From: Methylophilus sp. 14
GTDB lineage: Bacteria; Pseudomonadota; Gammaproteobacteria; Burkholderiales; Methylophilaceae
Direction: 5' to 3'
NCBI RefSeq assembly: GCF_015354345.1
Contig: NZ_JADKYS010000003.1
Coordinates: 1-52,855, forward strand
Length of the DNA stretch: 52,855 nt
Positions 1-52,855 of this stretch are shown piece after piece (position 1 is the first letter of the stretch; every line of letters begins with the position of its first letter). Position numbers and translations under genes: made by a program. The notes below the pieces were generated by a model. That model did not search any database and was not told the origin of the DNA. It worked only from the letters and a program-made list of their open reading frames with translations.

Positions 1-80
1 ATCAACTCGCTCCCGCAGAGTTTGAACGGCGGTATTTCGAGAGGCTCGAAAATATCTAGGCTAGCCGGGTCGATTCATAT

Positions 81-761
81 TTGCGGGAAATCGATACCAC
101 AGAAAGATGGCGAAGTTGGGTTATCAGTTCTCACCAACTTCGTCATAGTCTTGCGAACCAACTTGCTAGAGCTGATTTGGGTTTAATGTTTATTGCCCAT
201 CAATTGAAACATTTATATTCTGCATTGAATGCAATACCCCCGTCAGTTACTTTGATGTATGGGAATATTGCTGATATTTCTGCTCAAAGAGCGAGGCAGA
301 CGACTAACGCATACACCGAGATTGCTTCAAGCCTTTATGATCCCGATACGCCAGTTGCTGGAGGTGGGGCTGAGGAATTCAAACAAAGAAGAAGGGTATA
401 TTTTCAAGGCATGGCCGCTCAAGGCTGGTCCAAAGAAATGCTAATGGCTCAGCTTTCAAAACAAGGTATTCCTTTTGCTAGTGTCGGCACTGGCTATTGC
501 GGAGGTCGTAGGGATCGTTTACTGAAAGACGGGACAAAAGAGACAAGTCCCTGCATTGGTTCGCTTCAATGTAATCCAGGAAAGTGTAGCCAAGCAATTA
601 TTACATCAACGCATGTGCCTCAGTGGAAGCGAATTTATGAGCAAAATATACAGATGGCTCATGATGATGCTTTCGCTCACGCTAAAGACGTTCATTTAAC
701 TGCTGCTTTAGAAGCTAAGATGGTTCTAGAAAGTCTCGGAGAAAAAGTTGAAAATAGTTAA
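81..761 (+). CDS. Tyrosine recombinase, C-terminal half (TnpB/GinC-like), 5' part disrupted or missing
   Basis: The 226 residues contain the last catalytic boxes of a tyrosine recombinase: HQLRH (about residues 18-22, box II), HQLKH (about 41-45, box III) and a YGN tyrosine near residue 60. A Cys-containing tail follows (CGG, CIGSLQCNPGKC around residues 140-168), typical of the large recombinases of island-type recombinase trios. The only start in this frame is TTG at 81. The frame is also open from base 3 to a TAG at 57-59, so either the gene is broken by a nonsense codon or it begins elsewhere. Box I and the catalytic lysine would lie upstream, so this piece alone should be inactive. It overlaps the next gene by 14 bases. 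Confidence 0.7.
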   Translation: MREIDTTERWRSWVISSHQLRHSLANQLARADLGLMFIAHQLKHLYSALNAIPPSVTLMYGNIADISAQRARQTTNAYTEIASSLYDPDTPVAGGGAEEFKQRRRVYFQGMAAQGWSKEMLMAQLSKQGIPFASVGTGYCGGRRDRLLKDGTKETSPCIGSLQCNPGKCSQAIITSTHVPQWKRIYEQNIQMAHDDAFAHAKDVHLTAALEAKMVLESLGEKVENS

Positions 762-1245
762 CAAATCAAGTCTTCCTCAGGCTCTTGAAGAAAAAAATCA
801 AGCTGACTTTATTACGGTTACAAATAGGATTTCTGATGCTTTACAGAAAATATCCTCTAATCCTAAACTCAAACCTACACAGTCAGTGCTTGCTAGATTG
901 TCCAAGGTTAGCAGAGGTACTCTAAATAATAGAGTTTGGCCTTTAGAAAAGCTTGAAGAGATCAAAAGCCAAAGAAAAGATTTAGTAAAACTCGTTGAGA
1001 GTGAGAAAGAAAGTACAATCCCACCTCTGCCGAGCCTAAGCTTAGAAGAGCGCCTGAATTGTAGCCGTGAGGAAGTTCGCGTTTGGAAAACAAAAGCAGA
1101 TCAGTATGCCAAAGACAATGAGCACTTAAGACATCTTCTTGAAGTTCAGACTAGAAGAGTCAACTTATTGCAGTCTAACCTAGAGAATTCAAACGATCCT
1201 CTTTTAAAGAATGTAATTGAGTTTAATACAATAAAACCAATTTAG
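748..1245 (+). CDS. Recombinase accessory protein, HTH plus coiled coil (TnpC/GinD-like)
   Basis: This 165-residue protein starts at TTG 748 behind a GGAGA box at 738-742, inside the end of the recombinase gene, so translation is probably coupled. An HTH-like segment (about residues 48-72, LARLSKVSRGTLNN) is followed by a long charged coiled coil (about 95-150). That plan matches the small fourth gene of GInt islands (ginD) and TnpC of Tn554-like elements, which assist the tyrosine recombinases. The family assignment rests on architecture and position, not on a database match. An alternative is a generic DNA-binding protein of a mobile element. Confidence 0.6.
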   Translation: MKIVNKSSLPQALEEKNQADFITVTNRISDALQKISSNPKLKPTQSVLARLSKVSRGTLNNRVWPLEKLEEIKSQRKDLVKLVESEKESTIPPLPSLSLEERLNCSREEVRVWKTKADQYAKDNEHLRHLLEVQTRRVNLLQSNLENSNDPLLKNVIEFNTIKPI

Positions 1246-1246
1246 A

Positions 1247-1636
1247 TTACTTGAATTTTATAATCGGTTTAAAAGTTAATTCGCTTTCAACTTTGAATCC
1301 TAAAGAGTCAACTAAAAAAGTATCTTCGTTAGCTAATTCATAGCGATATACTATATTTTCAATTCCTTCATGAAAATATTGTGCAAGTGATACTCCTCTT
1401 AATCTTGCCAAACTCCAATCGCTTGTATTATTCAAACAGTAAGGAATAACGACGTATGCTTTGTTTATCTCATTTCCTGAAGCAAAGTCAGTTAGCTTTA
1501 TAAAATCTGCGATTAAATGAGTTTTAGAAAAACTGATATCTCCAGAAACACCTTCCTCCTCTCTCACCTCACAAAGAAACCAAGGGGAATAGTCAACAAG
1601 TTCAATACTGTTTTTTTGATAAAAAGAAAAAAACAT
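1247..1636 (-). CDS. Hypothetical protein, 129 aa
   Basis: I do not recognise this protein. It is soluble-looking, with no signal peptide or membrane segment, acidic and rich in aromatic residues. It lies 21 bases downstream of the HTH gene on the same strand and its stop faces the stop of the ginD-like gene only one base away, so the two transcription units converge with almost no spacer. The HTH gene and this one probably form a two-gene operon. A regulator-plus-effector or toxin-antitoxin role is possible from the layout but nothing in the sequence proves it. Confidence 0.5.
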   Translation of the reverse strand: MFFSFYQKNSIELVDYSPWFLCEVREEEGVSGDISFSKTHLIADFIKLTDFASGNEINKAYVVIPYCLNNTSDWSLARLRGVSLAQYFHEGIENIVYRYELANEDTFLVDSLGFKVESELTFKPIIKFK

Positions 1637-1657
1637 AAATGCTATCCAAATAGTAAG

Positions 1658-1939
1658 TCATAGATCTGAATGGTATTTAGCTAGGTCCTCTTTAACTATG
1701 GAAATCAGATATTCAAACGAATGATTCACATCCATGTTTAGATAAGTCTGGACAATCAAACTGATAGGATGGACACCTACAACTTTGGCTATATCATCAA
1801 TTTTCTCTAAAGTTGGAGAAACATGACCTTTCTCAATAGAACCTATATATGTACGACTAGTACCAAAGTCTCTATGTGTAATCCCGTTTGACTTTCTAAA
1901 TCCCTTCAAAGTAATTCCGAACGCAATTTTGGTATCCAT
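1658..1939 (-). CDS. XRE/Cro-CI type HTH regulator, 93 aa
   Basis: The N-terminal 60 residues form an XRE-type helix-turn-helix (THRDFGTSRTYIGSIEKGHVSPTLEKIDDIAKVVGV). The motif starts unusually with HRDFG where AQEEFA-like sequences are common. A short C-terminal helix follows. The gene is divergent from the 2047 gene, with a perfect 16-base palindrome in the shared region, and a second imperfect dyad (TACTCC at 1943-1948, GGAGTA at 1961-1966) lies directly upstream of its own start. Autoregulation and control of the divergent gene are likely but inferred. Confidence 0.7.
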   Translation of the reverse strand: MDTKIAFGITLKGFRKSNGITHRDFGTSRTYIGSIEKGHVSPTLEKIDDIAKVVGVHPISLIVQTYLNMDVNHSFEYLISIVKEDLAKYHSDL

Positions 1940-1998
1940 ATGTACTCCAGGCTGATGCTGGGAGTATAGGATATTGCGAGTTTCTCAAGAGTAGCATT

Positions 1999-2014
1999 AC
2001 ACTATATATAGTGT
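1999..2014. promoter_or_regulatory. Perfect 16-bp palindrome, probable operator
   Basis: ACACTATATATAGTGT is its own reverse complement. It lies between the divergent HTH gene and the 2047 gene and overlaps the likely -10 region of a rightward promoter whose -35 could be TTGCGA at 1974-1979. The best candidate binder is the adjacent XRE protein. Confidence 0.6.
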
Positions 2015-2046
2015 CAACAAATAAAATAAATTTTCGAGGTATGAAG

Positions 2047-2496
2047 ATGACGAATTTGAATGAAGAGAGTTTTGGAATTGATTTAATCCCTAAGAGTTTA
2101 GATGACGTAATCAGAAGAAATCGAGATCAGCTTAAATTGGAGAGAGTGTCACTAAATGATTTGGTACACTTAAACTCAAATCTGAAATTTACCTGTATTA
2201 ATGGCGTTATCCAAGATGCCTTTTTTTACAAACGAGTGATATCGGCACATCCAATTGAACACGTTTTTTTAGTAGGATTTATTCAAAATGATGAAGGTAA
2301 AAATGCTTATCATACCTCTCCGATAAAGTATTTCGATAAGCAAAATAATGCAGTTCTGACGGCATCAGGATCGTATTATCTTATAGAGAGTTATCTAATA
2401 GGAGAGCCAAAATTAGATTTCCTTTTGCATATTTGCAGTGTGGCTCATCGAGATAACTGGGGAGCATTTTTTGGTGTGCTTGAAGTGTTCTATTAG
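2047..2496 (+). CDS. Hypothetical protein, possibly DUF6957-like
   Basis: I chose ATG 2047 because GAGGT at 2036-2040 is correctly spaced for it. The frame is open upstream to a GTG at 2011, but that GTG sits inside the palindromic operator and has no ribosome site. The product is about 149 residues, without membrane segments. The central part (HTSPIKYFD ... SGSYYLIES) recalls the DUF6957 pattern of a strand pair followed by a T/S-x-S-x-Y-x-L segment, but this is from memory and weak. The divergent HTH gene probably controls it. Function unknown. Confidence 0.5.
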   Translation: MTNLNEESFGIDLIPKSLDDVIRRNRDQLKLERVSLNDLVHLNSNLKFTCINGVIQDAFFYKRVISAHPIEHVFLVGFIQNDEGKNAYHTSPIKYFDKQNNAVLTASGSYYLIESYLIGEPKLDFLLHICSVAHRDNWGAFFGVLEVFY

Positions 2497-3187
2497 AAGA
2501 GAATAAGCAAACTTATAAAATGCTTGAAAAGAACTACGTGGCCGTTCTATTATATCCTAGCCCGATATAAACAGTATTCGTATGCTCATGGGGCAAGGTG
2601 CATGTAGATCTACCTTTTGCTGGCAACTTCTCAAAGCCATCTTTGGGTTCAATTAGTAAATCTGACACTCTTTAATATTAAGCCTCAACCTTGGTTACAC
2701 ACCATACACATCAGCTGGATTGTTTGGCACTTCGTTTTCCGCGAGAAAATTGAGGTTACTGTTTAGGAAAACGGCAAACCAAACTTGAATGGAGTGGGTG
2801 TTGGCCCTAATTAACTGGGACCAATAACTCAAACTGTTTTTAGCTTGAAGCGCCCTTATCATCTATCCACCTGGTTTGTGTTTCTGGTACAGAAAAGTAT
2901 TTTCCAATCCCTGTTTTGAAAGTACTTATGAGCATTGTATGTATCTTCTAATGATTATCGTTCCCAATAAGCAATTCGGATGCCATTTTTTAACCCATTG
3001 ATTTTAAGTATTTATTCCATTTTTTATATTGCATATTATGCATTTTTTGCAGAAGGACGATCCTGAGACTGCAAACTCTGCAGATTTAACATCATTGCGG
3101 TAACTGATTAATTCATAGACATTGAGGTAGAGACTCCACGCATTACCCCTCAATTGGATTCTCGTACATTTGGTTACACTGAAAAAA
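2497..3187. other. Gene-free stretch with an interrupted inverted repeat
   Basis: I find no supported gene in about 690 bases. The main structure is an inverted repeat with 19-base arms at 2722-2740 and 2766-2784, whose outer 6 and inner 8 bases pair perfectly and whose middle 5 are mostly mismatched. A weaker dyad lies at 3121-3129 / 3145-3154 just before the metal operon promoter. The stretch may be a decayed junction between island modules. Confidence 0.4.
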
Positions 3188-3216
3188 TTGACTAATCAAT
3201 AAGTTATTGTTAGATT
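3188..3216 (+). promoter_or_regulatory. Sigma-70 type promoter of the czc operon
   Basis: TTGACT (3188-3193), a 17-base spacer and TAGATT (3211-3216) make a strong promoter. The expected transcription start, about 3223, is only a few bases before the ATG at 3226, so the first gene would have almost no leader. No MerR-type 19-base spacer is present. Confidence 0.55.
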
Positions 3217-3225
3217 TAAAAAAGC

Positions 3226-3591
3226 ATGTATCAAATTTTCAGAAAATTTATGGTTTTTCTTGCGCTGATCTCAGTGATGAGTTCATCAGTGTGGGCTTTT
3301 TCGCCAGAAGTTTTGTTTGATGATGCAACGACGTCTCAAGCCGTGATGCAAGATGTGCACTTGATTAATAAGTCGCATGTTAATTCCATTTCGGATAATG
3401 AGAATGTGCCAATGCCGGAGCAGTTCTGTAATCATGCTTGCCATATCTCTGCACATATGACGGCCATTGAAACCAGTGAAATTATTAATTCACTACCAGA
3501 ATTAAATACAACGATTTTCAAAATCGAATCTAAAGATCAATTCACTAATCCTGTCCTGAAAAGTCTCTACCGACCTCCTGCGCTCGCTTAA
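3226..3591 (+). CDS. CzcI-like small periplasmic protein at head of metal efflux operon
   Basis: The 121-residue protein has a signal peptide (basic start, hydrophobic stretch, cleavage near SSVWA-F, residue 24), a central CNHACH cluster (about residues 68-73), and ends in RPPALA, like the RPP-containing tail of CzcI proteins. CzcI-type proteins sit first in czc operons and are thought to be periplasmic regulators or metal sensors. The start is ATG 3226, which is almost leaderless if the promoter at 3188 is used; ATG 3250 is an alternative but would lose the basic N-terminus. The next gene, czcC, starts 66 bases later. Overall similarity to CzcI is only in layout. Confidence 0.5.
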   Translation: MYQIFRKFMVFLALISVMSSSVWAFSPEVLFDDATTSQAVMQDVHLINKSHVNSISDNENVPMPEQFCNHACHISAHMTAIETSEIINSLPELNTTIFKIESKDQFTNPVLKSLYRPPALA

Positions 3592-3657
3592 TCAATTTTT
3601 CTAAGATGCCGATTTATTCGGCGTCTTGATCATTGATCTAACGAGAGAGGTCTTACC

Positions 3658-4935
3658 GTGTTTGAATCATCTTTTAGAAGATGGCTATTGGTTTCAATAG
3701 CTTTCTTGTCAGCCCCATCTATACAGGCTGAACCATTAACACTGGACGCAGCTTGGAATATCGCTGCCCAGAACAACCCAGATCTGAAGCGCTTGATCGC
3801 CAACCAGAGTATTCCTGCCGGCGAATTCCAGGACGCATCCGGTCCACTTTATTACAACCCAACACTGAGTTTGGAAGCCAGAACGCGCCGAATTGCGCAA
3901 ACAGGTGGTTCAGACCCATATCGCGGCGAGTATGGTATTGGTGTTTCACAAACCTTTGAGATTGCAGGCCAACAAGGCTTCCGTAGACAAGCGGCCGAAG
4001 AAAGCAAAACGGCCATTAGTCAGGATATCGCTGAAGAGTACCGGCTCTTGCATGCACAATTAGAAGAGCAGTTCATTAACGTGCTTGCCGTACAAAAGCG
4101 TATAGACGTTGAAAAGCGCATTCTCAAACTCATCGAGCAGAACACCTCACTCTCACGTAAGCGAGTTAGTGCCGGCGAGGATAGTTTGCTTGATGGCAAT
4201 CTGGCCATCGTGGACGCAGAACGTGCAAGAAATCAGCTAATCTCCCTCAATGAGCAACTATTGCGTGCCAGAACTCAACTGGCTGCAACACTACAGCTTA
4301 ATGCAAATGACTTTCCTGAAGTCATGGGCGAGTTAACGCCAAATCAAACGCAATATACGCTGCAAGATCTTTTCAATAAGCTAGATACACGGCCAGGCAT
4401 CCAGGCACTTACCAGTAAAGAGGCTTCTGCACGTTCTCGTTTAGAACTGCAAAAGAGCATGCGTTACCCAGACTTAACAGTCAGTCTGATCAATACGACC
4501 GAGGCCAGCCTGGCAGGTAGCGACAATATCTCTTCCATTGGTGTATCTATGCCTTTGCCTATTTTCCGCCGAAATGCAGCAGGTATTGGTCGGGCGTCGG
4601 CTGAACTCACTCAATCTGAAATCAATCGTGCCTCTGGCACTCGTAATGCAAAAGCGACTGTAGAGGCGGCATGGCTGCGGCGTGAAAACATCAAAGACCG
4701 TGTCAGACGTTTGGATAGCGAGGTATATCCAAAGCTCGAAGAGAATCTGAATCTATCTAAATTAGCGTTTGAAAACGGTGAAATTGGTCTGCCTCAGTTG
4801 TTAATTGTTCAAAGACAAGTTGTTGATGCACAGCGGGACATTATTGACGCTCAGAGGGAGCTTCGTCTTGTGCAGATTGAACTGGAATATATCTCTGGCT
4901 GGTTATCCCCTATCGCTGCGGCCAATCAAAACTAG
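3658..4935 (+). CDS. czcC: Outer-membrane efflux protein of heavy-metal RND system (CzcC-like, TolC family)
   Basis: This 425-residue protein begins at GTG 3658, with GAGAGG upstream. It has a signal peptide ending near SIQA-E and the two long alpha-helical repeats of the TolC/OEP family (helix-rich 30-215 and 235-415, with conserved PxLxxxxA and PLPIFRRN stretches). Its role is the outer-membrane duct of the tripartite pump encoded with czcB and czcA, carrying metal ions from the periplasm out of the cell. The stop is 9 bases before czcB. Length is normal for CzcC. Confidence 0.85.
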   Translation: MFESSFRRWLLVSIAFLSAPSIQAEPLTLDAAWNIAAQNNPDLKRLIANQSIPAGEFQDASGPLYYNPTLSLEARTRRIAQTGGSDPYRGEYGIGVSQTFEIAGQQGFRRQAAEESKTAISQDIAEEYRLLHAQLEEQFINVLAVQKRIDVEKRILKLIEQNTSLSRKRVSAGEDSLLDGNLAIVDAERARNQLISLNEQLLRARTQLAATLQLNANDFPEVMGELTPNQTQYTLQDLFNKLDTRPGIQALTSKEASARSRLELQKSMRYPDLTVSLINTTEASLAGSDNISSIGVSMPLPIFRRNAAGIGRASAELTQSEINRASGTRNAKATVEAAWLRRENIKDRVRRLDSEVYPKLEENLNLSKLAFENGEIGLPQLLIVQRQVVDAQRDIIDAQRELRLVQIELEYISGWLSPIAAANQN

Positions 4936-4944
4936 GAAATAAAA

Positions 4945-6126
4945 ATGCTAAAGTTCTTCAAAAATTTATACGTCGTAGCGCTGGCATGCTCAGTCATCAT
5001 TTTCTTTATACTTTTAAGCGGGTGCAGCTCGAAAAGCAACCAAGCTGAAGGAGCAAAAACAGAACCTTCAACAGTTGCCACAGAGGCCAAGACTGACGAA
5101 GACTTAATCAAACTGAGCAACTCAGAGATTCAGCAAAGCGGTGTCACTATTGCTAAAGTCACCAAACAACCCATACAGGATCAACTCAGTTTTACGGCTA
5201 ATATTCTGGCCAATCAGAACAAGCTGGCGCACGTGACGCCCCGTATTGAAGGCAAGCTGTCTAAAGTCATTGCCAATCTTGGGGATCATGTCAAAACAGG
5301 CCAGACTCTGGCTGAAATTGACAGTATCCAGATGGGTGAAGCGCGTGCCCAATTCAGAAGCTCTAAAACTGATCTAGCGCTCGCCCAAGCAAACTTCGAC
5401 CGTATATCCAAGCTGTATGAGGATAAGGTTGTTCCACAAAAGCAATTTATCGAATCACAGTCAGCATTGGAGCGAGCTAAATCGGCACTTTATGCAGATT
5501 CCGAAAGATTGAGAATGTATGGCGGGCTGGGGCAGCCGAGTGGTTCTACTTACGTCTTGAAAGCACCATTCAACGGCATTGTGATTGAGAAAAATGCGGT
5601 CATTGGTGAGTTGGCTAATCCAGCAGATACTATCTTCACGATTGCCGATATGTCCACTGTCTGGATTGATGCTGATGTCCCCGAGCGAGACTTGCAATAT
5701 CTTGAGGTTGGCAAAACAGCGAGTGTAACCGTGACCGCTTATCCTGATGAGGTCTTTACCGGTAAAGTAAGTTATCTATCCAGTGTCGTAGACAAAACCA
5801 CGCGTACGGTGAAGGCACGTATCGAGCTCCCAAATGCAGATCAAAAACTCCGCATTGATATGTTCGCCAAAGTTGTTCTGAATCATTCTGGTACCAAGGA
5901 AGTTCTGGTCGCGCCTAATACTTCCGTTGTGATGGTCCAGGGCATACCCAATGTTTACGTTAGCGTGGAAGGTGGTTTCAAAGCAAGGGCGGTCGAACTT
6001 GGTGCTCGATATAACGAGTACGTCGAAATTAAGACAGGGCTGACTGAGGATGAAAGTATCGTTCAGACCGGTGTATACGCACTTAAAGCTCGGCAACTCA
6101 AATCACAAATCAGTGATGAGCACTAG
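4945..6126 (+). CDS. czcB: Membrane fusion protein of heavy-metal RND system (CzcB-like)
   Basis: This 393-residue periplasmic adaptor has a hydrophobic N-terminus and a possible lipobox LLSGC (Cys27), so it may be lipid-anchored. The family order is visible: a beta-barrel start, a barrel-sandwich/lipoyl half (residues 88-120), a coiled-coil hairpin (about 130-185), the second lipoyl half (ApFnGiV near 205) and barrel/membrane-proximal domains with a TVKARIELPN segment. It bridges CzcC and CzcA. It lies between them with spacers of 9 bases on each side. I see no histidine-rich metal-binding tail of the kind found in some CzcB proteins. Confidence 0.85.
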   Translation: MLKFFKNLYVVALACSVIIFFILLSGCSSKSNQAEGAKTEPSTVATEAKTDEDLIKLSNSEIQQSGVTIAKVTKQPIQDQLSFTANILANQNKLAHVTPRIEGKLSKVIANLGDHVKTGQTLAEIDSIQMGEARAQFRSSKTDLALAQANFDRISKLYEDKVVPQKQFIESQSALERAKSALYADSERLRMYGGLGQPSGSTYVLKAPFNGIVIEKNAVIGELANPADTIFTIADMSTVWIDADVPERDLQYLEVGKTASVTVTAYPDEVFTGKVSYLSSVVDKTTRTVKARIELPNADQKLRIDMFAKVVLNHSGTKEVLVAPNTSVVMVQGIPNVYVSVEGGFKARAVELGARYNEYVEIKTGLTEDESIVQTGVYALKARQLKSQISDEH

Positions 6127-6135
6127 GAGAACAGC

Positions 6136-9100
6136 ATGTTGAATTGGATATTAGATGCTGCTCTTAAATACAAGCTGCTGGTCATTCTGGCATTTGTGGT
6201 CGTGGTTTTTTTCGGTGCAAAGGCATGGCAGGAAGTCCCTTTAGATGCTTTCCCGGATGTGACCCCTGTACAGGTAAACGTATATACAGAATCTCCCGGT
6301 CTTGCTTCTGAAGATGTTGAAAAACTCATTACCTTCCCGGTAGAGAGTTCACTGGCAGGCCTCAAAGGCATTGAGGAAATTCGTTCAGTGTCATTGTTTG
6401 GATTGTCGTATGTCAGTGTGTATTTTTCTGACACCACAGATATCCAACAGGCACGTTTCTTGGTGGGTGAGAAACTTGCTGACGCCCGCTCCAGAATGCC
6501 GGCAGGATATGGCGAACCAACGCTAGGACCTAACACTTCTGGGCTAGGCCAGGTACTTTGGTACACCTTGAAGTCTGACAAGCAATCCACCATGGATCTG
6601 CGCACATTGCATGACTGGAATGTGCGTATGGTGATGCGGACCGTCCCTGGCGTAGATGACATCACCTCCTGGGGTGGTAACGAAAAACAATTTCAGGTGC
6701 AAATTGATCCGCAAAAGTTATTCAAATATGGCCTGACATTTTCTGAAGTCATTGAGCGCTTAGTCGCTAATAACCATCAAGTCGGAGGACAGTATGTCAA
6801 CATAGGTCAAGAACAGTTCTTGGTCCGTGGCTTAGGACTAGTGAAGAATAGTCGTGACATTCAGCGTATTGTTGTCTCTGAAAATCAAGGTACCCCAGTC
6901 TATGTAGAAAACATTGCCAAAGTCGTTGAAGGCGCAGGCCCTCGTTTCGGTGCTGTCACGCAAGATGGCAAAGAGGTCGTGATGGGAATGGTGCTTGCCA
7001 GAATCGGGGAGAATGCTCAGCAAGTTGTTGACGCCGCTAAAGAGAAGCTGAATCTGGTTAAGGCCACTTTGCCTAAAGGCGTGACGCTGGAAACGGTTTA
7101 TGATCGCACCGCGATTATCGACAAAGCCATTCGTATGGCAGACCGCGCCATGATTGAAGGCGCATTACTAGTGATTGCCGTGTTATTCATGCTGCTTGGC
7201 GAAGTCCGCTCCGCTCTGGTCGTGGTTGTCGCCATTCCTATGGGTCGTCTGATTGCTTTTATCTTTATGGAGAAATATGGCATCTCAGCAAATTTGATGT
7301 CATTAGGCGGCCTCATCATTGGCTTGGGTATGACCATTGATGGGCCGTTAGTACTTGTTGAGAATTGCTTCAGGCGCCTGGCGCACTTCGCTGGTCAGAA
7401 GGTGGATAGATCCAGAATCGTACTGGATGCTTCACGTGAGGTGATCAATCCCATCACTTTCGGTGTACTGATCATCACTGTGGTTTTCCTGCCTATCTTT
7501 TCCTTGACTGGCTTGGAAGGGAAGCTGTTTAAGCCGCTCGCCATCAATATGACTTTCGCCATGATTGGCTCAATGATTCTGACGCTTACACTGATCCCGG
7601 TGTTGTGCTCTCTGGCATTGAAACCAAAAGAGGAGAGAGACCCTTGGCTGATACGCTTGATAAAGCCGAAGTATGTCTCACTGTTAAAGTGGTGTTTGTC
7701 ACATAAAAAATTAGTCGTCGGCTCAACTGGTATTGCCTTCATAGCCGCGTTAGCGATGTTTCCATTCTTGGGTAAAGAGTTTATGCCTAACCTACAGGAG
7801 CAAGACATCCTTTTTAGAGTGACAGGTATTCCTTCCACATCGCTTGAGCAGTCTATTTCGGTCTCTGACCGTGTGGCCAAAAGCCTGAAGAAAATGCCTC
7901 AGGTGCAAAGCAGCCTGGCGATGATTGGGCGTGCCGAGAAAGGTGAAACCGCTGATGTGAACTACATGGAAATTCTGGTGCATTTAAAACCTGTAGACGC
8001 ATGGCCAGAACAAATCACTTATGGCGATCTCGCACAGCAGCTCCAGGAGCAAGTTGAGAAAGATGTACCTGAAGCTGTCATTTCAGCATCACAACCTATC
8101 CAGTCGCGTGTAGAAGAGCTGATTTCAGGTGTAAGGGCGACATTATCAGCTAAAGTCTATGGCGAAGATCTTGCAACCATTGATCGCATCGCTAACCAAG
8201 TAAGAGCAGTGGTCTCCAAGGTTAACGGCGTCACTGATTTGGCTTTGGAGGCCAATATAGGCAAACCTCAACTCATTATTAATGTTGATCGTGAGGCCAT
8301 TGCTCGTTATGGCATCAATGCTGATGACGTACTCCAGGTCGTGCAATCCGGGATTGGTGGCAAGCCAGTCTCTACCTTGATTGATGGTGTTAAACGATTT
8401 GCCATACAAGTATGGCTGCAGCCTGAGTATCGCAGCGATATCAGAGCGATTAACGATATTCCTATCTCTACAGCTCAAGGTGCATTGATTCCGCTGTCGC
8501 AAGTTGCAAGTGTCGATGTGGAGGAAGGCTACTCATTTGTCAGACGTGAGCAATTGCAACGTTACGCCGTCATCCAAATGGATGTTCAAAGCCGTGACAT
8601 TGATGGTTTTGTTAAAGAGGCCCAGGCCGCGATCGAACAGCAAGTAAAACTCCCAAGTGGATACTGGATTCAATGGGGTGGTGCATTTGAGAACCAGCAA
8701 AGAGCAATGACTAAGCTGGCAATTATTGTGCCGCTCACGATTGGCTTGATATTCGTGCTGCTATATACAGCCTTCCATTCACTCCGTTATGCCGGGCTGA
8801 TTATTGCCAACGTACCTTTTGCAGCTATCGGCGGAATTTTCTCGCTGGCGATTGCCGGGCAGTACCTTTCAGTGCCTGCGGCGATTGGATTCATCGCCGT
8901 ATTCGGGGTTGCCATGCTGAACGGTATTGTTTTGGTGGAGTTTATCAACGGGTTGCGTGAAGAAGGTAAAACCGTAGATGAAGCTGTACTGGAAGGTACA
9001 ACCCTCCGACTAAGGCCGGTGATGATGACAGCGATGGTTGAGATTTTCGGTCTAATTCCATTCCTACTGGCAACCGGTGTGGGCTCAGAAATCCTCAGAC

Positions 9101-9225
9101 CACTTGCTGTTGTAGTCATCGGAGGTCTGTTAACAGCCACTGCATTAACTCTGGTTTTCCTGCCAGTTGCATACGACTGGATGGAAACAAGAAGGGAGCT
9201 CAACGAAGCCAAAATCACCAATTGA
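6136..9225 (+). CDS. czcA: Heavy-metal RND efflux transporter (CzcA/CusA family)
   Basis: This 1029-residue protein is full length for the HME branch of RND pumps: one N-terminal membrane helix, a large periplasmic loop, six helices around 335-560, a second loop, and helices to the end. It is the proton-driven pump of the CzcCBA complex. The proton-relay helix reads IGLGMTIDGPLVLVEN. The Asp (D402) and Glu (E409) are present, but the first Asp of the classical DFG-x3-DGA-x3-VEN signature is Gly396, and DGA is DGP. The cation specificity (Zn/Co/Cd versus another divalent ion) is therefore uncertain. It forms an operon with czcC and czcB. Confidence 0.88.
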   Translation: MLNWILDAALKYKLLVILAFVVVVFFGAKAWQEVPLDAFPDVTPVQVNVYTESPGLASEDVEKLITFPVESSLAGLKGIEEIRSVSLFGLSYVSVYFSDTTDIQQARFLVGEKLADARSRMPAGYGEPTLGPNTSGLGQVLWYTLKSDKQSTMDLRTLHDWNVRMVMRTVPGVDDITSWGGNEKQFQVQIDPQKLFKYGLTFSEVIERLVANNHQVGGQYVNIGQEQFLVRGLGLVKNSRDIQRIVVSENQGTPVYVENIAKVVEGAGPRFGAVTQDGKEVVMGMVLARIGENAQQVVDAAKEKLNLVKATLPKGVTLETVYDRTAIIDKAIRMADRAMIEGALLVIAVLFMLLGEVRSALVVVVAIPMGRLIAFIFMEKYGISANLMSLGGLIIGLGMTIDGPLVLVENCFRRLAHFAGQKVDRSRIVLDASREVINPITFGVLIITVVFLPIFSLTGLEGKLFKPLAINMTFAMIGSMILTLTLIPVLCSLALKPKEERDPWLIRLIKPKYVSLLKWCLSHKKLVVGSTGIAFIAALAMFPFLGKEFMPNLQEQDILFRVTGIPSTSLEQSISVSDRVAKSLKKMPQVQSSLAMIGRAEKGETADVNYMEILVHLKPVDAWPEQITYGDLAQQLQEQVEKDVPEAVISASQPIQSRVEELISGVRATLSAKVYGEDLATIDRIANQVRAVVSKVNGVTDLALEANIGKPQLIINVDREAIARYGINADDVLQVVQSGIGGKPVSTLIDGVKRFAIQVWLQPEYRSDIRAINDIPISTAQGALIPLSQVASVDVEEGYSFVRREQLQRYAVIQMDVQSRDIDGFVKEAQAAIEQQVKLPSGYWIQWGGAFENQQRAMTKLAIIVPLTIGLIFVLLYTAFHSLRYAGLIIANVPFAAIGGIFSLAIAGQYLSVPAAIGFIAVFGVAMLNGIVLVEFINGLREEGKTVDEAVLEGTTLRLRPVMMTAMVEIFGLIPFLLATGVGSEILRPLAVVVIGGLLTATALTLVFLPVAYDWMETRRELNEAKITN

Positions 9226-9255
9226 TTTGGAGTTTTGGTTAATCAATCGCTTGTG

Positions 9256-9280
9256 CCAGGTTGCCGTTTGGGCAGCCTGG
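9256..9280. other. Intercistronic hairpin between czcA and cadA
   Basis: CCAGGTTGCC and GGCAGCCTGG pair around a GTTTG loop with one mismatch. There is no following T-run, so it is more likely an mRNA stability or attenuation element than a full terminator. Confidence 0.4.
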
Positions 9281-9323
9281 TCATCTTAAACACATGTTTC
9301 ATGATTCCATCTAGGAGAACATC

Positions 9324-11573
9324 GTGAATAGTTCTAAAAATCATAAAAATGAAAATGTGCCGTGCCCGGACTGCATGGATAAAGGATCAACAAAGGTAGC
9401 TGGAATCTCAGAGGACTCATCACTCCACTCAGTTTCTGCAGACGATAATGCCGCAAGATTTCGTATACCTTCCATGGACTGTGCCTCAGAGGAGTCTGAA
9501 ATCAGGCGTGCACTCGCTAAGATTGATGGAATTAAAAGCTTAAGATTTAATCTGGGGGCGCGGGAGTTAATCATTAATGCCGACGCTGACAGCATCCAAC
9601 TTGCCGTCGAGGCAATCAAAAAGGCAGGTTTCAATTCAGAGTTAATTTCTGATGCAGAGAGTTTTGAAAGCGGTTCAGAGCTATCAAAAGGATTCTGGAA
9701 TACATGGGGCAGGCCAATCAGCGGTCTAATCTTGGCTGTGATTGCTGAAGTCCTTGAGTTTGCATATCCGGATATTCAAGAAATTAAATATCTTGGAATG
9801 GCTTTAGCCAGCATATCCATCATACTCGCTGGACTGGATGTCTACGTAAAAGGCCTAAAAGCCTTCGGTGATGGCCGCTTAAACATCAATGCATTAATGA
9901 CAGTTGCTGTCACAGGCGCCTTCCTCATTGGTCAATGGCCAGAGGCCGCAATGGTCATGGCGCTATATGCCATTGCAGAAGCAATTGAAGCCAAGGCCGT
10001 GGATAGAGCCAGGAATGCGATTAAGAGTTTGATGGAATTAACGCCAGAGGATGCCGAAGTTTTGCAACCGGATGGGGCTTGGAAGCGTGAATTAGTCAAA
10101 GACATCCCTATCGATGCAAAGGTACGCATTCGACCGGGGGAGCGTATTCCACTGGATGGCATCGTTATCTCTGGTCAAAGTGCAATAGATCAGTCGCCTG
10201 TTACCGGTGAAAGCTTACCGGTTGATAAATCTCCCAATGACGAGGTATTTGCAGGGACAATCAACCAGGCCGCAGAACTAGAGATTCGAATCACTTCACT
10301 TGCTTCGAATAGCACAATCTCCAGAATCATCAATGCGGTCGAGGAAGCCCAAGGGGCCCGTGCACCTACACAAAGATTTGTAGATGCATTCGCGGCATTC
10401 TATACCCCGGCGGTCTTTGTGCTTGCACTCATCGTAGCCCTCTGGATGCCATTCTTGCTGGAATGGACATGGATGAAGTCAATCTACAAAGCCTTGGTCT
10501 TACTGGTGATCGCTTGCCCATGTGCATTAGTGATATCCACCCCAGTGACTGTAGTGAGTGGCCTTGCTGCGGCAGCGAGGAGAGGAATACTCATCAAAGG
10601 TGGCGTGTATCTTGAAGAGGCACGCAAGATCAAAGCAGTCGCACTGGACAAGACCGGCACAATTACCGAAGGGAAGCCTAAGTTATCTAATTTCGAAGTA
10701 TTCGATTTGCAGGCTGACTCAGCCGAATTGAAGGGCATTGCAAAAAGCTTGGCAAGCAGGTCTGACCATCCGGTCTCCAAAGCGATTGCAGAAGGTTTAT
10801 CTGCGCAGGCAAAGGAGGTAAAAAACTTCAAAGCTATTGCAGGACGCGGCGTCCAAGGCCGAATAGCAGATACTACTTACTTCCTGGGTAATCATCGATG
10901 GATTGAAGAGCTTGAACTCTGCACTCCAGAAATTGAAGCTCAATTATCAATATTGGAAAACACTGGTCGTACAGTCAGTTTGTTAGCTACTACCGAAAAG
11001 GTGCTGGCAGTTTGTGCGGTTGCCGATACGATCAAAGCCTCCTCCAAAGCAGCAGTTTCAGAACTAATATTACTTGGTGTCACGCCAATTATGTTGACCG
11101 GGGATAATGCGGCCACAGCAAAAACGGTCGGTGTCCAGGCGGGTATTACTGAGGTAAAAGGTAATCTTTTACCAGAAGATAAATTGAAGGAAATTGAATC
11201 TCTTCAGAAACAATTCGGTGTGACCGCCATGACCGGTGATGGAATCAATGACGCCCCATCTTTAGCAAGGGCAGACATCGGTTTTGCAATGGGCGCTGCT
11301 GGCACGCACACCGCGATGGAAGCAGCGGATATTTTAGTTATGAATGATGATTTACGTAGGCTACCTGAAACTATTCGACTCTCAAAACAAACGCACGCCA
11401 TTCTTTGGCAGAACATCGTACTCGCCTTAGGCATCAAGTTTGTATTTTTGTTTTTAGCTTTATTTGAAAATGCATCCATGTGGATGGCCGTATTTGCGGA
11501 TATGGGAGCAAGTTTGATAGTGGTGTTTAATGGCTTGCGACTGATTACTTTCAAACCTAAGTCAAAAAGCTGA
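9324..11573 (+). CDS. cadA: Zn2+/Cd2+/Pb2+ P-type ATPase (ZntA/CadA family)
   Basis: This 749-residue P1B-type ATPase exports divalent soft metals across the inner membrane using ATP. It has one N-terminal HMA domain with the MDCASEE motif seen in ZntA (about residues 50-57), preceded by CPDC (13-16). The membrane CPC motif is C398-P-C400, DKTGT gives phosphorylated Asp442, and GDGIND is near 638. The last helices contain WMAVFADMGAS, whose Asp is the ZntA-type ligand. Start ATG 9324 follows AGGAG at 9313-9317. It lies 98 bases after czcA, probably in the same resistance unit. Copper specificity is excluded by these motifs; cobalt cannot be. Confidence 0.9.
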   Translation: MNSSKNHKNENVPCPDCMDKGSTKVAGISEDSSLHSVSADDNAARFRIPSMDCASEESEIRRALAKIDGIKSLRFNLGARELIINADADSIQLAVEAIKKAGFNSELISDAESFESGSELSKGFWNTWGRPISGLILAVIAEVLEFAYPDIQEIKYLGMALASISIILAGLDVYVKGLKAFGDGRLNINALMTVAVTGAFLIGQWPEAAMVMALYAIAEAIEAKAVDRARNAIKSLMELTPEDAEVLQPDGAWKRELVKDIPIDAKVRIRPGERIPLDGIVISGQSAIDQSPVTGESLPVDKSPNDEVFAGTINQAAELEIRITSLASNSTISRIINAVEEAQGARAPTQRFVDAFAAFYTPAVFVLALIVALWMPFLLEWTWMKSIYKALVLLVIACPCALVISTPVTVVSGLAAAARRGILIKGGVYLEEARKIKAVALDKTGTITEGKPKLSNFEVFDLQADSAELKGIAKSLASRSDHPVSKAIAEGLSAQAKEVKNFKAIAGRGVQGRIADTTYFLGNHRWIEELELCTPEIEAQLSILENTGRTVSLLATTEKVLAVCAVADTIKASSKAAVSELILLGVTPIMLTGDNAATAKTVGVQAGITEVKGNLLPEDKLKEIESLQKQFGVTAMTGDGINDAPSLARADIGFAMGAAGTHTAMEAADILVMNDDLRRLPETIRLSKQTHAILWQNIVLALGIKFVFLFLALFENASMWMAVFADMGASLIVVFNGLRLITFKPKSKS

Positions 11574-11640
11574 TTTCGGAAATAATTGCTAATGATATTC
11601 ACAGCTAATCATTTGTCGAAGCATTTTAGGGAGAGAAAAG

Positions 11641-12069
11641 ATGTTGCTCAAAAAGTTGGATGAAGAATTGAATTTGCAGCAGGCTGCTTTACGGATACGT
11701 AGTCAGCGCCAAGAGTTACTTGCTTCTAACATTGCAAATGCCGATACACCACAATATAAAGCGAAAGACATAGATTTTAAAGCGGCAATGCAATCTGCGA
11801 TGCAGCAAATGTCAGGTAAAAATCCAACAGGCCAACATGCAGGCCTGTTGCAGCAGACTAATGAATCACATTTAAACGCGGTGAAAACCAATTCGGGAGA
11901 TACCCTATACCGTTCTTTAGTACAAGGCTCTGTAGATGGTAATACGGTAGACATGGATGTTGAACGAAATGCCTATGTGGACAATGGAATTCGCTATGAA
12001 GCCGGGTTAACTTTTGTGACGGACAAACTTAAAGAAGTGATGGCTGCAATTAATGGCAATGGCTCGTAA
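11641..12069 (+). CDS. flgB: Orphan flagellar basal-body rod protein FlgB
   Basis: The 142-residue protein is the full length of FlgB and carries the family marks: LASNIANADTPQYKAKDIDF near residues 28-47 and a C-terminal NTVDMDVERNAYVDNGIRY segment with heptad-like helices. FlgB forms the proximal rod of the flagellum. GGGAG upstream gives a normal ribosome site. What is odd is the place: no flgC, fliE or any other flagellar gene is present, and both neighbours are metal or export genes. It may be a captured gene that follows the island, or may have another use. The fold call is firm, the role here is unknown. Confidence 0.88.
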   Translation: MLLKKLDEELNLQQAALRIRSQRQELLASNIANADTPQYKAKDIDFKAAMQSAMQQMSGKNPTGQHAGLLQQTNESHLNAVKTNSGDTLYRSLVQGSVDGNTVDMDVERNAYVDNGIRYEAGLTFVTDKLKEVMAAINGNGS

Positions 12070-12105
12070 GTTTGCCGCTAACCATAAGATAAAGGGATAA
12101 CATAA

Positions 12106-13179
12106 ATGGCTAATGTGCCCTCTCTCAAAATACATCCGGAAGCAATATTTGCCATACTAGCTGCCATTTTATTTGGTTTGGCGACGCCTGTCGCCAAGCT
12201 TCTAATTGGTGATGTTTCACCACAAATGTTGGCTGGATTATTGTATTCAGGGAGTGGGATTGGCCTATTACTCCTATATGCGCTAATTCGCTTGTTTAAA
12301 CAAAATAATAGTGAACACCTCTCTATACAGGCATCAGATCTATCCTGGCTATCAGGGGGTATTTTATTTGGTGGCGTACTTGCACCTTTGTTGCTTATGC
12401 AGGGTTTGCGCGCTACACCCGCCTCTATGGCGTCACTATTACTTAATCTGGAAAGTGTTTTCACTGCGCTGATGGCCTGGCTCATATTCAAGGAGCACTT
12501 TGATCGGCGAATTTTGATTGGGATGACTTGCATTTTGGTGGGCAGCCTATTGTTATCATGGCCTAAACAGCTCAGTTCAGCTTTTCCATTTGACACCTTG
12601 GCCATCGTGGGTGCCTGCGCTTGCTGGGCGATTGATAATAACCTTACCAGGAAGATTGCAGCAAATGATGCCCTTCTAATTGCTTGTATCAAAGGGTTAG
12701 TGGCTGGTTTGATTAATCTGGGAATTGCATTAAGCCTTGGTAATGCTTTACCTGTCTTTACCGTAGGTATGAGTGCCGCCGCGATAGGCTTTCTCAGCTA
12801 TGGGGTTAGTCTCGTATTATTTGTTATGTCTTTGCGGCTCATTGGCACTGCCAGAACAGGAGCATATTTTTCTGTTGCTCCATTTGTTGGTGTAGCTTGC
12901 TCTTTTCTATTGCTTCATGAGCAACCTGATACCTTGTTCTGGTTGGCTACCTGTTTAATGCTGATTGGAGTTTGGCTCCATTTAACCGAGCATCATGCTC
13001 ATCTGCATCATCACGAAGAATTACTACATCAACATAGTCATTTTCACGATGAACACCATCATCACACTCATGAGTTCGATTGGGATGGAGGCGAACCACA
13101 TGTGCACCCACATGAGCATAAGAACTTAAGTCATAGTCACCCGCATTTTCCAGATATGCATCATCAACATAAGCACTAA
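12106..13179 (+). CDS. DMT-superfamily (EamA) transporter with histidine-rich C-terminal tail
   Basis: This 357-residue protein has ten predicted membrane helices made of two EamA repeats (about 12-148 and 158-300). EamA proteins are inner-membrane exporters or permeases of small metabolites. After the last helix, from about residue 304, comes a tail of some 54 residues dominated by His (HHHEELLHQHSHFHDE, DMHHQHKH), which could bind Zn, Ni, Co or Cu. Such a tail is unusual for EamA carriers and fits the metal-resistance setting. ATG 12106 follows AAGGGA. It is 36 bases after flgB. A metal-exporting or metal-buffering role is inference. Confidence 0.8.
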   Translation: MANVPSLKIHPEAIFAILAAILFGLATPVAKLLIGDVSPQMLAGLLYSGSGIGLLLLYALIRLFKQNNSEHLSIQASDLSWLSGGILFGGVLAPLLLMQGLRATPASMASLLLNLESVFTALMAWLIFKEHFDRRILIGMTCILVGSLLLSWPKQLSSAFPFDTLAIVGACACWAIDNNLTRKIAANDALLIACIKGLVAGLINLGIALSLGNALPVFTVGMSAAAIGFLSYGVSLVLFVMSLRLIGTARTGAYFSVAPFVGVACSFLLLHEQPDTLFWLATCLMLIGVWLHLTEHHAHLHHHEELLHQHSHFHDEHHHHTHEFDWDGGEPHVHPHEHKNLSHSHPHFPDMHHQHKH

Positions 13180-13554
13180 TTTCTAGATCAAATAGTACGA
13201 TAATGTGAAATGCTACCCTGAACTCAATCCAAATATTGGACTTCACCGCTTTAATAGGCGATTATGATATTCAATTTCAAGCCAACTTGACTGAACGAAG
13301 TAAACCCAATATTTTTCTGATAACAACTGACCCATAGTATATAGTGGCTTGACCACTCTGACCTTTGGGGGAAAGCCAGCGAACGCTAGTTTTTTCATTT
13401 TTAGCTGCCTGCCTTGGCTAAGATTATAATTTTTCAAATAGGAGATCTCATTCCATTGTGCACTTCTTGTCACCATGCGGCCCACAACGGAGGCGTTGTT
13501 TGATCTAGCTTAAAGCCTAAACTGACCTGATTCTTTAATTTAGAATAAAATCAG
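13180..13554. other. Gene-poor spacer before the copper genes
   Basis: No supported gene in about 375 bases. A short dyad GTGG-CTTGA-CCAC lies near 13342-13354. A minus-strand frame at 13243-13485 gives 80 residues that I cannot assign; it has no ribosome site and I treat it as non-coding or decayed. Confidence 0.35.
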
Positions 13555-13585
13555 TTGACCTTCCAATTGTAGGAAGCTTTAGACT
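13555..13585 (+). promoter_or_regulatory. CueR-type promoter of copA
   Basis: TTGACC (13555-13560) and TAGACT (13580-13585) are separated by 19 bases, the long spacer of MerR-family promoters. The spacer holds the dyad CTTCC-aattgta-GGAAG, as in copA promoters read by CueR. The regulator is encoded at 16449-16853. Confidence 0.85.
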
Positions 13586-13613
13586 GATTTGCATCTAATA
13601 CAAGTTTCGGATT

Positions 13614-16106
13614 ATGAGCATGTCTAAAAAGACTTTAAGTGATGCCATTCAAGATATTTCCCTCCCCATTGAAGGGATGACATGTGCCAGCTGCGTTGGT
13701 CGTGTTGAAGCCGCCTTAACAAAAGTCCCTGGGGTAAAAAATGTCTCAGTTAACCTCACAACCGAGCGAGCGACGATTCAAGCTACCGAAGGTGTTGATC
13801 CCACTGCCTTGATCGAAGCTGTTCATAAAACTGGTTATGAAGTTCCAACATCCAAGATAGAACTCAATGTGATTGGCATGACCTGTGCGTCATGTGTTGG
13901 TCGTGTTGAGAAAGCCCTCAGATCTGTACCGGGAGTTTTTGAAGCAACAGTTAACTTGGCCACTGAGCGTGCATCAGTTATTGGTTCTGTCGGCCCCGCA
14001 GAATTGATTTCCGCGATTGAGCGTATTGGTTACGAAGCTAAGATCATTGACTCTCTATCCTCCTTACAAGGTGTAGCCGAGAGTCAAAAAGAAGTTGAAC
14101 TGCTTAAATTGAAGCGAGACCTCATACTGGCAGCAGCACTGTCGTTACCAGTATTTCTCATGGAAATGGGTGCGCATTTGATACCAGGTGTGCACGAGTT
14201 AATTATGGACACTATCGGCATGAAACCTAGTTGGTACATGCAGTTTGTGTTGACTGCTCTGGTACTGGCTTTCCCTGGTAGACGCTTTTACCAGAAAGGC
14301 TTTCCTGCGCTACTTAGGCTTGCCCCTGACATGAACTCACTCGTCGCGGTAGGTACTGCTGCGGCCTTTGGATATTCCATCGTCGCGACCTTCGCCTCCG
14401 GACTGTTACCGGAAGGAGCTGTCAATGTCTATTATGAAGCGGCTGCAGTCATCGTCGTTTTGATATTACTTGGCCGATTTTTGGAGGCACGTGCCAAGGG
14501 GCGTACTTCCGAAGCAATCAAGCGACTGGCTAAAATGCAGGTCAAAGAAGCGCATGTGATGCGCAATCATCGCTTTTTGGATGTCCCTATCAATGAAGTG
14601 GTGCTCAATGATGTGCTCGAAGTTCACCCCGGTGAAAGAGTGCCGGTAGATGGTGTAGTCACCAATGGTAGAAGCTTCGTTGATGAATCCATGATCACTG
14701 GAGAACCTATTCCTGTCGAGAAGACCATGGGTAGTTCTGTAGTCGGCGGCACCGTCAATCAGAAAGGGATTTTGGAGATGCGTGCGACAGCCGTAGGTCA
14801 TCAAACCATGCTGGCTCAGATCATACGTATGGTGGAACAGGCACAAGGGTCTAAGCTACCAATACAGGCGCTCGTAGATAAAGTGACTATGTGGTTTGTA
14901 CCTGCTGTCATGGGCGCTGCTTTGCTCACATTTATCAGCTGGATGATCTTTGGTCCATCCCCTGCGTTGACCTTCGCATTAGTGAATGCAGTTTCCGTGT
15001 TGATCATTGCTTGTCCATGTGCCATGGGTTTGGCCACACCGACTTCAATCATGGTTGGAACGGGGCGAGGTGCCGAGCTAGGCGTATTGTTCAGAAAAGG
15101 CGAAGCATTACAGTTACTCAAGGATGCCAAAGTGGTTGCAGTTGACAAGACCGGTACGCTAACAGAGGGACGGCCAGTGCTGACCGACCTTGAAGTTGCT
15201 GAGGGCTTTGAGCGTGACAGCCTTTTAGCAAAAGTCGGGGCAGTGGAATCTAAATCTGAGCATCCGATTGCCCGCGCTATTGTGGCCGCTGCTACTGAAA
15301 ATGGACAATCGCTACCGTCTTTAACAGACTTTGAGTCTGTGACCGGCATGGGCGTAAGGGCACTTGTGGAGGGGAGTCTCGTTGAAGTGGGCGCTGATCG
15401 ATTCATGCGACAACTGGGGTTAGATTTGAACGTCTTTGGGCTAACTGCTGAGCGATTAGGTCAAGAAGGTAAGTCACCCTTATACGCCGCTATTAATGGT
15501 CAGTTGGCTGGCATTATTGCAGTCGCCGACCCTATAAAAACCTCTACACCAGGAGCGATTGCCGCACTGCATCAGCTGGGGCTCAAAGTGGCTATGATTA
15601 CTGGGGATAATGCCAAGACCGCGCATGCAATCGCCCGCCAGCTTGGCATTGATGAAGTCATTGCTGAGGTCATGCCAGAGGGGAAAGTTGACACTATACG
15701 CCGCTTGAAAGCTACTTACGGACAGATCGCTTTTGTCGGGGATGGCATTAATGATGCACCCGCGCTGGCTGAAGCAGATGTGGGCCTGGCAATCGGGACC
15801 GGTACAGATATCGCTGTAGAATCAGCAGATGTCGTCTTAATGTCTGGCAATCTGCAAGGAGTGCCAAATGCGATTGCTTTATCCAAAGCGACCATAGGCA
15901 ATATTCATCAAAACCTGTTCTGGGCATTTGCCTATAACACGGCTTTGATTCCGGTAGCGGCTGGGGCACTTTATCCTGCCTGGGGCTTATTACTTTCACC
16001 AGTATTTGCTGCAGGAGCAATGGCCTTGTCGAGCGTGTTCGTTTTAGGGAATGCCTTGCGCTTACGGACTTTCAAACCACCTTTAGTCGAATTAAACAGC
16101 CGTTAA
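13614..16106 (+). CDS. copA: Cu+-exporting P-type ATPase CopA
   Basis: This 830-residue P1B-1 ATPase pumps Cu+ (and Ag+) from the cytoplasm to the periplasm. Two N-terminal HMA domains each carry [12 protein letters not shown] (about residues 22-33 and 88-99). Eight membrane helices are expected; the CPC motif is C467-P-C469 in [11 protein letters not shown], the phosphorylated residue is Asp511 of DKTGT, and GDGINDAP is near 712. The start is ATG 13614 or the ATG at 13620; neither has a strong ribosome site. It is transcribed from the CueR-type promoter upstream and followed by a separate CueR-type promoter for the chaperone. Confidence 0.93.
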
Positions 16107-16127
16107 AATCAATAGCATAAATAATGC

Positions 16128-16158
16128 TTGACCTTACCATTGTTGGAAGCTTTAAGCT
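16128..16158 (+). promoter_or_regulatory. Second CueR-type promoter, for the copper chaperone
   Basis: TTGACC (16128-16133), 19-base spacer and TAAGCT (16153-16158). The spacer TTACCATTGTTGGAAGCTT keeps the right half GGAAGCTT of the copA dyad exactly, while the left half is weaker (TTACC instead of TTCC). Confidence 0.8.
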
Positions 16159-16192
16159 TACATCACTACCCATTACTGACTAAGGAGCTGAT

Positions 16193-16387
16193 ATGCAATT
16201 TCATATTGAAAATATGACCTGCGGTGGATGTGCAAGAGGTGTCACAAGCGCAATCAAAGCAATCGATCCAGAAGCAAGCATTACAACGGATCCGCCAACC
16301 AGGACAGTCAAGGTTGAAACCAGCATCGCAAAAAGCGAGATCGTTTCAGCGCTTGTAGATGCTGGGTTTCCACCTGCGAGTGAATAA
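16193..16387 (+). CDS. copZ: CopZ-like cytoplasmic copper chaperone (HMA domain)
   Basis: The 64-residue protein is one HMA ferredoxin-like domain. Its metal motif is MTCGGCARG (residues 8-16), with Cys10 and Cys13 as Cu+ ligands, and the C-terminal half follows the family pattern. It should carry Cu+ to CopA or CueR. AAGGAG at 16180-16185 sets the ATG at 16193. It has its own CueR-type promoter and is closed by a strong terminator, so it can be expressed as a single-gene transcript. The C-terminal GFPPAS replaces the GY-type end common in CopZ. Confidence 0.85.
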   Translation: MQFHIENMTCGGCARGVTSAIKAIDPEASITTDPPTRTVKVETSIAKSEIVSALVDAGFPPASE

Positions 16388-16396
16388 CGCTCTTCT

Positions 16397-16427
16397 GCCT
16401 GCTGATTTAGCTCAGCAGGCATTTTTA
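16397..16427 (+). terminator. Rho-independent terminator after copZ
   Basis: Nine perfect pairs, GCCTGCTGA (16397-16405) with TCAGCAGGC (16412-16420), a 6-base loop, then ATTTTTA. Confidence 0.85.
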
Positions 16428-16448
16428 TCTATTACTTGGGTATGAAAG

Positions 16449-16853
16449 ATGAGTTTATTTAACATTGGGCAAGCGGCTAAGGCGTCAGGCATATCGACCA
16501 AAATGATCCGGCATTATGAAAGCGTTGGTTTATTGCCTGCTGCTTCAAGAACTTTTGCTGGATATCGTCAATATTCTGAAAAAGAGATCCATACGCTGAG
16601 TTTTATTCGACACTCCCGCGACTTAGGCTTTTCTATCAAGCAAATTGAGGAATTATTAAGCTTATGGCAAGACCCGCATCGGCCAAGCAGTAAAGTGAAA
16701 GAATTGGCAAATGCCCATGTTGAGGCCTTAGACCAAAAGATTCAAAGCCTGATGTCGATTAAGTCAGAGCTACAAAAGCTTGTACATTGCTGTCATGGAG
16801 ATGATCGCCCAGAGTGCCCCATCCTGGAGCAACTTGCGCTTAATCAAATATAG
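16449..16853 (+). CDS. cueR: CueR, MerR-family copper-responsive regulator
   Basis: This 134-residue protein has a MerR winged HTH at the N-terminus (IGQAAKASGISTKMIRHYE, residues 6-24), a dimerisation helix, and a C-terminal metal loop Cys-x7-Cys (C115 and C123, CHGDDRPEC), the spacing used for Cu+ by CueR. It should activate the two 19-base-spacer promoters at 13555 and 16128 when copper is present. It is downstream of the copZ terminator, so it may have its own weak promoter or depend on read-through. Confidence 0.9.
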   Translation: MSLFNIGQAAKASGISTKMIRHYESVGLLPAASRTFAGYRQYSEKEIHTLSFIRHSRDLGFSIKQIEELLSLWQDPHRPSSKVKELANAHVEALDQKIQSLMSIKSELQKLVHCCHGDDRPECPILEQLALNQI

Positions 16854-16924
16854 GATATTTCAGAACAGGAAAATTTCAATTTGGCACTGAATCATTTTTA
16901 ATTTAGGGGTATCATAATCTCATC

Positions 16925-17305
16925 GTGAGAAAACTCATTCAAATCTTCGCTATTTGGCTCATCGCAATCATTCTACCGGTGCAGGGAATTGCAGCGGTCA
17001 GCATGATGAATTGCGAGAAGCCACAAAGCCAGCACAACCATGAAGGTGTAAGTGGTCATAGCCATGAACATCACGAAGGTGCTGCGGAGAGTCATGCTCA
17101 CAAACATCAAGATGATACTAAACACGCTTGTAACCATTGCTCCAAATGTTCAGTTTGTTGCTCTGGTTTCGCCTTTGCAACTTCGAGTGATGGGCTGAAG
17201 CATCATTTGATTGTTGCCGGTACAGCCATCGGTTTTATCGTTCCAGATTTCAGTAGCCACATATCCTCCGGTCCTGAGCGACCTCCGCGCTTTACCCTCA
17301 TTTAG
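16925..17305 (+). CDS. CzcI-like His/Cys-rich small exported protein
   Basis: The 126-residue protein starts at GTG 16925. A signal peptide (cleavage near GIAA-V, residue 22) is followed by a His-rich stretch (HSHEHHEGAAESHAHKHQ, about 41-60), a Cys cluster CNHCSKCSVCC (about 67-77) and the ending ERPPRFTLI, very close to the RPPR ending of CzcI. It is probably a periplasmic metal-sensing or metal-binding protein. It precedes the His/Met-rich gene by 120 bases and may head that operon. CzcI genes usually accompany czcCBA, yet here the neighbours are copper genes. Confidence 0.6.
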   Translation: MRKLIQIFAIWLIAIILPVQGIAAVSMMNCEKPQSQHNHEGVSGHSHEHHEGAAESHAHKHQDDTKHACNHCSKCSVCCSGFAFATSSDGLKHHLIVAGTAIGFIVPDFSSHISSGPERPPRFTLI

Positions 17306-17425
17306 TATGTTATTGGCTAAAGTCCTATCAGGTCTTTAGCCACCACACTTATGCTTTTGCCTGCTTGCGGCAAGCAAAAGAATGAGTTTCCAATAGATGT
17401 TGGGAATTCTAAATGAGAGGTTTAT

Positions 17426-18691
17426 ATGAAATTTCCTACCTTAAAGAGAGTCAGGCTTGCCTCCCTCTATCAATACTTATTGTGTCTTGCAATGACATTA
17501 GCATTGGGTATTAGCGCATCATTTGCGGAAGAAAGCTCCGCGCCTTACCAGTCCACGTTTGAAGATTACAAGGCGACAAATAGTGACAATCAAACAGATT
17601 GGACATCACTAGACTCTTCGATTGCAGACCAAGGACATCAAATGTCGGGGATGCAGCACTCCTCTGATCAACCAATGAATCATGAAGCGATGGGACATAG
17701 CATCTCTCATGGCGATACGCATGCTTCACATGACTCAAAGTCTCAGATCCCCCCCATGGATCACGGCAATATGAAAGGCATGGACCATCACAGCATGCCG
17801 GGAATGGACCATAGCAAAATGCATGACATGAATAGTCAGGCTGAGGATATGGGCGGCAGTATGGCGAGCATGGATCACAAATCATCTTCCCCTGAAATGT
17901 CGGGACACATACACGACCATGCAATGATGAACCATGCGGGTATGGATCATCACGCCATGCAAAATATGAATCATTCAGAAGGTGATAGTGAAGAGGTTGT
18001 ATCAACGCCCCATGAGCATGGAAATGCGGTGGGTGAACTTGCGGAAGAAGATCACTCAAGCCATATCCATGAGCCTTCAGAAGCTGCTAAACCAGTAGCG
18101 CCCTCAGAACACACCGGCTTCCAAATTATTCCAAACCTGCATCCGGCAGTGGTGCATTTCCCAATTGCATTGACTATGGTGGCTTTCATTTTAGGCCTTG
18201 CTGCCCGCCTGTTCCGCCAATCTGCATCATCCACGGCATTGGCCGCCGCAGGATATTACGCATTGATGCTAGCCGGTGTAAGTGCTGTGGCTGCCGTTGG
18301 TTTTGGTTGGCTGGCATTCAACTCAACCATGAATCACGATGACGCTGGCCATGCTGCCATGTTGTTGCATCGAGCCTGGGCAATCCCTACTGCTGTTGGA
18401 TTGGTGCTCCTTGCAATCTGGCACTCGGTTAAATCGCATCAGGACAGCCCGATGTCTATTCCTGTATTAGTTTGCCTGGCGGGTTTGTCCATGTCTGTAG
18501 CGACAACGGCGTGGCTGGGTGGTGAAGTGGTCTATCGCCATGGCATTGGTGTCCTATCTTTACCTGCATCTGGTGGCCATCAGCATGGTGGACACCGCCA
18601 TGGTGAGGCAAGTGAATCAGCAATACCGTCTCAAGACAGCCATTCAGGCCATCAGCATGAATCATCTGAAGGGAGTGCACATGAGCACTAA
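17426..18691 (+). CDS. His/Met-rich exported domain fused to DUF2231-like membrane domain
   Basis: The 421-residue protein has a signal-type N-terminus (hydrophobic about 16-34). Residues about 75-230 are a low-complexity region of repeated MDH, GMDH and HxMxxM units like the methionine/histidine repeats of copper-resistance proteins. Residues 235-375 start with LHPAVVHFPIAL, the hallmark of DUF2231-type membrane domains, and contain four helices. The end is again His-rich (HQHGGHRHGE, GSAHEH). The likely role is binding copper in the periplasm at the membrane; the fused plan is unusual. Its stop overlaps the start of the next gene by 11 bases, so translation is coupled to the TolC-type lipoprotein. 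Confidence 0.7.
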   Translation: MKFPTLKRVRLASLYQYLLCLAMTLALGISASFAEESSAPYQSTFEDYKATNSDNQTDWTSLDSSIADQGHQMSGMQHSSDQPMNHEAMGHSISHGDTHASHDSKSQIPPMDHGNMKGMDHHSMPGMDHSKMHDMNSQAEDMGGSMASMDHKSSSPEMSGHIHDHAMMNHAGMDHHAMQNMNHSEGDSEEVVSTPHEHGNAVGELAEEDHSSHIHEPSEAAKPVAPSEHTGFQIIPNLHPAVVHFPIALTMVAFILGLAARLFRQSASSTALAAAGYYALMLAGVSAVAAVGFGWLAFNSTMNHDDAGHAAMLLHRAWAIPTAVGLVLLAIWHSVKSHQDSPMSIPVLVCLAGLSMSVATTAWLGGEVVYRHGIGVLSLPASGGHQHGGHRHGEASESAIPSQDSHSGHQHESSEGSAHEH

Positions 18692-20060
18692 TATTGTAAA
18701 TCTCAGAGCACGCAGTGCCATTCTTGTTGCCGTAAGCTTGTTATTAGGTGGGTGCGCGACCTTCTCAAAAGATGGCGGTATGGATGAGGTACAAAAACAA
18801 ACTCAGCCGCACCTGAAGCAAGCGTATGAATGGGCTAAGACAGAAGAGTCTAAAAAGTCCCTGCAGGACAAGACGCAGGCATTGCTTGCACAGCCCTTGG
18901 ATGTGGAAGGTGCCGTACAGGTCGCGCTTTATAACAACAAGGGACTACAGGCTTCATTCTACGAGCTGGGTATCTCAGAAGCAGATCTTGTCCAGGCAGG
19001 CCGTTTGCCTAATCCGCGCTTCTCTATGCTTTATGCGCGGAATGGTGGTGAGTATAAGATTGAGCAGGCATTCACGTTCAACGTCTTCTCATTGATCACT
19101 ATGCCTAAAGCTGTAGAGGTTGAGAAAAGACGTTTTGCCCAGACACAAGCCTCTACCGCTATTGAGGTCCTGAAGCTTGCCTATCAGACACGTATAGCTT
19201 ATTTCAATGCGGTTGCCGCGACTGAATTGGCGAGATATAGCGCACAAGTGAAAGAGTCTGCAGAGGCCAGTGCTGAGTTGGCTAAACGATTGCATGAGAC
19301 CGGCAACTGGAATCGTTTAGAGCAGTCACGTGAGCAAAGTTTCTATGCAGATGCCGCACTAGAATATGCTAATGCGAAAAATGCTGAAATTCGGGCATAT
19401 GAGGCTTTGGCAAGGCAATTAGGTGTGAAAGCTGCACAACTCAAAATCCAATCTCGGTTACCTGATCTGCCTAAGTCACTTTCAGAGTTACAAGCCTTTG
19501 AACAGAATGCCTATGAACAACGATTAGACCTGCTGGTTAAGCGCTCTGAAATGGATGCTTTGGCTAAGCAGCTAGGACTGACCAAAACCACGCGGTTCAT
19601 CAATGTGATCGAGTTAGGCCCGGCAAGAGTACTGGAAGGCAGAAGAAGTGAGCCTTACAAGAAAGGTATCGATATCGCTTTCGAGATCCCGTTGTTTGAC
19701 TGGGGCCAAGCCAAGGTGCCACGGGCAGAGTCTATTTATATGCAGTCCGTACAGGAAACTGCACAGTTGGTGACTAATGCGCAATCTGAGATACGCGAGC
19801 GGTATAACACCTATCGCACCAAACATGATGTTACACGCCACATTCGCGATGAGATTGTGCCATTACGTAAACGTATATTGTACGAAGATCAATTGCGCTA
19901 TAACGGCATGCTCACAAGCCCATTTGAATTATTTGGCGATGCCAGGGCGCAAGTGCAAAGCGTCAAAGGCTATATCGAATCATTACGTGACTTTTGGTTA
20001 GCTGATGCTGAATTGCAAGCTACTTTAGTCGCCAGTCCTCGTTTGATGGAAGGTCAATAA
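18681..20060 (+). CDS. TolC-family outer-membrane lipoprotein
   Basis: I place the start at ATG 18681 (459 residues), behind GAAGGGAG at 18668-18675, not at the earlier in-frame ATG 18519, which would run through the preceding gene. A lipobox LLGGC puts the lipidated Cys at residue 25. Two TolC/OEP repeats of long helices follow, with conserved NPRFS near 113 and FDWGQAKV near 345. It probably forms an outer-membrane duct, but no RND pump or fusion protein accompanies it in this operon; it might use another pump or serve the oxidase next to it. The following gene starts one base after its stop codon. Confidence 0.8.
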   Translation: MSTNIVNLRARSAILVAVSLLLGGCATFSKDGGMDEVQKQTQPHLKQAYEWAKTEESKKSLQDKTQALLAQPLDVEGAVQVALYNNKGLQASFYELGISEADLVQAGRLPNPRFSMLYARNGGEYKIEQAFTFNVFSLITMPKAVEVEKRRFAQTQASTAIEVLKLAYQTRIAYFNAVAATELARYSAQVKESAEASAELAKRLHETGNWNRLEQSREQSFYADAALEYANAKNAEIRAYEALARQLGVKAAQLKIQSRLPDLPKSLSELQAFEQNAYEQRLDLLVKRSEMDALAKQLGLTKTTRFINVIELGPARVLEGRRSEPYKKGIDIAFEIPLFDWGQAKVPRAESIYMQSVQETAQLVTNAQSEIRERYNTYRTKHDVTRHIRDEIVPLRKRILYEDQLRYNGMLTSPFELFGDARAQVQSVKGYIESLRDFWLADAELQATLVASPRLMEGQ

Positions 20061-20061
20061 G

Positions 20062-21456
20062 ATGACAACAATGGATAGAAGAAACTTTTTTAAATATGCT
20101 GGACTTGGCATGGCTGGCGTTGCCGTCAGTGCGGTCAGCAAGGTTGCATTAGCTGCTATTCCGGAAATCATCACCTCTGAGGTGGCTAATACACAAGAGC
20201 CACTTTACCCAGATACAGGACGCCCATATCAGCCGGTAGTCACTTTGAATGGCTGGAGCCTTCCATGGAAGATGAACAACGGTGTCAAAGAATTCCACCT
20301 TGTTGCGGAACCTGTCGTAAGAGAGATTGCACCAGGGATGAAAGCAAATCTCTGGGGCTACAATGGTCAAAGCCCTGGCCCAACCATTGAAGTCGTTGAA
20401 GGTGATCGCGTCCGCATCTTTGTGACAAACCGCTTGCCCGAGAAAACCAGTGTTCACTGGCATGGCCAGCGCTTGCCTAATGGTATGGATGGTGTCAGTG
20501 GTTTAACGCAACCGGCCATTGAACCTGGCAAAACATTTGTTTATGAGTTCGAGGCCAAACGGCCAGGCACGTTTATGTATCACCCTCATGCGGACGAAAT
20601 GCTGCAAATGGCCATGGGCATGATGGGCAGTTGGATTACCCACCCCAAGAACCCGAAATTTATGCCTGTGGATCGTGATTTTGTATTTCTGCTTAATGCC
20701 TATGACATCGAGCCTGGCAGCTTCACCCCTAAAGTGAACACCATGCTCGATTTCAACTTATGGACTTGGAACAGTCGCGCATTCCCAGGCATTGATCCTC
20801 TCGTTGTTCGTAAAAGTGATCGTGTACGCATCCGCGTAGGGAACCTGACCATGACGAATCATCCCATCCATTTACATGGGCATGAGTTCGAAGTCACAGG
20901 GACAGATGGTGGTTGGGTGCCAAAAACCGCACGTTGGCCAGAAGTAACGACTGATGTTGCCGTTGGTCAAATGCGTGCCATTGAGTTTGTTGCAAACGAG
21001 CCTGGCGATTGGGCATTTCACTGTCACAAAAGCCATCACACCATGAATGCCATGGGGCACAGTTTCCCCACCATGATAGGTGTGAAACAGGGTGATCTGA
21101 TGAAAAAGATCACCAACCTCGTCCCTGACTACATGCCTATGGGTGAAACGGGCATGTCTGAAATGACTGATATGTCTGAGATGATGGATATGCCATTACC
21201 TAAAAATACATTGCCAATGATGATGGGCAACGGACAATTTGGATCACTTGAGATGGGTGGAATGTTCACGACAGTGAAAGTGAGAGACGGACTTGCCCGA
21301 AATGACTATAAAAATCCTGGTGATTATAAACATCCAAGCGGCACGGTAGCACATATAGTTGAAGTGGATCTAACTAAGATTGAACGTCAAAAGCCTCACG
21401 TTGACGGTGAGTTGGAGGTCAATGTCAGGAAGCCGATTAACCATTCTGGTCATTAG
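20062..21456 (+). CDS. Tat-exported multicopper oxidase (copper resistance)
   Basis: This 464-residue protein carries a Tat signal (DRRNFFKYAGLGMAG, residues 4-18) and cupredoxin domains with all copper motifs: HWHG, HPHAD, HPIHLHGH and HCHKSHHTMNAM, the last giving type-1 ligands Cys, His and axial Met. It should oxidise Cu+ to the less toxic Cu2+ in the periplasm, like CueO/CopA-type oxidases. Met-rich segments (GMSEMTDMSEMMDM, about 370-383) may bind extra copper. AAGGTCAATAAG precedes the ATG. It closes the four-gene copper unit and is followed by a terminator. I give no symbol because copA would clash with the ATPase. Confidence 0.88.
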   Translation: MTTMDRRNFFKYAGLGMAGVAVSAVSKVALAAIPEIITSEVANTQEPLYPDTGRPYQPVVTLNGWSLPWKMNNGVKEFHLVAEPVVREIAPGMKANLWGYNGQSPGPTIEVVEGDRVRIFVTNRLPEKTSVHWHGQRLPNGMDGVSGLTQPAIEPGKTFVYEFEAKRPGTFMYHPHADEMLQMAMGMMGSWITHPKNPKFMPVDRDFVFLLNAYDIEPGSFTPKVNTMLDFNLWTWNSRAFPGIDPLVVRKSDRVRIRVGNLTMTNHPIHLHGHEFEVTGTDGGWVPKTARWPEVTTDVAVGQMRAIEFVANEPGDWAFHCHKSHHTMNAMGHSFPTMIGVKQGDLMKKITNLVPDYMPMGETGMSEMTDMSEMMDMPLPKNTLPMMMGNGQFGSLEMGGMFTTVKVRDGLARNDYKNPGDYKHPSGTVAHIVEVDLTKIERQKPHVDGELEVNVRKPINHSGH

Positions 21457-21488
21457 TGAAGTGATCGGCCTCTGGCCTTAACTAAAAC

Positions 21489-21520
21489 AAAAACGGCTTG
21501 CACATTTGCAAGTCGTTTTT
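21489..21520. terminator. Bidirectional terminator between the oxidase and the small minus-strand ORFs
   Basis: AAAAACGGCTTGC pairs with GCAAGTCGTTTTT around ACATTT with one G-T pair. A-rich and T-rich flanks let it act on both strands, and both neighbouring genes end at it. Confidence 0.8.
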
Positions 21521-21521
21521 G

Positions 21522-21698
21522 TTATTTACTCCAATGGCCTAGTACCCATTCCCATTGGTGCGTTCCATAATTCCAACGCCAATGTGCTTTAACCCATTTT
21601 GTTTTACCGAGCGGGCGTACCGTTTGTAAATTTTGTAATCGATCCGGTGGTTTTGGTGGCTTAGGAGGTTTGGGTGCCTTAATTTTAAAAGTAGCCAT
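21522..21698 (-). CDS. Small Trp-rich protein with WxxGxW-like repeats, 58 aa
   Basis: I read this frame directly: ATG at 21698-21696, stop at 21524-21522, with GGAGGGT just upstream. Residues 8-19 are a Lys/Pro run (PKPPKPPKPPD), and the second half has alternating aromatic spacing (WVKAHWRWNYG, HQWEWVLGHW), resembling the short WxxGxW/YXWGXW repeats of small bacterial envelope proteins. It has no signal peptide. It lies 12 bases after the YHYH-like gene and likely shares its transcript. The repeat-family call is tentative; function is unknown. Confidence 0.5.
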   Translation of the reverse strand: MATFKIKAPKPPKPPKPPDRLQNLQTVRPLGKTKWVKAHWRWNYGTHQWEWVLGHWSK

Positions 21699-21710
21699 AT
21701 ACCCTCCAAA

Positions 21711-21833
21711 TTAATGACAGTGATATGTACCCGTTTGGCGATCATGATGACAGCCATTTTTATCTGTACCGCCAGAGTGAGCATGGGCAAGGCTTGAGCA
21801 AACAATAATGAGTACAGCAATAATCCCCTTCAT
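21711..21833 (-). CDS. Very small secreted YHYH-type protein, 40 aa
   Basis: I read this frame directly: ATG at 21833-21831, stop at 21713-21711, with AGGGAG seven bases upstream. Residues 1-18 are a signal peptide ending SLAHA. The mature 22 residues (HSGGTDKNGC then HHDRQTGTYHCH) match the YHYH-type motif of short His/Cys secreted proteins and domains. Two Cys and six His could bind a metal in the periplasm. It is short enough to be missed by length cut-offs. The signal peptide, ribosome site and motif all agree, so I consider it real; metal binding is inferred. Confidence 0.65.
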   Translation of the reverse strand: MKGIIAVLIIVCSSLAHAHSGGTDKNGCHHDRQTGTYHCH

Positions 21834-22041
21834 AGCAAAACTCCCTTTTTGAACATGTTTAATGTGTTTCAAGTTGAAGAAGCATGAACAGCTAGTTACT
21901 TAAGTAGGTTCTATAGAACCTTGCAGCATAATAAAGATTTGAGTCTTTAACTGCAATAAAACATATTTAGCAGGAGTTATATGGGCTGATCATTAGAACT
22001 GGAACGACTGCTCAAAATGAATGCAATACACAATGTGGAGT

Positions 22042-23130
22042 TTATTGGCCAGTTTTGACTTTCATATAAGGATACGAGTCTCTACTGACAACATGCGCTT
22101 TACGTACACATACCCTCCCAAACTTGTTTGAATAATAATATCCACCTGGTCTCCATCTTAGGAAACCTGGCCAATTACGTGGTTTGATATGAACAGCTAG
22201 CAGATGTAGTAATGCATGCGTGTGAGCTGGGATGTTCTTTTTATCAACTACAGTGAAAACTTCGTGGTCATTTTCAGTCTTGGTTTTAATAGCATAATGA
22301 ATTCGGTAACGTTCGACTGGCCTAATATTTCGATTTGTATTTCGTAAATTAGAGAAAATACCGGAATCATCTTTTTCTTTGAAATATAGATTTGCAAAAC
22401 AATTTAAGTATTGGGTTGCATTAAGCGAGTCTACATCCATAGTTGATTTTATCGATGTCCAGTTGTTTTTACTTTTAATGCTATAAACAGAGTCATCGTA
22501 AAACATACAACAGACTTTAGGGGACAGTGGGAGTAAACAAATCAGTCCAGCTGCATTCAAGCCATAACTTCGCTCATCAAATCGCCTACTGTCAGCAAAA
22601 CGGTTGACCATCACAGCTGGATCATCAGATGTAATAAATGGTGTATCAGTCTTGTTCTCTATTAGCACTATTTTTAGATCATCAAGCGAATACATATAAT
22701 CTGCAAAGGTCTGCATTGAGATTTGTACTGCCTGCTTAATTTCTATAGCAACAGACATTCCTGGATCCCCAAGCAATCCATTTGCCTCATTAGTCATTTG
22801 AGCCATACGAATTGATGCAGCTTCCGTCCTATGATGTTGTAGCAGCCAGAATCTGAAAAGAATGCTGGATGCGTCCGTATTCAAAACGAAGCCAGGTTGA
22901 AGTAGGTGCGGCAGTAGACTGGCGTAAAGGCGTTCGACTTGCTGAATGGCTCTTTCTAGGTTGTCATCTTTTCCATAGAAATAATCTCTTGAACATTGGT
23001 TTTTCAAAGCGGAATCAAATATCGCTTTGTCTCGGTCAATGTTATATAAGCTTATTGTTTTACCCTCATTCTGGGAAAATGGCCGAAGGTAGCAACGAGG
23101 TACAAAATGTTGATTTTTATTGGACGCCAT
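22042..23130 (-). CDS. DUF4238 domain protein
   Basis: The 362-residue protein begins NQHFVPRCYLRPFS (residues 6-19), the signature start of DUF4238 proteins, followed by the family's N- and middle-region pattern (CSRDYFYGKDD, FRFWLLQHHRTEAA, FITSDDPAVMVN). DUF4238 proteins are about 250-370 residues, soluble, of unproven biochemistry, and common in genomic islands near defence genes. It stands alone on the minus strand. A defence role is suggested only by its neighbours (LA2681-HEPN and a Gabija-like pair). Confidence 0.75.
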   Translation of the reverse strand: MASNKNQHFVPRCYLRPFSQNEGKTISLYNIDRDKAIFDSALKNQCSRDYFYGKDDNLERAIQQVERLYASLLPHLLQPGFVLNTDASSILFRFWLLQHHRTEAASIRMAQMTNEANGLLGDPGMSVAIEIKQAVQISMQTFADYMYSLDDLKIVLIENKTDTPFITSDDPAVMVNRFADSRRFDERSYGLNAAGLICLLPLSPKVCCMFYDDSVYSIKSKNNWTSIKSTMDVDSLNATQYLNCFANLYFKEKDDSGIFSNLRNTNRNIRPVERYRIHYAIKTKTENDHEVFTVVDKKNIPAHTHALLHLLAVHIKPRNWPGFLRWRPGGYYYSNKFGRVCVRKAHVVSRDSYPYMKVKTGQ

Positions 23131-23227
23131 AAGAAAGTCACCTGCAACTAGAGTTTTCTGCTAATGGCAGCATTTGCCGTTTTTGTAGCCAACTCTAAAG
23201 TCAGTAATTGTTACTTTTAAACGTAAG

Positions 23228-23546
23228 CTAGCCCGATCCACTGGTTTTAGCTATAACTACAACTGTGCCAGCCAACTTATCCTGCTAGCCTTGTTTTGCG
23301 CCTATCAAATTCAATCCAAAACAACCCTAATCCTAGTGCAGCTCCAGACAAGTAATATGCAAGGTATCGGATGATTGCTTGCCAGATAGTCATTGTGTTG
23401 TCACTTTTGGCGTCAATTACTCTTGCTGATATTGCTATTCCGGTGTGGTTTTTTTCAGCCAAAACAGTATGCTGGCCACAGCAGGGCATAAATGAGATAT
23501 AACTAAATCCATTGGCCCTTTTGGCAAGTCGACTTAATCCAATCAA
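23228..23546 (-). pseudogene. Remnant of an RDD-family membrane protein, frameshifted
   Basis: The 3' part of an RDD gene is visible: a segment IWQAIIRYLAYYLSGAALG then LGLFWIEFDRRK, as in the last RDD helix, read from 23546. The frame stops at 23277-23279, but the expected continuation DKLAGTVVVIAK is present in the next frame up to a stop at 23228-23230. The N-terminal helices of the family are absent. The gene is therefore truncated at the start and shifted near 23280. Confidence 0.6.
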
Positions 23547-23580
23547 ATATTATAGTAAGGCTTGATTTAAACCTGTAAGG

Positions 23581-25089
23581 TCATAATCGACTATTGTCAT
23601 TTACTGAGTGTATTGTCATTGGAAAAGTGTATTCTGAGTTTGAGTCCGCACTCTTTTTACTTTCTTCATAGGTAATCGCAGTGGTTAAGTAGATTAACGC
23701 GCTCCTAGCAAGCTTTAATAATCTAATACTTTCTTCAACCAACTCTATATCACTGACAGGGAAACTTAATTCCTTTCCTTTAGTTTTACGTTCTTGAGCG
23801 GGATTGTTTAAATAGTGATCATGGACCCGCAAGTACTTATGAGCAATATGATTGCGGATATCAGTTAGAGTCTTGGCTTCAGGGCTAATCAATTGCACAT
23901 CTTTTGATCGGTAATATAAATCTTTGCTCAACCAAAATAAGCCCTGCAGAGGCTTATTTTCTGAAATCAAAAATTGCTCCCGGATTTTAGTTAAACCTCT
24001 GTCCTCAAACCATACTGACTGAAAGCTTAAGTTTCTAACGGGTATCTCAAGTTTCCAGTAATCATTCACCAAGTATGCAATTTTGTCGAAAATAGCAAAG
24101 ATTGAAAGGAACGACATTTTTAGTCTTTCAACCCATAATCTGTAATACCTGTAATCAAGAGCGTCATACAGTTTTACACATCTATCTGAAAAATGTAGCG
24201 GTTTATCTTTTTCTTGTATTGCTTCGAAAATTAAAAACCTTGCAGAAACGTACTCTTGCTTGAGCTGATTGAAAATAGCATATGGGGCAGGTAAATAAAC
24301 ATCCTCTTCCAAGATGTCTTGAACCATATTGGGCAAGGTTAGAGTATCTTCTAATGAGGTCCAGTCTCTAGAAACGTCATTCAAGAAATCAAGATAGAGT
24401 TGATTCTCAACGCACCACTTTCTATATGTTTTTTCTTTCTTGGTACGCCCTTTACGATAGGCTGGCAGGGGAATTTCAACTTTGTTCCAATCCCAGTCTC
24501 CAAAGGTGTTTATGTGGTCAGCTAAAGCAGACATCTCATTTCTCGCCTGTTTCTCTACACCAATTTCCAAAGCTGATTTGAGCAATTTATAGCTTTCTTG
24601 GAGAAATATGGCTTGAACGTAACCTTTGCTGGCATATCTTGCATATTCGAACATTGTTGAAGCTTTATTTCCCATTGCCATTGGGAAATATGGATAGCTT
24701 ATTAATGTTTGATCCCAAAGCTGAATGGCTTCTACGAATCTGCCAATATTGTTTAAAGCATTTGCAAGATTGGTGGTTATCCGAGATTTGAGGTCTGTTC
24801 GAATTTCTTCATCAGTAAGTTCGCCTAAGTCAGAAAGCGCTAATCTTAAATGTAGAATTTCCTTTTCTCGGTGGTGTTGATCGCCTAACCAGTTTTGTTT
24901 TTGTTTTACAGATCGTCTTATCCCGGAGTGGGCATTGGCGATAAAGTAGTTTAGGGTAGCGCATTCCACTGGAGAGAGAGGCTTTAGATTAATTTTGCCA
25001 ATCTCATCAAGTGTTTCGTTGAGAGTCTCGTGATCATTTCTATCACAAGCTAAATCAATTTTAGATGCTAACTTTCTAATGTCACTCAT
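23581..25089 (-). CDS. LA2681-family HEPN protein (probable RNase-type defence effector)
   Basis: This 502-residue protein has an N-terminal helical-repeat half (TPR-like, about 40-190) and a C-terminal HEPN-like region. The HEPN motif R-x4-H is present as RNHIAH (Arg412, His417), the composition of HEPN ribonuclease active sites. The overall layout matches the LA2681-like HEPN family, often found in islands and proposed to act in defence. It is divergent from the Gabija-like pair across a 512-base spacer, with no partner gene on its own strand. Nuclease activity is inferred from the motif. Confidence 0.7.
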   Translation of the reverse strand: MSDIRKLASKIDLACDRNDHETLNETLDEIGKINLKPLSPVECATLNYFIANAHSGIRRSVKQKQNWLGDQHHREKEILHLRLALSDLGELTDEEIRTDLKSRITTNLANALNNIGRFVEAIQLWDQTLISYPYFPMAMGNKASTMFEYARYASKGYVQAIFLQESYKLLKSALEIGVEKQARNEMSALADHINTFGDWDWNKVEIPLPAYRKGRTKKEKTYRKWCVENQLYLDFLNDVSRDWTSLEDTLTLPNMVQDILEEDVYLPAPYAIFNQLKQEYVSARFLIFEAIQEKDKPLHFSDRCVKLYDALDYRYYRLWVERLKMSFLSIFAIFDKIAYLVNDYWKLEIPVRNLSFQSVWFEDRGLTKIREQFLISENKPLQGLFWLSKDLYYRSKDVQLISPEAKTLTDIRNHIAHKYLRVHDHYLNNPAQERKTKGKELSFPVSDIELVEESIRLLKLARSALIYLTTAITYEESKKSADSNSEYTFPMTIHSVNDNSRL

Positions 25090-25177
25090 ATCACTCTCAA
25101 CGTTAAATTAGGGCTGCCTATTTGAAATACTCCATAAGCAGTTTTATCAGATGAGAAAAAACTAAAAGAAGAAATCC

Positions 25178-25388
25178 AAATGCATAGATTGGTCCCTTCG
25201 ATGCCTTAGCCAAACCATAGCAGAATGGGAATCGCAAGAATATATTGATGAGGCTGAGATGGTTTTTTAAGAGTCCCGAAAATTACCAAATAACTTTAGA
25301 ACATGTTTATCTTAATCAGCACTTTTCTGTTCTGGTAGATAAGCATCAGAAATCAGAAACAGCGCTGAAAATAATTGAAGCAGAGTAA
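25178..25388 (+). pseudogene. Possible decayed small gene in the spacer
   Basis: In the 25090-25601 spacer a plausible coding run (KCIDWSLRCLSQTIAEW, then ESQEYIDEAEMVF) stops at 25259-onward in a T6 tract; removing one T joins it to KSPENYQITLEHVYLNQ and on to EAE-stop at 25386-25388. I do not recognise the product. No ribosome site is visible. The rest of the spacer is AT-rich and holds the divergent promoters. Confidence 0.2.
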
Positions 25389-25601
25389 TACAAGTATTGA
25401 CTATTGGGAGTGACATCTTGATGTGATTTAGTAATGTTCGGATATTAGTTATGAAATGCCAAAATAATCCTAAGTCGAGTTTTTCCCTGAATGTTTAGAC
25501 CGTTTGAAGATAATTTGCATTGACTATGATTTATTATTAAAAAATGGCTATTTTTTGTCCATAGCTTAAATAAAAAATTAATAACAAAATAAGAGAGAGA
25601 T

Positions 25602-27563
25602 ATGTATCTAAAGCACATTCGAGCCAATAATTTTCGAGCATTTGGAGATGGTAAAAAGGCTCCTGCACTGGATTGGGCTTTAAGGCCTGGTCTTAATATT
25701 TTGGTGGGTGAAAACGATGCTGGCAAAACAACAATAGTCGATGCTATAAGGCAAATACTTCTTACTACCAGTTACGAAAACATCCGGCTCTATGAACATG
25801 ATTTTCATATACATGGAACAGAACGTGCGACTAGCCTTTGGATTGAGGCTACTTTATGTGATCTATCGAGCGAACAACAAGCTAGTGTTCTTGAATGGTT
25901 AACTCATGAGAGCGATGGATCTTGTTCACTAATTATCCACCTCAGTGCAAGGTGGATTCCTCCACAGCCAAACAAACGCGCGCGAGTTGAGTTTTCTGTA
26001 CGTGCAGGGAAAGAGGGAATTGGCCAAGAAATAGGCAGCACAGTTCGTGAGCTAATCCGTGCAACCTATCTGCGACCATTAAGGGATGCTGAAGCGGAGC
26101 TGCGCCCCGGCAGACAATCCCGCTTGTCGCAAATACTTGCAGCACACAAAAATATTGATGGACAGGAAGTCAACGACTTCCAAACAGCCAATCCTAATGA
26201 CGTTCCAAAGAATATTGTAGGTTTAATGGCATTTTCTCAGCACCATATTGGTGAGCATACAGTGATCAAAAGCGTTGAACAGGACATCAACCAAAACTAT
26301 TTAGAAGAGTTTTCATTTGAGAGTGAAAAGTTGCAGTCTCGGATTCGTATCACTCCAGATTTATCACTGACACCAATCTTGGAAAAATTTGAATTAGCTT
26401 TGTTGCCAGGAGGTGATGTGGATCCAAATGCCAGATGTGCTCGCGGGTTGGGATATAACAATGCGTTATTCATGGCAACTGAACTAGTTTTGCTGAGAGA
26501 AGGTGATGATCTTGCGCTGTTATTAATTGAAGAGCCTGAAGCTCATTTGCACCCGCAATTGCAATATAGAGTAATGGACTTGCTTGAAAATCACTCTAAA
26601 ACCAAAGAAACTGATGAAAGACAAGTACAAGTAGTGATGACTACTCACAGCCCATCATTAGTTTCCCATACAGACATAGAGAACATGACCTTAGTGCATA
26701 AGGCTCAGACCTTCCCGTTATCCGCTGGCAATACTAAACTGAAAAAAACTGACTACTCATTCTTACGTAGATTTATAGAAGCGACGAAAGCCAATCTCTT
26801 CTTTGCAAGAGGGGTCATGATGGTGGAAGGTCCGGCTGAAGCTATCCTACTTCCAACCTTAGCAGAAGTCTGTGATCGCTCATTGTCCAAACATGGTGTT
26901 TCACTGGTAAATGTAGGTCATACGGGGCTTTTTCACTATGCTCGAATTTTGCAGGTTGAAGGTGCTGGACCAGAGCTAAAAATTCCTGTGGTCTGCTTAA
27001 CTGATCGAGATATTGTTCCTGAATCGGCTAAAACATTTGTTTCTGCCCCCGGGGAAGGAAAGAAACGTTTCACTTCTGATTATAACGAAGAAGAGCTTGC
27101 AAAGTTTTTACTAGACAAGAGTAATCGGGCGCAGGGAGGCAGCACTATCGTGTGTATTTCCGACAAATGGACGCTTGAATATGATCTCGCTTATTTTGGG
27201 TGCGCAAAACTCATGTATTACGCCATCCAGCTCGGAAGGAAAGCTAAAACTAAAGGTGAAAGGTTAGAGGATGCTGATGAAACTAAAGCCAAGGAAGCAG
27301 CAAAAGAATCTTGGGAGGAATTAGAAACCAAAGGTTTGACTGAGGAGGAGTTGGCAAATCAAATCTTCAAGCCTCTGTACAATAAAGAAGCTTCGAAGGC
27401 AATCGTAGCCCAATATGCTGCAGAGCTTTTGTTGTCTGGTGAGTTTGGTTCTGGTGATGAACTTTTCAATCGCCTTCCGCCGTATCTAAAAAAGGCATTC
27501 ATACATCTAACCGGGGATAAAAGTAAACCAGCAACAAAAACCGAGACAACGGCGGTGAATTAA
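25602..27563 (+). CDS. gajA: OLD-family ATP-dependent nuclease, GajA-like (Gabija defence)
   Basis: The 653-residue protein joins an ABC-type ATPase to a TOPRIM nuclease. Walker A is GENDAGKT (residues 36-43), Walker B/signature LLIEEPEAHLHPQ (about 305-317), and the TOPRIM part shows VEGPAEAILLP (about 409-419), Asp468-x-Asp470 (DRD) and KWTLEYDLA, the class 2 OLD pattern. In Gabija it nicks or cuts DNA and is held off by nucleotides. It has GAGAGAG before the ATG. The helicase partner starts 3 bases after its stop. It is somewhat longer than the best-known GajA (about 580 residues), mainly at the C-terminus. Confidence 0.83.
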   Translation: MYLKHIRANNFRAFGDGKKAPALDWALRPGLNILVGENDAGKTTIVDAIRQILLTTSYENIRLYEHDFHIHGTERATSLWIEATLCDLSSEQQASVLEWLTHESDGSCSLIIHLSARWIPPQPNKRARVEFSVRAGKEGIGQEIGSTVRELIRATYLRPLRDAEAELRPGRQSRLSQILAAHKNIDGQEVNDFQTANPNDVPKNIVGLMAFSQHHIGEHTVIKSVEQDINQNYLEEFSFESEKLQSRIRITPDLSLTPILEKFELALLPGGDVDPNARCARGLGYNNALFMATELVLLREGDDLALLLIEEPEAHLHPQLQYRVMDLLENHSKTKETDERQVQVVMTTHSPSLVSHTDIENMTLVHKAQTFPLSAGNTKLKKTDYSFLRRFIEATKANLFFARGVMMVEGPAEAILLPTLAEVCDRSLSKHGVSLVNVGHTGLFHYARILQVEGAGPELKIPVVCLTDRDIVPESAKTFVSAPGEGKKRFTSDYNEEELAKFLLDKSNRAQGGSTIVCISDKWTLEYDLAYFGCAKLMYYAIQLGRKAKTKGERLEDADETKAKEAAKESWEELETKGLTEEELANQIFKPLYNKEASKAIVAQYAAELLLSGEFGSGDELFNRLPPYLKKAFIHLTGDKSKPATKTETTAVN

Positions 27564-27566
27564 ATT

Positions 27567-29480
27567 ATGTCAGTTATTGATTTAAACACTGCTGATCTTT
27601 TGTGGTTAAAGGAAGTCAGTCCAGATTTGGACTTTAGCGATACTGAGAGACAAGAAGCTATTCTAGAAACAACTTCACGGGACTTCAATGCCGTCCCAGG
27701 AAGTGGTAAAACATCACTGCTTGCAGCAAAACTTTTACTAATTGCAAGAAAATGGAATCAGCAGAAGAAGGGGCTCTGCGTACTCAGTCATACAAACGTT
27801 GCTCGAGAAGAAATCACTAGGCGTTTAAAATTAAATGCCGACGGCCAAAAACTTTTAACCTACCCACATTATATCGGGACGATTCACGGCTTTGTGAACC
27901 AATATATAGCTTTACCGGCACTCCGAAGTGCGGGCATCAAAGTTGAGATTATTGATGACGATGCATTTGCAAAAAAAGCGCAGAAACTTCTTCAGCAATA
28001 CAAATTTAAGACACTACGGGGTTGGCTAAAATACCAGGAAAATGCAGACGAATTAATCAATACACTCTACTTTAAAGGTAGTGAATTGGAAATATCGACC
28101 GAAAGTGGAACTCTGACCAACGCTACCACTCCATCTGGGAAACAAGTACGAGAACTGAAATATTCACTTTTAGACGCAGGAATCTTTCGGCACCGAGATA
28201 TGTTTGCCTTTGCTGAGAGCGCTTTAAAAAGTAACCCGAATCTTCTGGACGTAATTTTCCGACGTTTTCCACTAGTATTTATTGATGAGATGCAAGATAC
28301 CTCCTGGGCACAGGAAAGTATTCTAAATAGCATCTTTGAAAACAAATCCACTGTTCAACGATTTGGAGATATTGATCAGAAAATCCTCACGGACGATGAA
28401 GGCATTGTTAATTGCACATTCCCCCGGGCAGGTCATAAAGTAATTAGTACTAGTAAACGATTTGGCAACAAAATTGCTGAAGCAGTAGCCAGTGTTCGCT
28501 TATCCCAGCTTCCTGTGATTGGAGAAGCAAATCAAGAAATGCCGCCAGTATTATTGCTATATAAGACTGCTGACGTTGAGAAAGTGCTAACCAAATTTGG
28601 TCAGTTAGTAATTGATCGTTTTACTGACCTAGAGTTGGAGAAAAAATCAGTCCGTGGCATGTGCACGCGTAAAGTCGGAAGTGGAGACGTGGTTCCTGGA
28701 CGACACTTAGGTGATTACTGGCCCGCGTTTGCGCAAACTCAGACGGGGGCAACTAATTCAAATGATAATTTCTGGCAGGCTCTCTTGCCCCCACCTAACC
28801 ACAATAATGAATCTATTCTTTTCGGAAGGGTAGCTCAAGTTCGACGAGCAATATTGCTAATCATGCGGGAAGCCGGCTCTCCAATCGTTGAGAGCATCAG
28901 AGATAGTAATGCTTTAATAAAGGCAGTCACTGAGCAAACTGGAACTGCATTACCCATACATCTATTAGTTCAAGATCTTATACTAAAACCTGATTTATAT
29001 GCCACTCCTGCAGCGCGCGATGTTTTGATAGATTACATTTATACGCGTTTAAAATCTTATCTTCCAACGGGAACTCTGCTTCAATCCTTCAAAAATCTGT
29101 CCACATTTGATCAGGCCTTTTTCTTGTTAAACCCAGCACAACTTCCAAATCTTTGTGCAGTTTCTCATATGGGTCGAGATATAAATTACACAATAGGGAC
29201 AGTGGCAAGCATGAAGGGTGAAACCCACATTGCCTCGTTAGTAATGGAATCTTATGGTGGTAATAGTAAGAAGTTTGATTTGGAAATGGCACTTCCATAT
29301 GTTGCAGGGATTAAGAAAAATCCAGCTAGCCTTAGTAAATTGCAGCGAGGTCAACTCAGGAATTTGTATGTTGCAATGTCTCGCCCAACGCACTTTCTCT
29401 GTCTTGCAGTGAATGAGACACGTATAGCCCCACAAACCTTGAGTGCTTTAATTGAAAAAGGGTGGGTAGTAGAGCAATAA
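27567..29480 (+). CDS. gajB: UvrD/Rep-like superfamily 1 helicase, GajB-like
   Basis: This 637-residue helicase has Walker A in VPGSGKTS (Gly44-Thr49), a motif Ia-like LSHTNVAREEI (about 72-82), Walker B FIDEMQDTS (Asp240, Glu241), a QxF/GD motif near RFGDIDQK, and a C-terminal motif VI-like LYVAMSRPTHFL. It pairs with the OLD nuclease, as GajB does, to sense or process DNA during phage defence. The length exceeds that of reference GajB (about 490); insertions lie between motifs III and VI. The two genes are separated by only three bases and are surely co-transcribed. Confidence 0.8.
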   Translation: MSVIDLNTADLLWLKEVSPDLDFSDTERQEAILETTSRDFNAVPGSGKTSLLAAKLLLIARKWNQQKKGLCVLSHTNVAREEITRRLKLNADGQKLLTYPHYIGTIHGFVNQYIALPALRSAGIKVEIIDDDAFAKKAQKLLQQYKFKTLRGWLKYQENADELINTLYFKGSELEISTESGTLTNATTPSGKQVRELKYSLLDAGIFRHRDMFAFAESALKSNPNLLDVIFRRFPLVFIDEMQDTSWAQESILNSIFENKSTVQRFGDIDQKILTDDEGIVNCTFPRAGHKVISTSKRFGNKIAEAVASVRLSQLPVIGEANQEMPPVLLLYKTADVEKVLTKFGQLVIDRFTDLELEKKSVRGMCTRKVGSGDVVPGRHLGDYWPAFAQTQTGATNSNDNFWQALLPPPNHNNESILFGRVAQVRRAILLIMREAGSPIVESIRDSNALIKAVTEQTGTALPIHLLVQDLILKPDLYATPAARDVLIDYIYTRLKSYLPTGTLLQSFKNLSTFDQAFFLLNPAQLPNLCAVSHMGRDINYTIGTVASMKGETHIASLVMESYGGNSKKFDLEMALPYVAGIKKNPASLSKLQRGQLRNLYVAMSRPTHFLCLAVNETRIAPQTLSALIEKGWVVEQ

Positions 29481-29860
29481 GCCGACAGGATGGTTTAACA
29501 AAATCACTATGGCTTCAACAACAACGTGAGGTAAGAAGCTTTATGCGATGCTCAATAACCTCACTATTGGCTATTTATGAATATCAAGTTCACGCTTAAC
29601 TTTTTGCTAACGAGCAATGGGCAGAATGACCAAACTGAGGATAACCGGTAGCTGTTTTTGTGGGTATTCTGCAGAATCTACAAGCCGGTTAATTCGCTTC
29701 TGAATTCACCTTCAATGCCACGAGCGTGTAGGAGTTGTTGTTTTTAAAACCCTCATTGAGGGCTTTATTATTCTCTAAAATGTTATAACTCACAGAAAAT
29801 CACGGGTTTATCGAGGGGGCTGATTTAACCTAGTTTCGACTTTGTGTTTAACCACAAGTC
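29481..29860. other. Spacer between gajB and island thyA, with terminator
   Basis: No gene is seen in 380 bases. The palindrome CCCTCATTGAGGG (29750-29762) is followed, on the minus strand, by a T-run, making a plausible terminator for the minus-strand thyA, and it may also stop gajB transcripts. Confidence 0.45.
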
Positions 29861-30712
29861 TTAGACAGAGAAAGGATACGAAATTGGGTCATGGTATTGG
29901 TATCCAATAACTTCGAAATCATCTACTGTTACCCATGTTTCCAGGTCTTCTAAAGTTTTTATATTTGGATTTATTTTTAGTGTTGGGGAGTCAAATGGTT
30001 CACGTTTTAATTGTACATTTTGCATTAGATCTAATTGATCTTCATATATGTGTGCATTAACGATTTTATGATAGGCCTTACCGGGCTTGTGGCCAGTGAT
30101 TTGAGCCATAATTGCTAAGAAAAAATATACCTGAACCATGTTGAAATTCAGTCCTAATGGAACATCGCAGCTTCTTTGAGTGCTATTGAGGTACAGTGTG
30201 TCTCCAAGTAACGAGAAGTGATGACTATACATACATGGGCGCAAACAACCCATATGAAAAGCTCCTGGATGATAAAAAGTATAGATTTCACCGCGATCAT
30301 CTAAACCAGCTCTTAAGTCGTTGTATATCTTTCTAAGGAGGTCTATGCTACCGCCGTCTGGTTTAGGGAAATTCCGTCCTATTTTTCCGTAAATAAATCC
30401 ACAATCATCCTCTCCTTTTCTGAAAGGTGAGGAAAGCCAAGCACTATTCTCATTAGCGTTTGCATCCCATGTTTTCGTACCGATGGCTCTAAACTGCGCA
30501 GCATTGTCATAGCCGCGAATATAGCCGAGCATTTCAGCAATTGCGGATTTGTAATAGCTTTTTCGAGTGGTTATTAAAGGAAACTTTCCTTCATCAACGT
30601 CATAAGTTAAGTCCGCATTAATTAATGTAAGGCATCTTTTGCCTGTACGTTCATTTTGCACCCAAACCCCATTGTCAATAATATTTTTTGCCAAGTCTAA
30701 ATATTGCTTCAT
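29861..30712 (-). CDS. thyA: Island-borne thymidylate synthase (long, gammaproteobacterial-type ThyA)
   Basis: The 283-residue enzyme converts dUMP and methylene-tetrahydrofolate to dTMP and dihydrofolate. The catalytic Cys is C160 in LRPCMYSHH, the phosphate-binding QRSCD motif is at 179-183, and the later [10 protein letters not shown] segment is intact. It ends PISYPFSV. The length and ending recall, from memory, the ThyA of Vibrio and Shewanella rather than the 264-residue type, whose C-terminus (IKAPVAV) is still present in the broken resident gene next door. It is oriented opposite to that fragment and lies 238 bases inside the island's right boundary. It presumably supplies the host's thymidylate synthase. 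Confidence 0.92.
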
Positions 30713-30859
30713 TTGAAAACCTTAAGGGGAAGTTGCTGATTTAAATTAAGAGGCCTATCGCCAGGTTGATCATTATACCAACTCTGGAATTCTCAACATT
30801 TACGGCAGAAATTATAGAATCATTATTTCAAATTTGAATAGGAATTATAAGAGTCTATG

Positions 30860-30890
30860 TTTTGTACAATTTTTATATATTTTGTACAAT
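30860..30890. repeat. Two direct copies of TTTTGTACAAT near the island end
   Basis: Copies at 30860-30870 and 30880-30890 are 20 bases apart and each contains the palindrome TTGTACAA. They lie 60-90 bases inside the island's right boundary and upstream of island thyA, so they could be recombinase accessory sites or thyA promoter elements. Confidence 0.5.
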
Positions 30891-30952
30891 GATAGTCTGA
30901 TGAGTTGGTATTGATATGTGTATGTAATGAACACATTCATGGTGGTTAGAAT

Positions 30953-31237
30953 TTTCTCGGCGTGCCATTCAATATCGCGTCTTATGCTTTATTGACCATG
31001 ATGGTGGCACAGGTATGTGATTTGCAACTGGGTGACTTTGTGCACACGCTGGGCGACGCGCATATTTACAGCAACCATATGGAGCAGGTCAAAGAGCAAT
31101 TGTCGCGTACGCCACGTGCATTGCCGCATATGCGCATTAACCCAGATGTGAAAGACCTGTTCGCGTTCAAATTTGAAGACTTCACCTTGGAAAATTACGA
31201 CCCGCATCCAGCCATCAAGGCGCCAGTCGCCGTGTAG
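30953..31237 (+). pseudogene. thyA: 3' fragment of the resident thyA
   Basis: The frame from 30953 reads [14 protein letters not shown] and continues for 95 residues to IKAPVAV, matching positions about 170-264 of ordinary bacterial ThyA, including [12 protein letters not shown]. The preceding in-frame triplet but one is a stop (TAG, 30947-30949), and the catalytic Cys and the QRSCD motif are missing, so the piece cannot be an enzyme even if translated from GTG 30962. Base usage is that of the right-hand chromosome. It marks the island's insertion point. Confidence 0.9.
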
Positions 31238-31260
31238 TCCAGCAGTTTGACGGTTGATTA

Positions 31261-31283
31261 AATGGCTGACTGTAGCCATTTTG
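31261..31283 (+). terminator. Terminator of the resident thyA
   Basis: AATGGCT (31261-31267) pairs with AGCCATT (31274-31280), followed by TTTG. Confidence 0.6.
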
Positions 31284-31415
31284 TTAATAAGGTGTAATAT
31301 TTTCAAAAGCTTACGGCGTTTTTGTTATCCTTTTCGCGTTATGAATTCACGAAGCATGCGTCCCTAGCGGGTGTTTCGTGTTTTTTTGTTCATGACTTTA
31401 AACAAGGAGATCATT

Positions 31416-31943
31416 ATGCAAATGAAAGCGTCATTACTGGCAGCCGCATTATGCGGTGTGTTATCTGGTCAAGCATTCGCCGACCACGAAACCATCAAAC
31501 CAAAGGCTTACGACAGCCTGGGCAAGTGCGTCAAAGCAGCATTATCAAAGCACGACGGCAAAATCGTTAAGCTGGAAGCCAAGTCTGAGCGCAAGCAATT
31601 GGTATACGAGTTTGACGTGCAGTCTAACGACGGTAAAGCCTGGGATATCGAGTGCAGCGCCAAAACTGGCAAAATCACTGAAGTAGAAGAAGAAGTGACC
31701 GCCGATGATGAAAGATTCAAGGCCTTAGCTAAAGTGTCTGAAGAAGACGCCAAAGCCACCGCATTGGCTGCACATCCAGGCAAAGTGGTTGAAGTTGAGT
31801 ATGAGTTAGAGCCGGATGGCAAAGCGTCATACGAGTTTGACATTCTGGAAGCTGACAACGAAGAAGTGAAAATCGAAGTTGACGCAACGACCGGTAAAAT
31901 CGTAGAAACCAGCTACGAAGTGTATCAAATCGGCCAAGAGTAA
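31416..31943 (+). CDS. Exported PepSY-domain protein
   Basis: I place the start at ATG 31416, with AAGGAGA at 31404-31410; the frame is open further up but without a ribosome site. The product is 175 residues with a signal peptide (cleavage near QAFA-D, residue 22) and two PepSY-like repeats (about 30-95 and 105-172), each with a YEFDV/YEFDI strand and a D/S-x-x-TGKI turn. PepSY proteins are small periplasmic proteins thought to inhibit peptidases or bind ligands. It is very rich in Glu and Lys. It is a single-gene unit ended by the hairpin at 31981. Confidence 0.75.
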   Translation: MQMKASLLAAALCGVLSGQAFADHETIKPKAYDSLGKCVKAALSKHDGKIVKLEAKSERKQLVYEFDVQSNDGKAWDIECSAKTGKITEVEEEVTADDERFKALAKVSEEDAKATALAAHPGKVVEVEYELEPDGKASYEFDILEADNEEVKIEVDATTGKIVETSYEVYQIGQE

Positions 31944-31980
31944 TTATTGGCTCGCTCATTTAAGTAGCGACCAAGCAAAA

Positions 31981-32006
31981 GGCACCGCATTGCGGTGCCT
32001 TTTTTG
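31981..32006 (+). terminator. Rho-independent terminator after the PepSY gene
   Basis: GGCACCGC pairs with GCGGTGCC (31981-31999, 3-base loop) and is followed by seven T. The remaining bases to 32278 show no gene. Confidence 0.85.
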
Positions 32007-32278
32007 CATGAGATCAATCTGCAAGTGAGGGAGTGTCTACCCCGATACCGGCGGATATGCAGTCTGCTGGTATCGGTCCTAGTGATAGCTCACCCCCTGT
32101 TAGTTAGTAGCATTTAGCATGCCATCTCCAGGATTTGTTTTAAATAACTGATTTAATTATCAATTTTTTATGTAAATGGGAATTTTTCCCGTATTTTCGG
32201 TGGCTGCTTGCAGCCATATTGGTTGTGATTGGGTGGCCTGAGCCGTATGTCTTTTTTAAGCCGGTAGTGCGGTTAGCG

Positions 32279-33397
32279 TCATAAGGCTGCAAGGTCGTTA
32301 TTGAAGGCGCGTTGTATGGTGGTCAGCAGTTTTTTATATTCACCGCGTTTGATGAGCTCGCTTTGTGCCAGCATGTTTAATAAGGCAGGCTGTTGCTGTT
32401 GCAGATTGAGTTCGTCGGTGAAATCTGCTGAAAAGCCCAGGTTGCTGGCGACATAGCAAAGATTGAACATGTCGCAGTATTCGCCATACAGGCTGCCAAG
32501 CAGCATGCTCCTGGCATATCTGGTCGGTAGCAGCAGGCTTTCTTGCACAAAGGGAAGTTGTGTACGCTGGTCATCTATGAGTAGTAGATTGTAATCAGAC
32601 AGTTTTTGTGCCACCAGCGCTTGCCCGGCCTCCATATCGTCTGCCTGAAACAGGGTAGAGGTGTCGCACCACACGGCAGAAACCGGATAGTTAATGCAAT
32701 ATTTTTCCACCTGCTCAATAAACACGTTTGCTTCGCCAGCGGCAATCGCCGGTAGCCTTAGCACGGCGACATCGTGCCTTTGCAGGCTTTTTTCTAGGGT
32801 GCGGCTCATGGTGTGCCCCAGTAGCAGGTGTCCATTACCCAGGTGCAGGCTGTGTATCAACGCGTTCTGCAGGGTGGTGCTTGCACCGCAGGCGATATGA
32901 TCAGGGGAGACCAGGTAACGTCTCTCGTGGGCCAGTAAGTTGGCCAGCATATGTTTCAGGTTAAACAAACCGGTAGCATCGTAGTCGTGCGGGCGTAGTT
33001 TGTGCATATGCAGTGCGGCGCGGCGGATATGGTGTACGCTGCTTTTCTGGATCAACTGGTCCACGCTCACGGTCGTATGGTCTCTCTCCGGGCGCTGGGC
33101 CAGGGAGTGGGTTTGTTGCGTGGCTGTGCTGGCTGCACGAGGGGCGTCAGAAACAAAAGTGCCGCGTTTGGGTTGGGTGTAAATCAGGCCCTGTGCCGAT
33201 AACTCTTCATACACGCGGGAAACTGTTTTACGGTTAATCCCCAGGCGTTGTGCAATGTCGCGCGAGCTTGGCAGGGCGCTACCACCTAGCCAGGAGCCAC
33301 CTTGTATCATCTCGCGGAAATGTTGAATCAGTTGCTGGTGTATGGTGTTTGGAGAGTCTTTATCCAATACCAGTGAGTAATGCCAGGGTCTCAGCAC
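32279..33397 (-). CDS. MocR-type GntR regulator with degenerate aminotransferase domain
   Basis: The 372-residue protein, from GTG 33397, has a GntR winged HTH (residues about 15-82, PSSRDIAQRLGINRKTVSRVYEEL) and a shortened class-I aminotransferase-like domain. The segment LLIDDQRTQL and the stretch GSLYGEYCDMFNLCYV line up residue for residue with the family GSFSKTLFPGLRLGYV, but the PLP lysine is Gly305 and the following Arg is Asn. It therefore cannot bind PLP as a Schiff base. It is about 100 residues shorter than typical MocR proteins. It is transcribed divergently from xoxF and may control it; that is inference from position. Confidence 0.75.
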   Translation of the reverse strand: MLRPWHYSLVLDKDSPNTIHQQLIQHFREMIQGGSWLGGSALPSSRDIAQRLGINRKTVSRVYEELSAQGLIYTQPKRGTFVSDAPRAASTATQQTHSLAQRPERDHTTVSVDQLIQKSSVHHIRRAALHMHKLRPHDYDATGLFNLKHMLANLLAHERRYLVSPDHIACGASTTLQNALIHSLHLGNGHLLLGHTMSRTLEKSLQRHDVAVLRLPAIAAGEANVFIEQVEKYCINYPVSAVWCDTSTLFQADDMEAGQALVAQKLSDYNLLLIDDQRTQLPFVQESLLLPTRYARSMLLGSLYGEYCDMFNLCYVASNLGFSADFTDELNLQQQQPALLNMLAQSELIKRGEYKKLLTTIQRAFNNDLAAL

Positions 33398-33762
33398 AGT
33401 CTGTGTCTACCTTTAAAATCAAGTAAAATGACGTCGCCATAACGCTTGGCGCGATCATTACCTGAAGGGCACACTAGGACATGGCCTTCGAAACCAAAAT
33501 GATACAAAAAAAAAGCAATTGAATAAAGTTTTCGGAAAAATTCCCCATCTGGCCCATGAATAAAACCCAAAACTGGCTGGCTGCCACCTCGGGCTATTTA
33601 TATTACAGTTACAGTCGCTTAATAAAGTGACAGCTATCCTTAACAGGATAATCGACCGCTCTGGAAATCCTAGTGCCAGTGGCAATTTAAGCACAGCGCA
33701 ATTTTTTGAATTGCAATTTGTGATTTATCCTTATTCAGGATGTTTCTTCCGGAGATATAACT
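33398..33762. promoter_or_regulatory. Divergent regulatory region of the MocR-type gene and xoxF
   Basis: Two copies of one dyad occur: TATCCTTAACAGGATA (33635-33650, perfect arms) and TATCCTTATTCAGGATG (33726-33742). GCAATTT is repeated at 33682, 33698 and 33713 with 15-16 base spacing. These look like binding sites or RNA hairpins. The xoxF ribosome site is GGAG at 33751-33754. I cannot place -35/-10 boxes with confidence. Confidence 0.5.
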
Positions 33763-35634
33763 ATGATGAAAATCAAAACTGCTTTTGGTATTGCTGCCAG
33801 CGTAGCGCTTGCCATGCCAGTACTGGCGTCAGCCGCCGCTGATCAAGAAACAGCGATGAAAGACCCAAACAACTGGGTGCATCCACGTGGTCAACACAAT
33901 AACCAGGGTTACAGCAGCCTGGCACAGATCAACAAAGGCAATATCAAAAACCTGAAAATGGCTTGGACATTCGCAACCGGTGTAAACCGTGGTCACGAAG
34001 GTTCTCCAGTGGTCGTCGGCAACATGATGTATCTGGTGTCTGCTTTCCCAAACAACGTTTACGCGCTGGATCTGAACGACAACCAGAAAATCGTTTGGTC
34101 TTACTTCCCTAAACAAGACCCAAGCGTTCAAGCGGTGCTGTGCTGTGACAACGTGACACGCGGCCTGGGCTTTGGCGATGGCAAAATCTTCCTGCAACAA
34201 AACGACGGTATGCTGGTGGCATTGGATGCCAAAGACGGCAAAAAACTGTGGGATGTTAAAAACACTGATCCAAAAGTCGGTGCAACCAACACTAACGCGC
34301 CACACGTGATCAAAGACAAAGTATTGACCGGTTGCTCAGGTGCTGAGTTCGGCGTACGTTGCTTTATCCAGGCTTACAACATCAAAGATGGTTCTACTGC
34401 ATGGAAAGCCTACTCAACAGGCCCAGACAGCGAAACATTGCATGACGCAAACACCAACAAAGACAACCCACTGTACAACGCACTGTCTGTTTATCAAGAC
34501 GTGAACGGTGGTAACAAAGAAGGCGGTTCTTTCAAGCGTCTGTCTGCTGACCAGATCAAAGGTGGCGAAAAAGAATTGGGTACACGTACCTGGTTGAAAC
34601 CACAAGCGATTAAAGACGGCTGGCAGCATGGTGGCGGTTCCGTATGGGGCTGGTGGCCATATGATGCACGTACAAACCTGGTTTACTACGGTGCGGGTAA
34701 CCCATCCGTTTGGAACCCGGACGTACGTCCAGGCGACAACAAATGGTCTATGACAGTGACTGCACGTGATCTGGACACTGGCGTGGCTAAATGGGCGATG
34801 CAAATGACACCACACGATGAGTGGGACTACGACGGCGTGAACGAAGTGATCCTGTTCGACAAAGGTGGCAAAACATACGCATGGCACCATGACCGTAACG
34901 GTTTCGCATACACATGGAATGCTGTGACTGGTACGCTGATTGCTGCTGAAAAAGTACATCCATTTGTTAACTGGGCGGCTGATGTTGACCTGAAAACAGG
35001 TGTGCCAAGCAAAGATGGTCGTTATTCTACTCACCAGGACTACAACGCCAAGGGTATCTGCCCGGCTGCGTTGGGTACTAAAGACCAACAGCCTGCGGCT
35101 TACTCACCAAAAACTGGTTTGATGTATTCTCCACTGAACCACGTATGTATGACATACGAGCCAGTTGAGTCTAAATACGTTGCTGGTCAACCATGGGTTG
35201 GTGCGACATTGACTATGTTTGCTGGTCCTGACGGCGTAATGGGTGGCTTCGGCGCTTATGATCCAATGACCAACAAAAAAGTGTGGTACAACAAAGAGAA
35301 ATTCTCTGCCTGGAGTGGTGCCTTGACGACCGCTTCTAACATCGTGTTCTACGGTACTTTGGATCGTTGGTTCAAAGCGGTTGATGCGCAAAGCGGTAAA
35401 GAACTGTGGAAGTTCCAAGTGGGTTCCGGTGCGATTGGTAACGCATTCACCTACGGTAACAAAGGCAAACAATACGTTGGTATCTTCTCAGGTATCGGTG
35501 GTTGGGCTGGTGTTGCGATGAACTTGGGTATGACAAGTGACACAGACGCACTGGGTGCTGCTGGTGGTTACAAAGAGTTGACCAAGTACAACGCTGCGCC
35601 TGGCGGCGGTGCACTGAACGTTTTCTCACTGTAA
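33763..35634 (+). CDS. xoxF: Lanthanide-dependent methanol dehydrogenase XoxF
   Basis: This 623-residue periplasmic PQQ quinoprotein oxidises methanol to formaldehyde or formate. A signal peptide ends near ASA-A (about residue 25), and an eight-bladed propeller follows with repeated W-docking motifs. Adjacent cysteines (VLCCDN) form the typical ring disulfide over PQQ. The diagnostic site is EWDYDGVNE: Asp355 is the catalytic Asp and Asp357 is the extra lanthanide ligand that is Ala in calcium-dependent MxaF. No xoxG cytochrome or xoxJ gene follows; the gene stands alone between its divergent regulator and a strong terminator. XoxF4-type enzymes of Methylophilaceae are the closest I recall. 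Confidence 0.92.
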   Translation: MMKIKTAFGIAASVALAMPVLASAAADQETAMKDPNNWVHPRGQHNNQGYSSLAQINKGNIKNLKMAWTFATGVNRGHEGSPVVVGNMMYLVSAFPNNVYALDLNDNQKIVWSYFPKQDPSVQAVLCCDNVTRGLGFGDGKIFLQQNDGMLVALDAKDGKKLWDVKNTDPKVGATNTNAPHVIKDKVLTGCSGAEFGVRCFIQAYNIKDGSTAWKAYSTGPDSETLHDANTNKDNPLYNALSVYQDVNGGNKEGGSFKRLSADQIKGGEKELGTRTWLKPQAIKDGWQHGGGSVWGWWPYDARTNLVYYGAGNPSVWNPDVRPGDNKWSMTVTARDLDTGVAKWAMQMTPHDEWDYDGVNEVILFDKGGKTYAWHHDRNGFAYTWNAVTGTLIAAEKVHPFVNWAADVDLKTGVPSKDGRYSTHQDYNAKGICPAALGTKDQQPAAYSPKTGLMYSPLNHVCMTYEPVESKYVAGQPWVGATLTMFAGPDGVMGGFGAYDPMTNKKVWYNKEKFSAWSGALTTASNIVFYGTLDRWFKAVDAQSGKELWKFQVGSGAIGNAFTYGNKGKQYVGIFSGIGGWAGVAMNLGMTSDTDALGAAGGYKELTKYNAAPGGGALNVFSL

Positions 35635-35680
35635 TTTGAGTTTGTCTTAAGTTACACGTAGTAATACGTTAGTCACACAA

Positions 35681-35708
35681 AACACCCTGCTTAGGCAGGG
35701 TGTTTTTT
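35681..35708 (+). terminator. Rho-independent terminator of xoxF
   Basis: AACACCCTGC (35681-35690) pairs perfectly with GCAGGGTGTT (35695-35704) over a TTAG loop, followed by a T-run. Confidence 0.9.
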
Positions 35709-35735
35709 TGTTTTTTAAACTTGAAAAATGTGCGT

Positions 35736-36611
35736 TTAACCGTAGATTTGTACGGTGTTTTCAGTGCGGATTTGCTGGAAAATCTGCAGGCGTTCTGGCG
35801 CAATCTGGCCGTTTTTAAAGGCGTCTAAGATAGCGCACTCTGGTTCATGTGTATGTGTGCAATTGTTGAATTTGCAATGGCCAATCAAGGGCCTGAACTC
35901 GACAAATGCATATTCCAGATCTGCTTCTTCGATGTGGTAAAGGCCAAACTCCTGCAAGCCGGGCGAGTCGATAATGGCGCTATCGCTGTCCAGGTGATAC
36001 AAATGCGTCGCCGTGGTGGTGTGTTTACCGCTATCGAGGGTAGCACTGATTTCTTGCGTTTTACTGCGAGCTTCTGGTAACAGGCTGTTAATAATGGTGG
36101 ATTTTCCCATGCCGGACTGGCCGACCAGCACGCTGGTGTGACCGCTCAACAAGGGTTTCAGGCTATCTACAGACGCTTTGGCATTGAGTTGCAGCGTCAG
36201 GTAACCCAGCGCGGCATATTGCTCCAGCTTTTGCATCGCTTGCGGGTTAGGTAAATCACATTTGTTGAGGATAATCACCGCGCGTATGCCTGCGGCTTCA
36301 GCCGCGACCAGGCAACGATTCAACAGGTCTTCATAGAAGCTTGGTTGTGTGGCCAGCACAATCAGGATTTGCGTGACGTTCGCCGCCAGGATTTTGCTTT
36401 TGAACGCATTGCTGCGGTAGAGCAGGGTGTTGCGGGCGGCGGTTTTCTCGATGACGCCTTCATTTTCTGAGGTGAGCGTGACCGTGACCTTGTCGCCTGC
36501 TGCGTTATCGACTTTCTTGCCGCGGGTGACGCAGCTGAGAATGCGGCCATCTGGTAATTCAACGTTATAACGCTTGCCATAGGCAGCGACGATAAGACCT
36601 TCTTGAGACAT
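35736..36611 (-). CDS. rsgA: Ribosome small subunit-dependent GTPase RsgA
   Basis: The 291-residue protein has an N-terminal OB fold (about 1-70), a circularly permuted GTPase domain with NKCDLP (about 117-122, G4) ahead of GQSGMGKST (about 163-171, G1) and DSPGLQEF (G3), and a C-terminal zinc site CKFNNCTHTHEPEC. It checks maturation of the 30S ribosomal subunit and releases RbfA. It is the last gene of an operon with the cytochrome c and M48 peptidase genes; only one base separates it from the cytochrome gene. Confidence 0.95.
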   Translation of the reverse strand: MSQEGLIVAAYGKRYNVELPDGRILSCVTRGKKVDNAAGDKVTVTLTSENEGVIEKTAARNTLLYRSNAFKSKILAANVTQILIVLATQPSFYEDLLNRCLVAAEAAGIRAVIILNKCDLPNPQAMQKLEQYAALGYLTLQLNAKASVDSLKPLLSGHTSVLVGQSGMGKSTIINSLLPEARSKTQEISATLDSGKHTTTATHLYHLDSDSAIIDSPGLQEFGLYHIEEADLEYAFVEFRPLIGHCKFNNCTHTHEPECAILDAFKNGQIAPERLQIFQQIRTENTVQIYG

Positions 36612-36612
36612 G

Positions 36613-36912
36613 CTAGAAATGATAGTAGGTGTGATTTAAATACTGTACCACTTGCTGCTCTTCATCATCAAACCATTTCAGGTTCAACATGGTGTTGCAA
36701 TTGGTGACCTGGGCTTTGAGCCCATTAAGTGAACGTACTTTGCGGTAATCGCGGGTATAAATGCCGCTACCATCGCCGCCATAACTGCTGGCATGGCAGC
36801 TGATGCAATGCGTGTTGACCAGTTTTTGTCCTGCTTGCAGCGTGTTATCTGCCGCGCTTGCGCTGAGACTTGCAAGCGCCGGCAATAAGCTGATCAGCAG
36901 GAGGCGTTTCAT
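36613..36912 (-). CDS. Small class I cytochrome c
   Basis: The 99-residue protein has a signal peptide (cleavage near SASA-A, residue 21), one haem motif CISCH (Cys36, Cys39, His40) and a candidate axial Met in NTMLNLKWFDDE. It is a monohaem periplasmic electron carrier. Its ATG overlaps the stop of the M48 peptidase gene (ATGA), so the two are translationally coupled. It lies about 1 kb from xoxF but on the other strand and in a different operon, so it is not an obvious xoxG. Confidence 0.85.
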   Translation of the reverse strand: MKRLLLISLLPALASLSASAADNTLQAGQKLVNTHCISCHASSYGGDGSGIYTRDYRKVRSLNGLKAQVTNCNTMLNLKWFDDEEQQVVQYLNHTYYHF

Positions 36913-38156
36913 GCGTAGGTTTGCAATTTGGCAATGCGCAGACTGGCAGGTGGGTGCGAGTCGTAAAACGCTGAATGTAGCGGATCAGGTGTCAGCGTAG
37001 AGGCGTTGTCGCGATAGAGCTTGACCAGCGCATCGATCAAAAACTGAGGCCTGGATTGCTGTGCTGCATAGTGGTCGGCCTCAAACTCGTTGGTGCGAGA
37101 GTAGGCCGCCAGCAATGGACGCAGAATAAACATGAATACCGGGGATACCAGCACAAACAACAACAAAGCCATATGATTGCTAGCTTCTGCTACGCCCAGA
37201 CCGGTAAAAAACCACTCTTGTTTGATCAGGTAACCCAGCAGGGCCAGGCCCAGCAGGCTCAGGCCAAACATCATGACGATACGTTTGATCACATGCTGAT
37301 GCTTGAAGTGGCCCAGTTCATGCGCCAGCACGGCTTCGATTTCGTCGGCGCTGAGTTTCTCCAGCAGGGTATCAAAAAACACCACGCGTTTATTTTTGCC
37401 AAAACCGGTAAAGTAGGCGTTGCCGTGGCCAGAACGTGTCGAGCCATCCATCACAAACAGGCCCTGGCTGGCAAAGCCGCATTTCTGTAACAGCGCTTCA
37501 ATACGTGATTTCAGCGTCTGGTCTTGCATGGGCGTAAATTTGTTAAATAACGGTGCAATCCAGATTGGATAAACCGCTAGCATAAACAGGTTAAAGGCGC
37601 TCCAGATCAGCCACAGGTAGAGCCACCACCAGTCGCCAGCGCCTTGCATCAGCCACAGCGCAATGAACAGAATAGGGCCGCCAAGCAGCAGGCCAACAAT
37701 CGTATGCTTGACCAGGTCACCAAAAAACATGCCGCGCGACATTTTGTTAAAGCCGAATTTTTCGTCGACATTAAAGGTCTGGATGTAATCAAACGGCAGG
37801 GTAGCTGCGCCAGAAATCAGCATGGCGGAGCAAATCACCAGTGCGCCGCGAATAATATCGTGTGCGGGTAACCATTGTTGCCAGGCCTGGTCCAGCACCT
37901 GCAAGACGCCACCCAGTGTCAACGCCAGCAAAACCACGGCTTCGATCACAGTTTCGCTCAAACGCAATTTGACCTTGGCCGTGGTGTAATCGGCGGCGCG
38001 CTGATGCGCTTCCAGGCTAATGGTCTGGCTAAATGCGGCAGGCACTTGCTGGCGGTGTTGCTGGATATGACGCACATGGCGCAAGCCCAGCCAGACACGG
38101 ATAGCGAGGCTGACGATAATCACGGCGACAAAAATTTGAGTAAAGAGTGCGGACAT
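36909..38156 (-). CDS. M48-family membrane metallopeptidase (Ste24-like)
   Basis: The 415-residue protein has several membrane helices and the zinc motif HELGH (His279, Glu280, His283) with the third ligand region NEFEADHYA near 360. It belongs to the Ste24/CAAX-protease-like branch of M48, larger than HtpX, and should cleave membrane proteins at the cytoplasmic side. It is the first gene of the operon with the cytochrome c and rsgA, and is divergent from orn. This arrangement is common in betaproteobacteria. Confidence 0.88.
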   Translation of the reverse strand: MSALFTQIFVAVIIVSLAIRVWLGLRHVRHIQQHRQQVPAAFSQTISLEAHQRAADYTTAKVKLRLSETVIEAVVLLALTLGGVLQVLDQAWQQWLPAHDIIRGALVICSAMLISGAATLPFDYIQTFNVDEKFGFNKMSRGMFFGDLVKHTIVGLLLGGPILFIALWLMQGAGDWWWLYLWLIWSAFNLFMLAVYPIWIAPLFNKFTPMQDQTLKSRIEALLQKCGFASQGLFVMDGSTRSGHGNAYFTGFGKNKRVVFFDTLLEKLSADEIEAVLAHELGHFKHQHVIKRIVMMFGLSLLGLALLGYLIKQEWFFTGLGVAEASNHMALLLFVLVSPVFMFILRPLLAAYSRTNEFEADHYAAQQSRPQFLIDALVKLYRDNASTLTPDPLHSAFYDSHPPASLRIAKLQTYA

Positions 38157-38248
38157 AGCAAAGGATGGTTTGTAAGTGGTGACAGTTAGCTATTTTGATG
38201 GATTTAACTCCACCTTGTTCACTGAACTGAATATAATGTTTCATTTTA

Positions 38249-38842
38249 ATGGAAATCATGACGAGAGGCACTCAATTGGCAAGTAATCAGGACAATTTAA
38301 TCTGGCTGGATATGGAAATGAGTGGTTTGCTGCCTGACACAGACCGCATTCTGGAACTGGCTGCCGTCGTCACCGATGCGCAATTGAATGTGATTGCGGA
38401 GTCACCCGTATTGGTTGTACATCAGTCGGATGCTGTGCTGGATGGTATGGATGCCTGGAACAAAGGCACGCATGGCCGCAGCGGCTTGATCGATAAAGTC
38501 AAAGCTTCTACTTTGGACGAGGAAGCCGCGACCGATGCCATGCTGGCGTTTTTAAAAGAACATGTGCCAGCAGGCAAGTCACCGATGTGTGGTAACTCCA
38601 TCTGTCAGGACCGCCGTTTTATGGCGCGTTATATGCCGCGCCTGGAAGCGTTTTTCCACTACCGTAACCTGGATGTGAGTGTGTTTAAAGAGTTATCCCG
38701 CCGTTGGCGTCCGGATATCTATGCTGGCTTTAAAAAGGCCAGCCGTCATGAAGCATTGGCCGATATCTATGAGTCGATTGATGAACTCAAGTATTACCGC
38801 GAACACTTTTTGAATATGACGCCGCCTGCCAAAGCGGAATAA
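38249..38842 (+). CDS. orn: Oligoribonuclease
   Basis: Orn is a 3'-5' exonuclease that turns RNA dinucleotides into mononucleotides. The DEDDh residues are visible: WLDMEMSGL at the start, the [10 protein letters not shown] region in the middle and [10 protein letters not shown] near the end. The frame gives 197 residues from ATG 38249, but Orn normally starts just before [12 protein letters not shown] 38276, seven bases after GAGAGG (38263-38268), is an attractive start giving 188 residues, closer to the family length; ATG 38258 is a third option. Confidence 0.93.
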
Positions 38843-38861
38843 GGTTTCAAGAGATTCAAGC

Positions 38862-38889
38862 GAAAAAAAAGACGCCTATTTGGCGTCTT
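38862..38889 (-). terminator. Terminator for glgA (minus strand)
   Basis: AAGACGCC (38869-38876) pairs with GGCGTCTT (38882-38889). On the minus strand the hairpin is followed by eight T, so it fits glgA, which ends about 100 bases before. On the plus strand there is no T-run for orn. Confidence 0.8.
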
Positions 38890-38989
38890 GAGGGAGGAGA
38901 AGTTAGCTTTGGAGAAGCTTGATTAGTAATAAGCACCTTCTGTGCCAACTTTCCTTCACTTTTTCGTGAAACTCTGTAAGTAATTGTTT

Positions 38990-40441
38990 TTAAATATCTA
39001 ACAAGTCCTGGTATAAATCCAAGTAGTGTTTTGCACTGGTTTCCCAGCTCACATCCTGTTGCATGGCCTGTTTTTGCAGCTGTTTCCACTGACCATTATT
39101 GGCATAAATCTGTATCGCTTGCTTTAATGTGACCAAAAGTGTCGATGGATTATTTTCCGCTAGTACCAATCCTGTCATGGTGTCTGGTAGTGTGCCGTCC
39201 GCGGCAAGCGCTCCCCCTTGCACCGAGTCTGCCAGCCCACCTGTATTGGCGACCACCGGGATAGTGCCATAACGCAGGCCATACATCTGGTTTAAACCAC
39301 ATGGTTCAAAGCGGGATGGCATGACAAAAATATCGGTCCCGGCCATGATGCGGTGGGACAAGGGTTCGTTATAGCCGATGGTGACGGCAACCTGACCTGG
39401 ATATTGCTGCATCAGCGCTAGGTATTGCTGCTCGAGCACAGGTTCACCACTGCCTAAAACCGCCAACTGGCAACCGCTGGCAAGCAGTTCGTGTGCAATT
39501 TCGACCAGTATATCCAGGCCTTTCTGGTGCGTTAACCGGCTGACCACCCCGAGTAATGGTGCATTGGGCAATGGCTGCAATCCCAATTCTGCCTGCAGTG
39601 CCTGTTTCACGGTGCTTTTGGCTTGCAGTGTGCTGGCATCATAGTTGGCAGGCAGGTAAGGGTCAGTTGCCGGATCCCAGACCTGAGTATCTATGCCGTT
39701 CAGTATGCCAGTGAGATCGTCTACGCGATGCTGCAATAATCCCTGAAAGCCAAAACCAAATTGTTCGGTTTGAATTTCTTTGGCATAGGTCGGGCTGACA
39801 GTGGAGAGCGCTGTGGCGTAATACAAGCCTGCTTTCATAAATGACAGGTGACCATAAAACTCGTAACCGGCAGGTTGAAAGTCCTGATCGTCCAGGGTGA
39901 GACGATGACGCCAGTCCGCATGAAAGTTGCCCTGAAATGCCAGGTTGTGAATACTGAACACAGACTTTGCCAGGCTGCCCATTTGTTGCATATAGTAAGG
40001 CGTCAGGCCGGTTTGCCAATCGTTGCAATGCACAATATCGGGTTGCCACGATTGCAGCATGTTAGGGACTGCCAGCATGGCGGCGACTTTGGATAGCAGG
40101 CCAAAACGCAGCGGGTTATCCTGCCAGTCGCCATATTGCGGATGATGGTAAGGACCACCATAACGGTCATACAGGGCCGGATAATCAATCAGAAGCAGCG
40201 GGATACGGGTGCCGGGCAGGGTGGTCTGATAGATGTCACAACGTACGTCATGAAAGGCTTGCAGGCTGCCTAGCCGCTGGGGGGCATCACATTGCGCCAG
40301 AATGCCGCGGTACGCAGGTAGCAGAATCTGGACATCTACGCCTGCTGTCGCCAGGGCGGCGGGTAACGCACCACTGACATCTGCCAAGCCTCCTGTTTTG
40401 ATTAATGGGAAAATTTCTGAGGTAGCAAATAGTAAACGCAA
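38990..40441 (-). CDS. glgA: Glycogen synthase
   Basis: The 483-residue GT5 enzyme builds alpha-1,4-glucan from ADP-glucose. The ADP-glucose binding motif KTGGLADV begins at Lys15, and the C-terminal GT-B half shows SRLTHQKGLDIL and the PSRFEPCGLNQMYGLRYG region with its catalytic Glu. It is full length for bacterial GlgA. It stands alone here; no other glycogen genes are in the window. It is divergent from crcB across about 90 bases. Confidence 0.94.
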   Translation of the reverse strand: MRLLFATSEIFPLIKTGGLADVSGALPAALATAGVDVQILLPAYRGILAQCDAPQRLGSLQAFHDVRCDIYQTTLPGTRIPLLLIDYPALYDRYGGPYHHPQYGDWQDNPLRFGLLSKVAAMLAVPNMLQSWQPDIVHCNDWQTGLTPYYMQQMGSLAKSVFSIHNLAFQGNFHADWRHRLTLDDQDFQPAGYEFYGHLSFMKAGLYYATALSTVSPTYAKEIQTEQFGFGFQGLLQHRVDDLTGILNGIDTQVWDPATDPYLPANYDASTLQAKSTVKQALQAELGLQPLPNAPLLGVVSRLTHQKGLDILVEIAHELLASGCQLAVLGSGEPVLEQQYLALMQQYPGQVAVTIGYNEPLSHRIMAGTDIFVMPSRFEPCGLNQMYGLRYGTIPVVANTGGLADSVQGGALAADGTLPDTMTGLVLAENNPSTLLVTLKQAIQIYANNGQWKQLQKQAMQQDVSWETSAKHYLDLYQDLLDI

Positions 40442-40530
40442 GGCAATCTCTTTAAATCAACAGGCGGTGGGAGCTGAATGGTTTAAAACTTATGATACAT
40501 TGCCTGCTAACGTTTTAGAAGGACAATAAA

Positions 40531-40908
40531 ATGAAATCTTGGTTGATGGTCGGATTAGGGTCGGCATTGGGCGCGTGGGCGCGTTGGGGGCTGTCTGCCT
40601 GGCTCAATTCGATAGGCATGATTCCATTAGGCACCCTGATGGCCAATGCGATTGGTGGTTTTTTAATGGGGATTGCGTTGGCTTTATTTCAAACTATGCC
40701 ACAACTGTCCCATGAGTGGCGCCTGTTTATTGCCATGGGTTTTTTAGGCGGGTTGACTACGTTTTCCACTTTTTCGGCACAAGCGTTTGTGTTGCTGCAA
40801 AAGCAAGCCTATATGTGGGTAGGGCTGCATATTTTCACCCATGTGGTGGTTTCAATACTGCTGACCATCATCGGTTATTGGTGCGTGATTCGCTGGCAAG
40901 GGGCATAA
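40531..40908 (+). CDS. crcB: Fluoride channel CrcB/Fluc
   Basis: The 125-residue protein has four membrane helices and the family motifs GxxxGAxxRwg near the start (GSALGAWARWGLS), NaiGgFlmG (about residues 38-46) and GGLTTFSTFS (about 73-82). It exports fluoride as a dual-topology dimer. AAGGAC precedes the ATG. I looked for the fluoride (crcB) riboswitch in the 89-base leader and did not find it. Confidence 0.93.
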   Translation: MKSWLMVGLGSALGAWARWGLSAWLNSIGMIPLGTLMANAIGGFLMGIALALFQTMPQLSHEWRLFIAMGFLGGLTTFSTFSAQAFVLLQKQAYMWVGLHIFTHVVVSILLTIIGYWCVIRWQGA

Positions 40909-40939
40909 GCCACTAAAGGATATAAACAGAAGGGATGTA

Positions 40940-40969
40940 AAAAAAGAGGGCCGTGAGGCCCTCTTTTTT
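40940..40969. terminator. Bidirectional terminator between crcB and rne
   Basis: AAAAAAGAGGGCC pairs with GGCCCTCTTTTTT around GTGA; flanking A and T runs serve both converging genes. Confidence 0.9.
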
Positions 40970-40994
40970 ATGGCAGTGATCTGCGAAGCACTGA

Positions 40995-43742
40995 TTATTT
41001 CTGGGTTTCAACCATGACCAGGCTTGGCTCTTCTGCCGCTTTTTCGTCTTTCTTCCACTTGGCAGCGTTACGCGGTTTTTTCGCTTTGGCTACCGTTTCT
41101 GCTGGCGCAGCGACAGGCTCAGACTTGGTTTCTACCAATTGAATACCTGCATCTGCGGCGCCTTCAGTCGTGGCGTTTGCTTTGGTGGTGGTTTTGCGTT
41201 TGCGCGCCGGTTTTTTCTGCGGCGCTTCTGATGCTGCCTCAGTATTCGCAACGGTTGCTGCCGCTGTTTCCACTAACTCAATCGCTGGCGCATCGGCGCT
41301 GTCTGCCACGCGTTTTCCACGTGCTTTGCTGGTTTTACCACCACGTGAACGGCTACGCGGTGACTTCTCCGCAACTGCATCTTCAGCCGTAGCCTGGCCA
41401 GTCGTCTCTACTACCTCGGTGTTTGCCGCGGCAGCTTCCGCTTTCACTGCTGGTTTTTTCACTTCAGGTGTTTTTGCTACAGGCTCAGTCGCTGCTGCTT
41501 CTGCTTTGGCAACAGGGGCTGCTGGCGCAACGGCTGGTGCCGTTTCAGCGACAACCACTGGCGCTGCTGCAACTGTTTCGGTCGCTACGGCGTTGATTGT
41601 TGCTTCAGCATTGGCCTGGTTGGGCGCATCATCACGCTGACGGCGATCACGGCGGCCATGACGGTTGCGACGATTGCCGCGTTCACCACGCTCCTGTTTG
41701 TTGTCACCGCTTTGTGAGGTCAATGCCGGTTGATTGGCATCTGCTTTCACCTCTTGTGATTGCTGCTGTTGACGGTCCTGTCTTTCTTTCTGCGCTGGTC
41801 TGTCTTGTTGCTGACGGTCCTGTTGTTGACGGTCTTGTTGTTGACGCTCTTGGCGAGGCTTGTGCGCGTTTTCCTGTTGATCTTTCTGTTCTTTAGGCTG
41901 GCGTTCACCTGTTGGACGCTCATTGCGGTCCTGTTGGCGTTCGCGCTGACGATCACGTTGGCGGTTACGATTCTTGTTACGGTCACGGCCTTGCTCTTTG
42001 GTTTCGCGGGCTGGTTTTGCAACTTCCTGCACGGCCTCTTTTTCTTCCAGGCCCAACCAGGATTTAATCACGCCAAAGAATGATTTTTTCTGCTCAGCCA
42101 CGGGTGCCGCAACAGGTTTTTCTTCCACAATCGGCGCAGCAGTCGCTGGCGTAATGCCTTTCACCACGGCTTCAGCCTTGGCTGGCGCAGCGGCTTGTTG
42201 CTGGCTGTGCTGGTAATCAGACTCGCTAGGCAGGTCTACCATTTTGTAGCTGGCCTGCATGGTGTCTTCATTCACATCATCGAGGCGAATGCGCAAGATG
42301 TTGTAATTAGGCGTTTCCAGATGAATGTTTGGAATCAGCACGACTTCAACGCCAGTACGCTGCTCGATTTTGTGGATGTCTGCGCGTTTTTCATTCAGCA
42401 GGAACGTCGCAGCTTCTACTGGCAACTGCACTTGAATAATCGCGCTGTTTTCTTTCATGGCTTCTTCTTGCGTGATACGCAGAATATGCAATGCTGTCGA
42501 TTCAATGCCGCGGATATGACCCGTGCCGTTACAACGTGGGCAGGTCATGTGGTTGGTTTCACCCAGGCTTGGGCGCAAACGCTGGCGAGACATTTCAAGC
42601 AAGCCAAAACGTGAGATCTTACCCATTTGAACGCGGGCGCGGTCGTGGTGCAGGGCGTCACGCAATGCATTTTCCACTTCACGCTGGTTGCGCTGGTTTT
42701 CCATGTCAATAAAGTCGATCACCACCAGGCCGCCCAGATCGCGCAGGCGCATCTGGCGTGCCACTTCTTCAGCGGCTTCGAGGTTAGTGTTGAACGCAGT
42801 TTGTTCAATGTCCGCGCCTTTGATCGAGCGGCCGGAGTTGACGTCGATAGAGACCAGCGCTTCGGTATGGTCAATCACAATCGCGCCGCCGGATGGCAGG
42901 CGGACTTCACGCGCAAATGCAGATTCGATCTGATGCTCGATCTGGAAGCGTGAGAACAGCGGGATTTCGTCCTGATACAGTTTGACGCGGGTCACATTGC
43001 CCGGCATCACGTGGTTCATAAACTGCAATGCTTGCTCGTGGACGTCAGCGGTATCGATCAGGATTTCACCAATGTCAGCGCTAAAGTAATCGCGAATGGC
43101 ACGAATCACCAGGCTGCTTTCCTGGTAGATCAGGTAGGCGCCAGGCTGGAAGTTAGAAGCATCTTCAATCGCCTGCCATAGTTGGGACAAGTAGTTTAAA
43201 TCCCATTGCAGCTCTTCTGCGTTACGGCCAATACCGGCTGTACGCGCAATAATACTCATGCCGTTAGGCACTTCCAGTTGTGCCATGGTGTCACGCAATT
43301 CGTTGCGCTCTTCACCTTCCACACGGCGTGAAACACCACCTCCGCGTGGGTTGTTCGGCATCAGCACCAGGTAACGGCCAGCCAGTGAGATAAAGGTAGT
43401 CAGGGCGGCGCCTTTGCTGCCGCGCTCGTCTTTGTCTACCTGAACAATGACTTCCTGGCCTTCTTTGATCACATCCTGAATACGGGCGCGGCCTTCAGGT
43501 TTGTCCTGGAAATAGCTGCGAGCGATTTCCTTAAAAGGCAAAAAGCCGTGTCTGTCAGTACCGTAGTCGACAAACGCGGCTTCCAGCGAAGGTTCAATGC
43601 GTGTAATGACGCCTTTGTAGATATTACTTTTGCGCTGTTCTTTACCAGCGTGTTCAATATCCAGGTCGATGAGTTTTTGTCCATCAACAATCGCAACGCG
43701 CAATTCTTCTGATTGCGTTGCGTTAAACAACATTCTTTTCAT
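40995..43742 (-). CDS. rne: Ribonuclease E
   Basis: The 915-residue endoribonuclease starts rRNA, tRNA and mRNA processing and scaffolds the degradosome. The N-terminal half has the S1 domain (about 35-120), a catalytic DNase I-like part with SIDVNSG and [10 protein letters not shown] Asp residues, and the zinc link C401-P-R-C404. The C-terminal 400 residues are disordered, with an Arg/Gln-rich RNA-binding stretch that includes repeated QQQDR units (about 630-665) and Ala/Val/Glu-rich segments, and the end LVMVETQK. It is divergent from rluC, as in many proteobacteria. Confidence 0.95.
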
Positions 43743-44359
43743 GTAAGGCTCCTAATCGAAGCCACAGAATAGACATGAGCGCAGGGCGGGCCGTGGTTGT
43801 GAGTTAACCACCAGAACTTAACGAGGGGGGTATGTGCAATGGCTTTTGCGATGCTAACGGCTGAATGTCAGCGCAGCATGGCAGGCATCAATATGCACAC
43901 GTTTGAGTGTCAAAGCGCAGTGTGTGACTGCCCGCTGGATACTCGATTTCTGCAAGGGTGCAGTGAGTGCGTGGCAGGTAAGTGGTCACCTGTATTTTCC
44001 ATCGCGGTTGACTGCAAAAATAAAACCCTAAACAGAGGGTAATTTCGTTAAAATTCGGGTTTGGCAAACGCCGAGCTCATTTCTTTGTTTATTCTGCGTG
44101 AGCTTCGCGTTAAATCATTTCTAATTAATTATCGCTACTTGATGGCGAGCGGTATTCACCAAAATTTTTTTGATTCTGAATGCACTGACTAGCCAGGCAA
44201 ACCGGGCTTTTAAAATCTGGGCCCTGAAAAATCTGGGATTGGATGTCAGCGATGACGATAGCCTGTGTACATGTGACCGCTATCGACTGAAAGAGCGATG
44301 ATTCAGAATCTCGACAGTATATCTATAAGTCCTGATAAAGCAAAGCACGACCTGCAACT
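43743..44359. promoter_or_regulatory. Divergent rne / rluC intergenic region
   Basis: This 617-base region without a convincing gene carries the leaders of rne and rluC. In other proteobacteria the long rne leader is an RNA hairpin region cut by RNase E itself to set its own level; a similar role is likely. A small hairpin ACCCT-AAACAG-AGGGT lies near 44026-44041. A plus-strand frame at 43839-44042 is Cys-rich and unsupported. Confidence 0.45.
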
Positions 44360-45478
44360 ATGAGCTCACAATTTCAATCCTCGTCATTACCCCCTGCGGC
44401 AACGGCCTCCAGCCTTGCGCCTGAAGGGCGGCCAGCCAGTGATCGTGTCACTTATTTGCAGGTGGATGAGGCCTCAGAAACGCAGCGTGTCGATAACTTT
44501 TTAGCCAAGATGCTCAAAGGCGTCCCCAAGAGCCATATCTACCGTATTTTGCGTAGTGGCGAAGTGCGCGTGAATAAAAAACGCGTCGACGCTGAATACC
44601 GTTTGCAACTGGGAGATGAGGTTAGGGTGCCGCCTATCCGCATTGCAGAAGCTGCTGCCAAGCCCGCAGTAACGACGATGAAAGCCAGGCTGGCTGACCA
44701 GGTGATTTATGAAGATGATGCCATGCTGGCGCTGAATAAGCCTGCTGGCATGGCCGTGCATGGCGGCAGCGGCATCAGTTTGGGTGTGATTGAGCAACTA
44801 CGTTTGGAACGGCCACAAGCCAAGTTCCTGGAGTTGGTGCACAGGCTGGACCGTGAAACCTCGGGCGTATTAATGATTGCGAAAAAACGCTCGGCGTTGA
44901 CGGCACTGCATGAGGCCATGCGTCATCATCATATGGACAAACGCTACCTGATACTGGTGCAAGGGCAATGGCAGGAAGCAAAAAAGAAAGTCACGCTGGA
45001 TTTGCAAAAATACGTGACGGAAAGCGGCGAGCGCCGCGTGCAGGTGGTCGATGAGCCTTTGCTCAATGCTGAACCCGGTGGCAGGAAATCACTCAAAGCC
45101 AGTGGCCTGGTCGCCAAGCGGCATGCCGCCAAAGGCAAGTTTGAAGTAGAAACGCAAGTGTCTGAAACCTGGTTTTACCTGCAGGAAGTCTTGGGGCAAT
45201 GCAGCTTTTTGCAAGCCAAGTTAATTACGGGCCGCACGCACCAACTGCGTGTGCAATTATCGCATTTGGGTTTCCCTATATTAGGTGATGACAAATATGG
45301 TGACTTCGCCTTGAACAAGTTGCTCAGCAAACAAGGCTTAAAGCGGATGTTTTTGCATTCCAGCGAAACACGGATTGCACACCCTTTGACTGGCGAACCT
45401 TTGCATTTGGTGGCGCCTTTGCCTGCGGAATTAGAGCACTTTCTGCAACAACAGCGTCAACTTAAGCCGATAAAGTAA
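44360..45478 (+). CDS. rluC: 23S rRNA pseudouridine synthase RluC
   Basis: The 372-residue enzyme modifies uridines 955, 2504 and 2580 (E. coli numbering) in 23S rRNA. After a 35-residue variable start comes an S4 RNA-binding domain (about 40-100), then the RluA-type catalytic domain with LVHRLDRETSG, whose Asp164 is the catalytic residue, and the GRTHQLRVQLSHLGFPILGD segment. It heads an operon with the HAD phosphatase, Rieske protein and sppA. The assignment as RluC rather than RluD rests on the neighbours and the S4 domain. Confidence 0.9.
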   Translation: MSSQFQSSSLPPAATASSLAPEGRPASDRVTYLQVDEASETQRVDNFLAKMLKGVPKSHIYRILRSGEVRVNKKRVDAEYRLQLGDEVRVPPIRIAEAAAKPAVTTMKARLADQVIYEDDAMLALNKPAGMAVHGGSGISLGVIEQLRLERPQAKFLELVHRLDRETSGVLMIAKKRSALTALHEAMRHHHMDKRYLILVQGQWQEAKKKVTLDLQKYVTESGERRVQVVDEPLLNAEPGGRKSLKASGLVAKRHAAKGKFEVETQVSETWFYLQEVLGQCSFLQAKLITGRTHQLRVQLSHLGFPILGDDKYGDFALNKLLSKQGLKRMFLHSSETRIAHPLTGEPLHLVAPLPAELEHFLQQQRQLKPIK

Positions 45479-45509
45479 TTTTTTAAGCACTCTATTTAGG
45501 AAAGCGTCA

Positions 45510-46163
45510 GTGAAACAGTTTGATTTGGTCGTATGGGACTGGGACGGCACCATTGCCGACTCTACCGGCATGATTACGCAGGCATTGATTAAAGCGGCTG
45601 AAGAGGCCGGGTTGCCTGAACTGAGTGAAGCACGTGCCCGCAGCATTATTGGCCTTGGTTTGCGAGAGTCAATTGAGGTGTTGTATGGCGACATCCCCGA
45701 GTTTCAGGCGCAGGCGCTGGCAAGCAACTACCAGCGTCTTTATTATGCCAATGAAAACAAAATGTTATTGTTTGCAGGCATCGCGGAAACCATTGCAACG
45801 CTAGACCGCAAAGGCTGCAAACAGGCGGTAGCCACGGGTAAAGGGCGGCGTGGATTAAATGCGGCGTTGCAGCTATCTGGATTATCCAAGTTTTTTAATG
45901 CCAGCAAAACCGTGGATGAATGCTTTTCCAAGCCACATCCGCAAATGCTGGATGAACTCATGGACGAACTGGTGGTGATGCCCGAGCGTACGCTGATGAT
46001 AGGCGACTCGCAATATGACATGCAAATGGGTAAAAATGCCGGGGTCATCACAGCGGCGGTCAGTTATGGCTCGCAAACAGCCAGCCATTTACAGCAGTAT
46101 TCGCCGGATTACCTGTTTCACGATGTGGCAACATTAAGCGCCTGGTTGCTGGAACAAATATGA
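45510..46163 (+). CDS. HAD-family phosphatase (phosphoglycolate phosphatase-like)
   Basis: The 217-residue protein starts at GTG 45510 and has the four HAD motifs: DWDGT (Asp10, Asp12), AVATGKG (about 109-115, motif II), a Lys near 142 (SKPHPQM) and GDSQYDMQMG (about 166-175, motif IV). The cap is helical, as in Gph/PGP enzymes. The substrate cannot be read from the sequence. It overlaps the Rieske gene by four bases (ATGA), showing translational coupling. Confidence 0.88.
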   Translation: MKQFDLVVWDWDGTIADSTGMITQALIKAAEEAGLPELSEARARSIIGLGLRESIEVLYGDIPEFQAQALASNYQRLYYANENKMLLFAGIAETIATLDRKGCKQAVATGKGRRGLNAALQLSGLSKFFNASKTVDECFSKPHPQMLDELMDELVVMPERTLMIGDSQYDMQMGKNAGVITAAVSYGSQTASHLQQYSPDYLFHDVATLSAWLLEQI

Positions 46164-46510
46164 GTGATCACGTATTAACATTTAATAGCACTGAGTTGCA
46201 GGAAAAAGGCGATGGCCTGCGGTTTGCCATGCCAGTGCTGGGGCCGCATGCGACTGGTTTTTTGGTGCGATTTGAGGGTAAGGCCTATGCCTATGTGAAT
46301 CGCTGCGCGCATGTGCCGGTGGAACTGGACTGGGAACATGGCAAGTTTTTTAATATGACGCAAGAGTGGATTATCTGTGCCACGCATGGCGCCATGTATG
46401 CGCCGCAAACCGGTCACTGCGTGGTGGGACCTTGTCAGGGCAAGCGTTTATCCGCGATTCCGGTGACAGAGGAGGCGGGTGTGATTACCGTACACCTGGA
46501 CCAGTTCTAG
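46160..46510 (+). CDS. Rieske 2Fe-2S protein
   Basis: The 116-residue protein is a free-standing Rieske domain with both cluster motifs: CAH (in NRCAHVPVEL) and CATH (in IICATHGAMY). The usual CxHxGxxL pattern is modified to CAHVPVEL. It is soluble, with no membrane helix or oxygenase subunit near it. Its role as an electron carrier in this rluC operon is known only from its conserved position. It is followed by sppA after 86 bases. Confidence 0.88.
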   Translation: MSDHVLTFNSTELQEKGDGLRFAMPVLGPHATGFLVRFEGKAYAYVNRCAHVPVELDWEHGKFFNMTQEWIICATHGAMYAPQTGHCVVGPCQGKRLSAIPVTEEAGVITVHLDQF

Positions 46511-46596
46511 GCGGTTGTACACGGATTAAAAATAGAATCCTGGCAAGCCGCTAAAAGTTGTTAGAATAGCTAAAATTTATTGACGAAAGTTGAGTT

Positions 46597-47577
46597 ATGC
46601 AAGAAGAGAATCAGCAGTCATCTGACCCGAAACAAGCGAATCAATCGCCAGACTGGGCCATTCGTACGGTAGAAAAGATTGCACTGGCCGGTCTGCAAGA
46701 GCAGAAGTCCGCCAGACGTTGGTCAGTGTTGTTCAAGTCACTGACTTTTATTTACCTGTTTTTCTTGCTCATGACGTTTCTGGGTTGGGTGGGTCAAAAC
46801 AAAAATGCCTCTACCGCACACACGGCCCTGATTGACCTCTCCGGAGTGATTGAAGCGGGCGGGGCGGTGAATGCCGATGCCGTGATCAGCAGCCTGAACG
46901 ACGCCTATGACAACAAAGGCACCAAAGGCATTATTTTGCGCATTAACAGCCCAGGTGGTAGTCCGGTACAGGCTGGCATTATTAATGACGAAATTCATCG
47001 TCAGCGCAAATTGCATCCGGAAATCCCGGTGTATGCGGTGGTGGAAGACATTTGTGCGTCCGGTGGCTATTATATTGCGGTGGCCGCTGACAAGATTTTT
47101 GTCGATAAGGCCAGTATCGTTGGTTCTATCGGCGTCCTCATGGATGGCTATGGCTTTACCGAAGTCATGAAAAAAGTCGGCGTTGAGCGCCGCCTGATGA
47201 CCGCCGGATCTAATAAAGGCATGCTGGACCCATTTTCACCGGTGAATCCAAAGCAACAAGCCCTTGCGCAAAGCATGCTGGATCAGATTCACCAGCAGTT
47301 TATTACGGTCGTGCGTGAGGGTCGAGGCAGTCGCCTGAAGGAAAATGAAGACACCTTTAGTGGTTTGTTCTGGAATGGTGAGGAAAGTATCAAGTTGGGC
47401 CTGGCAGATGCACAAGGTAGTGCTGAGTATGTCGCACGCGAAGTAATCAAGGAATCTGATATTGTTGATTTTACTTATCAGGAAACTGTGGTGGATCGTT
47501 TTGCCAAAAAATTGGGTGCCAGCATGGCGCAGGAGCTGGGCGTCAGCGCCAAGCAACTGTTACCGACACTGCGATAA
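46597..47577 (+). CDS. sppA: Signal peptide peptidase SppA (S49, short form)
   Basis: The 326-residue membrane protease clears leftover signal peptides. One membrane anchor lies at about residues 48-66 (LTFIYLFFLLMTFLGWVG). The catalytic Ser is S155 in CASGGYY and the general-base Lys is K207 in GSNKGMLDPF; NSPGGSPVQAG (about 118-128) forms the oxyanion region. It is half the size of the E. coli two-repeat protein and like the short form of Bacillus and many betaproteobacteria. It is the last gene of the operon before a strong terminator. Confidence 0.92.
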   Translation: MQEENQQSSDPKQANQSPDWAIRTVEKIALAGLQEQKSARRWSVLFKSLTFIYLFFLLMTFLGWVGQNKNASTAHTALIDLSGVIEAGGAVNADAVISSLNDAYDNKGTKGIILRINSPGGSPVQAGIINDEIHRQRKLHPEIPVYAVVEDICASGGYYIAVAADKIFVDKASIVGSIGVLMDGYGFTEVMKKVGVERRLMTAGSNKGMLDPFSPVNPKQQALAQSMLDQIHQQFITVVREGRGSRLKENEDTFSGLFWNGEESIKLGLADAQGSAEYVAREVIKESDIVDFTYQETVVDRFAKKLGASMAQELGVSAKQLLPTLR

Positions 47578-47592
47578 CCTGGGCAATATATA

Positions 47593-47619
47593 AAAAGGGA
47601 CCGCATGGTCCCTTTTTTA
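47593..47619 (+). terminator. Rho-independent terminator of the rluC-sppA operon
   Basis: AAAGGGACC pairs with GGTCCCTTT around GCAT, followed by a T-run. Confidence 0.9.
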
Positions 47620-47654
47620 TTGTCAGTATATTTAACTCACTCAGGCGAAATGAG

Positions 47655-48113
47655 ATGCTTACACAATCACTGGTCACAGTGCGGCCGATCACTTTACAAG
47701 ATTATGATTGCTGGTGCCTGTTATATGGCGCTTATGCCGCGTTTTATGCGTTCAGCCAGACGCAAGCCATGCGCGAGCACGTTTGGCAATGGTTGCAGCA
47801 ATCCCCGCCCGTCATCTATGCTTTGGTGGCCGTGAATGCAGAAGGCGAGATATTGGGTTTTTTACATTATCGGCTATTTGCGCGGCCATTAGCGGCATCA
47901 ATCGGCGCGTATGTGGATGATTTGTTTGTGGTGCCGGAGGCCAGGGGGCAAGGGGTTGCGCAGCAGTTAATTCAGGCGGTTGCCCATATTGGGCGGGAAA
48001 ATAAGTGGTCAGTGATTCGCTGGATGACTGCGTCAGATAACCTGCGTGCACGAGCCTGTTATGACAAACTGGCTGAACACACGTATTGGCAAACCTATGA
48101 GATTAAATTGTGA
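47655..48113 (+). CDS. GNAT-family N-acetyltransferase
   Basis: The 152-residue protein has the GNAT acetyl-CoA site VDDLFVVPEARGQGVAQQL (about 88-106), with the R-G-Q-G-V-A motif A, and the usual strand before it (EILGFLHYRLFA). The acceptor substrate is unknown. It is a single gene that converges with der. Confidence 0.85.
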   Translation: MLTQSLVTVRPITLQDYDCWCLLYGAYAAFYAFSQTQAMREHVWQWLQQSPPVIYALVAVNAEGEILGFLHYRLFARPLAASIGAYVDDLFVVPEARGQGVAQQLIQAVAHIGRENKWSVIRWMTASDNLRARACYDKLAEHTYWQTYEIKL

Positions 48114-48165
48114 AATTAAATTGCCGGTGAAATTAAATTTACAGAAACTAATTGTCTCAATAAAC

Positions 48166-48200
48166 AGCAAAAACTGTGGTGAGCAAGGCGTTGCCCACCA
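48166..48200 (-). terminator. Terminator of der (minus strand)
   Basis: TGGTGAGCAA (48177-48186) pairs with TTGCCCACCA (48191-48200), with one G-T pair. On the minus strand it is followed by CAGTTTTTGC. Confidence 0.55.
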
Positions 48201-48208
48201 TGTCAGTA

Positions 48209-49645
48209 TTATTTTTTAGTTTTATTCTGCTCGTTGCGCTGTTTCAATTTGGCGCGCATTTCGTTCTTGCGACGGCGCATGGTGACCAGGCCTTCGCCTT
48301 TTTTGCGTTCATCTTCCTGTTTGTCGAACGGGTTTTCGCCTTGGTGATATTGCACACGTAACGGCGTACCTACCAGTTGGAAGGCTTTGCGGAAAATGCC
48401 TTCCAGGTAGCGGGTATAGCTGGCTTTGACGCCATCGACGTGATTACCGTGCACCACCACAATCGGCGGATTGCTGCCACCCTGGTGGGCGTAACGCAGT
48501 TTTGGGCGGATGCCTTTGCTAATGGGCGGCTGGTGTTGCGTTGTCGCTTCTCCCAGCACGCGTGTCAGCTGAGGGGTTGCCAGTTTAGCCATGGCGGCCT
48601 TGAAGGCCACATCTACTGAGCCCAGTAATTCATTCAGGCCTTTTTTACGCAGGGCTGAAATATAGTGGAACTTGGCAAAGTCGAGGAACTGTAATTTACG
48701 GTCGATTTCACGCTTGATCCACTCGCGCTCATCATCCTGCAGGCCATCCCATTTGTTAATGGCAACCACCAGTGCGCGACCGGCATCGACAATGTAAGCT
48801 GCGACGTGCGCATCTTGCTCGGTAATGCCATCCTTGGCATCGACGACCAGAATAGCCACATTGGCATCTTCAATCGCCTGCATGGTTTTGATGACGGAGA
48901 ATTTTTCAATGGCTTCGAACACTTTGCCGCGTTTGCGCACACCGGCCGTATCAATAATCGTGTATTGCTTGCCGTTCTTTTCAAGCGCGATTTCGATGGA
49001 GTCGCGTGTGGTGCCGGGCTGGTCAAAAGCAATCACGCGATCTTCGCCCAGCAAGGCGTTCACCAGCGTTGATTTACCAACGTTGGGGCGGCCGACAATG
49101 GCGATTCTTGGCGTGTCATGATTCACCGGTTCGGCGGCTTCAGGCTCTTTTTCGCTGATAGTTTCCAGTGCCAGCTCGATCAGGTCGCGTACGCCTTCAC
49201 CGTGCGCAGAGGAAATAGACAACGGATCACCCATGCCCAGCTCATGAAAGTCTGCGCTGACAATGGCTTTGCGCATGCCTTCGGTTTTGTTCACGGCGAG
49301 CAGGATAGGGCGCTGTGCCTTACGCAAGGTTTGCGCAATGGTAAATTCTTGTGGCGTCAGACCCGCGCGTGCATCGACCAAAAAGATAATCACATCGGCT
49401 TCGTCGATTGCCAGCAGAGTTTGCTTGGCCATTTCTTTGAGAATGCCGGTGTCTGCCGTTGGCTCAAAGCCGCCGGTATCAATCACCAGGTAGGGTTGGC
49501 TGGCGCCCAGGCCGCGGCCATAGTGACGGTCTCTGGTTAATCCAGGCAGGTCAGCCACGAGCGCATCGCGTGACCGGGTCAAGCGATTGAATAAAGTAGA
49601 TTTGCCGACATTGGGTCGGCCAACAAGTACGATGGTAGGTAGCAT
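48209..49645 (-). CDS. der: Ribosome biogenesis GTPase Der (EngA)
   Basis: The 478-residue protein has two tandem GTPase domains, each with GRPNVGKST (about residues 8-16 and 184-192), DLPGL / DTAGV G3 motifs and NKTE / NKWD G4 motifs, followed by a KH-like domain and a basic tail ([22 protein letters not shown] region). It is needed for 50S subunit assembly. Its start overlaps the stop of bamB by one base (TAATG), so the two are coupled. Confidence 0.96.
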
Positions 49646-50859
49646 TATTTGTATGTGACTGCGTAAAGGTGGCCGTCACGCGATTGCGCAAAGAATTGAT
49701 TGGCATTGCTGCCCGCAATCAGTGACATAATGGGTTTGGAACCCAACTGCAGGCGGCCAACAAAGCTGCCATCATCCTGGCTAAGTAAATGGATATACCC
49801 TTCGAGATCGCCGACAGCGACCACATTGCTCAATGGCAGCGGGACGGTCAGGTTGCGGTAGCCGAGGTTCCCCTGGCGCCAGAAGGTTTTGCCATTGGTG
49901 CTGTCCAGTGAGTAGACAGAGCCCATGGTATGGCTTAAATACACTTTATTATTATCTTCGGTCAGGCCGACATAGCTGGAAATATCGCGGTTCCATACCA
50001 CCTGGCCGCGCTGGCGGTCAACGGCGGCCACTTTACCCTGATAAGCGACAACATACACGACCGGCCCATCGACAAACGGCAGGCTGGTGATATCAGCAAT
50101 ACGCTCGATTTCTGTCACGCCTTTGGGTTGGGCCACGGTGGCTTCCCAGACCAGTTTGCCATTGTCAGCACGAATCGCGACCAGTTTTCCGCCTGGAAAC
50201 CCGGCATACACGGCGCCGCTATCGACGACAATGCCAGCTTGCGTTTTAAGTGACAGTGAAGGGGTTGCGCGTTCATAGGACCATTTGCGGCGGCCATCGG
50301 CGGCATCAATGCCGTAAATATGATGGTCGCTGGTGCGGACAATCACCGTGCCATCGTAATAACGTGGCTGTCCTTGTACTTCGCTACTGAGGACGGCACT
50401 CCATAATTTTTTACCGTTGACATTTAACGCAAACAAATGACCTTTGCTGGTGCCGACCAATACCAGGCCGCCACCCAGGCCTGCGCCACTGCTAATAGGC
50501 TCACCGAGTTCGGTTTCCCAGATGGTTTTGCCGGTTTCAGCTGACAGTTGCATGACGCTGCCTTCAGCGTTGACCGCATAAATCAGGTTGTCTGCTAGCA
50601 CTGGCGCATAGGTAAAGCGGCCAGGGTTCCCTACATCCACAGACCATTGGATACGGGTTTCATAAGAGGACTTGATCTCTTCCAGCTCGACAGGCGGATT
50701 GGCCGGTTCTGCACCAAAAATGCTTTCACTGAGGTTGGTTTTAACATCATTGAATGCCGTGCACGCAGACAGTCCGCTGCCAAGCAGGAACAAGGCGGCT
50801 AGCGTCGCATGTTTAAGGGATTGCGGCTGGTGGCGCAGAGCAGGAAAGAGAGACCTCAT
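49645..50859 (-). CDS. bamB: Outer-membrane assembly lipoprotein BamB
   Basis: BamB is the beta-propeller lipoprotein of the BAM complex that helps insert outer-membrane proteins. I start it at ATG 50859 (404 residues), with GGGGTAAT upstream; a TTG two codons earlier (50865) is also possible. The lipobox is GLSAC, lipid-modified Cys33. PQQ-like propeller repeats follow, with [27 protein letters not shown] and similar blades. The order yfgM - bamB - der is conserved in proteobacteria. Confidence 0.94.
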
Positions 50860-50865
50860 TGGCAA

Positions 50866-51504
50866 TTACCCCAAGGCATCCAGCTTTTGCTGGGTCAGGT
50901 AAAACAGTTTGCCTTCAGGGTCCAGGCCTTGCAATGCTTTGTTATAAGCGTCTTTGGCTTCTTTCTCTTGCTTGTTGGCAATGTAAATGTCACCAAGCAA
51001 TGCGTTTTTAATGCCATCAAAGCCTTTGTCATCAATCGCCGACAAGGTTTTCTTGGCGTCATCCAACGCGTTACGTTCAATTTGCAAGCCGGCAACTTCA
51101 ACGGCTGCCATGTGTTTGATGGCAGGCTCTTTGGCTTCTGCCATGGCCCAGCGTAATTGCTTTTCGGCGGCTTCGGATTGGTTGGCTTCATGCAATGCAC
51201 GCGCAGCAAACAGGGCAGCACGGCCAGCATACGGTGTCATGCTGTAATCTGCTTCAATGGCTTCAGCGTCTTTGCTGATCTGTTCGGCTTTTTTGCTATC
51301 TACGTCCAGCAATGGGGTGCTGACCAGCGTTTGGTAGGCGGTTGAGGCGGCAGTTGCCTTGCTGTTCATCCAGGATTGGTAACCTTGCCAGCCACCATAA
51401 GCCACAGCCGCGGCGATCACCAGGCGGGTGACCAGTTTTCCATTTTTGTTCCACCAGGCTCTAAACTCGTCCAGTTGTTCCTGTTCTTCCAAATCGTATG
51501 CCAT
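50866..51504 (-). CDS. YfgM-like TPR membrane protein
   Basis: The 212-residue protein has a short cytoplasmic start (YDLEEQEQLDEFRAWWNKNG), one membrane helix (about residues 24-42) and a periplasmic TPR-like domain (about 60-205, TPR_21 type). It should assist periplasmic chaperones at the SecYEG translocon, as YfgM does. It is the first of the yfgM - bamB - der genes; the ATG follows AGGAACATTGCA. Confidence 0.88.
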   Translation of the reverse strand: MAYDLEEQEQLDEFRAWWNKNGKLVTRLVIAAAVAYGGWQGYQSWMNSKATAASTAYQTLVSTPLLDVDSKKAEQISKDAEAIEADYSMTPYAGRAALFAARALHEANQSEAAEKQLRWAMAEAKEPAIKHMAAVEVAGLQIERNALDDAKKTLSAIDDKGFDGIKNALLGDIYIANKQEKEAKDAYNKALQGLDPEGKLFYLTQQKLDALG

Positions 51505-51543
51505 TGCAATGTTCCTGCGTATTCTTATTGAATGAGGGTGAGA

Positions 51544-52353
51544 TTAAGCGGTTATAGCGCGTAGCCCATGGCCGGGAATCGCGCTAAGTAACTGTTGTGT
51601 ATATTTTTGCTGGGGAGCATTATAAATGGTTTCTACGCTTCCTTGCTCAATTACTTTGCCTTTTTGCATCACCAGTACGTCGTCGGCAATGTGCCTGACC
51701 ACGCGTAAATCGTGGGTGATAAACAAATAACTGAGTCCCATTTCCTGCTGTAGTTGCTTGAGCAAAAGCAATATCTGCGCTTGTACTGACACATCCAGTG
51801 CGGATACCGGTTCGTCACAAACCAGCAATTTTGGTTGCAAAATAAGCGCACGGGCTATACCAATACGCTGGCGCTGGCCGCCGGAAAACTGATGCGGATA
51901 CTTGCGCGCATCATCCGCGTGCAGCCCAACCTTTTCCAGCATCTGTACGACGCTGTCATGTTGTTGCTGCGCATTGCCGATACGATGGATGACCAGGCCT
52001 TCCGCAATAATGTCGCCAATGCGCATTCTCGGGTTCAGCGAGGCAAACGGATCCTGAAATACCATTTGGATATGGCGGCGTGCGGTGCGCAGGGCGCTCT
52101 TATCCAGCGCCAAAAAATCCTGGCCGTCAAAAATCACTTCGCCACTATCTAATGGCAGCAAGCGCAAAATACCGCGTGCCAGCGTCGATTTGCCACTGCC
52201 GGATTCCCCAACCACGGCCAGCGTCGTACCGCGTTTGAGTTGCAGGTTGACATCAGCCAAGGCATGTATGGTATGGCTATTGAGCCCCAGCGTGCCTGTG
52301 CGTTGGCTGTAGGTTTTATTGAGGTGGCGTGCTTGCAGCAATATATCCGTCAT
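51544..52353 (-). CDS. Oligopeptide/dipeptide-type ABC transporter ATPase (OppF/DppF-like)
   Basis: I start at ATG 52353 (269 residues) because GGAG lies seven bases before it; the frame is also open from 52377. Walker A GESGSGKST, signature SGGQRQRIGIARAL, Walker B LLVCDEPVSALD and the switch His (ITHDLRV) are all present, and the end (YNAPQQKYTQQLLSAIPG) is the oligopeptide-type C-terminal motif. It energises uptake of peptides or a similar substrate. No permease genes are in the window; they may lie beyond the right edge. Confidence 0.9.
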   Translation of the reverse strand: MTDILLQARHLNKTYSQRTGTLGLNSHTIHALADVNLQLKRGTTLAVVGESGSGKSTLARGILRLLPLDSGEVIFDGQDFLALDKSALRTARRHIQMVFQDPFASLNPRMRIGDIIAEGLVIHRIGNAQQQHDSVVQMLEKVGLHADDARKYPHQFSGGQRQRIGIARALILQPKLLVCDEPVSALDVSVQAQILLLLKQLQQEMGLSYLFITHDLRVVRHIADDVLVMQKGKVIEQGSVETIYNAPQQKYTQQLLSAIPGHGLRAITA

Positions 52354-52363
52354 GGTGACTCCA

Positions 52364-52855
52364 TCAGGCGGGCGCAAGCCAGTCGTAAGTCATGGGCTGT
52401 AGTACTTTTTTGCCTTCGGCATCGGGCACGCAGGCCAGCAGGGCGCGGGTGTAAGGATGTTGCGGCGATTGTAATACTTGCGCCACGCTGCCGGATTCGA
52501 CGATTTCACCGCGGAACATGACGATGACTTCGTCTGCAATGTCAGCGACTACGCCAAAATCATGGGTGATAAACAGCATGGCCATGTGCAGGCGGGTTTT
52601 TAAATCGTCCAGCAGGCGTAATACCTGCGCCTGTACCGTGACATCCAGTGCCGTGGTGGGTTCGTCTGCAATGAGTAAGGCAGGTTCGCAGGCAATGCTC
52701 ATGGCAATCATCACGCGCTGGCGCTGGCCACCAGAGAGCTCGTCGGGATAGCTGTCTGCGCGCGCTGGGTCTATGCCGACTTGTTCCAGCAAGGCAGCGA
52801 CTTTTTGTTTAAGCGCCTGGCCTTTGAGTCCCAGATGTGTTTGCAATGGCTCGCC
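52364..52855 (-). CDS. Oligopeptide/dipeptide-type ABC transporter ATPase (OppD/DppD-like), partial
   Basis: This is the C-terminal part of a second ATPase; its 5' end is outside the window and the frame is open to the last base (GEP before LQTHLGLKGQ). The visible part has LSGGQRQRVMIAMSIAC (signature), LLIADEPTTALDVT (Walker B), the HDFGVVADIAD switch region and the C-terminal SPQHPYTRALLACVPDAEG. It is 10 bases upstream of the second ATPase gene's start, in the usual OppD-OppF order. Confidence 0.92.
   Translation of the reverse strand, partial: GEPLQTHLGLKGQALKQKVAALLEQVGIDPARADSYPDELSGGQRQRVMIAMSIACEPALLIADEPTTALDVTVQAQVLRLLDDLKTRLHMAMLFITHDFGVVADIADEVIVMFRGEIVESGSVAQVLQSPQHPYTRALLACVPDAEGKKVLQPMTYDWLAPA

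Follow-up and report, generated by a model that had tools for sequence, protein, structure and literature searches.

How can a genomic island occupy the middle of thyA, the gene for thymidylate synthase, and leave its host alive? The question is raised by Methylophilus sp. 14 (G000), whose 3.0-Mb genome is 99.98% complete and from which a stretch of 52,855 nucleotides was analysed (G000:C9:1-52855, here called the window). Exactly three ThyA matches were found when the genome was searched with the Pfam profile PF00303: the first part of a short-type thyA on contig C1 (C1:1009358-1009888, plus strand, model positions 1-180), a complete long-type thyA in the window (29864-30709, minus strand, model 1-266) and the 3' part of a short-type thyA (window 30950-31234, plus strand, model 172-266). 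A preliminary description of the window had read the locus as an island that lies inside thyA and carries a substitute thyA. Our analysis supports this reading, and the finding of a thyA-splitting island with its own thyA is confirmed. The element is quite probably an island of the GInt type (Genomic Island with three Integrases; Bardaji et al. 2017, PMC5385486), with thyA serving as its attachment site and a divergent, functional thyA among its genes.

The split gene and the island

The resident thyA is cut between codons 172 and 173, and its two in-frame parts add up to the whole gene. Codons 1-172 are located at the end of contig C1, which terminates 1.3 kb past this first part, and the left end of the island (C1:1009870) lies outside the window. 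The piece on C1 is the plus-oriented 5' part that had been expected at the other end of the island, and the profile search found no complete resident-type thyA elsewhere in G000. In the window, as the preliminary description held, the gene is reduced to a C-terminal remnant, which consists of the last base of codon 172, codons 173-264 and the stop (30958-31237, plus strand; PF00303). Two details had to be corrected. The remnant proper begins with the third base of codon 172, at 30958 and not at 30953, the in-frame bases just ahead of it being island end or shared repeat; and the resident gene codes for QRSAD, not QRSCD, at the break.

The right end of the island (30713-30957) is AT-rich, as had been noticed. 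The 245 bases from the start of the island thyA to the resident remnant have a GC content of 0.302, against 0.426 for the island and 0.498 for the flanks; the corresponding end in Methylotenera oryzisoli (G128) has 0.274. Two TTTTGTACAAT boxes lie in it, at 30860 and 30880. A short junction repeat, also anticipated, is present: attR GGTTAGAATTTTCT (30944-30957, plus strand) and its partner attL GCTGATATTTTTCT on contig C1 have TTTTCT in common and, read by eye, are identical at 10 of 14 nucleotides. The junction repeat of G128, judged by eye and not by a score, looks weaker. TTTTGTAC boxes occur near both island ends (window 30860 and 30880, plus one 18 bases inside the left end); the island holds seven copies, four of them away from the ends, against 1.9 expected in shuffles, and they are possible arm sites of the recombinases.

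The entire island, together with both thyA parts, was found on one 1.7-Mb contig (NZ_JADKYT010000001.1) of Methylophilus sp. QUAN (G009), in the order hom, thrC, thyA codons 1-172, island, thyA codons 173-264 and a gene for a PepSY protein. It is 37,228 bp long, with ginABCD at its left end and the 283-residue thyA at its right. An assembly artefact or contamination might be suspected, given that the thyA parts lie on two contigs in both G000 and G128 and that sequence resembling an insertion sequence stands at the G000 break; it is extremely unlikely in view of the single contig of G009 and of G128, which shows the arrangement with its own diverged sequence.

The four gin genes of G009 (381, 621, 647 and 165 aa) run in the same direction with overlapping ends. 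The phage-integrase domain PF00589 was matched by GinA (E 4.1e-14), GinC (3.6e-7) and, below the Pfam cut-off, GinB (2.0e-4), and GinD had no Pfam domain match. The window contains the 3' part of ginC, the third tyrosine recombinase (69-761, plus strand; residues 418-647, 98.7-99% identical to the intact GinC of G009), and the small fourth gene ginD (748-1245, plus strand; 165 aa, 100% identical to the G009 protein, no Pfam domain). Contig C1 carries the first 1,246 island bases, encoding GinA residues 1-240, and then passes into different sequence that resembles an insertion sequence by look, not by comparison with an IS library; the window starts at about island base 4,784. The 3.5 kb that lie between these GinA and GinC pieces in G009 were not recovered from G000, and no GinC residues beyond 418-647 were found in that genome. 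Because the gin operon is broken, the island copy in the window is probably crippled and possibly immobile. Elsewhere in G000 lies another four-gene module laid out like a GInt, divergent from the first (C3:10677-15785; 371, 547, 622 and 157 aa), and a module of nearly equal gene sizes occurs in G184 (C31:1342-6433).

The cargo (1246-29480), described by Pfam for part of the ORFs and by PADLOC, includes two heavy-metal P-type ATPases, outer-membrane efflux proteins, a multicopper oxidase, HEPN and DUF4238 proteins without a PADLOC match, and a Gabija pair, GajA (25602-27563, plus strand; PDLC00099, E 5.7e-218) and GajB (27567-29480, plus strand; PDLC00139, E 8.7e-218). About 1.6 kb of the G009 island, including a 562-aa ORF, is absent from G000.

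Our assignment of the element to the GInts is based on its layout and not on comparing its sequence with those of reference GInts. In common with the GInts described in PMC5385486, it has an operon at its left end for three tyrosine recombinases and one small protein, the order of gin operon, cargo and short AT-rich 3' end, and imperfect direct repeats, which are 10-17 nt long in GInts and 14 nt (10 identical by eye) here. GinD is reported there as having no InterProScan domain. The targets named in that paper include the 5' end of an ABC transporter gene, the end of ssb, whose product stays the same, and the terminal part of a duplicated nrdA, whereas here the target is the middle of the thymidylate synthase gene and a substitute is carried along; the words thyA and thymidylate are absent from its main text. 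The layout is closer to a GInt than to a strand-biased circularizing element (SE), which is described as having an intA-tfp-intB and srap set and as occurring only in Gammaproteobacteria, GInts being found in Betaproteobacteria too (PMC10214605).

The island-borne thyA and its repeated arrival

The complete thyA on the opposite strand (29861-30712, minus strand; PF00303, NF002498) encodes 283 residues ending in PISYPFSV, just as the preliminary description had it. Its product scored 556 bits against the NCBIfam thymidylate synthase model NF002498 (cut-off 427). It retains Arg21, Cys146, Arg166, Ser167, Asp169, Asn177, His207 and Tyr209 (E. coli numbering), which we take to be catalytic or ligand residues and which are retained in all eight island or plasmid-GInt ThyA rows checked. 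None of 852 bases differs between the G000 and G009 copies, and pN/pS was 0.08 against the island copy of M. oryzisoli and 0.12 against that of G022, synonymous sites being near saturation. As far as sequence comparison goes, these results demonstrate that the rescue gene is intact and under purifying selection. It is the only intact ThyA in G000 (PF00303). ThyX was not found in G000, G009, G128, G022, G001, G005, G011 and G016 (8/8), nor in G353, G311, G725 and G087 (4/4). The G000 cell appears to depend on the island for thymidylate. In G009 the island thyA may not be the sole copy, because a further ThyA-like gene of 323 aa is present (C1:1643583-1644542); it groups in the tree, on long branches, with plasmid and G195 ThyA of 316-319 aa. 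A promoter-like site for the rescue gene (TTCAAA-16-TATAAT, minus strand, 30838-30811) is a consensus match only, and the scanned stretch had 11 such sites against 6.4 expected (sd 2.8).

In a ThyA tree of 58 rows, the 283-aa protein falls not in the resident lineage but far from it, with support of 100/99 on either side of the split, and is nested in a long-type clade (100/100, 16 rows); the program warned of unsure long branches, such as G434 and G725, which are other rows. Since long-type ThyA is the sole ThyA of 12 other Methylophilaceae (12 of the 178 genomes with a PF00303 match), the donor of the rescue gene probably belonged to this family. A more exotic source was rejected, the tree placing the gene among the long-type ThyA of Methylophilaceae.

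Was the long-type gene perhaps already present beside the short one, so that the island hit a redundant gene? Besides the 12 genomes just mentioned, the position of the stand-alone long thyA fits this order of events: it adjoins thrC in 8/8 checkable genomes (G174, whose contig lacks thrC, and G080, G081 and G083 are left out of this count). We nevertheless regard it as very improbable. The long copy of G000 and G009 lies inside the island and is identical in both, while the flanks differ by about 10%, and among 22 genomes of the genus, 16 with a single short-type thyA and four with a single long-type one (G001, G005, G011, G016), the remaining two, the split island carriers G000 and G009, are the only ones with both types. 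We also considered whether the stand-alone long genes are direct footprints of the island; this was rejected for G001, G005, G011, G016, G160, G082 and G084, because their thyA shares the orientation of thrC, the reverse of that of the island copy. The only reversed case among those checked is G087 (C100:7595-8446), where the stand-alone long thyA has the orientation of the island copy and lies between thrC and another gene, presumably folA; no island remnant was found beside it.

Between G000 and G009 the island is 100% identical over 1,246 bases, 99.93% over 2,788 and 98.7% over 28.1 kb, whereas identity in the flanks is 90.9% over 4.0 kb and 89.0% over 8.8 kb. The two resident thyA parts have pS of 0.20 and 0.32 and pN of 0.002 and 0.014. 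Their differences are nearly all silent, and they therefore diverged while thyA still worked. Given the 98.7-100% identity of the island, the 89-91% identity of the flanks and these silent differences, the island entered each thyA after the species split. Separate entry into thyA in two Methylophilus species is thereby demonstrated at the sequence level, and so is that of a distant relative of the island into the thyA of Methylotenera oryzisoli. In this third genome, G128, the GInt cuts thyA at the same codons and has different cargo, its GinA, GinB, GinC and GinD are 55, 61, 62 and 49% identical to those of the Methylophilus island, and its rescue ThyA, 89% identical, is found in the same place, reversed and about 260 bases from the resident remnant. 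Its thyA parts are split over two contigs. G009 and G128 bear out the suggestion in the preliminary description that other genomes might have thyA cut at the same codon beside a second thyA.

Other elements that interrupt thyA

PF00303 was searched in overlapping sets of 41, 187 and 369 genomes and matched in 41, 178 and 332. Candidates were picked by eye from the rows of the 187- and 369-genome sets, of which 20 and 13 were re-examined, weak rows of the latter set (such as G882, G814, G779 and G899) being left out. Recombinase searches covered 399 and 349 genomes of the order. Besides the genome of the window, resolved splits came from the thyA searches (G009, G128, G022, G725) and the recombinase searches (G353, G311). 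All of these (7/7) carry another thyA inside the element, and in 7/7 the rescue type differs from the resident type. This count leaves out 15 genomes with partial thyA matches (G136, G167, G188, G175, G125, G170, G109, G153, G634, G738, G825, G730, G583, G605 and G893), in 13 of which the thyA piece lies at, or at most 50 bases from, a contig end. The rescue ThyA is at most 57% identical to the 5' part of its own resident in every resolved case, and the tree distinguishes at least three different rescue types.

In G353, from another family of the same order, thyA is cut near codon 208 by a 33-kb insert. Its GinA-C are 25-30% related to those of the Methylophilus island, the small fourth gene of the module has no match to GinD, and a 277-aa thyA follows that gene directly. 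A different recombinase, of 475-476 aa and 84% identical between the two genomes, occurs in G022 and G311, where thyA is cut at the GP(V/L)YG motif. In G311 its gene comes fourth in a four-gene module (749, 699, 190 and 475 aa) and is followed by the rescue thyA; no 3' thyA remnant was found there. In G022 the last module gene is whole and the first and third survive as stubs (58% and 64% identical), so the module has been deleted internally; the element ends, read by eye, are 10-bp inverted repeats. The resident gene of G022 is of the short type and its rescue gene of the long type; that of G311 is long-like and its rescue gene of another type. In G725, a member of the same class, thyA is cut near codon 176, and a 307-aa thyA and a small serine resolvase lie by the left junction; no integrase was identified, and the parts are on two contigs. 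G725 and G311 are the weaker cases of disruption and rescue. Two Pseudomonas plasmid GInts, one of P. putida and a remnant in P. asiatica, the closest by GinC in the plasmid collection, carry thyA immediately behind ginD, and the stretches scanned around them contained no broken thyA. The rescue ThyA of G353, G311 and these two plasmids form one clade with that of pMPPla107 (100/100), near whose thyA no gin genes are annotated.

With narrow patterns, GinC was found in no viral contig and, among genome contigs, only in G009 and G128; in the 399-genome sample of the order it was found only in G000 and G353. Among plasmids, 26 records matched GinC, with relatives 23-35% identical and mostly annotated as tyrosine recombinases; of three viewed, two had thyA and one had none. 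The four-gene module was matched in 16 plasmid records, and none of the four viewed, the last with large unannotated gaps, had an annotated thyA beside it. Clear relatives of the G022 recombinase numbered four in 349 genomes, and only that of G311 lies beside thyA; those of G241 and G434 do not, and the G305 contig is just 3.8 kb long. In E. coli, no thyA island was found: in 5,374 of 5,375 matched genomes (sample of 5,426, the 51 without a match left out) 80% or more of thyA lies at a single place, and the sole exception is a truncated thyA without an island.

Some relatives of the G311 module adjoin other partial genes. Those at G434:C8:113323-121063 and G241:C1:1661110-1668409 have neighbours that, by their protein starts, look to us like the initial portion of comM/yifB and an incomplete rtcB. 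On account of these partial neighbours, this family of modules may use several conserved genes as targets.

Within thyA, the insertion sites fall in conserved motifs. Mean conservation of the insertion windows was 0.63 against 0.52 for random ones (P ~0.008), in a test of four sites with our own alignment and choice of sites, single sites ranging from the 75th to the 94th percentile. Of the 27 bases in the nine target codons, 13 are the same in the island copy as in the resident gene; 18 intact relatives, selected because they have the resident's peptide at this site, match the resident gene at 20-25. It is plausible that the divergent target codons would spare the island copy from both the recombinases and homologous exchange. 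The PLGLNF found there is a general feature of long-type ThyA, and therefore did not evolve for self-protection.

The co-occurrence of a broken and a whole thyA does not by itself prove an evolved unit, because insertions without a spare thyA would never be sequenced. Perhaps, then, the second thyA is ordinary cargo, and insertions are visible only where a spare happens to be present. Such a survivor effect, with selection hiding all other insertions, would sit well with the variety of rescue types and with GInts that have no thyA: the one on P. putida pSY153-MDR has no annotated thyA nearby, and no thyA split was seen with the second GInt-like module of G000 or with that of G184 (GinC match 20-21%), whose thyA is intact. 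Against it, the spare lies inside the element in every resolved case, thyA keeps a fixed place at the right end of two GInts that are 49-62% alike and differ in cargo, and it directly follows ginD in the two plasmid GInts and, likewise, the module in G353. We judge the survivor effect unlikely. That disruption and rescue is a general, convergent island strategy, in which several recombinase families pair a thyA motif with a divergent thyA, is a wider claim, which we put forward tentatively.

A proposed mechanism and its known counterparts

We propose that the circular form of the island would recombine with the conserved thyA codons by means of GinABCD, and that the incoming thyA would supply thymidylate once the resident gene is cut. 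The rescue sequence would be too divergent to be targeted again or recombined away. Precise excision would rejoin the resident thyA, and any other loss of the island would presumably kill the cell. In this way the rescue gene would open an otherwise lethal, conserved landing site and tie the host to the island. The best reading of the data is disruption followed by rescue from a divergent copy, an arrangement by which the island becomes difficult to lose, with both excision and lethality inferred. A mobile element may thus address some of the most conserved codons of an essential gene without host death, and an island could become indispensable without a toxin. Core housekeeping genes could be swapped between lineages by this route, which would mislead gene trees and lists of essential genes. 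Were the strategy general, it would open a near-universal landing site, block re-insertion and make the island essential to its host; the host thyA would be replaced over time (compare the stand-alone long thyA in 12/178 genomes and its reversed position in G087), and there would be a natural counterpart of engineered gene drives. Synthetic cleave-and-rescue and home-and-rescue drives destroy an essential gene while providing a recoded version that is safe from further attack; they differ from the island in being engineered, nuclease-based and used in sexual eukaryotes.

The principle is already in print for recA, tmk and the thymidylate synthase of Clostridioides difficile, and the present cases would tie these isolated reports to one principle, with harmless methylotrophs as a test set. 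No published thyA island was found in the literature searched, which was thin on subscription papers. What appears to be new is the GInt-in-thyA form and its recurrence: a rescue gene conserved across modules that are 49-62% alike, separate arrivals at one codon, and recurrence over different sets of recombinases, with the types changing roles between rescue and resident. In C. difficile, a thymidylate synthase gene is interrupted by a 4.2 kb insert that brings its own version of the gene (Knetsch et al. 2011, as cited in PMC4405046). The tmk island of Pseudomonas putida KT2440 likewise splits an essential gene of the thymidylate pathway, and the dNMPK that it carries proved essential (Wirth et al. 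2023, PMC10653934). According to that report, some strains have a stand-alone dNMPK at the tmk locus, a parallel to the stand-alone long thyA. It differs in that the substitute comes from another enzyme family and the recombinase set consists of a TetR protein, two recombinases and one unknown; in our island both target and cargo gene are thyA, not tmk and dNMPK.

The recA mobile element (RME) of Vibrio cholerae S24 resembles our island in lying within a housekeeping gene of which it carries a divergent copy (PMC4405046). RME and the VpRME of V. parahaemolyticus are described as 30-33 kb islands inside recA (PMC4405046, PMC4334540); the recA copy of RME is reported to be functional, and excision to restore recA (PMC4405046). 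The authors of PMC4334540 already suggested that genes may often be disrupted in this way, the event coming to notice only where it is complemented. Both elements differ from ours in their recA target, inverted repeats of 9 and 6 bp and non-GInt layout, and an RME is recognised by insertion in recA with a divergent recA, where our element has thyA in both roles. In the gene table of VpRME, two large genes, a smaller one and an integrase by the broken recA repeat the layout of the G311 module. A relative of that module on the Providencia plasmid pPROV073-3 (4825-15751) is immediately followed by a short umuD and, at a greater distance downstream, by umuC, and the recA RME is described as carrying umuDC.
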